Below are positions 1 to 64,000 of a DNA stretch of 64,000 nucleotides, piece after piece. Numbering within the stretch: the first letter of the stretch is position 1; each line of letters begins with the position of its first letter. The DNA is from Emcibacter sp. (GTDB taxonomy: Bacteria > Pseudomonadota > Alphaproteobacteria > Sphingomonadales > Emcibacteraceae), in NCBI GenBank assembly GCA_021741205.1, contig JAIOYI010000007.1, positions 62,001 to 126,000 on the forward strand, written 5' to 3'. Position numbers and translations under genes: made by a program. The notes under the pieces are model-generated. The model was not told the DNA's origin. It ran no database searches and was given only the letters and a program-made list of their open reading frames with translations.

Positions 1-368
1 CGTCTCTCTCACTTGATCCTCCGTCTTTATTGATCTGTGTTAATCAAGAAACGGGTCTGCACCGAGCCCTGACCTTAGGCCATGGCTATTGCGTCAACAT
101 TCTCTATTCTGATCAAAAGAATATTTCCGAGAATTGTGCATGGAAAGAAAAAGGGGAAAATCGGTTTAAAAGTGGCGATTGGCAAACAGATGAGAATAAT
201 ATTCCCTACCTTGCCAATGCACAGGCCTCTATTTTTTGTGATTTAGACGATAGCCATAGTTACGGCAGCCATTCCATATTCATAGGCAAGGTTAAAAAAG
301 TCATCGTCCGAGAAGATATTTCACCGCTCATGTTTCTCGCGGGGGACTATTTCTCAAAACCCCTATAA
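1..368 (+). CDS. Flavin reductase domain protein, 3' part
   Basis: C-terminal roughly 120 residues of a flavin-reductase-like FMN-binding protein; the 5' end lies before the window. The reading frame is open from base 3, and the residues before the first internal start (SLDPPSLLICVNQ) are the typical DPP-L-hydrophobic-CVN segment that ends the flavin-binding strand of this family. CVNIL follows about 20 residues later, and the protein ends at a GKV-type strand. Such proteins reduce FMN/FAD with NAD(P)H, often for a partner monooxygenase; no partner is visible here. The 3' end overlaps the convergent aminopeptidase gene by 6 bases. Family assignment is good; substrate is unknown. Confidence 0.75.
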   Translation, partial: SLSLDPPSLLICVNQETGLHRALTLGHGYCVNILYSDQKNISENCAWKEKGENRFKSGDWQTDENNIPYLANAQASIFCDLDDSHSYGSHSIFIGKVKKVIVREDISPLMFLAGDYFSKPL

Positions 369-2144
369 TGTCGTAATGGATTGGGTGGCATGGATAAGCC
401 AGTCCAGTTCTTTTCCCGAGAGGTAAGGTGATATTTTTTCCCTAACCTGCGCATGATATATATTGAACCATGTAATCTCTGCACTGCTCATCATATGGGC
501 ATTCACAAGCCGAGCATCTATGGGAACAAAGGTTATGGTTTCAAAGACATTCATCAAATAATCTTCTTCGTCATAATGACTGGGCTTTACGATCATCAAA
601 TTTTCGATACGAATTCCATAGGCATCCACCTTATAAAATCCAGGCTCATTGGAAACCACCATACCAGACAATAAGGGGACAGAAAATCCTTTGCTTGAAA
701 TAGACTGCGGACCTTCGTGTACCCCGAGATAACAGCCAACGCCATGACCCGTTCCATGGGCATAATCAAGGCCAATATCCCACAAAGATTTTCGAGCCAG
801 ACTGTCCAGATGTGCTCCTGTACGGCCCACAGGGAAACGTGCCTGAGCCAATGAAATATGGCCTTTCAGGACACGGGTAAAACGATCTTTTTGTTCTTCG
901 GTTGGCTTACCGATTGCTATGGTTCTGGTCAAATCTGTGGTACCGTCCAGATATTGCCCCCCTGAATCCAGAAGATACAGCATATTGCCTGTAATTTTAC
1001 GATTGGTTTTTGGGTTTGACCTATAATGCACCAACGCCGCATTGGGTCCCGCCGCCGATATGGTATCGAAACTCAACCCTTTGAAATGTTCTTGTTTCTT
1101 TCTAAATTCAAATAATTTATCGGAGGCCGATAGCTCATCAAGCTCACCAGAACCAACATTCTGAGAAAACCAGAAAAGAAATTTACACATAGCAACGCCG
1201 TCCCGTATATGGGCAGCACGTATACCATTCAACTCCACATCATTTTTGCACGCTTTAAGTAATTGGCAGGGATCATCCTTTTCCACAATTTCTGCACCCG
1301 CCATATCTAAGGCGTCCGTGACCACCACATGGGTAAGTTTTGGGTCCACCAGAATTCTTTTACCACCCTTGGCTATTTTTTTTAAGGACGATAAAAAATC
1401 CCCGTAAGGTTTGATTGTAATATCTTCCCCCAAATGATCTCGTACGATATCGGACAGTTTGTCCTGATCAACAAAAAATTCACCGACCCCCGTATTTTTT
1501 AAAATAACATAGCCAATAGCCAAAGGAGAATGTTCCACATCACCCCCTCTGATATTCAAAAGCCATGCAATACTATCCAGACCTGTCAACACCATAGCAT
1601 CAACTCTGTCAGCCTTTAGCGTGGCGGCAATGCGGGCTCGTTTATGGCTTGAGCGTTCACCAGAAAATTCCAGTTTTTGGGGAAAAATTTGACTCTTAGG
1701 GGCAGCGGGACGATCTATCCAGATGTTATCAATGGGGTTTTTTGGGATAGGCACCAATTCAATATCACGCCCCATGAGTGCTTTTGACAAATGATCAATC
1801 CACATTTTTGTATGGAGGGCAGGATCATACCCAATGCGGGATTTTTTCTGAAGATGAGACAAAAACCAATCTTCCAGCTTATCCTCGTGAAGACTTAAGG
1901 TTTCGTAATATTTAGTATCTACTTGCGTCTGCACCTGCAAAGTATAACGGCCATCCACATAGATTACTGCACGCTCTAGCGTGACCGCCGCAAGACCCGC
2001 AGAGCCACTAAATTCCGTAAGCCAAGCAAGCCTTCGTTCATTTAGAGGGGTATATTCACATTGATGAGCATCCGCATGGGGAATAATAAACCCATCCAGT
2101 TTTAATGTCCGCAAACTTTGCCGCAAGGCTAACAATCGGTTCAA
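363..2144 (-). CDS. pepP: Xaa-Pro aminopeptidase P (M24B)
   Basis: Cytoplasmic metallopeptidase that removes an N-terminal residue preceding proline. The 593 residues match the long, three-domain aminopeptidase P form: two creatinase-like N domains (about 1-135 and 150-300), the M24 catalytic domain (about 305-530) and a C-terminal cap. The five metal ligands are in place: D393 (LLDSGG), D404 (GTTDLT), H467 (HGTGHGVG), E500 (SNEPG) and E514 (RIENL). The start is a TTG at 2144, preceded by AGGA seven bases upstream; no better ATG lies nearby. It stands alone between a convergent flavin reductase and the biotin genes, so it is probably a general peptide-recycling enzyme. Confidence 0.93.
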   Translation of the reverse strand: MNRLLALRQSLRTLKLDGFIIPHADAHQCEYTPLNERRLAWLTEFSGSAGLAAVTLERAVIYVDGRYTLQVQTQVDTKYYETLSLHEDKLEDWFLSHLQKKSRIGYDPALHTKMWIDHLSKALMGRDIELVPIPKNPIDNIWIDRPAAPKSQIFPQKLEFSGERSSHKRARIAATLKADRVDAMVLTGLDSIAWLLNIRGGDVEHSPLAIGYVILKNTGVGEFFVDQDKLSDIVRDHLGEDITIKPYGDFLSSLKKIAKGGKRILVDPKLTHVVVTDALDMAGAEIVEKDDPCQLLKACKNDVELNGIRAAHIRDGVAMCKFLFWFSQNVGSGELDELSASDKLFEFRKKQEHFKGLSFDTISAAGPNAALVHYRSNPKTNRKITGNMLYLLDSGGQYLDGTTDLTRTIAIGKPTEEQKDRFTRVLKGHISLAQARFPVGRTGAHLDSLARKSLWDIGLDYAHGTGHGVGCYLGVHEGPQSISSKGFSVPLLSGMVVSNEPGFYKVDAYGIRIENLMIVKPSHYDEEDYLMNVFETITFVPIDARLVNAHMMSSAEITWFNIYHAQVREKISPYLSGKELDWLIHATQSITTL

Positions 2145-2169
2145 TTGCTTATCCTAATTTAGAATAATT

Positions 2170-3456
2170 CTAATAAGAATTATTTATGACTTTATCAATG
2201 GCCTCTGTCAATAGGGCTAAATGATTACTATCGATGGAAAATGACGGGGTAAGATAAATAATATCGCCAAAAGGTCTAATCCAGACACCGTTATCTGCAA
2301 ATTCTGCCCTAAGTTTTGCCACATCCTCAATGTTCTTCAATTGAATAACGCCGATAGCCCCCTTAACCCGCACATCTACCACACCGGGTAAATTCCGAAA
2401 TTGTTCAAAGGACTGATTAAGATGTCCCTCAATTTGTTTTACCCTCTCCAGTATAGGCTCGTCCCTAAAAATATCAAGAGATGCGTTTGCGGCCGCACAG
2501 GCCAAAGGATTGGCCATATAGGTTGGCCCATGCATGAAAGCCTTATCCGCATCATCCGATAGGAATGCGCCGTAAACTTTGTCAGTCGCCACCGTCGCCG
2601 CCATAGCAACCGTACCACCCGTCAGAGCCTTGCCGAGACAGATAATATCGGGTGTAACACCCGCCTGTTCACAAGCAAACATGGTGCCTGTCCTGCCAAA
2701 GCCCGTGAAAATTTCGTCCAATATCAAAAGCACATCATTTTTTTGACAGGCCTGCGCTATGGCTTTTAAGGTTTCTGGTTCATGAAATTTCATGCCGCCC
2801 GCTCCCTGTACCAAGGGCTCCATAATAACGGCTGCGATCTGATTTTTATGGCTTGCGAGAAAATCAGAAAATTCCGCTACTTCAGGCTCGGTAACGGGTA
2901 AGGGGCGTAAAAATTGTTGGCTCAAAAATCCGCTAAAGGCCTTATGCATGCCCTCCTCATTATCACCGCCCGAATTACTGACAGACATGGCGGCTGTGGT
3001 ATCTCCGTGATAGCCAGACTTAAAACAAACAAAGCGGTTATGTCCCTCTTCCCCAAGGTTCGTCCAATATTGCACCGCCATTTTCAGAGCAATTTCAACG
3101 GATACCGAGCCACTTTCAGAAAAGAAGACATGGTTAAGATCACCAGGCAAAAGATCCGAAAGTCGTTTGGCAAGCGTTGCTGCACCCTCATGAACAAGCC
3201 CACCAAGCATGATATGAGACATGTTTTTGACCTGAGCAATCATTTTTTCCTGCATGAGGGGATTGTTATAGCCGTGGCATGCCGTCCACCATGAGGCAAT
3301 ACCATCAATGAGCGTTCTGCCATCGGCAAGTTCAATCATCACCCCATCTGTTCCCACAACAGGCAAAGCATCCTCGGCCGTCTGCATCTGGGTATAGGGC
3401 AACCAAACATTGCCGTAGCCTTCTGTAAACCAGTCGGGTAATTTTTTATCCATCAT
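2170..3456 (-). CDS. bioA: Adenosylmethionine-8-amino-7-oxononanoate aminotransferase
   Basis: PLP-dependent class III aminotransferase that converts KAPA to DAPA using S-adenosylmethionine as amino donor, the third of the four late biotin steps. The 428 residues have the usual length. Family marks include WLPYTQM near residue 18, DGIASWW around 51, the PLP-contacting [14 protein letters not shown] at 244-257 and the Schiff-base lysine K276 in LGKALTGG. The start is ATGATG at 3456; the TGA stop of bioB lies within it (4-base ATGA overlap), so the two are translationally coupled. Transcribed with bioB from the divergent biotin promoter region. Confidence 0.96.
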
Positions 3457-4445
3457 TGACCTTCAGGGGTAATGCCGAGCCGCTTAAAGAGTTCCAGATC
3501 TTTATTCTGCAAGGGATTTGAGGTTGTCAAAAGTTTTTCCCCGTAAAAAATACTGTTGGCACCCGCTAGAAAACACATGGCCTGCATTTCATCATTCATG
3601 GCCTCCCGACCTGCGGACAGACGAACGTAAGAGGCGGGCATCAAAAGGCGGGCAACCGCAATGGTGCGAATGAAGTCAAAAGGATCCATCAGCGTCTCGC
3701 CATAAAGGGGGGTGCCTTCCACTTGTACCAACATATTGATAGGCACGCTGCCGGGATGGGTCGGCAGATTGGCGAGCGTTTGCAGCATACCTGCTCTGTC
3801 GGCCTTGCTTTCCCCCATACCAACGATGCCGCCGCTACAGACATTAATCCCCGCCGAGCGCACATGTTCAAGCGTATTCAGGCGATCCTCATAGGTGCGG
3901 GTTGTGATAATTTCTTTATAATATTCGGGGGAGCTATCCACATTATGATTATAATAATCAAGACCCGCCTGTTTTAAGGTTGCGGCCTGTTTCTCATCCA
4001 ACATGCCAAGGGTCATACAAGATTCGAGGCCCAAGTCCTTGACGCCCTTAATCATATCGCAGACTGCATCCATATCACGGCCCTTAGGACTGCGCCATGC
4101 GGCACCCATGCAATAGCGGGTGGCTCCATTTGCCTTGGCATTGCGCGCACCCTCTAGCACTTTTTCCACCGCCATTAATCGCTCTGCATCCACATCGGTT
4201 TGATAACGAGACGATTGCGGGCAATATTTACAATCTTCAGGACAGCCACCTGTTTTGATGCTGCACAGTTGAGATAGCTGGATTTTATTGGGATCAAAAT
4301 ATTTTCGGTGAATAGTTTGCGCCTGAAACAACAAATCCATCATCGGCAAATCAAAAAATTCCAATATTTCCCGTTTGGTCCAATTATGCCGAAAGCCGTC
4401 TGCATAAGGGTTATTCATAGCTATCTGCTCAGATATTACGGCCAT
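3453..4445 (-). CDS. bioB: Biotin synthase
   Basis: Radical-SAM enzyme that inserts sulfur into dethiobiotin, the last step of biotin synthesis. With the start chosen here it is 330 residues; C68, C72 and C75 of CPEDCKYC bind the 4Fe-4S cluster, and YNHNVD, GIVGMGE and RLSAGRE further on are BioB motifs. I chose the ATG at 4445 because GGAG sits five bases ahead of it. An in-frame ATG at 4484 exists, but it falls within the predicted promoter/operator and has no ribosome site. It heads the bioBA pair, divergent from bioFD. The intergenic palindrome over its -10 suggests repression. Confidence 0.96.
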
Positions 4446-4469
4446 ATACACTCCAATTCTAATAATTCC

Positions 4470-4482
4470 GACTAAATTAGTC
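4470..4482. promoter_or_regulatory. Perfect palindrome, candidate biotin operator
   Basis: GACTAAATTAGTC is a perfect 6-1-6 inverted repeat lying between bioB and bioF and covering the predicted bioB -10 (4479-4474). The position is that of a repressor site. It does not resemble the BioR consensus (TTATMKATAA) nor the long BirA operator, so the regulator is unknown. Confidence 0.5.
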
Positions 4483-4501
4483 ATCAGATTTTCAGAGTCA
4501 A
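4474..4501 (-). promoter_or_regulatory. Candidate bioBA promoter
   Basis: On the minus strand TTGACT (4501-4496) is followed after 16 bases by TAATTT (4479-4474). The start codon of bioB lies about 30 bases downstream of the -10. The -10 lies inside the 13-bp palindrome. Confidence 0.5.
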
Positions 4502-4517
4502 GTTTTTTGCTCTTTGA

Positions 4518-4546
4518 TTGACATATTGCCTACTATACCATAATGC
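4518..4546 (+). promoter_or_regulatory. Candidate bioFD promoter
   Basis: A perfect -35 TTGACA (4518-4523) is followed by TAATGC (4541-4546, 17-base spacer) or CATAAT (4539-4544, 15-base spacer). The bioF ATG at 4578 follows. This promoter lies inside the 5' end of the longest possible bioF reading frame, which argues that the upstream TTG is not the real start. Confidence 0.5.
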
Positions 4547-4577
4547 AAGACAAGCATATAATTTTCAGGATGAATTT

Positions 4578-5732
4578 ATGAAATCCCTTGAAACATTCGC
4601 CGAAAAAAAATTAACGACCCTTACTAACAAGGGGCTAAAGCGGGAAATAATCGTCACAGAACGGTTGGATAAGGCCATGATTGTGCGAAATGGCCGTCCG
4701 TTAATTTCCTTTTGCTGCAATGATTATTTAAATTTTAGTCATCATCCCAAAATCAAACAAGCCGCCATTGATGCCATTAACCAATTTGGCTCTGGCGCAG
4801 GTGCCTCACGTCTTATCACGGGCGATCACCCTTTGATCCGCACTTTGGAGCAAAGACTCGCAAAAATAAAAAATACCGATGATGCCTGCGTTTTTAGCTC
4901 TGGCTATATGGCCAATATTGGCATCATCCCGACCTTTATAGGTAAGCATGATGTTATTTTTCTGGACGAATTATGCCACGCATGTCTTATTGCAGGCAGC
5001 GAATTATCAGGCGGTCATAAAATATTCTTTCGCCATAATGATATGGATCATTTGCAAGACCTTATCCATAAGGAAAGACATCATTATAATAATGCCCTGA
5101 TCCTAACAGACGGTGTCTTTAGCATGGATGGGGATTTGGCCCCGCTTGATCAGTTAAGTGTGATTGCGAAAAATAATGATTGCTGGCTCATGAGCGATGA
5201 TGCCCATGGCTTAGGCGTTATTGGGGATGGCAAGGGAAGTCGGCATATGTTTGATCCTCTTCCTGATATTCCGCTACAAATGGGAACCTTATCAAAGGCA
5301 GTGGGAAGCTTTGGCGGTTATCTTTGCGCAAGTCATGCCGTCATCGCACTGATAAAAACCCGCGCCCGAAGCCTGATTTATACCACAGCCCTGCCACCAG
5401 CAAGCGTTGCCGCCGCCTTGGCCGCTCTCGATATTATCGAAACCGAACACGTCTATTGCAAACGCCCCCTTGAAAATGCCAAATATTTTGCAAGCCTTTT
5501 AGATTTACCCCTTCCCCAAAGCCCCATCATCCCGATTATAATAGGCGATACGAGCCAAACCATGATATATGCCAAGGCGTTAGAAAATGACGGTTTCCTT
5601 ATCACAGGAATCCGTCCGCCAACGGTCGCAGAAGGAACGGCACGATTGCGTTTTACCTTTACGGCTCTTCATAGAAAAGAGGATATTCAGGCCTTAAGCA
5701 AAGCCATCAAAAAACATGGAATTTTGCCATGA
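4578..5732 (+). CDS. bioF: 8-amino-7-oxononanoate synthase
   Basis: PLP enzyme of the alpha-oxoamine synthase family that condenses pimeloyl thioester with L-alanine to give KAPA, the first late biotin step. 384 residues, normal length. Visible marks: FCCNDYLN near 45-52, GAGASRLITG near 73-82, DDAHGLGV near 207-214 and the Schiff-base lysine K240 in GTLSKAVGS. I chose the ATG at 4578 (AGGA seven bases upstream); the longer frame begins at a TTG that coincides with the predicted -35 box. Its TGA overlaps the ATG of bioD by four bases, so the pair is coupled. Confidence 0.95.
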   Translation: MKSLETFAEKKLTTLTNKGLKREIIVTERLDKAMIVRNGRPLISFCCNDYLNFSHHPKIKQAAIDAINQFGSGAGASRLITGDHPLIRTLEQRLAKIKNTDDACVFSSGYMANIGIIPTFIGKHDVIFLDELCHACLIAGSELSGGHKIFFRHNDMDHLQDLIHKERHHYNNALILTDGVFSMDGDLAPLDQLSVIAKNNDCWLMSDDAHGLGVIGDGKGSRHMFDPLPDIPLQMGTLSKAVGSFGGYLCASHAVIALIKTRARSLIYTTALPPASVAAALAALDIIETEHVYCKRPLENAKYFASLLDLPLPQSPIIPIIIGDTSQTMIYAKALENDGFLITGIRPPTVAEGTARLRFTFTALHRKEDIQALSKAIKKHGILP

Positions 5733-6400
5733 CGGATATTATTTTTATCAGCGCCACCGGAACAGACATAGGCAAAACCTATGTCACCTGTCTCTTGCTC
5801 AAACAATTACGGGAAAAGGGCTATAAAGTTCGGGCACTCAAACCCGTCATCAGTGGTTTCGATGATAGCGCCCTTGATACAGCCGATAGCGGTCAGTTAC
5901 TAGCGGCGATGGGAATACCAATCACATTGGATAATATTAAGAAGATTTCGCCTTGGCGATTCAAAGAACCTTTGCCACCTCATCTGGCAGCAGAACGGTC
6001 TGGACGACCTCTAAATCTTGATGAAATTGTGGATTTTTGCCAAGCAGAGTTGGCTCAAGCTGAGGATAAGCCAGATTTTCTGCTCATAGAAGGCGCAGGC
6101 GGTATTATGGTTCCCCTGAATACAGAAACCACCCTTCTGGATTTGATGAACCGTCTTAACTGTTCCTGTCTTATGGTGAGCGGATCATATCTTGGCACCT
6201 TAAGTCATACATTGACGGCTCTATCCTGTCTAGAACAACGGAAAATTCCCGTTAAAGGCGTGGTTCTCTGTCAGTCCATACAAAGCTATACGGATTTTAC
6301 AGATGTTTTTGAAGATTTTGTAAAATTCATACCCCATACTCCCCTCAAAAAATTAGCCCGTGACGATCAAAGCAACCTTCTTGCCTTGCTCCTTGATTAA
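5729..6400 (+). CDS. bioD: Dethiobiotin synthetase
   Basis: ATP-dependent ligase closing the ureido ring of DAPA with CO2, third-to-last cofactor chemistry before BioB. The 223 residues start with the P-loop ATGTDIGKTYV (G11-T17, K16 binding ATP) and contain the second nucleotide/metal motif LLIEGAGGIMVPL near 119-131. The start ATG overlaps the bioF stop (ATGA). Together with bioA, B and F this completes KAPA-to-biotin; no bioC, bioH or bioZ gene for the pimeloyl precursor lies in the window. Confidence 0.95.
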   Translation: MTDIIFISATGTDIGKTYVTCLLLKQLREKGYKVRALKPVISGFDDSALDTADSGQLLAAMGIPITLDNIKKISPWRFKEPLPPHLAAERSGRPLNLDEIVDFCQAELAQAEDKPDFLLIEGAGGIMVPLNTETTLLDLMNRLNCSCLMVSGSYLGTLSHTLTALSCLEQRKIPVKGVVLCQSIQSYTDFTDVFEDFVKFIPHTPLKKLARDDQSNLLALLLD

Positions 6401-6559
6401 AATCGGCATTATCTTCCCGATGCGGTATATTCTGCCCTTCTTATCCTGCCCTTAAAAATAGAAATATTATTATATCCTTTATTTACAAAACGTTATCTTA
6501 TGGCGTGCCTTTTGCATAGCAAAATGAAAAATGTCTCAACAAAGCATAAGGATATAACC

Positions 6560-6853
6560 ATGAACCAAATGAACGAAATCTCTGCCCCTCGCCATAAGGT
6601 TTCTGATTATGAAAATTATTCCATTCTTGATCTCGTCTTTGAAATGCAATCTCTTGGTGTTGACCCAGATCCCCTGCTTAAGACCGCAGCCCATGACATA
6701 ATTTTAAAGCATGGGTCTAAAGTTGTTAGCTATACCGAAGGCATGCTCCATCAAATGATTATGGACAATAACCCAAATGGCATATATCTTTGGAAGAAGT
6801 TATCTGATATTGTGAATGATTATTATTTAAAAGAGCCCATTAGAATACATTAA
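6560..6853 (+). CDS. Small protein of unknown function
   Basis: 97 residues, starting at the ATG at 6560 that follows AAGGA with an eight-base spacer; an earlier in-frame start lacks such a site. The product is soluble-looking, mildly acidic, without signal peptide or membrane segment, and predicted mostly helical (segments around SILDLVFEMQSL and GMLHQMIMDN). I do not recognise a family. It is followed 60-150 bases later by a two-hairpin element ending in a terminator, so it may share its transcript with that structure. Confidence 0.6.
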   Translation: MNQMNEISAPRHKVSDYENYSILDLVFEMQSLGVDPDPLLKTAAHDIILKHGSKVVSYTEGMLHQMIMDNNPNGIYLWKKLSDIVNDYYLKEPIRIH

Positions 6854-6914
6854 AATTTATATTCTTTTTTTAGAAAATTAACTTTATATTAATCTCATAG
6901 GTTGTATTAATAAT

Positions 6915-7000
6915 GCGATCCCTTGAAAGGTCGCACCCTTGACCTTTCATCTGCCTGACTGCCTCGGTGATGGTGTATAACCTCATCGAGGTTTTTTTTA
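6915..7000 (+). ncRNA. Candidate small RNA or structured 3' UTR
   Basis: Two consecutive hairpins: TGAAAGGTC (6924-6932) pairs perfectly with GACCTTTCA (6941-6949) around the loop GCACCCTT, followed by a linker and an intrinsic terminator at 6962-7000. The layout (stem-loop with C-rich loop, linker, terminator hairpin, U tract) is common in bacterial sRNAs. A weak TATTAA lies at 6905-6910 but no convincing -35, so it may equally be the processed 3' end of the gene at 6560-6853. Confidence 0.35.
6962..7000 (+). terminator. Rho-independent terminator
   Basis: CCTCGGTGA (6962-6970) pairs with TCATCGAGG (6983-6991) with one G-U pair, extended inward by GG/CC across a bulged T, and is followed by eight T residues. 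It separates the + strand transcript from the convergent methyltransferase gene. Confidence 0.85.
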
Positions 7001-7007
7001 TTCCCTA

Positions 7008-7781
7008 TTATATTGTGTGGTAGTTGCGATGGGACATGAGATTTTGCAAACACGCCGTATTCTCACTATAAATAAGAATGAAATTTTCCAAATTTAACTG
7101 ATCATAATGATAATAGGGAATAAATTCAGAAGAAGCCCGTATATTGTTATTTTCCATAAAAAATACTTTGTAATTATTATCTTCTGCCCATTTAAATAAT
7201 TTATTTGTGGCATCTGGCAAATGTGTATTATTTGCTTCAATTAACATTGTTGGATGAAATTTTTTAATGGTATGAGACGCGCCTTCTAAAACAGATTGCT
7301 CATGCCCTTCCACATCAATTTTAATAAAACCAATATTTTCGATATTTAAATCGTCCAGTCTTATTGTCTGAATAGAAAACTCATCACATCCCTCAATCTT
7401 GTCAAATTCAAGATGATTATTTACTTCTATTGTCGATCTTCCATAACAAGGATTGCCGGATTTATACAAAGGCGTTCTCATGGAAAACTCGCCGGATTTC
7501 CCAGATAACGCAAACGGTATGATATCAACATTCTCTTTTTGAAATATAATAGACAGAGCGATATTAAGGTCTCTAATTGGTTCAAAAGCAATGACCTTTT
7601 TTGAATATCGTTTTAACCGAAACGTATACATTCCAAACTTTGCCCCCACATCCAAACTCGTTTTATTTGGACAACATAAAATATGTAAAAGTTCCATTTC
7701 AGATTCTTGATTAACAAAGGTCACTTTGCGAATAAAAAATAATATTCTAGGAAAAAATTTATAAAGAAATTTAATAAGCAT
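7008..7781 (-). CDS. FkbM-family methyltransferase
   Basis: SAM-dependent methyltransferase of the FkbM group, which O-methylate glycans and natural products; the actual substrate is unknown. Motifs: LDVGAKFGMYTF (SAM-binding glycine loop), IAFEP (acidic residue after strand 2), PFALSG, TIRLDDL and the C-terminal FIKIDVEGHE..VLEGA typical of the family. I chose the ATG at 7781 (257 residues, TTGGA upstream); the longer frame begins with a TTG without a ribosome site. It stands alone, is visibly richer in A+T than its neighbours, and has no glycosyltransferase beside it, which suggests acquisition by transfer. A 13-bp palindrome lies upstream. Confidence 0.85.
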   Translation of the reverse strand: MLIKFLYKFFPRILFFIRKVTFVNQESEMELLHILCCPNKTSLDVGAKFGMYTFRLKRYSKKVIAFEPIRDLNIALSIIFQKENVDIIPFALSGKSGEFSMRTPLYKSGNPCYGRSTIEVNNHLEFDKIEGCDEFSIQTIRLDDLNIENIGFIKIDVEGHEQSVLEGASHTIKKFHPTMLIEANNTHLPDATNKLFKWAEDNNYKVFFMENNNIRASSEFIPYYHYDQLNLENFILIYSENTACLQNLMSHRNYHTI

Positions 7782-7845
7782 TACATTTCCAATGAAAAAA
7801 TATTGAGGATGTAAGCTATAGCGCAAAATGATTAAGAGTAAACAA

Positions 7846-7858
7846 TGTAACTGTTACA
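7846..7858. promoter_or_regulatory. Perfect palindrome upstream of the methyltransferase
   Basis: TGTAACTGTTACA is a 6-1-6 inverted repeat 65 bases ahead of the methyltransferase ATG, and a further TGTTAC lies at 7869-7874. On the minus strand a weak TTGTTT/TACTCT pair flanks it. This could be an operator; the regulator is unknown. Confidence 0.35.
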
Positions 7859-7928
7859 AACAAAGAATGTTACGGTTATATAATTGACATATTAAAATGA
7901 AAATTTATAAGCGTCGAAAATAAAATAT

Positions 7929-8663
7929 TTATCCAATCTGGGCGAGCCAAGGCATAGCCTCAATCAAATAATAACCCAGATTTTGCAAAGAGCCTGTAAA
8001 GATGGCAAGTCCCGTTACGATTAAAAGCAGGCCGATAAGCCTTTCTATGGTTTGCATATATTTTCTTATACCACTTGAAACATTAAGAAAATGATTGATC
8101 GCAACGGAGGCAATCAAAAAAGGAATGCCAAGACCTGCTGAATAGGCCGCCAAAAGCATAACACCTTTTGAGAAATGTTCTTGCGTTGCCGCAAGGGTCA
8201 GGATCGTTGCCAATATAGGGCCAATACAGGGGGTCCAGCCAAAAGCAAAGGCAAGCCCTATGACATAAGCCCCCACAAGCCCCTTTTGTTCGTCACTGGT
8301 TTGAAAGCGGGCCTCTTTATAAAGAAAGGACAACTTAATTAATCCTGTGAAATGCAAACCGAGAATAATAATCATCACACCCGATATTTTGGCAAAAATT
8401 TCTTTATATTCCTGTAAGATTCCCTGAATAGAGGATGCGCCAGCACCCAGAGCAATAAATACCGTTGAAAAGCCAAGGACAAAGGCAACTGCAGGCCAGA
8501 ACATAGTCCATTTTTCGATTTTATCTCCCTCTTTAATATCCTGATAGCTGTTGCCGGTGATAAAACAGATATAGGCGGGAACAAGAGGAAGGACACAAGG
8601 GGACAAAAAACTAAACATTCCCCCCATAATGGCCACAAGATATGACATATCAATATTTTCCAT
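7929..8663 (-). CDS. ccdA: CcdA/DsbD-type thiol-disulfide membrane transporter
   Basis: Six-helix inner-membrane protein that carries reducing equivalents from cytoplasmic thioredoxin to periplasmic thiol proteins, for example for cytochrome c maturation. 244 residues, the usual CcdA length. The two redox cysteines are present: SPCVLP early in helix 1 (near residue 22) and GWTPCIGP in helix 4 (near 141). The start ATG at 8663 has GAGAG upstream. It is last in a row with the TSUP exporter and the TIGR02186 protein, 54 bases after the latter, so all three probably share a transcript. The periplasmic partner is not proven. Confidence 0.9.
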   Translation of the reverse strand: MENIDMSYLVAIMGGMFSFLSPCVLPLVPAYICFITGNSYQDIKEGDKIEKWTMFWPAVAFVLGFSTVFIALGAGASSIQGILQEYKEIFAKISGVMIIILGLHFTGLIKLSFLYKEARFQTSDEQKGLVGAYVIGLAFAFGWTPCIGPILATILTLAATQEHFSKGVMLLAAYSAGLGIPFLIASVAINHFLNVSSGIRKYMQTIERLIGLLLIVTGLAIFTGSLQNLGYYLIEAMPWLAQIG

Positions 8664-8717
8664 AAATCTCTCTTAACGCTATTGCGATGCCATAAGATAA
8701 AATTTTCATCACAAAAT

Positions 8718-9527
8718 TCATCCATTCACTTTCTTAGACAAAAAGCCCGCAAGCCAGCCCGCGAATAAAGCGATCACTATGGCCAATATGCCATAAAGTT
8801 TTGAATAATTATGGGCAAAAACATAAATTAATCTTTCTAGTCCAGCCTTATCAACCTCCAAAGGAGACTGTGCGGTTAAAATAATTTTACCGTTCCTAAT
8901 CAAATAAACATCTACGTCATAATTTCCCACGGGCATATTCGCCGGAAATTCCAAAATTGCCCGAAATAAAATCCCGTCCAGAATACTCACCATGCCTTCA
9001 TGTTGGTTATAAAGTTTTCGCGCTTTCATATTTCGAATGAAACCGTCCCGAAAATTCTCCTTTTCTTCCTCTGATATAGAATAATCAAATTCAATCTTTA
9101 GTTGTTGCAACCCAATATCCATTTTATTTAATTTTTTATCGGAAAGGATTAGGTCAATAGGCCTAGTGGACGTCAGAGCATAAAAACCTGGCATATTCTT
9201 TAAAATCTTATTTTCTTTATTGACCCAAATAGGACCCAAGGGTTCCTTGCGCCGAATGATCATGTCATGTCGTTCGCTCTGCACAACAACAATGATATCG
9301 TAATCCATACCCTCAACAACCACACCGTGACCGCCGTCATCTTGCGGAATGCCGCGCTCTATTGCCCCAAATATTAAAAGTTCCGTGCCAGAAAATCGAG
9401 ACGTAATTTCTATGGTATGATCGGACAAATCCGTAACCATATTTTCTGCAAAACCTCTTTGTACAAAAAGCAAACTACAAAAAAAGCCTAATAATAAGCC
9501 TGTGATATGATAAATAATCTGGCTCAA
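8718..9527 (-). CDS. TIGR02186 (Alph_Pro_TM) membrane protein
   Basis: Conserved alphaproteobacterial protein of unknown function. The 269 residues have an N-terminal signal peptide (about 1-27, cut near GFAEN), a periplasmic domain of about 210 residues, and one C-terminal membrane helix (about 240-262) ending in KKVNG, so it is anchored with the bulk outside. The start is TTG at 9527 with a GGGGGGG run just upstream, overlapping the TGA of the TSUP gene by four bases; translation is coupled. In this family the neighbour is typically a TauE/SafE exporter, as here, which suggests a joint role in export or handling of a sulfur anion; that is inference. Confidence 0.85.
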   Translation of the reverse strand: MSQIIYHITGLLLGFFCSLLFVQRGFAENMVTDLSDHTIEITSRFSGTELLIFGAIERGIPQDDGGHGVVVEGMDYDIIVVVQSERHDMIIRRKEPLGPIWVNKENKILKNMPGFYALTSTRPIDLILSDKKLNKMDIGLQQLKIEFDYSISEEEKENFRDGFIRNMKARKLYNQHEGMVSILDGILFRAILEFPANMPVGNYDVDVYLIRNGKIILTAQSPLEVDKAGLERLIYVFAHNYSKLYGILAIVIALFAGWLAGFLSKKVNG

Positions 9528-10447
9528 TGAATCCCCCCCACAGACACAACAGAATAAAGTTCATCAGGCTCAACCGCCAAATCAAATCCCATTTTAGCAC
9601 ATACAGCCAGAACCATAAGTGCCAGCAATATTCTAAGTTGCTCTCCTTTTAACTTTTGCCCAACTTTCGCTCCGAATTGAGCGCCGATTACGGAACTGAC
9701 CAGTAAGATCAAGGCCAGCATAATATCAACAGTTTGCGTGTGAACAGAATGAAGATAAGTCACACTGGCCGTGACAAAAGTAATCTGGAAAAGCGATGTT
9801 CCGATAACCACATTGATCGGCATATTCAAAAGATATATCATGGCGGGTACCATAATAAAACCGCCCCCAACGCCCATAATGGCGGCAAGCACCCCCACCA
9901 AACCACCAATCGAAAGCGGCAATACAGCACTGACATACATTTTAGAGGCACGAAACCGCATTTTAAAAGGCAAGGCATCCACCCACGTTCTTTGCCTGCG
10001 ACCCACTTTTACTTTCTCACCACGGCGGTTACGTAATATACTGCGCACACTCTCAACAAACATCATACCACCGATAGAACCCAAAAATATCACATAAGCT
10101 AGTGATATCATGAGATCAACCTGACCTGTGGCCTTCAAAATGGTAAATATCATGGATCCGAAATATGAGCCGACAGCCCCCCCTAAAATCAAAACAATAC
10201 CCATTTTGTAATCAATGCCCCCACGTCTTGCATGGGCAATGGCACCAGAAACAGAGGCTGCGGTGATTTGGTTTGCAACCGTCGCCACAGAAACGGCAGG
10301 CGGGATACCAATAAAAATCAACAGAGGTGTCATCAAAAATCCACCGCCAACACCAAACATGCCGCACAAAAACCCAACCCCGCCGCCCATAAAAAAGAGC
10401 AGAAAAATATTTATCGAAACTTCGGCAATAGGCAGGTAAATCTGCAT
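9524..10447 (-). CDS. TSUP-family (TauE/SafE) anion exporter
   Basis: Inner-membrane permease of the TauE/SafE family, which export sulfite, sulfoacetate or related anions. 307 residues with two related halves, each opening with a glycine-rich helix: GGGVGFLCGMFGVGGGFLMT (about 20-40) and GVLAAIMGVGGGFIMVP (about 184-200), the internal repeat expected of TSUP proteins. About eight membrane helices; a basic loop (RNRRGEKVKVGRRQR) separates the halves. First of three co-directional genes with TIGR02186 and CcdA. Substrate cannot be read from sequence. The ribosome site before the ATG at 10447 is weak. Confidence 0.88.
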   Translation of the reverse strand: MQIYLPIAEVSINIFLLFFMGGGVGFLCGMFGVGGGFLMTPLLIFIGIPPAVSVATVANQITAASVSGAIAHARRGGIDYKMGIVLILGGAVGSYFGSMIFTILKATGQVDLMISLAYVIFLGSIGGMMFVESVRSILRNRRGEKVKVGRRQRTWVDALPFKMRFRASKMYVSAVLPLSIGGLVGVLAAIMGVGGGFIMVPAMIYLLNMPINVVIGTSLFQITFVTASVTYLHSVHTQTVDIMLALILLVSSVIGAQFGAKVGQKLKGEQLRILLALMVLAVCAKMGFDLAVEPDELYSVVSVGGIH

Positions 10448-10640
10448 GACGGTAATTCTTTAATTTTCAATTTAATAGGATACTGAAAGAAGCCTTTTCT
10501 GGCCTTTTCATTATTGGGGGCATACCCTCTCTAAATCCTAAACAAATTTAACTTTTAATGATACTATTTTCTGAAGGCTGACCTTATATTTTACGCAATA
10601 ATTAAATTTTATGTATTTTTCAATGAATTTTTATTTTAAG

Positions 10641-10669
10641 TTGACCTTTACGTAAAGGTAAGCTATAAT
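10641..10669 (+). promoter_or_regulatory. MerR-type promoter with palindromic operator
   Basis: TTGACC (10641-10646) and a perfect TATAAT (10664-10669) are separated by 17 bases. The spacer carries the perfect 16-bp palindrome ACCTTTACGTAAAGGT (10644-10659). A palindrome sitting between -35 and -10 is the hallmark of MerR-family control, and the next gene is a MerR regulator, so autoregulation of the whole operon is likely. The rest of the divergent gap (10448-10772) is AT-rich with no further feature that I can support. Confidence 0.8.
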
Positions 10670-10772
10670 AGCACCTGCAATTCCGACGCCCTATTATCAA
10701 CCTATTGTTCAAACTTGTTATAATAATTTGCAGAAAAAATTTCAGTCTACCTTATGTAAAGTCTGGAAAAAG

Positions 10773-11171
10773 ATGACCAAAAATACTTACACTATTTCTG
10801 AACTTTCCGAAGAATTTGGCATTACGCCACGAACATTGCGTTATTACGAGGATCAGAAACTTATTTTCCCTACTAGACGTGGGCAATCTAGATTATATTC
10901 CAAAAAAGATCGTGCAAGACTGGCTTGGATATTGCGCGGTAAAAGGGTTGGCTTTTCCATTGCTGATATGGGAAAATTTTTGAACCTCTATGACATAGAG
11001 GACGGCAAAAGCATACAACGCGAACTTGGCATACAAAATTGCCAAGAAAGAATCAGAGTTTTAGAACAACAAAAAAATGATATTGATGAAACAATCTCTG
11101 AACTTAAAGATATTATTGAAATGTTTAAACATTGGAACCAAAACTCCAATAACAGAAAAGCAAGAGTTTAA
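10773..11171 (+). CDS. MerR-family regulator of the fatty-acid/branched-chain acyl operon
   Basis: 132-residue MerR-type activator/repressor. The winged helix-turn-helix is at the N terminus (YTISELSEEFGITPRTLRYYE), followed by the RRGQSRLYS wing and a C-terminal coiled coil (about 90-120) for dimerisation; there is no cysteine-based metal site. I chose the ATG at 10773 (GGAAAAAG upstream); the longer frame starts at a TTG. It is the first gene of an operon with an acyl-CoA dehydrogenase, a thiolase and a FadJ-like protein, so it probably senses an acyl-CoA. It resembles LiuR-type regulators of acyl-CoA catabolism in arrangement; the exact ligand is unknown. Confidence 0.85.
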   Translation: MTKNTYTISELSEEFGITPRTLRYYEDQKLIFPTRRGQSRLYSKKDRARLAWILRGKRVGFSIADMGKFLNLYDIEDGKSIQRELGIQNCQERIRVLEQQKNDIDETISELKDIIEMFKHWNQNSNNRKARV

Positions 11172-11188
11172 CTCAGGAGACATTAATT

Positions 11189-12979
11189 ATGCCCACTTAT
11201 TCAGCCCCTATTAAAGACATTCAGTTTTTGTTGCATGATTATTTTAACTTACAAAAATATAATAATATTCAATCCTTCAAAGAGGCAACCCCTGAACTGA
11301 TTGATGCCATTCTAGAAGAAGCCGCAAAAATCAGCGAAAACGTCTTCCAGCCTTTAAATCTTCCTGCGGATACCCAAGGATGCCGTCTTGAAAATGGCAA
11401 GGTTATCACGCCCGATGGTTTTAAAGATGCCTACCAACAATATCTCGAAGGCGGCTGGCAAGGAATGACGGGTGACGAAAAATACGGTGGTCAAGGCCTG
11501 CCGCAAACTTTGGGGCTGGTGCTCAATGAAATTATGGTATCGGCCAACTGGGGATTTGCCATGTATCCTGGTTTGACAAAAGGAGCCACAGAATCCATTT
11601 ATGCTTGGGGTACGGATGAACAAAAACAGAAATATCTACCCAAGATGTTTTCTGCTGAATGGTCTGGCACCATGAATTTGACTGAGCCCCACTGCGGTAC
11701 TGATCTTGGGCTATTGCGCACCAAGGCCGAACCACAGACGGACGGTAGCTATAAGATTACGGGCACAAAAATATTCATCTCGGCTGGCGATCATGATCTG
11801 ACGGAAAATATCATTCACCTTGTCCTTGCCCGTATCACAGGTGCCCCCGAAGGAGTTAAAGGCATCAGTCTATTCATTGTACCCCGTAACACAATCAATG
11901 ACGATGGTACGGTCGGTGACAATAACGGTGTATCTTGTGGATCGCTCGAAGAAAAAATGGGCATTCATTCCAATGCAACCTGTGTCATGAATTTTGATGC
12001 GGCCACGGGCTATCTTCTGGGCGAAGAACATAAGGGTATGAAGGCCATGTTCACCATGATGAACGAGGCTCGCCTTGGTGTTGCCATTCAGGGCTTGGCC
12101 ATTGCAGAGGTTGCCCAACAAAATGCAGTCATCTATGCCAATGACCGTATTCAGGGACGCGCTCTCACTGGCCCACAAAACAAAGACGCCAAAGCAGATC
12201 CCATCATGGTTCATCCTGATGTGCGCCGCATGCTCATGACCAACCGTGCCTTTGTTGAAGGGGCTCGTGCCATGGCGGTTTGGGCGGGCATACTTGTGGA
12301 TACCACAAGGAGCCATTCCGATGAAAAGGAACGTGTCAAGGCCGAAGAACTTTTAGCGCTTCTTACGCCCGTTTTAAAATCCTATTTCACTGACCAAGGT
12401 GTAGAAGCTGCAAGCCGTGCTCTTCAATGTTTTGGTGGACATGGCTATATCCATGAATGGGGTATGGAGCAATTTCTGCGAGACAGTCGTATTGCCCCCA
12501 TTTATGAGGGCACAAACGGGGTTCAGGCCATGGATTTGATTGGCCGCAAGTTACCCGCCAATGGCGGCTCTGCGGTTCGAGCCTATTTTGACCTGATCCA
12601 GACCTTCATCAATGACAACAAAACCAACGAAGGCCTTGCAGGCTATATGCCCCATCTGGAAAAGGCCTTGGGACGATTACAGGCCTCTACCATGTGGTTG
12701 ATGCAAAATGGTATGTCCAATCCCAATAATGCGGGATCTGCCGCCCATTATTATCTGAATTTAATGGCCTTGGTGACCTTGGCCTATTTCTGGGCCGATA
12801 TGGCTAAAAAAGCGCAAGAGATGATAGCCTCTGGTGAGGGCAATAAAGAGTTTCTGAATAATAAAATTATCACAGCCAACTTTTTTTACAGCCATATATT
12901 ACCCGAAACATCTTCCTTAAAAGTTAAAATTGAAGCGGGCTCCGAAAGCGTTATGGCGCTTGATGCCCAATCATTCTAA
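11189..12979 (+). CDS. Acyl-CoA dehydrogenase, long form with C-terminal extra domain
   Basis: FAD enzyme that introduces the alpha-beta double bond in acyl-CoA, first step of beta-oxidation. The 596 residues exceed the classical 380-400 because of a C-terminal helical extension (about 470-596) seen in the bacterial long forms. Marks: MNLTEPHCGTDLG near 162-174, IFISAGDHDL near 195-204, CFGGHGYIHE near 414-423 and the catalytic base E440 in IAPIYEGTNGVQ. AGGAGA precedes the ATG at 11189; it lies 17 bases after the MerR gene. Electrons would go to ETF, which is not encoded here. Chain-length preference is not readable. Confidence 0.93.
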   Translation: MPTYSAPIKDIQFLLHDYFNLQKYNNIQSFKEATPELIDAILEEAAKISENVFQPLNLPADTQGCRLENGKVITPDGFKDAYQQYLEGGWQGMTGDEKYGGQGLPQTLGLVLNEIMVSANWGFAMYPGLTKGATESIYAWGTDEQKQKYLPKMFSAEWSGTMNLTEPHCGTDLGLLRTKAEPQTDGSYKITGTKIFISAGDHDLTENIIHLVLARITGAPEGVKGISLFIVPRNTINDDGTVGDNNGVSCGSLEEKMGIHSNATCVMNFDAATGYLLGEEHKGMKAMFTMMNEARLGVAIQGLAIAEVAQQNAVIYANDRIQGRALTGPQNKDAKADPIMVHPDVRRMLMTNRAFVEGARAMAVWAGILVDTTRSHSDEKERVKAEELLALLTPVLKSYFTDQGVEAASRALQCFGGHGYIHEWGMEQFLRDSRIAPIYEGTNGVQAMDLIGRKLPANGGSAVRAYFDLIQTFINDNKTNEGLAGYMPHLEKALGRLQASTMWLMQNGMSNPNNAGSAAHYYLNLMALVTLAYFWADMAKKAQEMIASGEGNKEFLNNKIITANFFYSHILPETSSLKVKIEAGSESVMALDAQSF

Positions 12980-13006
12980 AGAAACAAATCTTAAAGGAAC
13001 TATATT

Positions 13007-14212
13007 ATGACCGAAGCCTATATTTATGATTATGTTAAAACACCACGTGGGCGGGGAAAACCCAATGGTAGCCTTCATGAGGTAACACCCATAGATTTGC
13101 TCACCCAAATATTAAAAGCCCTGAAAGATCGCAGCGAATTTGACCCCGCTCTTGTGGATGACATTATAACAGGAACGGTTTCTCCTGTTGGGGAACAAGG
13201 CTCTGTTATGGCTCGCTTTGCCGGTATTATGGCAGGCTATGGTCATCATGTTCCAGGTATGCAGATTGATCGCTTTTGCTCCTCTGGCCTTGTAGCAACA
13301 AATTATGCCGCTGCCCGCGTGATGGCGGGACAGGCTGATCTGATTATCGGCAGCGGTGTAGAGGGTATGTCACGGGTCCCCATGGGATCTGATGGCGGCG
13401 CATGGGCCATAGACCCCCATGTTTCCTATCATATTGGTTTTGCACCCCAAGGCATTGGTGCTGATCTTATGGGTAATCTTTATGGTTTTAGCCGAGAAGA
13501 TTGTGATGCCTTTGCGGTCGAAAGTCAAAAAAGAGCCAAGGCCGCCTGGGACAAAGGCCATTTTGATAAATCTTTGGTTCCCGTTAAGGATAAGCTTGGC
13601 ATAACGGTTCTAGATCATGATGAACATATGCGACCCGAAGCAACCCTTGAGGCGCTTGGTGCGTTAAAACCGTCTTTTGCTGATTTGGGCGAACTCGGCT
13701 TTGATAGCATTGCCTTAAAAAGATATCCCCATGTGGAAAAAATAACCCATATTCATCATGCGGGCAATTCGAGTGGTATTGTGGATGGCGCCGCAGGTAT
13801 TTTGATTGGAACCCGTGAAATGGGTAAAACGCTAGGTTTAAAACCTCGGGCTAAATTTGTAAGCTTTGCCGACATCGGTTCAGAACCTGTTGTCATGCTG
13901 GATGGCCCCGGTCGTTCAGCGAAAAAAGCTTTAAAAAGGGCGGGCATGACCACCAATGATATTGACGTGTGGGAAATAAACGAGGCCTTTGCCGCCGTTG
14001 CCTTACGCTTTATGCAGGAACTTGATCTGGATCCATCCAATGTCAATGTGAATGGCGGTTCTATTGCCATGGGGCACCCCTTGGGTGCCACCGGTGCTAT
14101 GATTTTGGGTACAGCATTAGAGGAATTGGAACGGTCCGGCAAATCAACGGCACTGGCATCTTTGTGCGTGGGTGGCGGTATGGCCACAGCAACCATCATC
14201 GAGCGCATATAA
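13007..14212 (+). CDS. Acetyl-CoA C-acyltransferase (thiolase)
   Basis: Thiolase that cleaves 3-ketoacyl-CoA, last step of beta-oxidation. 401 residues. Catalytic residues are visible: nucleophile C91 in DRFCSSGL, H357 in GHPLGATGA and C387 in CVGGGMA; NEAFAAV is also present. AAAGGA precedes the ATG. It sits between the acyl-CoA dehydrogenase and the multifunctional protein in the MerR operon, which argues for degradation rather than synthesis (no phaB or phaC nearby). FadA/FadI-type is the best description. Confidence 0.93.
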   Translation: MTEAYIYDYVKTPRGRGKPNGSLHEVTPIDLLTQILKALKDRSEFDPALVDDIITGTVSPVGEQGSVMARFAGIMAGYGHHVPGMQIDRFCSSGLVATNYAAARVMAGQADLIIGSGVEGMSRVPMGSDGGAWAIDPHVSYHIGFAPQGIGADLMGNLYGFSREDCDAFAVESQKRAKAAWDKGHFDKSLVPVKDKLGITVLDHDEHMRPEATLEALGALKPSFADLGELGFDSIALKRYPHVEKITHIHHAGNSSGIVDGAAGILIGTREMGKTLGLKPRAKFVSFADIGSEPVVMLDGPGRSAKKALKRAGMTTNDIDVWEINEAFAAVALRFMQELDLDPSNVNVNGGSIAMGHPLGATGAMILGTALEELERSGKSTALASLCVGGGMATATIIERI

Positions 14213-14240
14213 GCCAAATATATAAAGAGGAATTAAGAAA

Positions 14241-16394
14241 ATGACGAATATTATTAAATTTGAGCTTGATAAAGATGGTATTGCCCTTTTGACCATTGAC
14301 CTTCCAGGCAAGTCCATGAATGTTATATCCACACAAATGCTGGACGAATTTGAAAATCTGATTACAAAAATCACTAGCGATGCTGCCATTAAGGGTGCTG
14401 TGATTACCTCTGGTAAAGCGGGGTCTTTTGTGGCGGGTGCCGATCTTGATATGCTGCTTGGCTGGACGTCTAACATAAAAGAAGGCACCGCAAGTGATGT
14501 CTATGACATGGCTTACCGCATGAATGGGCTTTTACGGACGATGGAAACTTGTGGTAAACCCATTGTCGCCGCCATTAACGGACTTGCCCTTGGGGGAGGG
14601 CTTGAAATATGCCTTGCCTGTCATTACCGCATTGTGGCAGACAGTCCGAAAATAAATCTTGGTTTTCCAGAAGTTATGATTGGATTATTGCCCGGTGCCG
14701 GTGGCACGCAACGCTTACCCCGTCTTATGGGGGTTCAGCCTGCGTTGCCATATCTGCTACAAGGTAAAAACATGAAGCCCAATGAGGCTCTTGCCAATAA
14801 TGTTGTCCATGAAATTGCTCCCTTAGACGACATCGTTTCAAAGGCCAAGGATTGGATTATAGGCGGTGGTAAACCCATACAGCCTTGGGACGAGAAACGC
14901 TTTAAAGTCCCCGGGGGTCAGGGTGCCTTTAACCCCAATATCGCCCAAACCTTTATGGGTGCACAGGCCATGGTACAAAAAGAAACCAAGGGCAATTATC
15001 CCGCTGCCGTTGCTATTCTATCTTGTGTCTATGAGGGTCACCAACTGCCCATGGATACAGCGCTGAAAATTGAAAGTAAATATTTTACAACGCTTTTGAT
15101 GGGAACTGTGGCACCTAATATGATCCGTACTTTATTTGTCAACAAACAGGCTGCGGAAAAGGGTGCTCGACGCCCAAAAGACGTGCCGCCCATGAAAACC
15201 CGTAAACTCGGCATGCTGGGGGCGGGCATGATGGGAGCAGGTATTGCTCATGTTTCGGCAATGGCAGGTATCGAGGTTATCCTGCTTGACCGTGAAATGG
15301 AATTTGCGGAAAAAGGCAAAAGCTATTCAGCGGGAATTCTTGCAAAACAGGTGCAGCGCAAGAAAATGAGCCAAGAAAAGGCCGATGGCATATTGGCTCT
15401 TATCAAACCAACGACGGATTACTCAGACCTTAAGGGTTGTGATCTTATCATTGAGGCTGTGCTAGAAGATGTAACGGTTAAGGCAGATGTCACCAAAAAG
15501 GTTGAGGCTGTGGTCGCAAAAGACTGTATTTATGGCTCCAATACCTCAACCTTGCCCATCACCGAACTTGCCAAGGCCTCCCGTGACATGAGCCAGTTTA
15601 TCGGCATTCATTTCTTCTCGCCTGTGGATAAAATGCCCTTAGTGGAAATTATCATGGGGGAAAAGACTGGTGATCTTGCCCTTGCCAAGGCTCTTGATTA
15701 TGTGGCGCAAATCAGAAAAACCCCGATTGTGGTCAATGATAGTCGTGGATTTTACACCAGCCGTTGCTTTAGCACCTATATCATTGAGGCCACCAATATG
15801 CTTGCCGAAGGGATATCCCCAGCGCTCATCGAAAATTGCGGGATTTTTTCTGGCATGGCTGTGGGACCCTTTGCGGTTGCTGACGAGGTGAGTATAGAAC
15901 TTAGCTATCACGTGGGACAGGCCACCAAGAAGGCACTGGGAAGTTCCTATATTGAACAACCCTCGGACGCCGCTGTGGAAAAAATGTATCGAGAACTTGG
16001 TCGTAAGGGAAAGAAAAACGGCAAAGGTTGGTATGACTATCCCGAAGGCAGTACAAAACATCTTTGGGCGGGACTTGCGGAATATTTCCCCCTTGCGGAA
16101 AATCAACCCAGCAAAGAAGAAGTCACCAACCGTCTTCTCTATCGTCAAGCCATTGAAGTTATTCGCTGCTATGAAGAAAATGTCCTAACAGCCCCAGAAG
16201 ATGCGGATATCGGTGCCATTTTTGGTTGGGGATTTGCCCCTTGGACAGGAGGCCCTCTTAGTATGGTTGATACCATTGGTACTAAGAAATTTGCCGCCGA
16301 ATGTGACAATCTTGCACAGAAATATGGTGTTGGTTTCTCAGTTCCCAAAATGTTACGTGACAAAGCCCATAAGAATGAAAAATTCTATTGCTAG
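14241..16394 (+). CDS. fadJ: Trifunctional enoyl-CoA hydratase / 3-hydroxyacyl-CoA dehydrogenase
   Basis: Multifunctional beta-oxidation alpha subunit, 717 residues. The N-terminal crotonase domain (1-190) has both hydratase glutamates, E122 (GGGLEICL) and E144 (GFPEVMIG), plus the oxyanion glycines of GAGG. The Rossmann domain starts near 322 with the NAD loop LGAGMMGAG (327-332 GxGxxG) and contains H457 in [13 protein letters not shown]; a helical dehydrogenase C domain follows to the end ([10 protein letters not shown]). Forms a complex with the thiolase encoded just upstream. AGAGGA precedes the ATG. A strong terminator follows 26 bases after the stop, ending the operon. Confidence 0.94.
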
Positions 16395-16419
16395 TCCAAA
16401 AGACTTCTTACGCTTTCAG

Positions 16420-16459
16420 GATAAAGCCAGAGATATTTCTCTGGCTTTATCATTTTTTT
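16420..16459 (+). terminator. Strong rho-independent terminator
   Basis: A perfect 14-bp stem, GATAAAGCCAGAGA (16420-16433) with TCTCTGGCTTTATC (16438-16451), a four-base loop and a seven-T tract. It ends the beta-oxidation operon. Confidence 0.95.
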
Positions 16460-16571
16460 GCTACCCATAAAATATGATGCATAATATTTATTTACTTATC
16501 GGTCGCAAGAAATTAGAAGAGTAAAAATTTAAAACCATACATTCAATCTCTAATCATTAAGAATATTACCT

Positions 16572-17534
16572 ATGCCCCATTTATTAAAAATAATGTCATT
16601 CATTGCCGTTTTCCTTTGTCTGTTATCACAGCCCGCCCTCGCCAAGGTAAAAATTGCGCCTGAAATTATAAGAATTCTGACCGTTGCGGCCAAAAAAGAT
16701 AATGGCGCCAATCTTGATCTTGTGGCGGACATGGCAATTTCTGCTAATCCCACGGCCAAAAAGGCAATTCAGGGATTGGTTCAAGATCTCAAAGCAAAAT
16801 ATAAAGCAAAACCTGTTTCAGTTGCCACAGCGACTTCCCTTCCCAAGAAAAAGACAGCCGAAGTCGTGCCCGCAAAATATGGTTATTTTGATATGGCTGG
16901 ATGGGACGGAGAAGCAGAGGTGAGTTACTTACGGTCATCAGGGAACACCCAACAAAGCTCCCTTGGACTTGGGGGAAAAATGGAAAGAAATACTGACCGA
17001 TTTCATCATTTGGTAACAAGCTTTTTTGATTACAATAGAAATAGTGGCATTACTGACAAGAGACAATTCGGACTTTCCTATAAACTGGATTATGATTTTT
17101 CGGAAACAATTTATATGACGGGTCTTGTGGGTTATGAAAATGATAAATACGGCGCATTCAACGAACGTATCACAACCTCATATGGTTTGGGTTATCCCGT
17201 TATTTCTAACGAAACCTATAGTTGGAAAATGGAGGCAGGCCCCAGCATTTTATTGACTAAAGAAAGCGCAAATGAAGCCTATAAAAAAAGTGTCAACGCC
17301 TTTGCCAATAGCCTTTTTAAATGGGTCATTAATGACCGCAGTAAATTAACCAACAACACTATTATTTACTTTGGTAATAAGAGTGTTTTTGAAAGCAAAA
17401 CGGCATTGAAAATAAAAATTAACGGCGACCTCAGCAGTAAATTTTCCTATGAAATTCTCTATGATAGTGATGCCCCCCTCGACCGCAAAAAGACCGATAC
17501 CATCACCCGTATCGGCCTGATGTATGACTTTTAA
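16572..17534 (+). CDS. DUF481 outer-membrane beta-barrel protein
   Basis: 320 residues with a clear signal peptide (1-24, cut after ALA), a helical or disordered lysine/alanine-rich linker (about 25-105), then a DUF481 barrel of alternating strands (GEAEVSYLRSSGNTQQSS is the family's opening segment) ending in phenylalanine, as expected for an outer-membrane protein folded by BAM. The lysine-rich periplasmic N segment before the barrel is longer than in YdiY-like relatives. Function of the family is unknown. The last four bases overlap the end of the convergent metW gene. Confidence 0.85.
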   Translation: MPHLLKIMSFIAVFLCLLSQPALAKVKIAPEIIRILTVAAKKDNGANLDLVADMAISANPTAKKAIQGLVQDLKAKYKAKPVSVATATSLPKKKTAEVVPAKYGYFDMAGWDGEAEVSYLRSSGNTQQSSLGLGGKMERNTDRFHHLVTSFFDYNRNSGITDKRQFGLSYKLDYDFSETIYMTGLVGYENDKYGAFNERITTSYGLGYPVISNETYSWKMEAGPSILLTKESANEAYKKSVNAFANSLFKWVINDRSKLTNNTIIYFGNKSVFESKTALKIKINGDLSSKFSYEILYDSDAPLDRKKTDTITRIGLMYDF

Positions 17535-18166
17535 ATCTTTATTTTTTTTGTCAGAACATACATGCCTTGGGTTGCCATTAAATTGGCAAAAATCAGATTA
17601 GCGAAAGGCATCTGATATCCCTTGGCATTGATTGCCATATTTTTTTCTATATGAACATCCATTTTCTGACAAAGATCAACAAAATCCCTTATGGTGCAGA
17701 AATGAATATTGGGTGTTGAATACCACGGATAATCAAGGGTTTTATTAACGGGCATGGTGCCTCGAATCCCTAATTCATACCGCACTCTCCAATGGCCAAA
17801 ATTGGGAAAAGACACAATGGCTCTTTTTCCAACCCTGAGTAATTGTTCCAGCATCTGATCGGGATGTTTCATGGCCTGCAAGGTTTGACTTAAAATCACA
17901 TAATCAAAAGATTGATCTGGATAATAAGTAATGTCTTTTTCCGCATTGCCTTGAATAACAGAAAGTCCCTTGGCAATTGATTTATTAACCCCTTCTGAAC
18001 TAAGCTCAATGCCACGACCATCCACTTGTTTTTCATCCACAAGGTAGCGCAGCAGACTTCCATCACCGCACCCCACATCAAGCACAGTGGATAAGGGTTC
18101 AATATAACGGGCAATCTCCAACAAATCGACCCGAATATCAGATGCTCTGGATTTTTTCTTATTCAT
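17531..18166 (-). CDS. metW: Methionine biosynthesis protein MetW
   Basis: SAM-binding methyltransferase-fold protein that partners MetX in methionine synthesis. 211 residues from the ATG at 18166 (a TTG two codons earlier is less likely). [15 protein letters not shown] is the SAM loop, GIELSSEGV the acidic strand, and YVILSQTLQ plus [11 protein letters not shown] are typical MetW segments. It overlaps the 3' end of metX, and the metX-metW order is the usual alphaproteobacterial arrangement, so the two are coupled. Biochemical role is as a required accessory of the acyltransferase. Confidence 0.92.
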
Positions 18167-19313
18167 GATCAATCAATCCCATCAATTCCGCCTCTGATTG
18201 AAGAAATCCGCTCACGATATTATACATATCATCACAATCAAGCAGAAAGCTGTCATGCCCCTTATCCATATCAATATCCGCAAAACTCACCCGCGCACCA
18301 ACCGCATTAAGGGAACGGACAATATGTCGGCTTTCTTCGGTTGCATAGAGCCAATCTGAATTAAACGACAATATGCAAAAACGGGTTTTTGTTCCCTGAA
18401 AGGCTCCTGCTAAAACACCCCCATGATCCGCACTCAAATCATAATAATCCATGGCACGCGTGATATAGAGATAACTGTTGGCATCAAAACGATCCACAAA
18501 AGAAATCCCCTGATGACGCAAATAGCTTTCAATTTGAAAATCAGCATCAAAGCCAAAGGCTATTTTGTCCCGATCCTGAAGATTGCGGCCAAAACGGCTG
18601 GTCAGTCCAGATTCAGACATATAGGTAATATGGGCGGCCATGCGGGCAACCGCAAGACCAGAATGGGGGTTTTTACCCTTGTCAAAATAACCCCCATGAT
18701 CCCAATTTGGATCAGCCATAATGGCTTGCCGCCCCACCTCATGGAAGGCAATGTTTTGGGCTGAATGACGCCAAGTGGCGGCAATAGGAATAGCTGTTAC
18801 AACCCGATCTGGGAAATCCGCTGCCCATTGCAGAACCTGCATCCCCCCCATAGACCCCCCGATAACAGAAAATATTTTATCAATCCCCAAATGGTCAAGC
18901 AACATAGCCTGCGCTCTAACCATATCACCAATCGTAATCACGGGAAAATCAAGGCCATATGTCTTGCCTGTTTTCGGGTTCAAAGAGGATGGCCCCGTGC
19001 TGCCGGCACAGGAGCCAAGTACATTAATACAAATCACAAAATATCGGTTGGTATCCACAGGTTTTTCAGGGCCAACCATATTTTCCCACCACCCACCTTT
19101 TTTCGTAATGGGATTAATGCCCCGCACAAAATGATCACCCGTTAAGGCATGACAAACCAGTATAACGTTGCTTTTATCCTCATTTATTTTTCCCCAACTT
19201 TTATAGGCCATATCAAAGGAATCTAGTGCAACGCCCGAGTCGAGCAAAAGAGGTTTGCTCTGTCCCAACGTCACCACTTCGGCAAAGCCATCATTTTCTG
19301 TTTCTAAAGCCAT
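18159..19313 (-). CDS. metX: Homoserine O-acyltransferase MetX
   Basis: Alpha/beta hydrolase that acylates L-homoserine at the start of methionine synthesis. 384 residues, usual length. Nucleophile S154 in IGGSMGGMQ, catalytic H353 in [10 protein letters not shown], and YKSWG, CHALTGD and [11 protein letters not shown] are family motifs. Acetyl- and succinyl-specific enzymes share this fold, so the donor is not certain. A minus-strand TATAAT lies at 19390-19385, about 70 bases upstream, without a clear -35. I saw no SAM-II riboswitch pattern in the leader, although many alphaproteobacterial metX genes have one. Confidence 0.93.
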
Positions 19314-19470
19314 TTTTACTTTCTATGCTCGTTTTTAAAAAATACCATAATCATTATCTGCCAAAAGAACAGTTGAAATTTAACATTATAGCATATTTAT
19401 AAGTTTACGATTTAACACAATACGTGTAGATGAATAGGAAGAAATTGAAAAATAATATCAGGAAAATGTG

Positions 19471-20562
19471 ATGAGTGGACCAATAGCACGTCCGTGGATC
19501 GAAAAACTTGACATTTATGTGGGCGGAAAATCACATGTTGAGGGTATTGAAAAGCCAGTAAAATTATCATCAAATGAGAGCCCCTTTGGCCCAAGTCCTA
19601 AGGCTATGGAGGCTTATCTTAAAGAGGCCACAGCGCTCCACCGCTATCCTGATGCCTGCTATCATGACCTGCGGGCGGCATTGGCCAAAAAATATGATAT
19701 TGAGGCCGACCAGATCGTTTGTGGCATTGGTTCTGATGAAATTCTGAAACTTGCCTGCCGTGCTTATCTTGAGCCAAATGACGAGGTTATTTTCAGCAAT
19801 CATAGCTTTATGATGTACCCCATAGCCACAAGAAGCTACGGCGGCATAGCCGTTGAGGTGGATGATGAAAATTTCACCACCAATGTGGATCATATTCTTG
19901 CCGCCATTACGAACCGTACAAAGATCATATTTATTGCCAACCCCAATAATCCCACGGGAACTTATCTTTCCACATCCGAAGTGGAACGACTCTGGAAAAA
20001 TATTCCAGACAATATTTTGTTGGTACTGGATAGTGCCTATGCAGAATTTGTGACAGAGGATGATTATCAGGCTGGCATCGAATTGGTGCAAAAATCCAAA
20101 AATGTCCTCATGACCCGCACCTTTTCCAAACTATATGGCCTTGCGGCCTTGCGGCTTGGTTGGGGTTATGCTTGTCCCGAAATCTCGAACACCTTGGATA
20201 AAATTCGTGACCCCTTTAACGTACCCACCCCAACGCAGGTGGCTGGTATCGCCGCCCTGAATGACATTGCATTTGAGAAAATGGCCAAATCACACAATAT
20301 AAAATGGCTAGAGATACTGAAAAATGAACTCTGTGCCATGGGGCTTGAGCCTGTCCCGAGTGTCGCAAATTTTATTCTTATTCATTTTCCGGATCATAAG
20401 AATAAATCCGCCGAAGCCGCCAATGAATATCTATTGAAGCATGGGTATATTCTCCGTTGGCTGCCCAAACAGGGTCTTTCCCACTATTTGCGCCTAACTA
20501 TTGGGACGGAAGAACAAAATCTTGCCCTGATTGATCTGTTGAAAAAATTTATGGAAACCTAA
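19471..20562 (+). CDS. hisC: Histidinol-phosphate / aromatic aminotransferase
   Basis: PLP class I/II aminotransferase, 363 residues. LSSNESPFGPSP near 32-43, NPNNPTGT near 157-164, DSAYAEF near 187-193 and the Schiff-base lysine K220 in TRTFSKLYGLAALRLGW identify HisC. The ATG at 19471 is preferred over the GTG just before it because AGGA sits seven bases upstream. It is followed two bases later by tyrA rather than by his genes. In several alphaproteobacteria the hisC paralogue beside tyrA also transaminates phenylalanine and tyrosine precursors, so a dual or aromatic role is likely here. Confidence 0.9.
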   Translation: MSGPIARPWIEKLDIYVGGKSHVEGIEKPVKLSSNESPFGPSPKAMEAYLKEATALHRYPDACYHDLRAALAKKYDIEADQIVCGIGSDEILKLACRAYLEPNDEVIFSNHSFMMYPIATRSYGGIAVEVDDENFTTNVDHILAAITNRTKIIFIANPNNPTGTYLSTSEVERLWKNIPDNILLVLDSAYAEFVTEDDYQAGIELVQKSKNVLMTRTFSKLYGLAALRLGWGYACPEISNTLDKIRDPFNVPTPTQVAGIAALNDIAFEKMAKSHNIKWLEILKNELCAMGLEPVPSVANFILIHFPDHKNKSAEAANEYLLKHGYILRWLPKQGLSHYLRLTIGTEEQNLALIDLLKKFMET

Positions 20563-20563
20563 T

Positions 20564-21481
20564 ATGGCTATTTTTAAACAAATCACCATTATTGGCATGG
20601 GATTGATCGGATCATCTATTGCCCGTGCAATCCGTGGGAAAGACATTGCAGACCGTCTGATTGGCTGTGACAAAAATGAAGAGCATTGCGACATATCACG
20701 AAGCCTGAAGCTTACTGACCATATGACATCCGATCCTGCGGACGCCGTTCATAATTCTGATCTTATTATTCTGGCAACACCCGTTGGTACCTATGATCAA
20801 CTGGGTAAAGTGATTTGCCCCCTCCTGCAAAGCGGCTCTATCCTTACGGACGTGGGATCGGTAAAATCAAGCGTACTAAAAACATTATCCCAATATATTC
20901 GGCCTGACTGTCACCTGATTCCCGGTCACCCCGTGGCAGGAACGGAACAGTCAGGGCCCACGGCTGGTTTTTCAACTCTGTTCAAGGAACGCTGGTGCAT
21001 TTTGACACCACCTGAAAATGCTGATCCCGCCATGATCAGAAAATTAGAAGAATTTTGGCAGGCTATTGGCAGCAAAGTTGAGCTCATGACGCCTGATCAT
21101 CATGATATGGTTCTTGCCATCACAAGCCATCTTCCCCATCTTATCGCCTATAATATAGTGGGAACGGCTCGTCATCTGGAAGAAGTCACAAAGTCAGAAG
21201 TCATCAAATATTCTGCTGGTGGTTTTCGGGATTTTACCCGTATTGCCGCCTCCGACCCCACCATGTGGCGTGATGTTTTTCTGAACAATAAAGAGGCTGT
21301 CCTTGAAATGCTGGGTCGCTTTAGCGAGGATCTTTCTGATCTCCAACGCGCCATCCGCTATGACGAAGGCGATAAATTATATAATTTATTTGATCGAACC
21401 CGCCGCATCAGAAAACAAATCATCGATGCGGGTCAAGACGAAGATGTGCCAGATTTTGGACGACATCTGGACGATGAATAA
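20564..21481 (+). CDS. tyrA: Prephenate/arogenate dehydrogenase
   Basis: Oxidative decarboxylase of tyrosine synthesis. 305 residues: NAD(P) loop IIGMGLIGSSIAR (8-20), GSVKS near 98, the substrate segment PGHPVAGTEQSGP (about 124-136) and HHDMVLAITSHLPH (about 184-197) with its conserved histidines. No chorismate mutase or ACT domain is fused. The ATG follows the hisC stop after only one spare base, so the two are co-translated. TyrC-type enzymes linked to hisC often use arogenate; specificity cannot be fixed from this sequence. Confidence 0.92.
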   Translation: MAIFKQITIIGMGLIGSSIARAIRGKDIADRLIGCDKNEEHCDISRSLKLTDHMTSDPADAVHNSDLIILATPVGTYDQLGKVICPLLQSGSILTDVGSVKSSVLKTLSQYIRPDCHLIPGHPVAGTEQSGPTAGFSTLFKERWCILTPPENADPAMIRKLEEFWQAIGSKVELMTPDHHDMVLAITSHLPHLIAYNIVGTARHLEEVTKSEVIKYSAGGFRDFTRIAASDPTMWRDVFLNNKEAVLEMLGRFSEDLSDLQRAIRYDEGDKLYNLFDRTRRIRKQIIDAGQDEDVPDFGRHLDDE

Positions 21482-21489
21482 CCCTGACC

Positions 21490-22545
21490 TTACTCGATTA
21501 CTGGACTAAGTTCATAGAGGGGGATCGGCCCCAAAAACAACAAGCCGCCCTGGAAGCTGATGGCAAGATCGAGGACATCTTTACCCTTAAAGTTGCCACT
21601 TTTCTCTTTCTTGCTCATTTTTTTCAATTCTTGCAAAACTTGTTGCCCCTGTTCCTCACCAAATATTGAATATTTGGACAGGATACTAATAATATGATCA
21701 ATGCCATGAATTTTTGAGGTAAAGGCGCCAAGGGGTTTTAAATCCTGATCCAAAGTGATATCACCGCCAAGCTCTACATCCATTTTTCCCGATGATACCT
21801 CAAAACTATTGATGGCAAATGTTCCGCCACTATCCCGCCAATCAACAAGGCTTTTTTTGGAATAAGTTGGCCATTTTTCACCATGAAGCTGAATATCAAC
21901 AATAACATGATCTGCTTTTTTGCCAAATACATCAACAGGCAAATCCTGCGCGATCACGTCATTTGCCGATAGATAGAGCTTGATGAGTGCCGGCAATTCA
22001 ATAGCATCTAGATCAGCGGTCGTTTCTGGTTTCATAATGTGAAATCTAACATCTTGCGCCTTGGATATCTTCTTGCCTTTCTTGGGTTTCCCAGAAGTCC
22101 AGTCAATTTTTTCTACAATAATAGAGGCCTGTCGGATTTTCTTCTGCTGGAGGCTCACATCCGATGAAGCCTTAATATTTTGCATATTCATTATCAGAAT
22201 GGGGGTTTTTTCCTCTCCGATACGTAATTGTCCTCCACTGCTTAAAATAACACCCTGATCAATTTTCCAAGGAAAAGAAAAACGTGTGATATTGGAACTT
22301 GAAAACACAATAGGTATGGTTTTTTTACCAGATTTCACAACCATCAACTGATCAATGCTAATATCCATACGATAAGGAAATCCAGTGACAGAAAGCTTGT
22401 CATATTTAATCGTCAGGCCATGTGCTTTTTGATCCTTGATTTCTATTTCGATCTGTTCCTTGATCTCACCCGCCATATAATGCCAAAATACGCTATAGCC
22501 TATGACCAGAGCCAAGACGGTTGATACCAATATTTTGAAACGCAT
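21490..22545 (-). CDS. DUF2125 envelope protein
   Basis: 351 residues, with an N-terminal membrane anchor or uncleaved signal (about 5-22, ILVSTVLALVIGYSVFWHY) followed by a beta-rich periplasmic domain. The sequence pattern (GLTIKYDKLSVTGFPYRMDI, residues about 43-62) is characteristic of DUF2125, a conserved alphaproteobacterial family without known function, often placed beside tyrA as here. The long periplasmic beta-sheet recalls AsmA-like proteins, but that is only a resemblance. It converges on tyrA with an eight-base gap. Confidence 0.82.
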   Translation of the reverse strand: MRFKILVSTVLALVIGYSVFWHYMAGEIKEQIEIEIKDQKAHGLTIKYDKLSVTGFPYRMDISIDQLMVVKSGKKTIPIVFSSSNITRFSFPWKIDQGVILSSGGQLRIGEEKTPILIMNMQNIKASSDVSLQQKKIRQASIIVEKIDWTSGKPKKGKKISKAQDVRFHIMKPETTADLDAIELPALIKLYLSANDVIAQDLPVDVFGKKADHVIVDIQLHGEKWPTYSKKSLVDWRDSGGTFAINSFEVSSGKMDVELGGDITLDQDLKPLGAFTSKIHGIDHIISILSKYSIFGEEQGQQVLQELKKMSKKEKSGNFKGKDVLDLAISFQGGLLFLGPIPLYELSPVIE

Positions 22546-22630
22546 ATACTTATTTCCCAGAAAATTGATCGCTATAACAGAGTAGCAAACATCATGTCGA
22601 GCGGAAGGTTCGGTTCATTATATAGATATT

Positions 22631-22695
22631 GATATTAATCTGTCACCAAAAGATGTTGACTAGGGATATTAATCTGTCACCAAAAGATGTTGACT
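22631..22695. repeat. 31-bp direct repeat duplicating the end of plsC
   Basis: Two identical 31-base copies (22631-22661 and 22665-22695) lie with a 34-base period. The second copy contains the last eight sense codons and the stop of the acyltransferase gene; the first lies just past the stop. It looks like a tandem duplication of the gene's 3' end that left the protein intact. Confidence 0.9.
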
Positions 22696-23385
22696 TGCCA
22701 TTTCAATAGTCTCTTCAAGCTTGTGCATGAAGTCATCTTTTTGAAGTCCTATATCAATAGGCGGGAGAAATTCAACCACAAATGTTCCTTTCCGTATGTT
22801 TCCCTTCTTTGGCCAATATAATCCCGTATTGACCGCAACCGGAACCACAGGAATCTTAAGATATTTATATATACCAAAAATTCCCGACATATAGGGATGT
22901 TTTTTTCCAGGAACCGCTCTTGATCCTTCGGGAAAAATAATCACAGATCTGCCCTCATTCACTTCTTCCATGGAACGTGTCAACATTTTTCGCATGGATT
23001 TCATACCCATCTCTCGATCTATGGGAATGTTGCCGACCTTCTCGCATACCCGACCATAAAGCGGAATATCAAGCAATTCCTCCTTCATAATGAAGGTTGG
23101 ATTTTCAAGAATCGCATGCATAATAAAGGTATCAAGCATGGATTGATGTTTCATGGCATAAATAACAGGAGTCTTGGAAATATGTTCCCTGCCCCGCACG
23201 TCCATATTCAAGCCTTGCACTATTTTGAGCCAGAAACACACCCCCCTGCACCAGAATGTCTGAAAGGCCGCATGCCACCGCCATGGCACTTTGGGTATAT
23301 ATAACATGGGTGCCCAAAGGAGACAGGATAATGTCCCCCATATATAAAAAATTCCTCTAAAGAGTGAAGATCGAAAATATTGCAC
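22669..23385 (-). CDS. plsC: 1-acylglycerol-3-phosphate acyltransferase
   Basis: Membrane-bound acyltransferase that adds the second acyl chain to lysophosphatidate. 238 residues with an N-terminal hydrophobic segment (about 10-32). The HX4D catalytic motif is H80-D85 (KHQSMLD), GNIPIDRE supplies the conserved arginine, and FPEGSR is the third family motif. The start is GTG at 23385 with GGGA six bases upstream. A 34-base tandem unit has copied its last codons beyond the stop. A lone gene; neighbouring ydcF-like gene lies upstream in the same direction. Confidence 0.92.
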   Translation of the reverse strand: MQYFRSSLFRGIFYIWGTLSCLLWAPMLYIPKVPWRWHAAFQTFWCRGVCFWLKIVQGLNMDVRGREHISKTPVIYAMKHQSMLDTFIMHAILENPTFIMKEELLDIPLYGRVCEKVGNIPIDREMGMKSMRKMLTRSMEEVNEGRSVIIFPEGSRAVPGKKHPYMSGIFGIYKYLKIPVVPVAVNTGLYWPKKGNIRKGTFVVEFLPPIDIGLQKDDFMHKLEETIEMASQHLLVTD

Positions 23386-23452
23386 GATTGGTCCCGCTAG
23401 CTCTTGTTATATTTTAATACAAGCCCATACATGAGCCTGCCCCATCCCTTTA

Positions 23453-24034
23453 TCAAGAGATACCCCAAATATCAAGCCATCTATTACGCAGAATGGTCAC
23501 CAAATATTTGCTATATTCCCGCATAAGAGAAATAATAGTAATATTCTCGGGCCGCCATTGGCCAACTGGATGGGCAACTGTTTTAATTTTTGGCATAAAC
23601 CGTCTCAGCTCAACAAGGGCACGGGGCATATGTTCTAAGGATGTCACTACCCTGATGGAGGATATATTACTTTTTTTAACCCAAAGAAAGATTTCTTCGG
23701 CATTGCCAGCGGTATTTTGCGCCATAATGCCACTTTCAATACAGCATTGCACAAGCTCTTTCGGGCTGCCAAGAGCCGCATATAATTCCGCTTGCGTTAC
23801 CTCGGCATTGACCCCTGAAATGAAAAGTTTTTTCCCGAACCCATTCTCTAATAGTCGTCCCGCTTCCTGTAGTCTATTCTGTCCCCCAGTCAACACGACT
23901 ATCCCATCGGTTTTTTCATCCGTTGGCGGCTCAATTTGAGATAACCCATAGATGAAATATAATAACCCTCCAAACCACATAAACACCAAGGCCAGAAAAA
24001 CATAAGATATATATTTCACCATATATTTCATCAT
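23453..24034 (-). CDS. DUF218 (YdcF/SanA-like) membrane protein
   Basis: 193 residues from the ATG at 24034; a TTG 21 bases earlier is possible but lacks support. One N-terminal membrane helix (about 6-28) is followed by a DUF218 domain in the periplasm: GIVVLTGGQNRLQEAGRLL, KLFISGVN, and NTAGNAEE with the conserved acidic residues. The family is linked to envelope and cell-wall integrity (SanA, YdcF, ElyC) without a settled reaction. It starts five bases after the ftsX stop, so it is probably the third gene of an ftsE-ftsX operon. Confidence 0.85.
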   Translation of the reverse strand: MMKYMVKYISYVFLALVFMWFGGLLYFIYGLSQIEPPTDEKTDGIVVLTGGQNRLQEAGRLLENGFGKKLFISGVNAEVTQAELYAALGSPKELVQCCIESGIMAQNTAGNAEEIFLWVKKSNISSIRVVTSLEHMPRALVELRRFMPKIKTVAHPVGQWRPENITIISLMREYSKYLVTILRNRWLDIWGIS

Positions 24035-24038
24035 ATAA

Positions 24039-24920
24039 TCAGACCATCCGACCAAGATCCCGCATAACCGTTATACGTGCCGTTACCATGGAAATTAAAG
24101 CTGCAAAAAAAGGAACAATCAACAAAATAAACCCTTCCTGAAGTGGCATTTCAGGAATCGTGACCAAACCTGCTGCAAGATCGCGGGAAAGATAAATCAG
24201 CGAAATAAGGGTGATATAGGTTAATAAAAGTCCAAAAGCACCGCCCTTCAAGCCATATTTCATAAATCTATCCTGATAGGCTCTTGCAATCATGGCATCC
24301 TGCGCTCCTAAATGATGCATAATGGCAATGGTTTCTCTATTTTCTGCCATACTCGCCTTGGTGCCAAAAATAACAATACAAACCGTGGCCAGCACCACCA
24401 AGAACAATATACCAAGGGCGGTATATTCAACAGTATCCATAAGTCTTAAAAACCGGCCAAGCCATTGTTGGTGATCGTCCAAATGGATATTATCAGAAAT
24501 TTGAGCCACCATGCTCTGCACCGCATTCAAATTAACCTTAAGGCTCTGGCTCATGGTCACATCAAGAATATCTGGAATGGGAAGATCGTTCGTCACATTG
24601 CCTGCCCCAAGCCATGGTTCCAGTAATTGAGCAATTTCCTGATCATCCAGTCTTCGAACTTCTACGATTCCTGGGGTTGCTTTCAAAAGCGCCGTAACCT
24701 CATTGACTTGTGCAGCGCGTTTTTCTGGGTCATCCTCTGTAATCTGAACCGTCAGTTTATTGCTTAAGGTATCTGTCCATGCCCCAAAACCTTTATGAAG
24801 AACCATGCCCCCCATCAGGGCGAGCGCACTTAAATAGACCATGACCGCCATAACATAAGGCAGAAGTCGGGTCGCTTCATGGTTTTTTTCATCAGGTAGA
24901 AAGTGAACTTTATGGCTCAT
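24039..24920 (-). CDS. ftsX: Cell division permease FtsX
   Basis: Four-helix inner-membrane protein that, driven by FtsE, activates periplasmic amidase activators during septation. 293 residues: cytoplasmic N tail, helix 1 (about 20-42), a periplasmic loop of about 120 residues, and three closely spaced C-terminal helices (about 171-193, 218-240, 262-284). Its ATG overlaps the FtsE stop by four bases. An EnvC-like target is encoded at 44.1-45.4 kb in this window, the type of partner expected for FtsEX. Confidence 0.93.
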   Translation of the reverse strand: MSHKVHFLPDEKNHEATRLLPYVMAVMVYLSALALMGGMVLHKGFGAWTDTLSNKLTVQITEDDPEKRAAQVNEVTALLKATPGIVEVRRLDDQEIAQLLEPWLGAGNVTNDLPIPDILDVTMSQSLKVNLNAVQSMVAQISDNIHLDDHQQWLGRFLRLMDTVEYTALGILFLVVLATVCIVIFGTKASMAENRETIAIMHHLGAQDAMIARAYQDRFMKYGLKGGAFGLLLTYITLISLIYLSRDLAAGLVTIPEMPLQEGFILLIVPFFAALISMVTARITVMRDLGRMV

Positions 24921-25708
24921 TCCCTGTCACCTTCGTCTGCATCCACAGGATCGTATGGTCTTGGTCCATAATCATCCTGATTAAGTGTAGGCGACTGATA
25001 TTGGGAAAAATCAAAATCTTCCTCTTGCATATCGGGCATAGATTCCCCCGCTTTAATCAATTGAAGCTTGCCATCGGTAAGATGCATGCGGTCGGCACCA
25101 ACCATTTTCACCAATTCCATATCATGGGTTGCAATAACGGTTGTGGTGCCTAGTTTATTTAATTCCAAAAATAAATGCATGATACGTTTTGCAATAACAG
25201 GGTCAACATTACCCGTTGGTTCATCGGCAAGCAAAAGATCGGGACGTTTTATAACAGCTCGAGCAATAGCAACCCTCTGCTTTTCCCCTCCTGATAAGGT
25301 AGGAGGCCGTGATTTCATTCTGCCCTTCAGTCCCACCCACGCCAAAAGTTCTTCTACATGTTCCTCTATTTCAGCACCCTTACCGCCAGCAATTCTAAGG
25401 GGCAGAGCCACATTCTCCACCGCCGTTAAATGATCCAGCAATCTAAAGTCCTGAAAAACAACCCCTATTTTTCGTCTAAATTTTGGCAGATCACGGCGTG
25501 ATGTATTGACCACATCCTCATGAAACATCGTTATTTTTCCCCGTGACGGGCGATGGGCAAGGTACATCAATTTTAACAAAGATGTCTTTCCCGCTCCACT
25601 GGGACCCGTCAGAAAATGCAATGACCCCGGTTTTAAATTAAAAGAAATATCCTTTAATACTTCCGATTCCATCCCATATCGCATGCCAACATTTTCAAAA
25701 TGAATCAC
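24917..25708 (-). CDS. ftsE: Cell division ATPase FtsE
   Basis: ABC ATPase that powers FtsX. Walker A GPSGAGKTS (about 36-44), Q-loop VVFQDFRLL, signature LSGGEKQRVA (about 138-147), Walker B LLLADEPTG and the switch histidine in IATHD. Starts at GTG 25708 with GAGG eight bases upstream. The protein has 263 residues; the last 40 or so are a glutamate/aspartate-rich tail (QEEDFDF...DADEGDRE) beyond the usual 220-residue core. Function of the tail is unknown; it may be a contact point for other division proteins. Confidence 0.95.
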   Translation of the reverse strand: MIHFENVGMRYGMESEVLKDISFNLKPGSLHFLTGPSGAGKTSLLKLMYLAHRPSRGKITMFHEDVVNTSRRDLPKFRRKIGVVFQDFRLLDHLTAVENVALPLRIAGGKGAEIEEHVEELLAWVGLKGRMKSRPPTLSGGEKQRVAIARAVIKRPDLLLADEPTGNVDPVIAKRIMHLFLELNKLGTTTVIATHDMELVKMVGADRMHLTDGKLQLIKAGESMPDMQEEDFDFSQYQSPTLNQDDYGPRPYDPVDADEGDRE

Positions 25709-25937
25709 TCAATATGCCTCGTTATTTCATTGATTATATTATATGCCCTAAAATCAATTCTTGGTAAACCATAACAATTCGCCTCTTGGTCGTAAACTGA
25801 TAATTAGTGTACTTTTCTTTCGCCCTGATCAATTTAACCATTATCATGCTTTTAGCACTCTTGCGTAATTCATTTCAGAAGATTATAACCATTAAAACTA
25901 TAAACCCATAAAATGAATAAGAGCCACAGGTTTATAT

Positions 25938-26720
25938 ATGATCCTAACCTGCCCTGAATGTTCTGCAAGATACGTTGTTGACCCGCTCGCCCTCCTTCCC
26001 AATGGCCGCGTGGTAAGATGTGCCAAATGCAAATTTAGTTGGAGAGAACAAGCACCAGACGATAGTATGCCTGTCGTGGAGGATAGTGACCCATTACCTG
26101 AAGAACTGGATCATGCTCCAGAACCTCCCCCTTCTGAGGGCGCTGAATCTATAACGGATGAAGACTATGTTATCCGGCAAGCTGCCCGAAGAAAACGTCA
26201 GCGTCCCATACCAAAAGGCTCAAACTTGCCAGCACTCCAAAATCATAAACATGGTGATACGGTTTGGGGCTGGTATGGGCTCGGGGCATTTATTGTGGTT
26301 TTGGTTTCCAGTTTTCTCATCTTCCAAAGCAGCATCAGCGCAATTTGGCCCCCTTCAAAAATTTTATATCATGCTCTTGGTATGGATGGTGATTCTAAGG
26401 AAAATATTTCCACCATTCCCAAAGAGGTTCTTTTCAAAATCAAGGATATTGTTCCGAGCAAAATAACATCCAATGGCGTTGTAACCTTGAAAGTTATGGG
26501 TAATGTTGCTAATCTTACTGACCAAACGCTGCCACTGCCCTTGCTCAAAATATCTTTAAGGGACGCCCAAGAACAAATTGTACGAGAATGGACGTTTAAA
26601 TCATCCGCCGCAACAATTTCAGAGGATGAAGAGGTATCTTTTGAAACCTCGCTGCCAAATCCCCCAGATGATGCGATCAGTATCAGAGTAACTTTTGCCG
26701 AAGAACAAGGTACAAAATAA
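25938..26720 (+). CDS. MJ0042 zinc-ribbon membrane protein
   Basis: 260 residues. The N terminus is an MJ0042-type zinc ribbon with two CxxC pairs (CPECSARY and CAKCKFSW, cysteines at about 5, 8, 30 and 33), followed by an acidic disordered linker, a basic patch (RRKRQR), one membrane helix (about 112-134, LGAFIVVLVSSFLIFQ) and a DUF3426-like beta domain outside. Such proteins lie divergent from ftsEX in many alphaproteobacteria. Function unknown. The 229-base gap between ftsE and this gene contains no promoter I can support firmly. Confidence 0.82.
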   Translation: MILTCPECSARYVVDPLALLPNGRVVRCAKCKFSWREQAPDDSMPVVEDSDPLPEELDHAPEPPPSEGAESITDEDYVIRQAARRKRQRPIPKGSNLPALQNHKHGDTVWGWYGLGAFIVVLVSSFLIFQSSISAIWPPSKILYHALGMDGDSKENISTIPKEVLFKIKDIVPSKITSNGVVTLKVMGNVANLTDQTLPLPLLKISLRDAQEQIVREWTFKSSAATISEDEEVSFETSLPNPPDDAISIRVTFAEEQGTK

Positions 26721-26793
26721 CCCCCCTATTATTCTGATCATTTCCTTTGTTACAAAAATAGGCTATAAATATGGCAAAGGAGTTTAATGGATA

Positions 26794-27168
26794 ATGGCTC
26801 ATATTCTAATTGCAGAGGATGAATTCTCTATTCGGGAGTTTGTCCGTAGAGCCCTTGCACACCGGGGGCACAGCACAATAGGTGTCGAAGATGGTGGCGC
26901 TGCGGTTGCGGCATTGTCCAATGAGAAATTTGACCTGTTATTAACCGATATTGCAATGCCTGTCATGGACGGCATTGCTCTTGCCCTCACCGTATCCTCA
27001 AAATATCCGGAAATGCCTATTCTCATGATGACGGGCTATTCTCATGAACGTCAGCGCGCCCATAATCTTGAAAGCCTGATCCACGATGTCATCAGCAAGC
27101 CTTTTTCTCTAGATGAGCTTTGTAATATGGTTGATGAAATTTTACAAAAAAAACCAAGCTTACATTGA
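26794..27168 (+). CDS. cpdR: CpdR-type single-domain response regulator
   Basis: Stand-alone receiver domain of 124 residues, close in length and sequence to CpdR, which in its unphosphorylated form delivers substrates to the ClpXP protease in the Caulobacter cell cycle; the CckA-ChpT phosphorelay controls it. The acidic pocket (E8, D9), phospho-acceptor D52 (LLLTDIAMPVMDG), T80 (MMTG) and K102 (SKPFS) are present. No output domain. A TATAAA lies about 30 bases ahead of the ATG, and AAAGGAG is the ribosome site. Its 3' end overlaps the convergent DUF4175 gene by nine bases. Confidence 0.88.
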   Translation: MAHILIAEDEFSIREFVRRALAHRGHSTIGVEDGGAAVAALSNEKFDLLLTDIAMPVMDGIALALTVSSKYPEMPILMMTGYSHERQRAHNLESLIHDVISKPFSLDELCNMVDEILQKKPSLH

Positions 27169-29163
27169 ATTGCGTATTTTTATTTTATCATCCAACCTTG
27201 AATTATACTTCATTTTTTCCCGCAATTGATTATCTATGCCTTGAAATATAGTCAATATTTCATTTTGATCCCCCATTGCAGACTGCATATCCCCGTTTTG
27301 CATATTATAGATAGCATCCTGTATCAAATCATGTGCCGCAATCGTAAAGGCTGCGACATCAATACCAGACAACAACAAAGTTCGCCCAAGATCATGGATA
27401 TCTTCTCCCAATTTTTCCTGCATTCCAATCCAATTTTTAAGGCTCTTATTTTGGACTAAAGTAGATTTATCCATCATTATATTATCTTTTATGTCTCCGC
27501 TGGCCAATTCCAGTTTGGTGGAATTTTTAAACATAAAAGAAATAATTTTCCGCTGCTCAGTCTTAATAATATTAAGTGTGGTGCGTGCCTGATTAATTTT
27601 AACAAAATATTCATAGCCCTGCTCTGACAACAAAATGGTGTTATTATACACAAATCCCTGCTCAATAAAGGTCACCAAATCAAGTGCCAGATCATATTTT
27701 CCATAATAACTGTGGGCGAGTATTTTCTCGTAAATTCTACGAAGCGCCTTTATATTAAGCTGTGTGGGATCAAGGCGGTCTTTGAAAGACTGTTCCTTGG
27801 CTCGTATCAATAATACAATTTTTTTATCAAGCGCCAAAAGCTGTTCCTTAATTTCAGGCACGGCTTTCTCTTGATGTAGAATTGTTTTCAACAGAGATAG
27901 TTGGGTCAATATTTCTGTCTTAAATTGCACCCTTATATCCCCTTCCAGATCATTTGCCAAATTCCACAAAATGTCCCGAGCACTCTTAAAATCATTGTCG
28001 TCTTTGGGTTTTGTCAAACGCCAATAAGCCGACCGCAACGCCACATAATATGTTATTGGCATAAGGTCGCTACTCTCTGTTAAACCCAAGGCCATAAGTT
28101 CGCGCGCCAGTGAATCTATATGCTCTGAAGGATCAATAAGACTTTTACGGATATGAATAATTTTCCGTGCAAGAGGGTTCGAAAAATACCTTTCGGGCAA
28201 AGAAATATTGGGAATTATCGTGCGTCTTTTTTGTCCCGCATAATCCATAACGTCCAACATGACATCCCCCCGTAGTCCTGCAAGATCAGAAGAGGCCATA
28301 TTAACATAAACATCATCTGAAAATTCTTTCAGATCAGAGATAGCAAGTTTCTTCTGGTCCGATATAATATCAGCGCCCTTTCCCACGGGGGATAGACTTA
28401 CGGTAACTTCTTTTAAGCCATAATCATCCGATAAACTCAATGACAAACCGAAAAAACCTTCATCCGTTTGGATCAATTCATAATCTGCACGTTCTATATT
28501 TGGGGTGTCATCCTCAAGCACGGCCATGGGCCATTGACCAACTATTCGGCTACCTTCTTTGATCTGAAAGCTCAATTCATCATTAACGGTAAATTCCGCT
28601 ATAAATCCTACTTTTTCATCAGACTTAAAATCAATTCTTTGATGGCCCGCAATTAAGGTTGGGCGATAACCTATATTGCTTACCCTCACGCTTATTTTGC
28701 TGCCCTCTGGAATGGTTCTGACCGTTGTTGCCTGATCAGAATTCGGGTCTAAATACTCGGTAAATTCTAATTTTCCGCTATAGTTCGGTGGGATCGCCGT
28801 CATTATAATTTCAGGAATTGGATAAGAAAATATTGCTCTGGGTTTTAGAGCGATCTCGATCAATCTTTTGGAATCTGATCCCACCAATAAAATAAGGATA
28901 GTCATGATGGTCAAACAAAGAAATGTCATTTTAAGGATATTTTTAATTGACGAATTTGAACCACTCTTGAAACCTCTTGCTATGAAGAGGATCACAAAAA
29001 TTCCTAAAAATACGTATATGATAGCCTGCACAATGGCAGGAAAATAACCCCAAATATCCAACAAGGATATCATAAGATATCCACAAACCAACATCAAAGC
29101 TTGCAAAAAACCTATGAAAAAAACGCTCCCACGTTCCTTATATTTTTCGGCTAGTTCAACCAT
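27160..29163 (-). CDS. TIGR02302/DUF4175-like membrane protein
   Basis: 667-residue protein with three N-terminal membrane helices (about 13-35, 38-60, 79-97) and a large periplasmic part: beta-rich segments at 110-330, then long helices. The place directly downstream of lysA, next to lptM, argH and tlpA, is the standard location of TIGR02302 (DUF4175), a conserved alphaproteobacterial family of unknown function. It is shorter than the 800-plus residues usual in the family; the glutamine/glycine-rich C-terminal tail of other members is missing. It overlaps the lysA stop by 13 bases. Assignment relies partly on context. Confidence 0.7.
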   Translation of the reverse strand: MVELAEKYKERGSVFFIGFLQALMLVCGYLMISLLDIWGYFPAIVQAIIYVFLGIFVILFIARGFKSGSNSSIKNILKMTFLCLTIMTILILLVGSDSKRLIEIALKPRAIFSYPIPEIIMTAIPPNYSGKLEFTEYLDPNSDQATTVRTIPEGSKISVRVSNIGYRPTLIAGHQRIDFKSDEKVGFIAEFTVNDELSFQIKEGSRIVGQWPMAVLEDDTPNIERADYELIQTDEGFFGLSLSLSDDYGLKEVTVSLSPVGKGADIISDQKKLAISDLKEFSDDVYVNMASSDLAGLRGDVMLDVMDYAGQKRRTIIPNISLPERYFSNPLARKIIHIRKSLIDPSEHIDSLARELMALGLTESSDLMPITYYVALRSAYWRLTKPKDDNDFKSARDILWNLANDLEGDIRVQFKTEILTQLSLLKTILHQEKAVPEIKEQLLALDKKIVLLIRAKEQSFKDRLDPTQLNIKALRRIYEKILAHSYYGKYDLALDLVTFIEQGFVYNNTILLSEQGYEYFVKINQARTTLNIIKTEQRKIISFMFKNSTKLELASGDIKDNIMMDKSTLVQNKSLKNWIGMQEKLGEDIHDLGRTLLLSGIDVAAFTIAAHDLIQDAIYNMQNGDMQSAMGDQNEILTIFQGIDNQLREKMKYNSRLDDKIKIRNSM

Positions 29164-30413
29164 TCTGGTATTTTGTCCAGTTCAATGATATCGTCATAAC
29201 TTGGGCGCTCCCGAACAATAGTATAGTCATCCCCCTTGACCAATATTTCTGGGATAAGCGGACGTGTATTATAGGTGGATGACATCACAGCCCCATAAGC
29301 TCCCGCTGACCTAATGGCGAGCAAATCCCCGCTTGCAAGTTCTGGTAATGTACGACCTCTCGCAAAGGTATCACCCGTTTCACACACAGGCCCCACCACA
29401 TCATAAACCGAACTTGCCACCTTATTTTCCTTAACCGCCACAATTTCATGATAGGCATCATACATACTAGGTCTTACCAAATCGTTCATCGCCGCATCAA
29501 TGATGAGAAAATTTCTATTCTCACCCTGTTTGGTATAAATGACTTTGGACACCAAAATACCCGCATTACCCACAAGCAGTCTTCCCGGTTCAATGATAAT
29601 TTTACACCCCAAATGTCCCACAATTTTTTTGGCCATTTTGCCATATTCTATGGGTAAGGGTGGCTTTGAAGTTTCTCTGTCATAGGGGATACCAAGGCCA
29701 CCACCTAAATCCAGTACGCTAATATCATGACCATCGGCCCGCAAATCTTCAACCAGGCTTGCAATGCGCCTAAAGGCCTCGGCAAAGGGGTCAAGATCGG
29801 TTAATTGTGACCCAATATGAAGATCAACCCCCTGCACCCTAATACCAGATAGCTTTGCCGCCTCGGCATAGATGGCTCTTGCCCGACTGAGGGGAATACC
29901 AAATTTATTTTCGGCCTTACCTGTTGAAATTTTAGCATGGGTTTTTGCGTCCACATCTGGATTTATGCGAAAGGCAATGGCGGCAACTTTACCCATATTT
30001 GTTGCAATACGGCTTAGTTGATGAAGTTCAGGTTCAGATTCCACATTAAACTGGAAGATTCCCGCTTCAAGGGCAAAGGCCATTTCCCGTTCGGTTTTGG
30101 CAACACCAGAATAAACGATTTTTTCGGCAGGAATACCAGCCCTTAACGCACGGCGCAATTCCCCCTCGGACACCACATCCGCCCCCGACCCTACCTTGGC
30201 CAAGGTTCTGATAACCGCCTGATTGGTGTTGGCCTTTACCGCATAACATAACTGAAAGTCCTGCCCCTCAAAGGCCTCGCAAAATACCTTATAGTGACGG
30301 ATCAGAGTTTCTGAGGAATAACAATAAAAGGGCGTTCCCACCTGTTCAGCAATCTTGCGAACAGGTATATTTTCCACATGCATTTCACCCTGCTTATACT
30401 CAAAATGATCCAT
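29151..30413 (-). CDS. lysA: Diaminopimelate decarboxylase
   Basis: PLP fold-III enzyme that makes L-lysine from meso-diaminopimelate. 420 residues, normal length. PLP lysine K60 in CYAVKANTN, HIGSQL near 200, the glycine-rich phosphate loop LDLGGGLGIPY near 235-245, EPGRLLVGNAG near 276-286 and the active-site cysteine in GPVCETGD. GAGAG precedes the ATG at 30413. It is the second gene after lptM in the argH-lptM-lysA-DUF4175 row. Confidence 0.96.
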   Translation of the reverse strand: MDHFEYKQGEMHVENIPVRKIAEQVGTPFYCYSSETLIRHYKVFCEAFEGQDFQLCYAVKANTNQAVIRTLAKVGSGADVVSEGELRRALRAGIPAEKIVYSGVAKTEREMAFALEAGIFQFNVESEPELHQLSRIATNMGKVAAIAFRINPDVDAKTHAKISTGKAENKFGIPLSRARAIYAEAAKLSGIRVQGVDLHIGSQLTDLDPFAEAFRRIASLVEDLRADGHDISVLDLGGGLGIPYDRETSKPPLPIEYGKMAKKIVGHLGCKIIIEPGRLLVGNAGILVSKVIYTKQGENRNFLIIDAAMNDLVRPSMYDAYHEIVAVKENKVASSVYDVVGPVCETGDTFARGRTLPELASGDLLAIRSAGAYGAVMSSTYNTRPLIPEILVKGDDYTIVRERPSYDDIIELDKIPEWLN

Positions 30414-30435
30414 TATCTTTATACTCTCTTAAAAT

Positions 30436-30543
30436 TTAAGATTTTTCATAACCGGGCGGCGGCAACAAATCACCCCGCTTACCGCAAGAGGTAAGACCAA
30501 AACATAATATTCCCACACATAGGATAAGCATCACTTTCTGCAT
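30436..30543 (-). CDS. lptM: LptM-like small lipoprotein
   Basis: 35-residue lipoprotein too short for most gene finders. Reading the minus strand from the ATG at 30543 (GAGAG upstream) gives a hydrophobic signal of about 19 residues, a lipobox ending LTSC at C20, and the short mature tail GKRGDLLPPPGY. A lipobox cysteine followed by G-[KR]-[KR]-G-PL-PPP is the hallmark of LptM (YifL), which assists maturation of the LptD lipopolysaccharide translocon. Location between argH and lysA is also where the gene is found in many proteobacteria. Confidence 0.88.
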   Translation of the reverse strand: MQKVMLILCVGILCFGLTSCGKRGDLLPPPGYEKS

Positions 30544-30578
30544 AATATTTCTCTCTGGATATTTCTCTCTAAAGTTTA

Positions 30579-31988
30579 TTATTCAATGCGATCTCTTGCC
30601 GCCTTCACCTGCAACAAAACCTGTTCTGGAGCGGTGCCACCAAAACTTGTCCGGCTTGCCACAGAGCTTTCCACATCAAGTACGCAAAAGACATCCTGTG
30701 TGATATTAGCGTCGACCGTTTGCATCTCGGCCAAGGTCAATCCATCCAGATCACAACCCTTTTTTTCCGCCATCGCCACAAGAGTGCCTGTCACATGATG
30801 TGCCTTACGGAAGGGCATATCAAGCACCCGCACCAGCCAATCGGCAAGATCAGTTGCGGTAATAAAACCATTTTGCGTGGAGGCATGCATAACATTTTCA
30901 TGCAGCTTCATATCATCAATCATGCCCGTCATAGCGGCGATAATAAGCGCAAAAGCATTGGCCGCATCAAAGGTGGCCTCTTTATCCTCTTGCATGTCCT
31001 TGCTATAGGCAAGGGGCAATCCCTTCATCACAATAAGCAGACTGTTTAAGTCACCAATAATACGCCCCACCTTAGCCCGACACAGTTCAGCCGCATCGGG
31101 GTTACGTTTTTGCGGCATAATCGAAGAACCCGTGGTATACTTATCGCTTAACTGGATAAAATTAAATTGAGCCGACGACCATATCACAATTTCTTCGGCA
31201 AGCCGTGAGACGTGGGTTGCGCTTATGGCGGCGCAGGCCATAAATTCCAAGGCAAAATCCCGATCCGACACACTGTCCAAACTATTAGCCGTTGGGGTTC
31301 TGAATTTTAAGCTCTGAGCTGTTTGAAAACGATCGATGGGAAAAGACGTTCCCGCAAGTGCCGCCGCCCCTAATGGACATTCATTAAGCCGCCCTCTCGC
31401 ATCACGGAGCCTGTCCCGATCCCGCGTGAACATTTCGAAATAGGCCAACATATGATGGCCAAATGTTATGGGTTGTGCGGATTGCAAATGGGTAAAGCCT
31501 GGCAATATCACATGGGCATGTTGCTCGGCCTTTGTCACAAGGGCAATCTGAAGCGCCTTTAAGGCATTATCCATTTCATCCATAGCATCTCGAACCCATA
31601 ATTTAAAATCAGTCGCCACCTGATCATTTCTGGATCTTGCCGTATGCAGTCGCCCCGCCGCATCGCCAATAATTTCCGAAAGCCGTGATTCCACATGCAT
31701 ATGAATATCTTCAAGCTTTGCATCATAAGTGAAATTCCCTGCTTCGATTTCGGTTTGCACCTGATCTAGTCCTGTAAGAATTTTATTGCCATCCTCAGAA
31801 GAGATAATGTCCTGAGCCATCAACATGGCACAATGCGCCTTAGACCCCCTGATATCCTGTGCGTATAAAATTTTGTCAAAATCAATGGAAGCGTTAATTT
31901 TTTCCATTATTTCGGCGGGGCCCGCCGCAAAACGCCCACCCCATAAACTATTTGCCAATTTTGCTGTTTTATCTTTTTGCGATGTCAT
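30579..31988 (-). CDS. argH: Argininosuccinate lyase
   Basis: Fumarase-superfamily lyase, the last step in arginine synthesis, splitting argininosuccinate into arginine and fumarate. 469 residues, normal length. [10 protein letters not shown] at the N terminus, [13 protein letters not shown] near 113-125 and the signature loop [12 protein letters not shown] with the catalytic serine are all intact. First gene of the argH-lptM-lysA-DUF4175 row, divergent from the TlpA-like gene. Confidence 0.96.
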
Positions 31989-32085
31989 GGGCTTTACTCA
32001 TTTCCAAAAGGGGAATATATCTTAATGTATCAATCGTGAAATACGACAATACGCCTCCCGAGGCAAGCTTTTCAAGTGAGGAACC

Positions 32086-32691
32086 ATGAATAAAAGCCTA
32101 ATATTGATCATCCTTTTTATTTTTCTGCTGATTGGTGGCCTGTATTTTATAAAACCCGCTGCACTGGAACAGTCCGTTAATAAAGAAGAATTATTCATCT
32201 TGGATAGCCCCATGAAATCGGGTTCAGCCCTCTTTCAACTTTACCCTGACAAACCCTCTGTACCTGATATTATAATCAAAGATGAAGAAGACAACATCCT
32301 GACCCTTGATGATATTATGTCCCGAAATAATGGTCAAAGCCTGCTGGTAAATTTTTGGGCCACTTGGTGCGTTCCCTGCCGTGAAGAAATGCCAGAGCTT
32401 GATGCGTTGCAAGCCGAACGGGGCGGTGATGATTTCAAAGTCATTATTATATCCGTGGATCGGGGCGGACTAGAGGCATCAAGAACATTTCTTGATAATA
32501 TCGGCATAAAAAATCTTGACCTTTATTATGACGAAAAGGGAATGCTTGCCCGCAAAATGAAAACCATTGGTTATCCCACAACGGTTCTCATTAATAAATC
32601 TGGCCACCAATTTGGTCTATTAACGGGTCCTGCCCACTGGAACTCCCCACGTGCCCACAATCTTATTGATCGCCTCGTTGCTGATCAATAA
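32086..32691 (+). CDS. TlpA-like membrane-anchored thioredoxin
   Basis: 201 residues with an N-terminal membrane anchor (about 5-24) and a periplasmic TlpA/ResA-type thioredoxin domain. The active site is WATWCVPCREEMPEL, and the cis-proline GYPTTVLI is in place. Such proteins reduce thiols of apocytochromes or copper-handling proteins; the CcdA-like transporter at 7.9-8.7 kb could feed it with electrons. The last codons are repeated in shortened form just after the stop (CCTCGTTG..ATCA at 32673-32687 and 32692-32703). Confidence 0.88.
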   Translation: MNKSLILIILFIFLLIGGLYFIKPAALEQSVNKEELFILDSPMKSGSALFQLYPDKPSVPDIIIKDEEDNILTLDDIMSRNNGQSLLVNFWATWCVPCREEMPELDALQAERGGDDFKVIIISVDRGGLEASRTFLDNIGIKNLDLYYDEKGMLARKMKTIGYPTTVLINKSGHQFGLLTGPAHWNSPRAHNLIDRLVADQ

Positions 32692-32741
32692 CCTCGTTGA
32701 TCATAATCTCTTATTGTACAATTTTTTTTGTAAAATATATC

Positions 32742-32770
32742 TTGCATTAAATGATATGTTATAACATATT
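32742..32770 (+). promoter_or_regulatory. Zur box over the TonB-receptor promoter
   Basis: GATATGTTATAACATATT (32753-32770) contains the perfect palindrome ATATGTTATAACATAT and differs at one end base from a Zur consensus published for one bacterial group (GATATGTTATAACATATC, as I recall it). It lies in a promoter with TTGCAT (32742-32747), 17-base spacer and CATATT (32765-32770), so a bound repressor would block transcription of the receptor. Confidence 0.75.
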
Positions 32771-32815
32771 GCCACATTCCTGAATTCTCTAAATAACAAT
32801 ATGTAGTGATCAATA

Positions 32816-34858
32816 ATGAAGTTTACCTTATATCGACTTTTATCTTGTGGCGTAATGGCTAGCGTTTTAATGCCCTTTCAACATTATGCCTATGGAAATG
32901 ACATTGGAGTTACAAAACCTCATGATCACGGTCACGACCAAGATGCCCCAATGGAAGAGCTTTTTGTCACAAGCTCACCTCATGGCAAGCTTCCTCTTGA
33001 CGTGTTGCAGGGCAGCAGCGTCATAGGGCTTGATAAGCTTGAACAAAAAATGGAAGCCACCATTGGGGAAACTTTGTCAGGTATCCCTGGTATTTCATCA
33101 ACCTTCTTTGGCGCAGGGGCGAGCCGACCCATCATTCGGGGACTGGGTGGTGATCGTATCCGGATTTTAATGAACGGCATCGGAAGTATTGATGCCTCGA
33201 GCACATCACCCGATCATGCGGTTTCCGCAGAACCCCTGACGGCAGAAAGAATTGAAGTTCTTCGGGGCGCAAGCACATTGCTTTACGGCAGCAATGCTGT
33301 TGGTGGTGTGGTCAATATTATTGATAGCCGTATCCCTACAATTGTACCAAATGATATCTTCTCAATTCGCACAAGATTGGCCTATGAAACGGTCGCTCAT
33401 GACACTTCTGGCGGACTTTCGCTCAATACACGCTTGAGCAAATCGCAAACCAATGCGCTTGTCCTTCATATGGATGGCTATTTCAGAAATTCAAATAATT
33501 ATGATATTCCCTCATACGCCCTCAGTGATGCCATCAGAAATGGCCAAGAAGGCTCATTTGGTACCGTTAAAAATTCAGATGTTGACAATAAGGGCGGTGC
33601 CGTTGGCCTAAGCTTCATAGGCGACACAACCCTCTTTGGTCTGTCTTACGGGATTACCAAAAGCAATTACGGTGTGCCAAGCGAAGAAGATGTCCGTATT
33701 AATCTGGATCAAAAACGTCTTGATCTCAAGGCGAACATCAACGAAGAATTTCTCATATTTGAAGAAGCCCGATTTCGTTTTGGCTACGGCGATTATAAGC
33801 ATAAAGAATTAGAAGGGGCCAATATCGGGACAATATTTGCCAATAAGGGCTTTGAAGCCCGTCTGGAACTTATTCAAAAAGAAATCGGTATATTACATGG
33901 TTCCATGGGTATTCAGCTGCGCAACCGTGAATTTGAGGCCATTGGAGATGAAGCCTTCGTGCCCCCAACCAAGACGCTACAAGAAGGTATATTTGCCGTA
34001 GAAGAAATCAACCTTGATCCCGTAACACTGGAATTTGGAGCCCGTTTTGACCATCAATCAACCGAAAATAAAAGCCAAAACATAAAACGCAATTTCAATA
34101 ATATCAGTCTTTCTTCTGGCATCGCTTATCATATGACAAGCGATAGCCTGATCGGACTTTCCTTAAGCCGCACCACAAGGGCGCCAACGGCAGAAGAACT
34201 ATTTTCCAATGGCCCTCATCTCGCTACGGGTGCTTTTGAAAAAGGTAACATTGACCTGAATAAAGAAACCGCCACAAACCTAGAGTTAACGCTGAAAGAA
34301 CATATCGACAATCTGACTGCAAACCTAAACCTGTATCATACATGGTACAATAATTTCATCTATGAACATTTCACAGGAATCGAGCAAGATGGTCTTAATC
34401 TACTGGAGTTCCGCCAAAGAGATGCCCGTTTTTACGGGGCAGAATTGGAAACAAATTATCTTGTCTTTAGTCAGAATGATCATTCCTTACTTTTGACGCT
34501 CTCAGGCGATTTTGTCCATGCAGAATTTACGGGCAACAACGGCTATCTCCCCCGTATTCCTGCAAAAAGCGCCAATGTTGGCTTTGAGTATGATTCAGAA
34601 TATTACGGTATGTCGGGTGATATAAGGCTTGTCGGCCAGCAGAAAAACATTGGCGCAAACGAAATTATAACAAAGGGATATACGGAGATAAATCTTGATG
34701 TCTTCTGGCGACCTTATGGCGAGAATCAGGATCTTACCATAAGGCTTCAGGGCAAGAATTTAACCGATGCAGAACGCAGACAGCACACGTCTTTCCTCAA
34801 AGACCTTTTGCCCATGCCAGGCCGGAATATAAAGCTGTCCTTGACCTACGGTTTCTAG
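32816..34858 (+). CDS. znuD: TonB-dependent receptor, ZnuD-like zinc uptake
   Basis: 680-residue outer-membrane receptor: signal peptide (1-28), a histidine-rich N segment (HDHGHDQD), TonB-box region EELFVTSS, plug domain (about 50-165; PIIRGLGGDRIRILMNG, ERIEVLRGASTLLYGSNAVGGVVN), and a 22-strand-type barrel ending in aromatic YGF. The plug sequence with SPDHAVSAEP matches the ZnuD branch of metal receptors, and the histidine-rich start suits zinc. The Zur-like operator upstream supports the same reading. No znuABC or zur gene lies in the window. Confidence 0.85.
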   Translation: MKFTLYRLLSCGVMASVLMPFQHYAYGNDIGVTKPHDHGHDQDAPMEELFVTSSPHGKLPLDVLQGSSVIGLDKLEQKMEATIGETLSGIPGISSTFFGAGASRPIIRGLGGDRIRILMNGIGSIDASSTSPDHAVSAEPLTAERIEVLRGASTLLYGSNAVGGVVNIIDSRIPTIVPNDIFSIRTRLAYETVAHDTSGGLSLNTRLSKSQTNALVLHMDGYFRNSNNYDIPSYALSDAIRNGQEGSFGTVKNSDVDNKGGAVGLSFIGDTTLFGLSYGITKSNYGVPSEEDVRINLDQKRLDLKANINEEFLIFEEARFRFGYGDYKHKELEGANIGTIFANKGFEARLELIQKEIGILHGSMGIQLRNREFEAIGDEAFVPPTKTLQEGIFAVEEINLDPVTLEFGARFDHQSTENKSQNIKRNFNNISLSSGIAYHMTSDSLIGLSLSRTTRAPTAEELFSNGPHLATGAFEKGNIDLNKETATNLELTLKEHIDNLTANLNLYHTWYNNFIYEHFTGIEQDGLNLLEFRQRDARFYGAELETNYLVFSQNDHSLLLTLSGDFVHAEFTGNNGYLPRIPAKSANVGFEYDSEYYGMSGDIRLVGQQKNIGANEIITKGYTEINLDVFWRPYGENQDLTIRLQGKNLTDAERRQHTSFLKDLLPMPGRNIKLSLTYGF

Positions 34859-34868
34859 GGTCAAAACC

Positions 34869-35312
34869 TTAGGGTACAACGGTTACGGGAACTTTTGCTT
34901 TTTGCAATACACCGTAGGCGACACTTCCTAGTCCGAATTTGGCAAGGAGGCCGCTACTTTTATGACCGATAAAAATCTGATCCGCTTTATGCTCCTCAGC
35001 TAGGGCAGAAATAATGTCAGCCGCATGTCCAACCTGCACAAAAGACTTTATCGTAACACCTTCTGTCGCAAATTTTTTCTTAGCGGGATCCATAAGATCC
35101 TTATCAGCACTCTCCAAATGCTCCATATGCTGGCTGTGACGAATAGAAAGTTCCTCTACGGATATCACTTCAAATTCTGACCAATCCACAACATAAACCA
35201 TGAGTAATGTGCCACCCCCCAGAGCCTTCAGTTTCTTAATGGCCAGTTTCATAGCCCGTACGCTAAGCTCACCCCCATCATAACCAACCAAATATTTTAG
35301 TTTTTTTGACAT
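34869..35312 (-). CDS. Universal stress protein (UspA family)
   Basis: 147 residues from the ATG at 35312, which has a strong AAGGAG seven bases upstream. The alpha/beta fold carries the ATP-binding loop near the end, GHKSSGLLAKFGLGSVAYGV (G-x2-G-x9-G-S pattern), and the opening YLVGYDGGELS. Single USP domain, cytoplasmic. It is divergent from the FNR-type regulator, and two FNR-like boxes lie in between, so induction under low oxygen is likely, as for many USP genes. Confidence 0.92.
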   Translation of the reverse strand: MSKKLKYLVGYDGGELSVRAMKLAIKKLKALGGGTLLMVYVVDWSEFEVISVEELSIRHSQHMEHLESADKDLMDPAKKKFATEGVTIKSFVQVGHAADIISALAEEHKADQIFIGHKSSGLLAKFGLGSVAYGVLQKAKVPVTVVP

Positions 35313-35348
35313 TTCTATCTCCTTATCATTATTCCAGCATTGTAACAT

Positions 35349-35388
35349 ATTATAAATCATAAAGTAATATAAGCTTTGTTACAATCAA
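35349..35388 (-). promoter_or_regulatory. Candidate FNR-activated promoter of the USP gene
   Basis: On the minus strand TTGATTGTAACAAA (35388-35375; consensus TTGAT-N4-ATCAA, good first half, poor second) lies ahead of a perfect TATAAT (35354-35349). The centre of the box is about 40 bases upstream of the expected start point, the geometry of FNR-activated promoters. Confidence 0.5.
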
Positions 35389-35415
35389 GCCTCCTAGGCA
35401 AAACTTTTCATAAAA

Positions 35416-35429
35416 TTGACCTGTATCAA
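35416..35429 (+). promoter_or_regulatory. FNR box
   Basis: TTGACCTGTATCAA matches the FNR/FixK consensus TTGAT-N4-ATCAA at nine of ten positions. It lies 74 bases ahead of the FNR-type regulator's start, with TATAAC (35444-35449) 14 bases downstream, and suggests autoregulation. Confidence 0.65.
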
Positions 35430-35502
35430 AATTATCACCCCAATATAACGGTAAATATCACAATGAGTAGATTTGTATTTATCTTTTAAAGGACGTGCGA
35501 AA

Positions 35503-36108
35503 TTGAATATATCTACCAATATTTTTTTTAATTCTGAATTGAGCGATACGACTCATCAGACATTAGATCACAGTCCCCATAATACAGCTTGTAAGAGCTG
35601 TTGCACCCGTCATTTATCTCTATGCAATGTTTTGACGCCTCACGAATTAAAATTATTCTCAGAAATACTCACGGATTATAAAAGAAAGGCAAAAGAAATT
35701 ATCTGTACCGAGGATGATGAGGCAGACTTTATTTACAATATCCGAAAGGGAACCGTTCGGCTTTACAAAATGCTGCCAGACGGCAGACGCCAGGTAACAG
35801 CATTCCTCATGGCGGGTGATTTTTTTGATATATCAAGTAATAAGAAATATAATTTAACTGCCGAAGCCATTTCAGACGTAGAAATATGCCGTTTCCCACG
35901 AGCAAAATTCATTGAATTTATTAAAAACTTTCCTCACCTTGGTGATAAAGTTTTTGAGATGACTCAAACAGAACTGAATAATATGAATGACCAAATGCTA
36001 TTACTTGGTCAAAAATCAGCCACGGAAAAACTTTGCACCTTTATCCTTTTGATGAGAGAAAAAGATTGCCGCACCAATGGAGAACCAATGAATTACATCT
36101 CTTTATGA
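35503..36108 (+). CDS. fnrL: FNR-type oxygen sensor, sensor part of a split gene
   Basis: 201 residues from the TTG at 35503 (AAAGGA upstream). It has the cysteine array C30, C33 and C41 (CKSCCTRHLSLC, with an extra C34) and C129 (DVEICRF), as needed for a 4Fe-4S oxygen sensor, the cyclic-nucleotide-like barrel (about 50-140), and the dimerisation helix. It then stops at a TGA (36106-36108) just where the DNA-binding domain should begin. That domain follows in the -1 frame with an ATGA overlap. Restoring one base (three T to four at 36102-36104) rebuilds a full-length FNR. Either the gene is truly split, or a one-base deletion or read error broke it. Confidence 0.85.
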   Translation: MNISTNIFFNSELSDTTHQTLDHSPHNTACKSCCTRHLSLCNVLTPHELKLFSEILTDYKRKAKEIICTEDDEADFIYNIRKGTVRLYKMLPDGRRQVTAFLMAGDFFDISSNKKYNLTAEAISDVEICRFPRAKFIEFIKNFPHLGDKVFEMTQTELNNMNDQMLLLGQKSATEKLCTFILLMREKDCRTNGEPMNYISL

Positions 36109-36278
36109 GCCGTCTGGATATCGCTGATTATCTGGGTCTAACCGTCGAGACTATAAGTCGCCAGTTTACGAAACTACATAAACTTGGTCTTATTGAATTG
36201 GATGGAACCCATAACTTATTGTTAAAAAAACCCGATGCAATTTTAACGATCGCACGGGGCAACGAGCCCGCCAATTAA
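36105..36278 (+). CDS. FNR-type helix-turn-helix, detached DNA-binding part
   Basis: 57 residues from the ATG at 36105, which overlaps the stop of the sensor part by four bases (ATGA). It is a complete Crp-type helix-turn-helix: MSRLDIADYLGLTVETISRQF, with the E-x2-SR recognition residues that read TTGAT, then the wing KLGLIELDG. Codons and composition look functional, not decayed. If translated through coupling it would be a separate HTH protein; if the frameshift is an artefact it is simply the C-terminal part of the upstream gene. Confidence 0.7.
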   Translation: MSRLDIADYLGLTVETISRQFTKLHKLGLIELDGTHNLLLKKPDAILTIARGNEPAN

Positions 36279-36305
36279 TTTTTACCAAGAAATCCCATAA
36301 ATACC

Positions 36306-36333
36306 TTGACAGAAAGCCCGTGATCGCTATATT
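36306..36333 (+). promoter_or_regulatory. rplU-rpmA promoter
   Basis: TTGACA (36306-36311), 16-base spacer and TATATT (36328-36333). A start point near 36340 would leave an approximately 120-base leader before rplU. Confidence 0.7.
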
Positions 36334-36349
36334 TCGGCCACTTTCATAG

Positions 36350-36429
36350 TCGGGATCAGAGTCCCGATCAATAAAGATGACATTCGTCATAAACCGGTCT
36401 GAAAATACTGACCCCATGTCAGTTACCGG
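36350..36429 (+). promoter_or_regulatory. Structured 5' leader of rplU
   Basis: Three hairpins in a row: TCGGGA/TCCCGA (36350-36355 with 36362-36367), ATGAC/GTCAT (36377-36381 with 36386-36390), and a two-layer stem with CCGGT/ACCGG outside (36394-36398, 36425-36429) and CTGAC/GTCAG inside (36408-36412, 36418-36422). Ribosomal protein leaders with such structure often bind the encoded protein; this one is a candidate L21 autoregulatory leader. Confidence 0.45.
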
Positions 36430-36460
36430 CTATGACCAGAAGATAAAACAGGAAACAAAA

Positions 36461-36976
36461 ATGTTTGCAGTCGTCAAAACCGGAGCAAAGCAATATAAAG
36501 TTGCTGCTGGTGATGTTATTAAAGTAGAAAAATTAGACGGAGAAGCTGGCGCTACCGTTACCCTTGACCATGTTTTAATGGTTGGTGATGATAAAGGCGT
36601 TAAAGTTGGCACACCATTGATTTCCGGTACTGTTGTGACCGCTGAAATCCTTGAACAATCCCGCTCCGCAAAAATAATTATTTTCAAAAAGAGACGCCGT
36701 CAGAATTCACGTCGTAAGAATGGTCACCGTCAGGAATTGACTGTTTTGAGAATTCTGGAAATTGGTGGTGCTTCTGCGAAAAAGGCCGCCCCGAAAAAGG
36801 CCGCTGTTGTTGAAGAAACCCCTGTAGCAGAGGAAAAACCTGTAGCAGAAAAAGCAAAAGCCCCAAAAAAGGCTCCTGCAAAAAAAGCAACTGAAGCTAA
36901 AACAACAGAAAAAGCGAAACCCGCAGCAGCAAAAAAAGCTGCCGCGAAAAAAACCACTAAGACAACTAAGGAGTAG
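36461..36976 (+). CDS. rplU: 50S ribosomal protein L21 with a basic tail
   Basis: 171 residues from the ATG at 36461 (AGGAAA upstream); longer in-frame starts fall in the leader hairpins. Residues 1-103 are the L21 core ([14 protein letters not shown], then [16 protein letters not shown] that contacts 23S rRNA). The last 68 or so residues are a low-complexity alanine/lysine/proline tail with repeated KKA, PKKA and VAEEKPVAE units, resembling histone H1-like bacterial proteins. Some alphaproteobacterial L21 proteins carry such a tail; its role is unknown. Followed by rpmA after five bases. Confidence 0.96.
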
Positions 36977-36981
36977 AAACA

Positions 36982-37236
36982 ATGGCACATAAGAAAGCTG
37001 GCGGTAGTTCCAGTAACGGTCGCGACTCAGCAGGTCGTCGCCTTGGTGTAAAGAAATATTCTGGTGAAGTCGTGGCCTCTGGCAATATCATCGTACGTCA
37101 ACGGGGCACAAAATTTTACCCAGCCGCCAATGTTGGTATTGGAAAAGATCATACCCTATTTGCCCTCATAGAAGGGAAAGTTCGATTTTATAAAGGCAAA
37201 CTAAAACGCAGTTATGTCTGTGTTGATCAAGCCTAA
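36982..37236 (+). CDS. rpmA: 50S ribosomal protein L27
   Basis: 84 residues. The N terminus [16 protein letters not shown] is the conserved flexible extension that reaches the peptidyl-transferase centre; there is no cleaved leader. [11 protein letters not shown] and [23 protein letters not shown] are invariant L27 segments; the remainder is normal. A strong terminator 30 bases downstream closes the rplU-rpmA unit, before obgE. Confidence 0.97.
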
Positions 37237-37266
37237 AATCTGACTTTCTTTTTGGTAGCAGAGTCC

Positions 37267-37297
37267 AAAAGGGGAATGATATTCATTCCCCTTTTTT
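37267..37297 (+). terminator. Rho-independent terminator after rpmA
   Basis: A perfect 13-bp stem AAAAGGGGAATGA (37267-37279) with TCATTCCCCTTTT (37283-37295), loop TAT, running into T residues. Confidence 0.93.
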
Positions 37298-37337
37298 ATA
37301 TTTAAGCCCTTTTGATACTTATAGTTAGACCATTAAC

Positions 37338-38411
37338 ATGAAATTTCTCGATCAATGTAAAATATACATTAAGTCTGGTGCAGGTGGAGACGGCTGTCTT
37401 AGCTTTCGCCGTGAAAAATGCATTGAACATGGCGGGCCGGACGGGGGCAACGGCGGTCGTGGTGGGCATGTTTTGATCGAAGCCGTTGAGGGTCTAAATA
37501 CACTGATTGATTTTCGCTACCATCAACATTTTAAAGCAGGCCGCGGCGGTCATGGTATGGGAAAAAACCGTACGGGCGGGAAGGGTAAAGACAAATATCT
37601 TCAGGTTCCTGTTGGCACCCAAATATTTGATGAAGATTATGGCGTGATGCTGGCCGACCTCACCGAGGCTGGACAGGTGCTTATGATGCTAGAAGGGGGG
37701 CATCCTGGAACAGGAAATGCCGCTTTCAAATCGTCTGTAAATCAGGCCCCAAGACGCACCACACCAGGTGGTCCCGCCGAAGAGATGTGGGTATGGCTCC
37801 GCTTAAAACTTATGGCCGATGTTGGCCTTGTTGGTCTTCCCAATGCGGGGAAATCTACTTTCCTTGCCGCCGTAAGCAGTGCCAAACCAAAAATTGCTGA
37901 TTATCCTTTTACAACCTTAAAACCTCAACTTGGGGTCGTTGGTGTGGATAACAGAGAATTTGTTGTTGCCGATATTCCAGGGCTTATTGAAGGTGCCCAT
38001 GAGGGGCATGGTCTGGGTGATAGATTTCTGGGTCATATTGAACGCTGTGCAACCATATTACATATGATCGATGCCACGGGCAAAGATGTGGCAACGGCTT
38101 ATAAAACCATTCGCCATGAACTTAAATCATATGGTGGCGGATTAACGAAAAAAAAGGAAATCATTGGACTGAATAAATGTGATGCCTTGGATCAGGAGTT
38201 AATTGACATGATAACAGAAGAACTTCGTTCTGTAACTAAATCACCGATTATTCCAATATCCGCTATCAGTCATTTTGGCGTCGAAAAAATGTCACGGGCG
38301 CTGCTTAAAAATATTGACCTTAACAGAAAAGCAGAAAAAAAACGGGACATGCAGCAGAATGATAGTGACCATGATGATGAAATCCAGAATAAAAGTTGGT
38401 CTCCCATATAA
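37338..38411 (+). CDS. obgE: Obg-family GTPase ObgE/CgtA
   Basis: Large-subunit assembly and stress GTPase. 357 residues: glycine-rich Obg fold (1-158; [12 protein letters not shown]), then the G domain with P-loop GLPNAGKST (166-174), TTLKPQLG switch [13 protein letters not shown] (G3), NKCD (G4) and SAISHFG (G5). The C-terminal tail is short and charged. It follows the rpmA terminator, so has its own promoter or is read through. Starts the run obgE-proB-proA-nadD-rsfS-rlmH. Confidence 0.96.
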
Positions 38412-38443
38412 CGTTATTATTGATATATAAAAGCCGCAAATGA

Positions 38444-39589
38444 ATGATAAAAATACCTGAAAATAACCAGATCATCACCCATGAAAGTCAACACTGGAAA
38501 CGGATTATTATTAAAATTGGATCTGCCCTTCTCATTGATAAGGATAGGGGGAATATCCGCCTAGACTGGCTCGAATCCATTGCTGCTGATGTTGAATTTT
38601 TAAAGCAAAAAGGATATCAAGTTATCATTGTATCCTCGGGCTCTATTGGCCTTGGACGTAAAATATTAAATTTACCCATGAGCAAAAAACTCGAGGAAAA
38701 TCAGGCCGCCGCCGCCGTGGGGCAAATTGAACTCGCTACCGCTTACCGTACTATACTCGGCAAACGCCAAATAACCATGGCACAAATCCTCCTCACTTAC
38801 GGCGATACGGAAGAACGCAGACGTTATCTTAATGCCCGCAACACCATCAACCGCCTATTAGATCTAAATGTTATTCCTGTCATTAATGAAAATGATACGG
38901 TCGCCACAGACGAGGTACGCTACGGTGATAATGATCGGCTTGCCGCCCGTGTAGCCAGCATGTGCGAGGCCGATTGTCTCTTCTTGCTTTCGGATATTGA
39001 TGGTCTTTATACCGCAGATCCTCATCGCAACAACACAGCAGAATTCATAAACAATATACAGGAAATTACCCCAGAAATCGAAGCAATGGCAGGCGAGCCT
39101 GTCTCAACGGGATTTGGTTCTGGCGGCATGGTGACCAAAATTGCCGCCGCAAAAATCGCCGTGGCCAGTGGATGCCATATGGTGATCACCAATGGGATTA
39201 AAAATAATCCTATACAAAAATATTTTGACGGGGCAAAAGGTACTTGGTTTCATGCTTCCGGAAATCCTTTGGCCGCAAAAAAGAAATGGATTGGGGCAAG
39301 TCTGGACGTTATAGGACAGCTCATAATTGATGACGGTGCGGTAAAAGCACTAAAATCTGGCAAGAGCCTGCTTCCTGCTGGTATTATAAAGATTAAAGGC
39401 CAATTTGATCGCGGCGATACTATCCATATAATGGATAAAAACAGCATGATTATTGGTCAAGGCATTACCGCCTATAGCGCCCAAGATGCCATCTTGCTCA
39501 TTGGTCACAAAAGTCAAGAAATAGAACAAATTTTAGGCTATAGTGGTCGAGAAGAAATTATTCACCGCAACGATCTTGTCATAAAATAA
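38444..39589 (+). CDS. proB: Glutamate 5-kinase
   Basis: First enzyme of proline synthesis, phosphorylating L-glutamate. 381 residues: amino-acid-kinase domain (about 18-265; IIKIGSALL, SSGSIGLGRK, VINENDTVATDE, GFGSGGMVTKI) and a C-terminal PUA domain (about 285-370; AGIIKIKGQFDRGD). The ribosome site ahead of the ATG is weak; another ATG four bases upstream is out of frame. proA follows 22 bases later. Confidence 0.95.
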   Translation: MIKIPENNQIITHESQHWKRIIIKIGSALLIDKDRGNIRLDWLESIAADVEFLKQKGYQVIIVSSGSIGLGRKILNLPMSKKLEENQAAAAVGQIELATAYRTILGKRQITMAQILLTYGDTEERRRYLNARNTINRLLDLNVIPVINENDTVATDEVRYGDNDRLAARVASMCEADCLFLLSDIDGLYTADPHRNNTAEFINNIQEITPEIEAMAGEPVSTGFGSGGMVTKIAAAKIAVASGCHMVITNGIKNNPIQKYFDGAKGTWFHASGNPLAAKKKWIGASLDVIGQLIIDDGAVKALKSGKSLLPAGIIKIKGQFDRGDTIHIMDKNSMIIGQGITAYSAQDAILLIGHKSQEIEQILGYSGREEIIHRNDLVIK

Positions 39590-39611
39590 ATAGCGGGAAA
39601 GAGAGGATCAA

Positions 39612-40880
39612 ATGACCACAGAAGAAAATATAAAAGATCTCATGCTAACCATGGGACAGGTGGCAAAATCCGCTGCAAAAGACCTCAGCACGGCAACAAC
39701 GGATCAAAAGAATAGCGCCCTCGTATCAGCCGCCCGCCTTATTCGTCATAATAAGGCTGATATATTATTGGCCAATGAAAAAGATATGAATATTGCACGG
39801 GCGAGAAACTTGACAGGCGCCTTGTTGGATCGTCTGCTTTTGGATGAGACAAGAATTGAGGCCATGGCTTCATCTCTTGAGGCTATTGCGGCTCTTCCTG
39901 ATCCTGTAGGTGATGTTATGGCGCAATGGGATCGTCCCAATGGATTAAATATATCCCGTGTTCGGGTGCCGCTAGGTGTCATTGGGATTATATACGAATC
40001 TAGGCCCAATGTGACCGCCGATGCGGGTGCCTTATGCCTAAAATCAGGTAATGCCACCATCTTAAGGGGAGGCAGTGAAAGTTCCCTATCTAGCCGTGCC
40101 ATTCATAAATGTCTCGAGAGCGGACTTGTGGAGGCAGGGTTACGTCAGGACTCTATTCAATTAATTCCAACCCAAGACCGGGCAGCGGTGGGTGAATTGC
40201 TCGGCCTTGTGGGTTATGTGGATATTATTGTACCACGAGGTGGAAAATCCCTCATTGAACGCGTGCAAAAGGACAGTCGCATACCCGTTATGGCTCATCT
40301 TGACGGTATATGTCATACCTATATCGATGCAAAAGCCGACCTTGAAAAATCTGTCGCCATTACCTTGAATGCAAAAATGCGCCGTACGGGAATTTGTGGA
40401 GCCACTGAAACATTACTGGTGCATAAATCCGTTGCCCAAAGCCATCTACCCGCTATTTTAGACGCCTTAAAAATAGCTGGATGCGAATTGCGCGGTGATA
40501 AGGCTGTAAAAAAAATAGATCCCAGTGTTTCACTCGCCACAGAAGAGGATTGGCGTACGGAATATCTTGAAGCCATTCTATCCATTAAAATAGTGGGGTC
40601 TATTGATGAGGCCATTGATCATATTGCCACATACGGCTCCCAACATACCGATTGCATAATCACAGAAGATAAGGATAGCGCAGAAAAATTCTTACGGCTC
40701 GTAGACAGTGCTATCGTCATGCATAACAGCTCAACCCAGTTTGCCGATGGCGGCGAATTTGGCATGGGTGCTGAAATTGGCATTTCTACGGGCAAAATGC
40801 ATGCCCGTGGGCCTGTGGGCCTAGAACAGCTCACCAGCTATAAATATCAGGTAAGAGGCAATGGCCAAACCAGACCATAA
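39612..40880 (+). CDS. proA: Gamma-glutamyl phosphate reductase
   Basis: NADPH-dependent second step of proline synthesis, in the aldehyde-dehydrogenase fold. 422 residues. [18 protein letters not shown] near 117-134, the catalytic cysteine in [10 protein letters not shown] near 257-266 and [21 protein letters not shown] are typical. GAGAGGAT precedes the ATG. Its last 20 bases overlap the start of nadD. Confidence 0.96.
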
Positions 40881-41472
40881 TATCTTTCAAGATACCATAT
40901 GGGCTGGAAAAAAAATCGGCCTGCTCGGAGGATCATTTAATCCCGCCCATCAGGGACATTTGGACATCAGCCTCTCTGCCCTTAGAACCTTAAAACTTGA
41001 TGCGGTCTGGTGGCTCGTCTCCCCGCAAAATCCTCTAAAATCTTGTGATGATATGGCCAGTTTACAAGAACGGATGGTGCATGCAAAAAAGATCGCAAAG
41101 GATAAACGCATTCATGTGACCGATCTGGAAAATGATCTTGGCACAAGATATACAATTGATACCTTAGGCAAGATCATAAAGACATTGCCCGAAACAGAAT
41201 TTATCTGGCTTATGGGTGCGGACAATATTGTCCAATTCTCCCAGTGGAAAGACTGGAAAAAAATAGCCCAAATAGTATTGTTTGCGATTTTTGATCGTCC
41301 AAGCTATTCTATGGCCGTTGAAACGAGTGAAGCGGCTCAGTATTTTAAGGACTATCAAATCCCAGAAAACAAAGCTTCTGAATTTGCTTCAATGCATCCT
41401 CCGGCATGGATATTTATACGAGATATACAAAACCCGTTATCATCCACCGAGATAAGACGAAAAATACTTTAA
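40861..41472 (+). CDS. nadD: Nicotinate-nucleotide adenylyltransferase
   Basis: Makes deamido-NAD from nicotinate mononucleotide and ATP. 203 residues. The nucleotidyltransferase loop [14 protein letters not shown] (about 20-33) with the (T/H)xGH motif, WLMGADN near 119 and SSTEIRRKI at the end are diagnostic. The ATG lies within the last codons of proA, with AGAGG just before it. Genes nadD-rsfS-rlmH form a common trio. Confidence 0.95.
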
Positions 41473-41510
41473 CAACCAAGAGGTTACACCCAAAATTGCC
41501 CAGCAATAAA

Positions 41511-41912
41511 ATGTCAAAAAATGACCCATCTTCTTCTATCGAACCGCAATCTACCACCAATCTTCTAGAGGTAATTTTAAGCTCTCTGGAAGATGATAAA
41601 GCGGAAGAAATCACCACCATAGATCTCAAAGGAAAAACCAGCATTGCTGATTCGATGATTATTGCGTCTGGTCGCTCCACACGGCAGGTTGCCGCCATCG
41701 CAGATCATCTGGTTACTAAACTCAAACATTTAGGCTTTGGCACCCCCAAGACCGAAGGGTTGGAAAAGGCCGACTGGGTATTGATTGATGCGGGTGATGC
41801 CATTGTTCATATTTTCCGGCCCGAGGTAAGAAGCTTCTATAATCTGGAAAAAATGTGGGCGATGGATATTCTCCCTAACGATTTCACCCCAGACAAAGTT
41901 TTAAATCGCTAA
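41511..41912 (+). CDS. rsfS: Ribosome silencing factor RsfS
   Basis: Binds L14 and blocks subunit joining when nutrients are poor. 133 residues from the ATG at 41511 (the start is uncertain; no strong ribosome site). TIDLKGKTSIADSMIIASGRSTRQV, GDAIVHIFRPEVRSFYNLEKMW are conserved RsfS segments; the N-terminal serine-rich stretch is variable. Lies between nadD and rlmH, the usual order. Confidence 0.93.
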   Translation: MSKNDPSSSIEPQSTTNLLEVILSSLEDDKAEEITTIDLKGKTSIADSMIIASGRSTRQVAAIADHLVTKLKHLGFGTPKTEGLEKADWVLIDAGDAIVHIFRPEVRSFYNLEKMWAMDILPNDFTPDKVLNR

Positions 41913-41932
41913 TCCCCGACCGGATTAAATTG

Positions 41933-42403
41933 ATGCAGGTTATTATTCTAGCCGTTGGTCGCATGAAATCAGGCCCTGAACAACAACAGGTTGAAACCTA
42001 TCTTGCCCGCTGCCCCTGGCCTGTCAATATCATTGAAGTCGAGGAACGCAGACCCTTGAAAGGTGATGTGCGTCTGGTAAAAGAGGGCGATCTGATTTTA
42101 AAGGCTTTGATGAATATTGGGCGGGATAATGCCTATGTCATTGCCCTTGATGAACGTGGTAAGACCATGCGCAGTACAAAATTTTCTCAAATGATCCGCA
42201 CCCAACAGGATAACGGCATCGCAAAGATCATTTTCCTGATCGGGGGTGCTGATGGTTATGACGCAAGGGTTAAGAATGAGGCCAATTTTCTGATGAGTTT
42301 CAGTGATATGACATGGCCTCATATGATGGTGCGCGCCATGCTCTGTGAACAATTATATAGGGCATCTTGCATTTTAACAGGACACCCCTATCATAAAGAT
42401 TGA
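41933..42403 (+). CDS. rlmH: 23S rRNA pseudouridine1915 N3-methyltransferase
   Basis: SPOUT methyltransferase of 156 residues, normal length. ATG 41933 is preferred over the TTG one codon before. The knotted SAM-binding end IIFLIGGADGYD and LSFSDMTWPHMMVRAMLCEQLYRA with HPYHKD at the terminus are RlmH hallmarks. It closes the nadD-rsfS-rlmH trio. Confidence 0.95.
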   Translation: MQVIILAVGRMKSGPEQQQVETYLARCPWPVNIIEVEERRPLKGDVRLVKEGDLILKALMNIGRDNAYVIALDERGKTMRSTKFSQMIRTQQDNGIAKIIFLIGGADGYDARVKNEANFLMSFSDMTWPHMMVRAMLCEQLYRASCILTGHPYHKD

Positions 42404-42488
42404 TTTTACACCTCCTTAACTTAAATAATATATGATATTTAATGTTACGCCTCGTAATAAAATTTTTAGAATGGATTTTGACTTTACA

Positions 42489-44099
42489 ATGACCACAATA
42501 GCCATAAGCCCAACAAAACCAGTTGTTTTATGTATTCTTGATGGATGGGGTAGCCGTACGGATGCCGTGGATAATGCCATTATACTTGGTAACACGCCAA
42601 ATTTTGATATGATGACCAAAACATGTCCTATGGCACAATTAAAAACATCCGGGCTTGATGTGGGATTGCCTGATGGTCAAATGGGTAATTCAGAAGTGGG
42701 TCATACCAACCTTGGCAGCGGTCGTATCGTCCTGCAAGATCTGCCCCGCATTAACAAGGCGATTATGGAGGGAAGTCTTGCGGAAAATCCTCAATTACTT
42801 GCCACAATCAAAAAATTAAAAGCCACGAGAGGCACCTGTCATTTGATGGGACTTTTATCCCCAGGTGGGGTTCATAGCCATCAGGATCACATGGTGGCTC
42901 TTGCCCATGCTCTGTCCGATGCAAATATTCCTGTTGCGATCCACGGCTTTTTGGATGGTCGTGATACACCGCCCAGCAGCGCTCTTGAATTTGTTGAAAA
43001 ATTTGAACAGGATATCAGCACATTAAATCATGTGAAAATTGCGACCCTTACGGGTCGTTACTTTGCCATGGATCGGGATAAGCGATGGGACCGAGTTGAA
43101 CGAGCCTATCTTGGTATGGTAAGTGCCCTTGGCAATAAAGCAGACAATGCCCTTAGCGCCATTAAAAATAGCTATGCTGAAAATGTCACTGATGAATTTA
43201 TGTTGCCAACCATCATTGGACATTTTGACGGTATGAAAGACGGCGATGCCATTCTCATGGCAAATTTCAGGTCGGACCGGGCGCGGGAAATACTAACGGC
43301 TCTAGTGGATCCCGCCTTTGATGGTTTTGTGCGGAAAAAATTACCCAAATTTTGTAGCCATCTTGGCATGAGCGAATATTCCGATGCCCTTGATCCCTTT
43401 ATGGATACACTTTTTACATCAGAGGAACTGATCGATACTTTGGGCGAAATTGTTTCCCACAACGGATTGAAACAACTTCGCATTGCCGAAACAGAAAAAT
43501 ACGCCCATGTCACATTTTTTTTCAACGGCGGCAGTGAAAATGCTTACGTGGGCGAGGACAGAATACTTGTCCCTTCTCCCGATGTGGCCACATATGACTT
43601 AAAGCCTGAAATGTCCGCCCCAGAGGTCACGGATAAGCTGGTTTTGGCCATTCAGTCGGGTAAATATGATCTGATTGTGGTCAATTTTGCAAATCCAGAT
43701 ATGGTGGGTCATACGGGCGTTATGAGTGCCGCAAAAATTGCGGTTGAGACCATTGATCACAGCCTTGGAAGACTGAGAAAGGCTCTCAAAGACGTGAGTG
43801 GAACCATGCTCGTGACAGCGGATCATGGCAACATTGAATTGATGAAGGATCAAACAACAGGCCAGCCACACACAGCCCATACCACTAATTTGGTGCCCTT
43901 TATTCTTGTCAATGGTGAGGCCGCCGCAGAATTGTTAAATGATGATGAAAAGTTCAAATTAAATAATGGCTGCCTTGCCGATGTGGCGCCCACCATTTTA
44001 AGCCTAATGGGGCTTGAACAACCACAGGCCATGACGGGGCATTCTCTCCTTACCATAACGCATAAGAATACCGTAAAAGGAGCCCTTACCCCTGCTTAA
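42489..44099 (+). CDS. gpmI: 2,3-bisphosphoglycerate-independent phosphoglycerate mutase
   Basis: Manganese-dependent glycolytic mutase, alkaline-phosphatase fold. 536 residues from the ATG at 42489; ATG 42471 and 42432 are alternatives, none with a clear ribosome site. LDGWG near 18, the phosphoserine S68 in GNSEVGHTNLGSGR, GLLSPGGVHSH near 125, HGFLDGRDTPP near 154, and the C-terminal metal ligands NFANPDMVGHTG and TADHGNIE are intact. An intact gpmI suggests this is the cell's main mutase. Confidence 0.95.
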   Translation: MTTIAISPTKPVVLCILDGWGSRTDAVDNAIILGNTPNFDMMTKTCPMAQLKTSGLDVGLPDGQMGNSEVGHTNLGSGRIVLQDLPRINKAIMEGSLAENPQLLATIKKLKATRGTCHLMGLLSPGGVHSHQDHMVALAHALSDANIPVAIHGFLDGRDTPPSSALEFVEKFEQDISTLNHVKIATLTGRYFAMDRDKRWDRVERAYLGMVSALGNKADNALSAIKNSYAENVTDEFMLPTIIGHFDGMKDGDAILMANFRSDRAREILTALVDPAFDGFVRKKLPKFCSHLGMSEYSDALDPFMDTLFTSEELIDTLGEIVSHNGLKQLRIAETEKYAHVTFFFNGGSENAYVGEDRILVPSPDVATYDLKPEMSAPEVTDKLVLAIQSGKYDLIVVNFANPDMVGHTGVMSAAKIAVETIDHSLGRLRKALKDVSGTMLVTADHGNIELMKDQTTGQPHTAHTTNLVPFILVNGEAAAELLNDDEKFKLNNGCLADVAPTILSLMGLEQPQAMTGHSLLTITHKNTVKGALTPA

Positions 44100-44136
44100 T
44101 TCATTCTCCAGACAAATCATCAAATATCTCACGCTT

Positions 44137-45417
44137 ATGACAGAATCGTCTTTAAGCCTGATGGTTGGCCTTTGCCTGATGTCTGGAATTGCCTCTGCCA
44201 CGCCCCTTAATGATGATAAAAATTTGAAAGACATACAGGATAAAATAATTACTGCCCAAGAGCGCACCAAAAAATTTGAAGAAGAATCCAAAGTCATCGA
44301 TGAGGAAATAGATAGTCTCCGACAAAAATTAATCTTAGCGGCTGAAAAAATTCAACAAACCGAAAGTCAAACTTACGCAAAAGAAGACCGCCTTGCCGAA
44401 ATGAATGACGAACAAATCACATTGGAAAAAGCCCTAAAATCCCGCTATGGCCAGATGGCAAAGACCCTTGCCGCCATGCAAAGACTAAGTCAACAGCCAG
44501 CTGAACTTGTTGCCTATCGACCTGAGAAAGCAATCAATAGTTTACGCAGTGCGAGCCTCTTAAAAACATTACATCCTGAACTGAAAAAACGCGCCGAACA
44601 TATCCAAAAAGATATGGCTGAACTGCAAAGCCTGAAAGTCGCCATAACGGCTGAACAAAAGGAATTAAGAGTACTTCTTAGCGCCCTCACCTCGGAACAG
44701 ATTGCCATGAATGACCTGCTGGAAGAACGAAACCAGAAACAGGAAGCGCTACGCAAGGCCACACGAGAAGAGCGCCGCAAATTAAAAGAATTCGCCGCAA
44801 AAGCCAAAAATCTACAAGAGCTTATCGACAGGATCGAGAAAGAAGCACAGGAGCGGGAGAAGGCTGCCCTTGCCGCCGCCGAAAGATTAACCGATAAACC
44901 AGAGATAAAAGAGCAAGACCTGGCAAAAACAAACCGTCCGCGTCTTGATTCTTTTCCAAGTGGTTCTATATTATTCGATGATGCAAAGGGTAATCTACCC
45001 CTTCCTGCAAGAGGATCAATACGGCGTACCTTTGGTAGCAAAACAGCAGAAGGCCTTTCGTCAGAGGGCATTACCATCCATACCCTACCAAGGGCCACGG
45101 TGGTTGCACCTCATGAAGGGCGCATCGTATTTGCGGGAAAGTTTCGTACCTATGGTAAACTCTTGATTATTGCCCACGGACAGGAATATCATACGCTATT
45201 GGCAGGCATGACGCGGATGGATGTGGAAGTCGGGCAATGGGTTTTGAAGGGTGAGCCTGTTGGTCAAATGTCTGAAACAGTAGCCAGCTTGGAAAAAGAA
45301 GACATCAATACAGAAAAACCCCAAGCAGGACAGAATTTATATGTTGAGTTAAGAAAAATGGGCAAGCCCATTAATCCGCTGCCCTGGATTGTGGCAAGTG
45401 ATAGAAAGGTATTTTAA
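44137..45417 (+). CDS. EnvC-like murein hydrolase activator
   Basis: 426 residues: signal-like N terminus (SLSLMVGLCLMSGIASATP), a long coiled coil (about 25-250) and a C-terminal LytM/M23 domain (about 290-420). The metal-site histidine/aspartate pair of active M23 peptidases is replaced (GLSSEGITIHT), as in EnvC, so it should activate amidases rather than cut. FtsEX, the usual partner, is encoded at 24-25.7 kb. The start is unsure: no ribosome site lies before ATG 44137, whereas AAAAGGAG (44075-44082) sits nine bases ahead of an in-frame CTG at 44092, which would give a more normal signal peptide. Confidence 0.88.
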   Translation: MTESSLSLMVGLCLMSGIASATPLNDDKNLKDIQDKIITAQERTKKFEEESKVIDEEIDSLRQKLILAAEKIQQTESQTYAKEDRLAEMNDEQITLEKALKSRYGQMAKTLAAMQRLSQQPAELVAYRPEKAINSLRSASLLKTLHPELKKRAEHIQKDMAELQSLKVAITAEQKELRVLLSALTSEQIAMNDLLEERNQKQEALRKATREERRKLKEFAAKAKNLQELIDRIEKEAQEREKAALAAAERLTDKPEIKEQDLAKTNRPRLDSFPSGSILFDDAKGNLPLPARGSIRRTFGSKTAEGLSSEGITIHTLPRATVVAPHEGRIVFAGKFRTYGKLLIIAHGQEYHTLLAGMTRMDVEVGQWVLKGEPVGQMSETVASLEKEDINTEKPQAGQNLYVELRKMGKPINPLPWIVASDRKVF

Positions 45418-45421
45418 ATAA

Positions 45422-46801
45422 ATGAAGAAATATATAGTATCCGCCGTTGTATCCTTTGCAATGATCAGTGTTGCATTATTTGGTGCTACACCATCACAGA
45501 GCAAAAGTTCTGATACCTATAAACAACTCAATCTCTTTGGTGATGTTTTTGAAAAAATCCGTTCCCAATATGTCCGTGATGTTACGGATGAAGAACTGAT
45601 TGAGGCGGCCATTAATGGAATGCTAAGCTCCCTTGACCCCCATTCTAGCTATCTTAATCCAAAGAATTTTGAAGATATGCAGACCCAAACCAAAGGTGAA
45701 TACGGTGGACTTGGTATGGAAGTGACATTGGACAAAGGTGTCGTCAGAGTCGTGTCCCCTATTGATGATACCCCAGCAACACGGGCCGGAATACAGGCGG
45801 GTGATTATATTACCAAACTGGACGGCGAAGAAGTGATGGGCATGACCTTGAATGATGCGGTCTCGAAAATGAAGGGCAAGGTCGGAACAGATATTTTGAT
45901 CACCGTTATTCGCCAAGGTGAAAAAGCACCCTTAGAAATAACCCTCACCCGTGATACCATTTCCTTGAAATCTGTCCGTTCTCATCTTGAAGGAGAGGTG
46001 GGATATTTGCGTATTGCTTCTTTCAGTGAAAAAACAGAAGAGGAATTAAGTGCCGCCTTGAAAAAAATCAAAGAAGAACTAGGCGACAATCTTCAAGGCA
46101 TTGTTCTTGATCTGCGCAATAATCCCGGTGGTTTATTGAACCAGTCCATTGCCGTATCCAGTCTTTTTCTTGAACGAGGCGAGGTTGTTTCCACCCGCAC
46201 AAGAAATGATGAAGAAATTCAGCGCTATCCCGCCCGCAAAGGCGATGCCATTGGCGGCAAACCCCTTGTAATACTTATCAATGGTGGTTCGGCATCGGCT
46301 TCTGAAATCGTTGCAGGTGCCTTACAGGATCACCGGCGCGCAGTTGTGGTCGGAACCCAGTCTTTTGGTAAAGGCTCTGTTCAGACCGTTATTCCACTGG
46401 GCATAAATGGTGCTATGCGTCTGACCACGGCCTATTATTTCACACCTTCTGGTAGCTCCATCCAAGGCGAAGGCATTACACCAGATGTTATTGTAGAACA
46501 AATCCGTTTTGATGCCGTTGAAAAAGAGGACAGACCTCGCCGCAGTGAGAGTGATTTAAGAGGTAGTCTTGCAAACCCAAATGCTATTAATAAAGAAGTA
46601 GAAGTAGAAGTAGAAGTAGAAGTAGAAAAAGAGAAAGAAGAAAAAACCCCTGGCACATCTCCAACCTCTGCTGCTCTGCCAAAAGATATTAAGGATAAGC
46701 CCGTGAAAAAGCCGTCTTTAACCACGGCCCAAGAGGACTATCAATTAAATTATGCCGTTAATCTTTTACATGGCATGGCAATCGCACGGAATGTGGAGTA
46801 A
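45422..46801 (+). CDS. ctpA: C-terminal processing protease (S41)
   Basis: Periplasmic serine protease, 459 residues: signal peptide (1-27), cap helices, PDZ domain (about 90-170), S41 catalytic core. S292 (GGSASASE) and K317 (SFGKGSV) form the Ser-Lys dyad. The C-terminal region (about 375-440) is charged and low in complexity, with a KEVEVEVEVEVEKEKEE stretch encoded by five GAAGTA hexamers. Follows the EnvC-like gene by four bases; the gpmI-envC-ctpA-deacetylase-rppH order is conserved in alphaproteobacteria. Confidence 0.94.
   Translation: MKKYIVSAVVSFAMISVALFGATPSQSKSSDTYKQLNLFGDVFEKIRSQYVRDVTDEELIEAAINGMLSSLDPHSSYLNPKNFEDMQTQTKGEYGGLGMEVTLDKGVVRVVSPIDDTPATRAGIQAGDYITKLDGEEVMGMTLNDAVSKMKGKVGTDILITVIRQGEKAPLEITLTRDTISLKSVRSHLEGEVGYLRIASFSEKTEEELSAALKKIKEELGDNLQGIVLDLRNNPGGLLNQSIAVSSLFLERGEVVSTRTRNDEEIQRYPARKGDAIGGKPLVILINGGSASASEIVAGALQDHRRAVVVGTQSFGKGSVQTVIPLGINGAMRLTTAYYFTPSGSSIQGEGITPDVIVEQIRFDAVEKEDRPRRSESDLRGSLANPNAINKEVEVEVEVEVEKEKEEKTPGTSPTSAALPKDIKDKPVKKPSLTTAQEDYQLNYAVNLLHGMAIARNVE
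46595..46624 (+). repeat. ctpA: GAAGTA x5 hexanucleotide repeat in ctpA
   Basis: Five tandem GAAGTA units coding for (Glu-Val) pairs. Being a multiple of three, slippage would lengthen or shorten the acidic tail without a frameshift. Confidence 0.9.
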
Positions 46802-46832
46802 CTCTAAGAATAGTATCTAACGTAATATTGTC

Positions 46833-47975
46833 ATGGAAAAGCAAGAAATGGATGAAGAAACGCCTGAACTGACCAGTATAACACGCCGCAAGACCATCCG
46901 ACCATTGGTAGCGGCTTGGACATTTGTTATTGTCACCTTAATAACTGGCTTCATATGGCTTTCTCTATCCCATGACAATACCCCTACTACAGAAACAGAG
47001 GATGCTCATGCTGCAAAGTCTCATGATGAGCATTCCTCCTCTGACCCTAAGGCTGACGTTATCATTGCTGAAGACCTTCTCCATGATGATAAAGTCGCAG
47101 AGGTTACCCAACCAGAAGAGCCGCACGAGAAACCCCATGACAAAGAAATTGTCACCCATAACAGAGAAAGCCTCGCCAAGGCTCCAATAGATGGGTTATT
47201 TATAATGGGCGCAAATGGGCCACTTCCTGTGCTTGGCCCCGATTCAAAGGTTGCGTGGAAAGAATATGCCAAACCCATAGAAATCACTGATGACAGACCC
47301 ATGATCGCCGTAATCATCACGGGAATTGGGCTCAATAGCGCCTCTAGCGATATGGCCATTATGCGGTTACCCGAAGAAATTGACATGGGCTTTTCACCTT
47401 ATGGTCGAAACTTACAGAATTGGATGGATAAGACACGGCAATATGGCCATGAATCTTTTTTGATGATTCCTACCGAACCCATAAAATACCCAGAAAATGA
47501 CCCAGGTCCCCATACGCTATTATCAGGAGTATCGACACGGGATAATCTCAAAAAACTCGACTGGTTACTGTCACAAGTCACGGGCTATGTTGGGGTAATC
47601 AACGAAATGGGATCGAAACTCACCACATTAGAAGAAGACATGCTTCCTATTCTAACAGATTTAAATGATCGGGGATTAATGTTTTTGGATTCCCGCTCAA
47701 GCCGCTTTACGGTTGCGGCCAAACTGGCACGGCGAATTTCTATGCCCCGTGCGGTTAATAATATTTTTATTGATAATATCAAAGGCAGCGTTGAAATTAA
47801 CCAAAATCTTCTCCAACTTGAAAATACCGCACGAACCTACGGTGCTGCCATTGGCGTGGCCGAGGCTATCCCCTTAAGCATCACAGAAATCGAAAAATGG
47901 TCCAAAAACCTTGAGCAACGTGGCTTAAGGCTCGTCCCCATTACGGCGATTGCAAACCGACAACCCATCAATTAA
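46833..47975 (+). CDS. Divergent polysaccharide deacetylase family protein
   Basis: 380 residues with a membrane anchor (about 30-50), a histidine/aspartate/glutamate-rich linker (about 50-110) and a NodB-fold domain of the divergent deacetylase type (DUF610; PMIAVIITGIGLNSASSD, PYGRNLQNW, SLMIPTEPIKYP-like, LDSRSSRFTVA, NNIFIDN). Metal-binding residues of true deacetylases are not all evident. Typical successor of ctpA; function unknown. The linker has several HDEHSS-like acidic/histidine patches. Confidence 0.85.
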   Translation: MEKQEMDEETPELTSITRRKTIRPLVAAWTFVIVTLITGFIWLSLSHDNTPTTETEDAHAAKSHDEHSSSDPKADVIIAEDLLHDDKVAEVTQPEEPHEKPHDKEIVTHNRESLAKAPIDGLFIMGANGPLPVLGPDSKVAWKEYAKPIEITDDRPMIAVIITGIGLNSASSDMAIMRLPEEIDMGFSPYGRNLQNWMDKTRQYGHESFLMIPTEPIKYPENDPGPHTLLSGVSTRDNLKKLDWLLSQVTGYVGVINEMGSKLTTLEEDMLPILTDLNDRGLMFLDSRSSRFTVAAKLARRISMPRAVNNIFIDNIKGSVEINQNLLQLENTARTYGAAIGVAEAIPLSITEIEKWSKNLEQRGLRLVPITAIANRQPIN

Positions 47976-48013
47976 TATGACAGTAACTCTCTCTCAATAA
48001 ACTGGTATCCCTT

Positions 48014-48490
48014 ATGACTAATCATTCTTCCACTCTGCCTTATCGTTCTTGTGTTGGGGTCATGTTATTAAATAGGCAAGGCAAAGTTTTTGTCGCCAAG
48101 CGTATTGATACCATGGTCGAAGCATGGCAAATGCCCCAAGGTGGCATAGATAGCGGTGAAAATCCTGAAAATGCGATTTTTCGTGAAATGATGGAAGAGA
48201 TTGGCACAAGAAACGCTGAAATCATTCATGAAATGGACCCATGGCTTGCCTATGATTTGCCTGAACATTTGATCGGAAAGGTTTGGAAGGGAAAATATCG
48301 TGGCCAGAAAATGAAATGGTATCTTATGCGATATTTAGGACAAGATAGCGATATTGACTTAAATACCCATCACCCTGAATTTTCTGAATGGCAATGGATT
48401 AATATGGATGATCTTGTACATTCTATTGTTGACTTTAAGCGGCCCTTATATGCGCAATTGGTTGATCATTTTGGTCCATTAGTAAAATAA
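48014..48490 (+). CDS. rppH: RNA pyrophosphohydrolase
   Basis: Nudix hydrolase of 158 residues that removes pyrophosphate from the 5' end of mRNA, starting decay. The Nudix box G-x5-E-x7-REUxEE-x-GT is GGIDSGENPENAIFREMMEE plus IGT (residues about 43-65). YRSCVGVMLLN, KMKWYLMRYLG and SEWQWI are the RppH/NudH-specific segments. Follows the deacetylase gene by 38 bases. Confidence 0.95.
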   Translation: MTNHSSTLPYRSCVGVMLLNRQGKVFVAKRIDTMVEAWQMPQGGIDSGENPENAIFREMMEEIGTRNAEIIHEMDPWLAYDLPEHLIGKVWKGKYRGQKMKWYLMRYLGQDSDIDLNTHHPEFSEWQWINMDDLVHSIVDFKRPLYAQLVDHFGPLVK

Positions 48491-48504
48491 AGAGATCCCA
48501 ATTC

Positions 48505-49365
48505 ATGACCTTTGAATGCACCAAACTCAATATTTTTTCATCCCTACAACAGGCCTATAGATGTTTATGGCAATATAAAACGCAGCATGTGATGATCTCC
48601 CTTACCGCTGCCCTTCCCTTTTGTCTGGCGGGATTTTTGGGCTATCTTGATCCCCTCCTTTCCCTATCACACAAAGAGGGAACCATGCCGGAAGGCTTTA
48701 ACCTCGCATTTATCATCTTTATTCTAACCACATTTATTTGGATTATTCCCGTCATCATTCTATGGCACAGATTATATCTTTTGGGGCCTGAACATTTATT
48801 CAGAAAAAAAATATGGCCCCTGATTACCCGCACTTTAAGAGTATTGGCGAAATCACTGATTTTTTTAGGTATAGGATTTATTGCTGCCGCAACAATTACG
48901 GCCGCTATATTATATCTTAGGATCATGAGTGAATCTGCTGATATGAAGGGTACCATCACAGAAATGGGACACTCAGAATATGTTCTCTATGTCGTTGGAT
49001 TACTTGTTCTATTAACTTTTCTGATGGTTGTAGCCCTCCGATTAAGCATGGCCTTTTCCGCCTTATCCATTGGCAAGACATTAGGCTTCACCACATCATG
49101 GCGCATAACACGCAAAAACACTTTTCGCATGCTCATTGCGACTTTACTGGGTATCATACCTTTGCTTGGGATAAATATATTTATTTTATGGGCCATAAAA
49201 TATTTCTTTTTTGTGGATATTTTGTCAGGCACGGCGGAGAATATCACTCTGATTTATATTTTTGTGCTGTTGTTCTCTCCAATCTTAAGCCTACCCATTG
49301 CCCTATTATGTTCCCTTACAACAAGATTTTATCGTCATTGTGGCTGTGAGATGTTAAAGAAATAA
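48505..49365 (+). CDS. Multi-pass membrane protein of unknown function
   Basis: 286 residues with about six membrane helices (about 32-50, 66-90, 113-137, 155-177, 200-225, 245-270) and short loops. I do not recognise a family; charged residues are few and no catalytic motif is visible. It starts 14 bases after the rppH stop in the same direction, so it may be co-transcribed. The next gene is the TIGR02453 protein. Confidence 0.8.
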   Translation: MTFECTKLNIFSSLQQAYRCLWQYKTQHVMISLTAALPFCLAGFLGYLDPLLSLSHKEGTMPEGFNLAFIIFILTTFIWIIPVIILWHRLYLLGPEHLFRKKIWPLITRTLRVLAKSLIFLGIGFIAAATITAAILYLRIMSESADMKGTITEMGHSEYVLYVVGLLVLLTFLMVVALRLSMAFSALSIGKTLGFTTSWRITRKNTFRMLIATLLGIIPLLGINIFILWAIKYFFFVDILSGTAENITLIYIFVLLFSPILSLPIALLCSLTTRFYRHCGCEMLKK

Positions 49366-49389
49366 AAACGGCAAAAAAGGACGCATAAA

Positions 49390-50085
49390 ATGACAGAGCA
49401 ATTTAACGGTTTTGATCAAAATTTCTGGCAGTTTTTTAGTACCCTTAAACATAATAACAATAGAGAATGGTTCGCCGTCAACAAAGACCGCTATCATAAT
49501 CATGTGGTTGCCCCCATCAGCGCCTTCATCGCGGACATCGCTCCCGCCTTGCAAGAAATATCCCCTCATTATAATGCCGACCCACGACCCCATAAAGGGT
49601 CAATGTTTCGCATATATCGTGATGTGCGTTTTGCAAAAGACGGCAAACCCTATAAGGAACATGCCGCCGTCCAGTTCCGTCACAGATTGGGCAAGGACGC
49701 CCATGCCCCTGGATTTTACGTTCATCTCGAAGAGGGCAATATTCGTTACGGCGGCGGTATTTGGGTGCCACCCAGTGATGTGCTTTTAAAGATCAGGGAA
49801 CGTATCGCTTATTATCCCGAAAAATGGCAATCCGTCATCGAAGATAAAGACTTTATCAAGAATTTCAAGACCATAAGGGGCGATAGCCTCATACGGCCAC
49901 CGCGTGGTTTTGACGCAAGCAATCCCCATATAGAGGACATTAAACGCAAAAGCTTTTTTGCCATGAAAGAAGGTACCCTCGCAAGCGCAAAATCAGCAGA
50001 TTTTGTGGATGAGGTGATAGAGAGCTTTGAGGCCGCAAGCCCGCTCATGTGTTTTATTTCCGATGCGGTTGATGTGGCCTTTTAA
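49390..50085 (+). CDS. TIGR02453/DUF2461 family protein
   Basis: 231 residues of the TIGR02453 family. FWQFFSTLKHNNNREWF at the start, FRIYRDVRFAKDGKPYKEH at about 73-91 and GGIWVPP at about 120 are family landmarks; PRGFDASNPH lies near the end. The function of the family is not established. Stand-alone, soluble protein, followed by a bidirectional terminator. Confidence 0.88.
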   Translation: MTEQFNGFDQNFWQFFSTLKHNNNREWFAVNKDRYHNHVVAPISAFIADIAPALQEISPHYNADPRPHKGSMFRIYRDVRFAKDGKPYKEHAAVQFRHRLGKDAHAPGFYVHLEEGNIRYGGGIWVPPSDVLLKIRERIAYYPEKWQSVIEDKDFIKNFKTIRGDSLIRPPRGFDASNPHIEDIKRKSFFAMKEGTLASAKSADFVDEVIESFEAASPLMCFISDAVDVAF

Positions 50086-50092
50086 AGCAACA

Positions 50093-50126
50093 AAAAACCC
50101 CACGAAAATTAATGCGCGGGGTTTTT
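50093..50126. terminator. Bidirectional terminator
   Basis: AAAAACCCC (50093-50101) pairs with GGGGTTTTT (50118-50126). The T run reads as a terminator on the + strand for the TIGR02453 gene, and on the minus strand for the atp operon. Confidence 0.85.
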
Positions 50127-50147
50127 ATGAAAACAATATTGTTTTTA

Positions 50148-50555
50148 CTAAGCAACCAGATCAAGAACATCCAGAATTTCAACCAGACGATCCCGAACTT
50201 TGTTCGCATCGGCCAATTGTTGTTCATTTTTAGCGTCGGCCACATCTTCGTTGGCATTCTTAAGATCGGCCTCTAATGCTGCACGATCAATATCCGCCAT
50301 GGGTGTTGCTTCTTCGGCCAGAATGGTCAAACCATTGGGATTAACCTCGGCAAAACCACCCCGTACCAACAGATCCTGTACATCATCACCGTCATAAACA
50401 TGCAAAATGCCTGTACGTAATGTGGACACGGCTGGTGCATGATTGATCAAGACACCGAAATCACCCTCAACACCCGGTACAACCACCATATCCACATCAG
50501 AGGATATCAAAAGTCTTTCTGGTGATACCAGTTCGAAATGTAATTTTTCCGCCAT
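50148..50555 (-). CDS. atpC: ATP synthase epsilon subunit
   Basis: 135 residues: N-terminal beta-sandwich (about 1-85, with LVSPERLLIS and VPGVEGDFGVLINHAPAV) and a two-helix C-terminal hairpin (about 88-132). Part of the F1 central stalk; the C helices regulate rotation. Last gene of atpHAGDC; it begins 23 bases after atpD. As in most alphaproteobacteria, the Fo genes are not in this operon. Confidence 0.96.
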   Translation of the reverse strand: MAEKLHFELVSPERLLISSDVDMVVVPGVEGDFGVLINHAPAVSTLRTGILHVYDGDDVQDLLVRGGFAEVNPNGLTILAEEATPMADIDRAALEADLKNANEDVADAKNEQQLADANKVRDRLVEILDVLDLVA

Positions 50556-50578
50556 TTCTATACCTTTATAGCTCTAGC

Positions 50579-52009
<1,431 letters not shown>

Positions 52010-52038
52010 TCAACTCTCGTTTAATGTCTTCGTCTAGA

Positions 52039-52917
52039 TCAGATAGCTTCTGCACCTGAAATAATTTCAATTAATTCATTGGTTATAACGGCCTGACGGG
52101 TACGGTTATACGTCGTCCGGAGACTGTCAATCATTTCACCAGCGTTACGGGTTGCATTATCCATAGCCGTCATACGCGAACCTTGTTCACTGGCCGCATT
52201 TTCAAGCAATGCCCTAAACAGTTGGACGCCAACATTACGGGGCAATAAGGCCTCCAATATTTCTGTCTCATCCGGTTCATAGTCATAGGCCCCACCCCCA
52301 AGATCAACAACCTTATCCGCATCAAAAGACGCCGGAATCATTTGTTGATCGGTTACAATCTGGGTAAGGGCGGACTGGAATTTAGCATAGAACAAAGTGC
52401 AAACATCAAATTCGCCCCGTTCAAAGGCAGCCAAAAGATAGTCCGCAACGGGCATGGCATCGGAAAAACCGAGACGCTTCACATGGGACATATCAAAATG
52501 TTTAATCATGCGGCTTTTATAGTCACGGCGCAGCGAGGCTGCCCCCTTTTTGCCGATAGTCACTATCTTAACATCTTTTCCTTCGGCAAGTAGGCGCGCG
52601 ATCTTAAGTCTGGCTCCTTTAACGATATTGGTGTTAAAGCCACCGCAAAGGCCACGCTCCGAGGTCGCAACAACCACAAGATAAACATCATCCTTGCCCG
52701 TTCCGCCAAGAAGTTTCGGACCACCAACTTGACCAACCATGCTTGAGGCCAGTGATGCCAAAACGCTTTCCATACGTTCCGCATAGGGACGTGCTGCTTC
52801 TGCTGCTTCCTGCGCACGGCGTAACTTTGATGCCGCAACCATTTTCATGGCCTTGGTGATCTTTTGCGTGCTTTGAACGCTTGCGATACGGTTTCTAAGA
52901 TCTTTAAGGTTAGCCAT
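52039..52917 (-). CDS. atpG: ATP synthase gamma subunit
   Basis: Central rotor shaft of F1, 292 residues, two coiled-coil helices (N-terminal [20 protein letters not shown] and C-terminal [20 protein letters not shown]) around a Rossmann-like middle domain. GLCGGFNTN near 92 is conserved. Normal length. Lies between atpA and atpD. Confidence 0.97.
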
Positions 52918-52955
52918 ACTGACTTTTCCTAAAATTTACTTTATTTAAAATTCAC

Positions 52956-54485
52956 CTAAACAAAATTTTTCACAAAATTTGCCAGTATCTCTTTCAGCTT
53001 GGTTTCAACTTCACCTGAAACCTTGCCTTCTGTATTAATGCTGTTCAGGACATCTGAATGTTTTGAATGCATTTCTGCAATAAAGGTTTCTTCAAAACGT
53101 CCAATATCAGCAACCGCCACCTTATCCAAATAGCCCTTCACACCAGAGAAGATGGAAACCACCTGTTCTGCAACGGACATTGGTGAATATTGTGCCTGTT
53201 TCAACAGTTCCGTAAGGCGCGCACCACGGTTCAGCAATTGTTGGGTCGCCGCATCAAGGTCGGAACCAAACTGAGCAAATGCTGCCATTTCGCGGTACTG
53301 CGCAAGTTCCAGCTTAATGGAACCAGAAACCTGTTTCATGGCCTTTGTCTGAGCAGATGATCCCACACGAGACACGGAAAGACCCACGTTAATGGCCGGA
53401 CGAATACCTTGATAGAATAATTCAGTTTCAAGGAATATCTGACCATCGGTGATAGAAATCACGTTTGTCGGAATATAGGCAGACACGTCACCAGCCTGTG
53501 TTTCAATGATCGGCAAAGCCGTCAAAGATCCCGCACCGTTGGCATCGTTCATTTTCGCCGCACGTTCAAGCAAGCGTGAATGAAGATAAAACACGTCACC
53601 GGGATAAGCTTCACGACCAGGCGGACGACGAAGCAGCAATGACATCTGACGATAAGCCACAGCCTGTTTTGACAAGTCATCATGAACAATAACCGCATGC
53701 ATACCATTGTCACGGAAAAATTCGCCCATGGCAGTACCCGTATAAGGAGCCAAGAATTGTAGCGGAGCAGGCTCGGATGCGGTTGCGGCAACAATGATGG
53801 AATATTCCATAGCGCCGCGTTCTTCCAATGCCTTTACGATCTGGGCAACGGTTGAACGTTTTTGCCCGATAGCAACATAAATACAATAAAGTTTCTTGCC
53901 TTCGTCATCACCAGCATTAATGGTTTTCTGGTTAAGAAAAGTATCAATGGCAACAGCCGTTTTACCCGTTTGGCGGTCACCAATGATCAATTCACGTTGG
54001 CCACGTCCAATGGGAACCAAGCTATCAATAGCCTTAAGACCTGTTTGAACGGGTTCATGAACAGATTTACGCGGGATAATACCAGGAGCCTTCACTTCAA
54101 CACGGGTCCGTTTAACATCCGTTAAAGGCCCCTTACCGTCAATGGGGTTACCAAGCGCATCAACAACACGACCAAGCAGACCACGACCAACAGGAACGTC
54201 CACAATGTTACCGGTACGTTTAACCGTGTCGCCTTCTTTAATGTCACGGTCAGATCCGAAAATCACAACCCCCACATTATCGGCTTCAAGGTTAAGGGCC
54301 ATACCCATAATCTTACCAGGGAATTCGACCATTTCACCGGCCTGAACATTGTCAAGGCCGTAAACACGGGCAATACCGTCCCCGACTGACAGAACCTTAC
54401 CAACTTCTGAAACTTCTGCTTCCTCACCAAAATTGGTGATTTGCTCTTTCAGGATCTTAGATATTTCCGCTGCACGGATGTCCAT
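52956..54485 (-). CDS. atpA: ATP synthase alpha subunit
   Basis: Non-catalytic nucleotide-binding F1 subunit, 509 residues. Walker [10 protein letters not shown] near 171-179, the arginine finger region VSRVGSSAQ near 371-379 and [11 protein letters not shown]. Its ATG shares one base with the atpH stop (TAATG). Normal length and sequence. Confidence 0.98.
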
Positions 54486-55069
54486 TATCCAACCTCTTTC
54501 ATTAATTCTTCAAGATTAGCGAGTTTAGTCGTCAGTGACGAATCAATCATGCGAGAACCAATTTTGACAACCATTCCTCCAAGGAGACCTTCGTCAAGAT
54601 TCGTTTCCACATTCACGTCACTGCCGACCATTGATTTTAGTTTAGCTTTTAGCGCATCAAGTTGAGTTTTGGTTAACTTATGCGCTGTGACAACAGAGGC
54701 ACTCACTTCACCATTATGATGACTGAGAATTCTGTTAAATTCAGATATAATATTTTCCAGCTGATCCAATCGGCCATTATGCGCCACAACACCGATGAAA
54801 TTCGCCACCAGCTTATCAAGCTTTGCGGTTTTAACCACAGCCGCCATTGCGCGGCCCTTTTCTTCGGAAGAAAAAACGGGATTTAAGGTAAGCCCTTTAA
54901 GATCCTTGCTCTCCTGAAGTAACGCCCGAAGAGCACCCATATCCTTTGCTACTTTATCCAGCAGCTTTGCATCCAACCCCAACTCAAACAATGCAATAGC
55001 ATAACGGCCTGCAAGTCCAGAAATTGTCAGGTTTTCAGAAACAATTTTAGAAGCCATATCAGAGGGCAA
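54485..55069 (-). CDS. atpH: ATP synthase delta subunit
   Basis: OSCP-type subunit joining F1 to the stator, 194 residues: helical N domain ([14 protein letters not shown]) and beta-containing C domain ([13 protein letters not shown] near the end). The best start is TTG 55069, since AAGGA lies seven bases ahead of it; ATG 55057 has no such site. It heads atpHAGDC. The upstream 231-base gap contains the divergent promoter region and the AsnB-like gene's leader. Confidence 0.95.
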
Positions 55070-55254
55070 CGTTCTTTCCTTAAAGTTTGTTTTGGCACCA
55101 AATCATTTTTAACTATTTTCATATAAAAAACACGGTATAAAATGACAAGATATATTTTTGTTGGGGGATACCTAGCACAGTGATCTGCATACTTCAAGAC
55201 AGCAAATTGGTAACTTGATTTTTTTTTGTGCCCGATGCAAATTAAAATCCACCA

Positions 55255-55293
55255 TAAGGACGGTAAAAGTCCTTATATTCTATAAAAAAGGAC
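55255..55293 (+). promoter_or_regulatory. Possible ribosome-site switch hairpin
   Basis: TAAGGAC (55255-55261) can pair with GTCCTTA (55269-55275) as a 7-bp hairpin. The same GTCCTT can alternatively pair with the ribosome site AAGGAC (55288-55293) in front of the ATG at 55301. The two pairings exclude each other, so translation could be switched; it may also be coincidence. Confidence 0.35.
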
Positions 55294-55300
55294 CTGTTAA

Positions 55301-57022
55301 ATGGGGGATTTTATCCTTTATAACAAAAATAAATTATCTGAAACAAAAATAAAGACGACCTTATCCAGTCTTGCCCATCAGGGGTCTAAGAACCCTATTC
55401 TTGCTGAGCATGATTCTTATGTAATATGCTGTTTCCCCAAACAAATTTCCCCTATCGATAATATTTTTACCGATGATCATGGTGATTTCTGTGCCGCATC
55501 AGGAACTTTCATATACAAAAATCAAATGGGAACCATGGCGTTAAAATCCCTTCTCCATGATTTTAATCCAGATCATTATCAACCAGAAGATTACAGTGGT
55601 ATTTTTACCATCATCCTAAAAAAAGATAATCGTCTATTTTTATTCACAGACCCCCTTGGTGGCAGTCGAATCTATCAAAATGACCAAAGAACGCTTTGGT
55701 CATCGTCCTTTCTAGCGGCAGCGACGGCCTCTCATTCACTCTCCCCCAATAAACAATGCCTTTATGAATATGCCTTTCAGGAAACCACCTATGGCCAAGA
55801 AACCGTCTTTCATGAAATAAAGTGCATGGATGCCCTGAAGATTTTTGAAATCAAGGACGACGGTTTAGTTGCTCATCAAAAGAATCTGATCTTTGATTAT
55901 AACCCGTCAAGTGATTCTCGGCAAAATCTTGTCACACAAACCGCCACACTTTTACAAAATACGGTAAAGCCCATTTCACAGATATTTGGTGATAAAATCA
56001 GAACCGCTCTATCGGGAGGCTATGATTCACGGCTTATGCTGTCTTTATTGAAAAATAGCGGATCAAATCCTCATGTCTATGTTTACGGACCAGACAACAG
56101 TCCCGATGTAAAAATCGCCCAAAGCATTGCCAAGGCCGAAAACTTTACCCTAGATCATATAAACAAGGGAAAATACCCCACCCCCTCCCCTGATGACTAT
56201 AAAAATATCGTGCAAGATAATTTTTATGCGCTTGATGGTCTGCCCACGGAAAGCATTTTTGATTTTGGCGCCAATATGAAGACCCGACGAAAAAGAGCCG
56301 AACAGGGTCATATGGTATTTAACGGCGGCGGCGGCGAAATTTTCCGCAATTTCTTTTATCTGCCCGATGGAAATTTCACCATCACCGATTTGATCAACAG
56401 TTTTTATGCCCGCTATGCAAATATCCAGTGCCAAGACGTCTTTGACGAAAAAGAGTATCGGAATAATCTTCGCCATAAAATCAAAGCAGCCCTTGGGGTC
56501 GAGAGTGACAATTTAAGCCGCACAGAAATTGAATTTGCCTATCCTGCCTTTCGTTTGCGCTATTGGACAAGTCGGGACAATAACAACAACACCCGTCTCG
56601 GTTCTTATCTGACACCTTTTATTTCATACAAAACCATAAAACAGGCGCTTACCATTCCGCTTTCCTTAAAGAATCATGGTACCTTTCAAGCCGATCTCAT
56701 AAAAATCATAAGCCCCACCCTTGCCTCTTATTTGTCTGATTATGGTTATGCTTTTGATGAGTCTGTGCCAAACAAAATTAAACTCAAAAATTACCTGACC
56801 TATTACAGACCAACAATTTTACGCCGTTACAGCTATGCCATTCAGCATAAAATGAGAAAACTTATTTTGCCAAAAACCCTGGAACCCGCCTTTTTAAATC
56901 CCATTTTTCCTGATGGCACACCCCATATGGATCAATATTTCAAAATCGAAAATATCAAAGATGTGGGCATGCTAAGCCGCATTTACACTATGGAATATCT
57001 GTTTCGTTATTTTAATCTTTAA
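55301..57022 (+). CDS. Asparagine-synthase-like amide ligase without glutaminase cysteine
   Basis: 573 residues in two parts: an N-terminal domain (about 1-200) with the general shape of a class II glutamine amidotransferase (LFTDPLGGSRIY) but beginning MGDF, so the catalytic Cys2 is missing; and an asparagine-synthase domain with PP-loop SGGYDS (238-243) and the acidic loop NGGGGEIF (341-348). The enzyme should activate a carboxylate with ATP but cannot use glutamine as ammonia source, like lasso-peptide cyclases and beta-lactam synthetases. No precursor peptide, protease or other biosynthetic gene lies beside it; it is isolated between atp and priA. Substrate unknown. Confidence 0.82.
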   Translation: MGDFILYNKNKLSETKIKTTLSSLAHQGSKNPILAEHDSYVICCFPKQISPIDNIFTDDHGDFCAASGTFIYKNQMGTMALKSLLHDFNPDHYQPEDYSGIFTIILKKDNRLFLFTDPLGGSRIYQNDQRTLWSSSFLAAATASHSLSPNKQCLYEYAFQETTYGQETVFHEIKCMDALKIFEIKDDGLVAHQKNLIFDYNPSSDSRQNLVTQTATLLQNTVKPISQIFGDKIRTALSGGYDSRLMLSLLKNSGSNPHVYVYGPDNSPDVKIAQSIAKAENFTLDHINKGKYPTPSPDDYKNIVQDNFYALDGLPTESIFDFGANMKTRRKRAEQGHMVFNGGGGEIFRNFFYLPDGNFTITDLINSFYARYANIQCQDVFDEKEYRNNLRHKIKAALGVESDNLSRTEIEFAYPAFRLRYWTSRDNNNNTRLGSYLTPFISYKTIKQALTIPLSLKNHGTFQADLIKIISPTLASYLSDYGYAFDESVPNKIKLKNYLTYYRPTILRRYSYAIQHKMRKLILPKTLEPAFLNPIFPDGTPHMDQYFKIENIKDVGMLSRIYTMEYLFRYFNL

Positions 57023-59259
57023 AGAAAATTATAGGGGTCAATGTCAACCTGAAGACTGACCCCTCGACCCACAGGACATACTGAGAGCCATTCCCCCATT
57101 ATTTTTTGAAGCTTCACCTGCTTTTCGGCCTTAATCAAAAGCCGAAAACGATGTTTTCCCCGAAGATAGGGCATGGGGGCTGCAACAGGCCCCAAGACCG
57201 TAATTTTATGATTCTTTGGAGCACGAGCAGCAATGGCTCTGGCGGTTTTGACCACAGCATTAAAATCGGCCCCAGAAACAATGATGGCGGCCAATTTACC
57301 AAAGGGGGGCAGATTTTGTTGCTCCCTCGCCTCGGCCTCCTGTTCAAGAAACTTCTGCCCATCCCCTGAAAGCAGAGCCTGTAAAACGGGATGATGGGGA
57401 TTATAGCTTTGAAAGATGACCATCCCCGTTCTTTCCGCCCGACCCGCCCGACCAGACACCTGTTCGAGTTGCTGCCATGTCCGTTCTGCCGCACGGGGAT
57501 CACCGCCACTTAAGCCCAGATCCGCATCCACAACCCCCACAAGGGTCAACATTGGAAAATGATAGCCTTTGGTGACAATCTGGGTGCCAATAATAAAATC
57601 AACCTCATGACGTTCTATACTTTCAATTATGTCTCGCATATCATCTGGGGATGATATTTCATCGCTTGCCATGACCGCTACTCTTGCTTCTGGAAAAAGC
57701 GACCTTATTTCTTCGGCCACTCTTTCCACTCCAGGCCCGCAAGCAACCATCGTATCCTTACCCTCACATTTTGGGCAAATATCTGGCTTGTGGCAGGAAA
57801 AACCGCAATGATGACATTGTAATTTATCGCGTAATTTATCGCACAATTTATCGCCCTTGCGATGTTCCACAAGCCATGCAGAACAATGGGGACATTCCAT
57901 GCGATGTCCACAGGTGCGGCACAAAGTCAACGGGGCGTAGCCACGTCTGTTAAGGTACAAAAGCGATTGTTCCCCTTGGGCAAAATTTGCGCTCAACGCT
58001 TCTCTCAGGGGATCAGACAGCCATGTGCCTGTTTTTAGTTTATGATCCCTCAAATCAATAACCTTCATATCAGGCAAGACCGCCACGCCGTGACGCTCTC
58101 CCATATAAAGCCAATCATATTTTCCAGCCTGCGCATTCAATATAGTCTCAAGAGACGGTGTCGCCGAGGCCAGTATCACGGGGCAATGGGACTGCATTGC
58201 CCGCACAACCGCCATATCACGGCCATGATACATAACACCATCATCCTGTTTAAAGGTTGCGGAATGTTCCTCGTCCACCACAATGAGCTTTAAATCCTGA
58301 AAGGGCAAAAATAATGCAGACCGCGCACCAACCACGACCCTTGCTCTGCCCTGAGCCCCATCCTTTATCACAGCCCACCACGCCCGTCTGCGGCTTGCGG
58401 GAGTAAGAGCCGAATGCCAAACCACAGGTTCCACCCCAAAACGGGCCCGAAACCGTTCCAACCATTGAGCGGTCAGAGCGATTTCTGGTAAAAGCACCAA
58501 AATCTGCCCCCCCTCAATTTTGAGAGCCTCGGCAATGGCCTCGAAATAAACTTCTGTTTTTCCAGAGCCTGTGATTCCCTCCAAAAGCACGGGCTTAAAA
58601 CATTGATCCTTCACCATCTGCTGCATATGGCTTGCGGCATTTTGTTGTTCATCTGATAATTTTGGCCCCAAAAAAGTCGAATCTGGCACAGGATAAGAAG
58701 CATCGCCCATAACCTCCACTGGGATCATTTGACCAGCCTTTACCATGCCCCGTACAACACCCTCCCCTACAGCAGCAAGTTCCGCCCATGTGGCAATGGG
58801 TAGGGGCATATCCCCGATTGCCGCATCTTTTACCGCACGGCGAGATTCGGTTATTTTTTCTGGTAAGTTTGGGGAAAGACGATACAGCGTTTTTTTCTTA
58901 GCCTGGTCAAAAGCATGAGGCACGCTCATGGCCATTTTCAATACAGCCCCAAGGGGGGATAAGGTATATGAGGCCACCCAATCAATAAAACCCAATAACG
59001 ATAAGGGCAAGGCAGGCAAATCCAATCTGCCTTGAATGAATTTTAATTTATCAAGCGCAATATCATTTTCTTCTGGTGACATATCCCAAACAACGCCCTG
59101 TAATATACGTCCCCTTAGGGGAACCGAGACAAAATCCCCCTTGGTCAATGGTCCTCTGTTTTGGTCAATCACATCTGATGCAACCAAATAATCAAAAGGC
59201 CCCGAAAGGGGAATCGGCAATAAAACCTGAATGCGTATCGGGTCAGACCCCATGTTCAT
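57019..59259 (-). CDS. priA: Primosomal helicase PriA
   Basis: Superfamily-2 helicase that restarts stalled replication forks. 746 residues: DNA-binding N domain (1-200), Walker [10 protein letters not shown] near 228-236, DEEH near 334, [11 protein letters not shown] near 610 (motif VI region), and a two-zinc insertion with eight cysteines ([30 protein letters not shown]). Between the first two CxxC pairs lies an unusual [13 protein letters not shown] segment made of a triplicated 12-base unit. Convergent with the ligase gene, overlapping four bases. Confidence 0.95.
57821..57856 (-). repeat. priA: Three 12-bp repeats inside the priA zinc domain
   Basis: AATTTATCGCGT, AATTTATCGCAC and AATTTATCGCCC follow one another (57821-57856), coding for three successive Asp-Lys-Leu-type units. 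An in-frame expansion that lengthens the loop between zinc-binding pairs and adds one cysteine. Confidence 0.88.
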
Positions 59260-59286
59260 AATCCAACAAAATTAAATGTGGCTTTT

Positions 59287-59316
59287 TTTAAAGCTATTCT
59301 TTTATGGCACTATATT
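59287..59316 (+). promoter_or_regulatory. Candidate fsa-DUF484-xerC promoter
   Basis: TTTAAA (59287-59292), 18-base spacer and TATATT (59311-59316), about 90 bases before the fsa ATG. The -35 is weak. Confidence 0.4.
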
Positions 59317-59403
59317 ATAAAACTATCATCAGGCAATATGTCATTGCGGTATAAATGTGCTCGTGATGATGTGATTTTTATAATAGGAAAGGTTTTTAGA
59401 GGC

Positions 59404-60060
59404 ATGAAGTTTTTTTTGGATACGGCTGAAATAGATGATATTCGGGATATGGCGGCGACAGGACTTGTGGATGGGGTGACCACCAATCCATCGCTGATCT
59501 TGAAATCTGGTCGAGATTATTTTGAGGTCACAAAAGAAATCTGCGACCTAATTGATGGCCCCGTCAGCGCCGAGGTTGCCGCAACCGATTATGACGGCAT
59601 GATTGCCGAAGCCGCCCATATCTATGATATTGCAGAAAATATTGCGCTTAAGGTTCCCCTGACCGTTGACGGGCTTAGGGTGTGCAAACATTTCTCAGAA
59701 CAAGGTAAAATGGTCAATGTGACCTTGTGTTTTTCTGCGGTGCAGGCCTTACTTGCCGCCAAGGCAGGGGCAAGTTTCATATCCCCCTTTGTTGGTCGTC
59801 ATGATGATGTGGGTTTTGACGGCATGCAGTTGATTGAAGATATCCGCCTGATTTATGATAATTATGATTTTAAGACAGAAATTCTTGTGGCAAGCACACG
59901 TCATCCCATTCATATCCTGCAAAGTGCGCGCATTGGCGCCGATGTGGTGACCTTGCCACCAAAAGTATTACGCCAACTGTTTAACCATCCCCTTACGGAA
60001 AATGGTCTTGCAGCCTTTGTGGCCGATTGGGAAAAAACTGGTCAATCTATTGTAAAATAG
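59404..60060 (+). CDS. fsa: Transaldolase / fructose-6-phosphate aldolase
   Basis: Short (218-residue) TIM-barrel class I aldolase of the MipB/TalC/Fsa type. [16 protein letters not shown] at the start, [10 protein letters not shown] near 23-32, the Schiff-base lysine in IALKVPLT near 85 and [11 protein letters not shown] near 125. Whether it acts as true transaldolase or as fructose-6-phosphate aldolase cannot be read. The ATG at 59404 follows AGAGG; a longer upstream frame has no support. Followed by DUF484 and xerC, the usual order. Confidence 0.94.
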
Positions 60061-60076
60061 GCATATTTATTAAAAA

Positions 60077-60796
60077 ATGGAAAACAAAGATACCATAAAC
60101 AGCAGCAAGAAAAAGCCATCCTTAAGCGAGGAAGACGTTCGGGATTATCTGATGATGAATCCTAATTTCTTTGACTTAAATAAGGATTTGCTCGCCCTTT
60201 TGAAACCCGAGCGGCAAAAACGCACCGATGGCGTCGTGGATTTTCAATCCATTCTGCTCGACAGATTACAAAATGAGGTCTCGACCCTTCATAATAGGCA
60301 AGAGAGCATGATTCAAGCCTCCCGCAGCAATATGACCACCCAAATGCGAATCCATGCGGCGGTTTTATGCTTGCTTGAGGCGGAAACTTTTGATCATCTT
60401 TGTCACATTGTCTGTAATGATTGGGTTGATATCCTGCAAGTGGACAGCGTTATTATCTGTTTTGAAGAAGAAGCGAAATCTCGCTTAGGGGACAATAGCA
60501 ATATCAGACTTTTGAAAAAAGGTGTCATTGATGCCTTTATGGGACATGAAACGGCGGCAATTTTGCGGGGAAATGTGAAAGCCGCCGAAGAAATTTATGG
60601 CCCTGCAACCCCTCTTATAAAGGCCGAAGCCTTGATTAAAATCGAAAAAACGTCCCATTATCCCTTGGGCATTTTAGCCTTTGGCAGTCGGGACGAGGCC
60701 TTTTTCACTCCGGGACAAGGTACCGAACTTTTGCGGTTCCTTGCGGGTGCTTTTCAGGGCCAGCTCAAAAGCATTCTGATCAGGACTATAACATAA
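60077..60796 (+). CDS. DUF484 family protein
   Basis: 239 residues: a short helical N part with LSEEDVRDYLMMNPNFF (about 16-32, the DUF484 opening), a coiled coil (about 60-90), and a GAF-like domain (about 100-235). The family is regularly found immediately before xerC, as here, and its function is unknown; a link to chromosome dimer resolution is inferred only from location. No strong ribosome site; 16 bases after fsa. Confidence 0.88.
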   Translation: MENKDTINSSKKKPSLSEEDVRDYLMMNPNFFDLNKDLLALLKPERQKRTDGVVDFQSILLDRLQNEVSTLHNRQESMIQASRSNMTTQMRIHAAVLCLLEAETFDHLCHIVCNDWVDILQVDSVIICFEEEAKSRLGDNSNIRLLKKGVIDAFMGHETAAILRGNVKAAEEIYGPATPLIKAEALIKIEKTSHYPLGILAFGSRDEAFFTPGQGTELLRFLAGAFQGQLKSILIRTIT

Positions 60797-60821
60797 TAAA
60801 CAAGCCTGCTATAATAGTGTC

Positions 60822-61772
60822 ATGAAAAAGGATGCCTCACAAAGCCCCCATATTATTTTTCCAGCCCTCATGCCTTTGCTTCAGGGTTGGTTGTCCTATC
60901 TTCAAACGGAAAAGCGAGTTTCCCCCCATACCTTCAATGCCTATGAACGAGATATCACTGGATTTTTTATTTTTCTCAGCCATCATTTGGGCCAAAGCCC
61001 AGTGGTGCATGATTTACAGCAATTGCGTCCCACAGATTTTCGCGCCTTCCTTGCAAAAAAAAGACGGGACGGGCTTTCGCCGTCTTCCCTTGCCCGCACC
61101 CTAAGTGCTATTCGGGCCTTTTTTAAATTTCATCGCCGCAATAATATTTTAACAAACGATGCCATCAGTGCCGTCACCGCACCCAAACTGCCAAAACGTC
61201 TGCCAAGACCCTTGGACGAGCAATCGGCTCGAAAAACACTTACCGATGTGGGGGATTTTGCAACAGAGTCTTGGATTGCCGACCGTGATATTGCCGTGCT
61301 CAGTCTGCTTTATGGTTGCGGTCTTCGTATTTCGGAGGCGCTGAACTTAAACCGTCGGAATATACCAGACGGTGACATGCTTAAAGTGATCGGTAAACGC
61401 AACAAGGAAAGGCTTGTACCGCTTTTGCCCGTGGTAAAAGACGCCATTGAAACATACATCACTCACTGCCCCCATAATCTGCCCATGGATGGGCCACTTT
61501 TTATTGGCATGCAGGGGAAAAGACTTAATGCGCGCGTGATACAGCTTGCCATGCAAAGGGTTCGGGAAACCATGGGGCTTCCCGCATCAGCAACCCCTCA
61601 TGCCCTGCGTCATAGTTTTGCCACCCATTTATTGACTGCGGGGGGTGATTTACGTACCATTCAGGAATTGCTCGGACACGTATCGCTCAGCACCACCCAG
61701 CATTATACAGATGTTGATACGGCCTATCTTATGGATGTTTATAACAATGCCCATCCAGGAGCTAAGGACTAG
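60822..61772 (+). CDS. xerC: Tyrosine recombinase XerC
   Basis: Site-specific recombinase that with XerD resolves chromosome dimers at dif. 316 residues: SAM-like N domain (about 15-105) and catalytic domain with R169, K192, H260, R263 (HALRH), H286 (LGH) and nucleophile Y295 (TQHYTDVD). The whole catalytic set is intact, so this is the housekeeping enzyme, not a phage integrase. A longer N terminus than E. coli XerC (about 15 extra residues). Last gene of the fsa-DUF484-xerC row. Confidence 0.95.
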   Translation: MKKDASQSPHIIFPALMPLLQGWLSYLQTEKRVSPHTFNAYERDITGFFIFLSHHLGQSPVVHDLQQLRPTDFRAFLAKKRRDGLSPSSLARTLSAIRAFFKFHRRNNILTNDAISAVTAPKLPKRLPRPLDEQSARKTLTDVGDFATESWIADRDIAVLSLLYGCGLRISEALNLNRRNIPDGDMLKVIGKRNKERLVPLLPVVKDAIETYITHCPHNLPMDGPLFIGMQGKRLNARVIQLAMQRVRETMGLPASATPHALRHSFATHLLTAGGDLRTIQELLGHVSLSTTQHYTDVDTAYLMDVYNNAHPGAKD

Positions 61773-61808
61773 AATTAAAAGGCAATTACTCTTCTTGATT
61801 AAGGCCTA

Positions 61809-62192
61809 TTAAAAAAATCGCCATAATGCTCCGCAAAGTCCTCCAAGGACGAGAAGAAAAGACGGAAAGAAACTTAACATGAACCCAAAGCTTCGTGATT
61901 TCGGGTCGGCAATATAACCTTTAAAATATAGAGCCCGTCCAATGATAAAAACCACGCCTAAACCCACCGCCACATCAGGTCGTATATAATAGGCAAACAT
62001 CACCATACCTGGAATAAAGTAAATCAGTAATTCAAGGGTATTTTCCTGCACCCGGTAATAACGCTCAAAAATAGGATCCCCCGTAACAGCAGGGGCTGAA
62101 ATTCCATATTTTCCACGAGCCATGCCAACTAAAAAGCTAAAAACAATATATTCAATCAAAGCTAATGCAATAATAATAGCAACAAGTTCCAT
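61809..62192 (-). CDS. MAPEG family membrane protein
   Basis: 127 residues with four membrane helices (about 2-22, 52-70, 74-90 and 103-124), the fold of the MAPEG family of eicosanoid and glutathione-related enzymes. RYYRVQENTLELL (about 44-56) is the family's glutathione-side motif, and GRALYFKGY (about 85-93) the second. AAAGGA precedes the ATG. Substrate unknown. Confidence 0.88.
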   Translation of the reverse strand: MELVAIIIALALIEYIVFSFLVGMARGKYGISAPAVTGDPIFERYYRVQENTLELLIYFIPGMVMFAYYIRPDVAVGLGVVFIIGRALYFKGYIADPKSRSFGFMLSFFPSFLLVLGGLCGALWRFF

Positions 62193-62235
62193 TTATTTTT
62201 CCTTTAAAATATTAAACAAAAACAATTTATTATAT

Positions 62236-63051
62236 TCATAATAAGTCATCAAACTCGGCCGTGCTTTTAGAAAGGGCGGCGACGGCGCCCTTGATCACAT
62301 CTTGGGTGGACAACATGCCCGCATTCCATGCCGCAATATAATCAAGCCCAACCTCCACCGTATTATCCCGTGTATGATTGAGCATTTCCTTACTGCCCAA
62401 TATAGCAAGGGGGGACTGTGCGGCGATTTGTGTTGCAATATCCATTACATAGTGGCGCAAACTGTCATGGTCGTCACAGACATTGGTGACAAACCCCGTC
62501 GCATGGGCTTCTTGGGCATAAAATTTGCGCCCCGTATAGGCCAGTTCCCTCATCAGACCATCGGGTATTTGCCGTGGCATACGCTGCAAGGTGCCAAGAT
62601 CCGCCACCATACCGATATTGATTTCCTGAATGATAAAAAAGGCATCTTTGCTCGCATAGCGAATATCACAGGCCGAGGCAAGATCAACACCTGCTCCAAA
62701 ACAGCCGCCCTGTACCGCGGCCAAAACAGGCACACGGCATTGATCAATGGCCGAAAACGCCCCTTGAAGATATTTGATGTGACGGCGCATTTTATCCATG
62801 GCTCTTGCGGACTCCACCTCAAGAGAGGGCATGCAACTTTGCAAATAGCCAAGATCAATACCTGCGGTAAAATGTTTGCCTTCAGAGGCAATCACTACAA
62901 CCCTTACATCGGAATCATCATTAAAATGGTCAAATATGCCTGCAAATTCAGCCCAGAAATCTTCGCCCATCGCATTAGCTTTTTGCGGGTTGTTGAGGGT
63001 TATGGTCGCAATATGATTCGCAATATCAAGTTTAACAGATGTATAATTCAT
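62236..63051 (-). CDS. Crotonase: probable delta3,5-delta2,4-dienoyl-CoA isomerase
   Basis: 271 residues of the enoyl-CoA hydratase/isomerase superfamily. HFTAGIDLGYL holds the first oxyanion segment and GGCFGAGVDLASACDIRY the second. IIQEINIGMVADLGTLQRMP keeps the glutamate and aspartate that act in the ECH1-type dienoyl-CoA isomerase, and VDLASACD the third acidic residue. That arrangement points to double-bond isomerisation of polyunsaturated acyl-CoAs rather than plain hydration. GGGAG precedes the ATG. Lies apart from the beta-oxidation operon at 10.6-16.4 kb. Confidence 0.85.
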   Translation of the reverse strand: MNYTSVKLDIANHIATITLNNPQKANAMGEDFWAEFAGIFDHFNDDSDVRVVVIASEGKHFTAGIDLGYLQSCMPSLEVESARAMDKMRRHIKYLQGAFSAIDQCRVPVLAAVQGGCFGAGVDLASACDIRYASKDAFFIIQEINIGMVADLGTLQRMPRQIPDGLMRELAYTGRKFYAQEAHATGFVTNVCDDHDSLRHYVMDIATQIAAQSPLAILGSKEMLNHTRDNTVEVGLDYIAAWNAGMLSTQDVIKGAVAALSKSTAEFDDLL

Positions 63052-63087
63052 GGATTTTCTCCCTCAAAAAAATAGTAAATATTCACT

Positions 63088-63687
63088 CTAAGCCTGTCTT
63101 TCCCGAAAGGCAAATCTATATCCCAACAACAGAGCAAGAAGCGTGATATGGATCATAGGCATAAAAATATCGGCCTTCACCATCATAATATTATGGATCA
63201 CAGCCAAAATTCCGATCCCATAAATAAGCTTATGAAGCTTAATCCAGTTTTTTTGTAACCGCCTTATCCAACCCTTGGTGGAGGTGATGGCAAGGGGGAT
63301 GAGGAGAAGAATAGCCACCATCCCGAATGTAATGGCAGGCCGCTTGATAATTTCCTTTAAAATAGCAGCCCAATCAAAATAATAATCCAAAATCACAAAA
63401 TTTGACAGATGGAGTGTCACATAGAAAAAAGCATAAAGCCCGATCATACGGCGAAATTGAATAAGCCTGTTCCAGCCGAATATTTTGCGTAAAGGGGTTA
63501 TTGCAAGACCCAACAAAATAAATCTGATGGCCCAATTACCCGTAAAGTGATGGATAAATTGTATGGGGTTGGCGGTGAGTTCATTACTTTGGTCATTCAT
63601 CAGCAAATAACCCTGCCAAGACAACCAGCAGAAGGGCAAAAGCGCCACAATATGAACAAGGATTTTGAGGTAAATAATGCGCTTCAT
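63088..63687 (-). CDS. msrQ: Heme b membrane subunit MsrQ
   Basis: 199 residues, six membrane helices (about 7-25, 50-67, 85-103, 118-136, 155-172, 178-192) of the ferric-reductase-like domain. Histidines that bind heme lie in helices 3 and 5 (VTLHLSNF; HKLIYGIGILAVIHN). Delivers electrons from the quinone pool to the periplasmic methionine-sulfoxide reductase MsrP. Its start shares one base with the msrP stop, so the two are coupled. Confidence 0.92.
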   Translation of the reverse strand: MKRIIYLKILVHIVALLPFCWLSWQGYLLMNDQSNELTANPIQFIHHFTGNWAIRFILLGLAITPLRKIFGWNRLIQFRRMIGLYAFFYVTLHLSNFVILDYYFDWAAILKEIIKRPAITFGMVAILLLIPLAITSTKGWIRRLQKNWIKLHKLIYGIGILAVIHNIMMVKADIFMPMIHITLLALLLGYRFAFRERQA

Positions 63688-64000
63688 TAAAAATATTTCT
63701 TCAGATCCATACCCGTATAAAGAGATGCCACCTCATCCCCGTAACCATTAAACATCAAGGTTTCCCGTCTGCGAAATTCGCCGATGCGTCTTTCGCTCGC
63801 CTGTGACCAACGGGGATGATCGACGGTCGGATTAACATTGGCAAAAAAACCATATTCATTGGGTGCTAGCCTACGCCAACTGTTGTTGGGCTCATCTTCC
63901 ACAAAACGCATTCGGACAATGGATTTAATGCCTTTAAAGCCATATTTCCATGGCACCACAAGTCGCATGGGCGCCCCATTCTGATTGGGCAATTCCTCGC
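63687..64000 (-). CDS. msrP: Methionine-sulfoxide reductase MsrP, C-terminal part
   Basis: C-terminal 104 codons of the molybdopterin subunit; the rest lies past the window edge, and the frame stays open up to base 64000. [21 protein letters not shown] contains the cofactor-contacting stretch of MsrP (YedY), and [27 protein letters not shown] is the family's C-terminal landmark. The enzyme repairs oxidised periplasmic methionines with MsrQ. Confidence 0.93.

Follow-up and report, generated by a model that had tools for sequence, protein, structure and literature searches.

How are the two divergent biotin operons of this Emcibacter genome, bioBA and bioFD, controlled, and which regulator reads the gap between them? 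In outline, one account describes the BirA of alphaproteobacteria as a protein whose DNA-binding domain has been lost, and assigns BioR, a member of the GntR family, to Rhizobiales and Rhodobacterales, a placement that a second source also gives (PMC5343134, PMC4554459). As far as the first of these accounts extends, biotin control looks open in alphaproteobacteria beyond those two orders (PMC5343134), and a search of the literature by title and abstract returned no report on biotin control in the present lineage. Repressors of bio genes other than BirA are outlined elsewhere, namely BioQ, a TetR protein of actinomycetes (PMC11089781), and BioL, a MocR protein of Elizabethkingia that represses both bioEFD and bioBA (PMC12915131). 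A preliminary description of the window, by which we mean the whole 64,000-nucleotide stretch of DNA analyzed here, had proposed that the interval 4470-4501 holds a palindromic operator covering the -10 box of bioB, that this palindrome fits neither a BioR box nor a BirA operator, and that biotin repression may use another regulator in this lineage. Our analysis suggests a different site, a conserved block beside the palindrome, while keeping the idea of another regulator.

Table 1. Features of the bioBA/bioFD locus, in window coordinates.
Feature	Position	Strand	Basis or remark
bioA	2170..3456	-	Open reading frame; name from reading the sequence; beside bioB in relatives (tblastn)
bioB, biotin synthase	3453..4445	-	TIGR00433, E 8.3e-124; Radical_SAM and BATS domains
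Palindrome GACTAAATTAGTC	4470..4482	.	Apparently incidental; overlaps the likely bioB -10; unconserved in 13/13 relatives
Likely bioBA -10 box TAATTT	4474..4479	-	Predicted; 16 bp from the -35; unlisted by consensus scan
Conserved 30-bp block TGTCAATCAAAGAGCAAAAAACTTGACTCT	4494..4523	-	Candidate operator common to both promoters
bioBA -35 box TTGACT	4496..4501	-	Predicted; read from sequence
bioFD -35 box TTGACA	4518..4523	+	Predicted; invariant TGTCAA on the other strand, 14 genomes
Likely bioFD -10 box TAATGC	4541..4546	+	Predicted; spaced 17 bp from the -35; several relatives have similar letters (by eye)
bioF	4578..5732	+	Open reading frame; Aminotran_1_2 domain; divergent from bioB in 14 same-genus loci reaching it
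bioD	5729..6400	+	Open reading frame; name from reading the sequence; tblastn conservation

The divergent arrangement of bioBA and bioFD was correctly described. Its comparison across the genus draws on 16 genomes, the window's own included, in 14 of which the bioB/bioF gap is readable; of the other two, G009 gives no bioB match above the cut-off, and in G014 the bioB start coincides with a contig end. The bioB gene probably starts at 4445, a position preferred over 4418 and 4484 because a GGAG just 5' of it is kept in 14/14 genomes and the ATG itself in 12/14 (it is ATC in G006 and G012). A search for a riboswitch near the bio genes gave no Rfam match at gathering scores within positions 1-12000.

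The perfect 6-1-6 symmetry of GACTAAATTAGTC is indeed present within the gap, and the interval first singled out encloses it, together with eight bases of the conserved block. The claim that it covers the bioB -10 box holds insofar as it overlaps the TAATTT that we favor, but that box was picked by eye. As a repressor operator, however, the palindrome was rejected. Perfect 6-1-6 palindromes number 40 in the window, and of 5000 dinucleotide shuffles of the gap (4419-4577, 159 bp) a fraction of 0.055 contain at least one. Genome-wide (2,568,931 bases in 18 contigs), its pattern was found with up to 2 mismatches at 45 places, one of them exact, none with 1 mismatch and 44 with 2, against 142 places for a reversed control pattern. 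All 13 relatives in the genus that share the divergent arrangement lack it: at the homologous place they retain between 0 and 3 of the 6 arm pairs, and several have CTAATTTTA or similar letters there, a -10 box without the symmetry. Since such palindromes are common, and this one has no near copies in the genome and is absent in relatives, we do not regard it as an operator; it looks like a chance feature of one genome, formed around the AT-rich bioB -10. The preliminary description had itself proposed a search for further genomic copies and a comparison of relatives with the same gene order, and both speak against its repressor site. The symmetry over a likely -10 box could still be read as a genuine operator newly gained by this one species, but for a palindrome of a common kind, with a sole exact copy in its genome and no counterpart in any relative, we consider this extremely improbable. 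Other palindromes occur in the bio gaps of the genus: a different perfect one, AATTCAGTGAATT, is found in G001 (L036), G008 (L034), G011 (L047) and G015 (L025), nearer the bioB start and shortly 5' of the bioB ribosome-binding site, and ATTTTGACAAAAT is found in G004, neither of them being genus-wide.

Eleven bases away from the palindrome lies the 30-bp block TGTCAATCAAAGAGCAAAAAACTTGACTCT, in which 29 of 30 columns are invariant across the 14 genomes, the sole exception being an A to T change in G008 and G011. It ranks first among the 30-column windows of the gap alignment, which has 41 invariant columns among 225 and varies in much of the remainder. In the aligned bioB genes of the same 14 genomes, 3/97 fourfold columns are invariant, invariant DNA runs reach at most 8 columns out of 978, and 23 invariant columns are the most that any 30-column window holds, compared with 29 in the block (an unaligned codon comparison of bioB in 13 genomes gave 2/95, in place of which the aligned figures are used). 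In a search of 33 genomes that allowed up to 3 mismatches, the 26-bp core of the block occurs exactly once, beside bioB, in 14 of the 16 same-genus genomes, all but G009 and G014, and in none of the 19 other genomes. A looser search with a 17-bp core and up to 3 mismatches gave 39, 21, 26 and 33 matches in G000, G010, G013 and G012, against 19, 16, 10 and 25 for its reversed control; by these counts, further block sites may or may not exist. The three near-copies of the core that we inspected, each 1 or 2 mismatches away from it (L179, L192 and L182), were set aside, as all of them lie inside open frames. Two other readings of the block were likewise rejected: a short reading frame (ATG TCA ATC AAA GAG CAA AAA ACT TGA), whose ATG is CTG in some relatives and whose synonymous positions are invariant, and an IHF-like site, of which only the WATCAA half fits the consensus by eye.

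What the block contains bears on what might read it. It is not a clean palindrome and carries TTGAC cores on both strands, so placed that the predicted bioB -35 box on the minus strand and the predicted bioF -35 box on the plus strand stand back to back with 16 bp between them, an A6 tract adjoining the former. The promoter boxes were chosen by eye: the TTGACT/TAATTT pair for bioBA matches 8 of 12 consensus letters, and the consensus scan lists neither this pair nor the one proposed for bioFD, giving for bioB a pair further down, ATGACT-17-TAGAAT (4484-4456), at a rate of 1 found versus 1.2 in shuffles. CTTGACT or a near form also precedes bioB in other families of the order (by eye), and in several such genomes outside the genus a poor -10, GANNNT within GGGGAANGTGCGGC-like letters, follows about 17 bp after it (by eye). 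A GACTC overlapping the bioB -35 near the block end (4495-4499) is present in 14/14 genomes and matches GANTC, the CcrM methylation motif.

Part of the conservation of the block is due to the two -35 boxes and to the A-tract, possibly an UP element. An explanation that goes no further would treat the block as a constrained double promoter, with two -35 boxes, α-subunit contacts at the UP element, a fixed distance and mutually exclusive polymerases, and without any regulator. The paired TTGAC cores and the A6 tract fit such a promoter, as do six genomes of other families (G035, G047, G060, G068, G090 and G094) in which GTCAA and TTGAC lie 13 to 15 bp apart by eye without a common spacer; in further genomes of other families the two cores are, by eye, farther apart. 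Within the genus, however, the spacer, its GAGC included, is invariant to the same degree as the -35 boxes, which makes RNA polymerase alone a poor explanation, and both proposed -10 boxes vary across the 14-genome gap alignment, whereas contacts with polymerase should constrain the -10 boxes no less. We therefore regard a double promoter without a regulator as unlikely. An invariant spacer between variable -10 boxes argues instead for a protein that reads the spacer, and with the -35 boxes back to back two polymerases could hardly bind together, while one protein would cover both boxes.

Our preferred reading, which we consider probable on the strength of these comparisons, is that the block is the control element of the divergent promoter and that a single protein represses bioBA and bioFD together. 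One DNA-binding protein would sit on the block and cover both -35 boxes, and the covered boxes would leave the two operons repressed jointly. Here we infer not only the promoter boxes but also protein binding, repression as opposed to activation, and a response to biotin. In E. coli, the divergent bioA and bioBFCD operons share one operator, bioO, bound by BirA. The present locus would be akin to that system in having divergent biotin operons whose promoters overlap, with space for a single shared operator, but another protein and another sequence would be involved.

That the protein differs from BirA is suggested by the ligase itself. The genome has one match to the BirA ligase, a protein of 254 residues that begins just after a gene read as nuoN, and in it we found no helix-turn-helix or other DNA-binding domain, Pfam giving ligase domains only. 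The E. coli-type operator has the form TTGTnAACC-N14-17-GGTTnACAA; within 4419-4577 its best match falls on the block with 10/16 letters, a figure that has no shuffle control beside it. BirA is thus probably not the regulator of the gap.

BioR, whose box has the form TTATNNATAA, fares similarly. No such box lies within 4419-4577, where the best match has 6/8 letters, and the BioR box was rejected there; the window as a whole holds 3 against 2.66 expected. The preliminary description was thus right, by the consensus sequences, that the palindrome is neither a BioR box nor a BirA operator. As a BioR-like query we used the GntR protein beside the bio operon of Paracoccus ferrooxidans, which is taken as BioR by its position and whose own locus lacks an exact TTATNNATAA but has two imperfect boxes by eye. 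GntR/FCD proteins matching this position-defined query occur in 28/33 genomes, the best in the window's genome at 27% identity (E 1.9e-14) and stronger ones in relatives, at 37% in G013 (E 5.2e-29) and 34% in G016, G017 and G010. The five genomes without a match to it include two carriers of the block, G008 (95% complete) and G011 (88%). The locus therefore resembles BioR systems in belonging to an alphaproteobacterium, in having a BirA without a DNA-binding domain and in having biotin genes as targets, and differs from them in the lack of a BioR box in the gap and of a convincing BioR orthologue in the window's genome. BioR is probably not the regulator of the gap either, though the stronger matches in some relatives and a query defined by position alone speak against that conclusion. 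A repressor of BioR or BirA type could in principle act on the gap through a site of unrecognized form, as the existence of GntR/FCD proteins and the position of the best BirA-like match would allow; with block carriers that lack any match to the BioR-like query, a ligase in which no helix-turn-helix was found and no TTATNNATAA in the gap, we give this almost no credence.

The block is, in our view, a strong candidate operator of a putative regulator other than BirA or BioR, and it is likely that such a regulator acts on it. To this extent the preliminary description gains support, from the BirA without a helix-turn-helix, the weak GntR/FCD matches and the near-invariant element; the site that it assigned to the regulator does not. 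Six genomes were also searched for other biotin genes: BioY was found in none, and BioC was above the cut-off in none while giving matches below it in all six, a cut-off that only 1 of 14 control genomes exceeds. The biotin regulator may for this reason have the block as its single target. Its near-invariance would make the block useful as bait, so that the regulator might be found by affinity capture.

A TetR protein, P0002, enters the account through other genera of the family. It matches the domains TetR_N and TetR_C_24, like the TetR regulators of fatty-acid genes (the Bacillus-type FadR, NF053878, and TetR_C_24 proteins); NF053878 is also its best NCBIfam match, far under the cut-off at 55 of 200 bits. 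Queried with its first 70 residues, it is found in 19/21 genomes of the family and, weakly, in 1/12 others. Unlike those FadR-type regulators, it has its presumed motif, GTTACTCNNGAGTAAC, at genes that we read as pccB, methylmalonyl-CoA mutase, tetR/thiolase and enoyl-CoA hydratase (the last in G016), as well as at bio genes in two sister genera (loci L228 and L224 (G000:C16), L208 (G000:C2), L205, L209 and L213 (G016), and L207 and L211 (G017)). Of these genes, the G000 mutase is above its NCBIfam cut-off and the thiolase passes that of the general family TIGR01930, whereas the best match of pccB is mmdA, below the cut-off, and the hydratase was named by reading.

Before pccB, the motif stands in all 17 family loci read, with 11 to 13 of 14 letters (18 were fetched and G002 was left out). 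Outside the family 12 loci were fetched and 11 read, and all of these lack it, matching 7 to 9 of 14. Before tetR it stands in all 14 loci read within the genus, at 11 or 12 of 12 letters, and the four loci read from other family genera have 9 or 10 of 12, making 18 of 21 loci read in all; in the four tetR loci inspected for it (G000, G010, G012 and G016), a thiolase gene lies opposite. As regulator and motif share the same range, the TetR is likely the reader of the motif.

Does this TetR also control the biotin genes? In the sister genera, TTACTCGCGAGTAA (G016) and TTACCGGCGAGTAA (G017) lie in the bio gap between the two -35 boxes, and TTACTCNNGAGTAA has three exact copies in G016, before the enoyl-CoA hydratase gene, the methylmalonyl-CoA mutase gene and bioF/bioB. 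A profile of 28 sites, all outside the bio genes, scores the gaps of G016 and G017 at 23.9 and 19.7, and gives weaker scores to those of G004 (13.4), G018 (12.5) and G005, G007 and G010 (11.3 each); scores of 11 to 13 are weak, since chance scores in the window reach 14.5. The window's own gap lacks the motif, with a best score of -4.2, nine other same-genus gaps score -2.0 or less, and at the second bioB of G016 no site is seen (0.3). By these scores, the TetR regulon seems to take in the biotin genes of two sister genera but not those of the window's genome, with five more genomes as possible cases. One could have the family's TetR control the bio operons throughout, the window's genome using a degenerate version of the site, and the weak same-genus sites do overlap the TTGACTCT end of the block; but a TetR half-site leaves the remainder of the block unexplained, and with the scores of the window's gap, of the nine others and of the second bioB of G016 we find this very unlikely.

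The gap as a whole appears, from these sequence comparisons, to have changed regulators within the family. A fuller version, plausible to us but held tentatively and with slightly more doubt than confidence, is that in the genus a biotin regulator other than BirA, BioR, BioQ or BioL acts through the single 30-bp operator, and that in the sister genera the gap was handed to the TetR of propionyl-CoA carboxylase and methylmalonyl-CoA mutase, a regulatory replacement at one promoter. BioQ and BioL would have in common with such a regulator the repression of bio genes by a protein other than BirA, and are set apart from it by phylum, both having been described in other phyla. With a TetR motif at their bio genes, the sister genera would have cofactor supply coupled to a catabolic pathway that depends on biotin, and, if the reading is true, biotin synthesis there would be tied to the demand for a biotin enzyme.

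Because the bioB protein tree (15 rows, G005 and G018 left out) leaves the genus largely unresolved, we make no clade claim for those four of its genomes that show a weak TetR site. The family also varies in its possession of bioB: none of the 13 genomes of genus g5 (G019-G031) has it above the family cut-off, nor does G009, and these may be biotin auxotrophs, the gene being otherwise present in the family. G016 has two copies of bioB, on contigs C7 and C15 (L021 and L049), equally identical to the query, each followed by a bioA that a contig end truncates at the same residue, which would fit either a recent duplication or an assembly effect. The copy on C15 alone faces bioF and carries the TetR motif.
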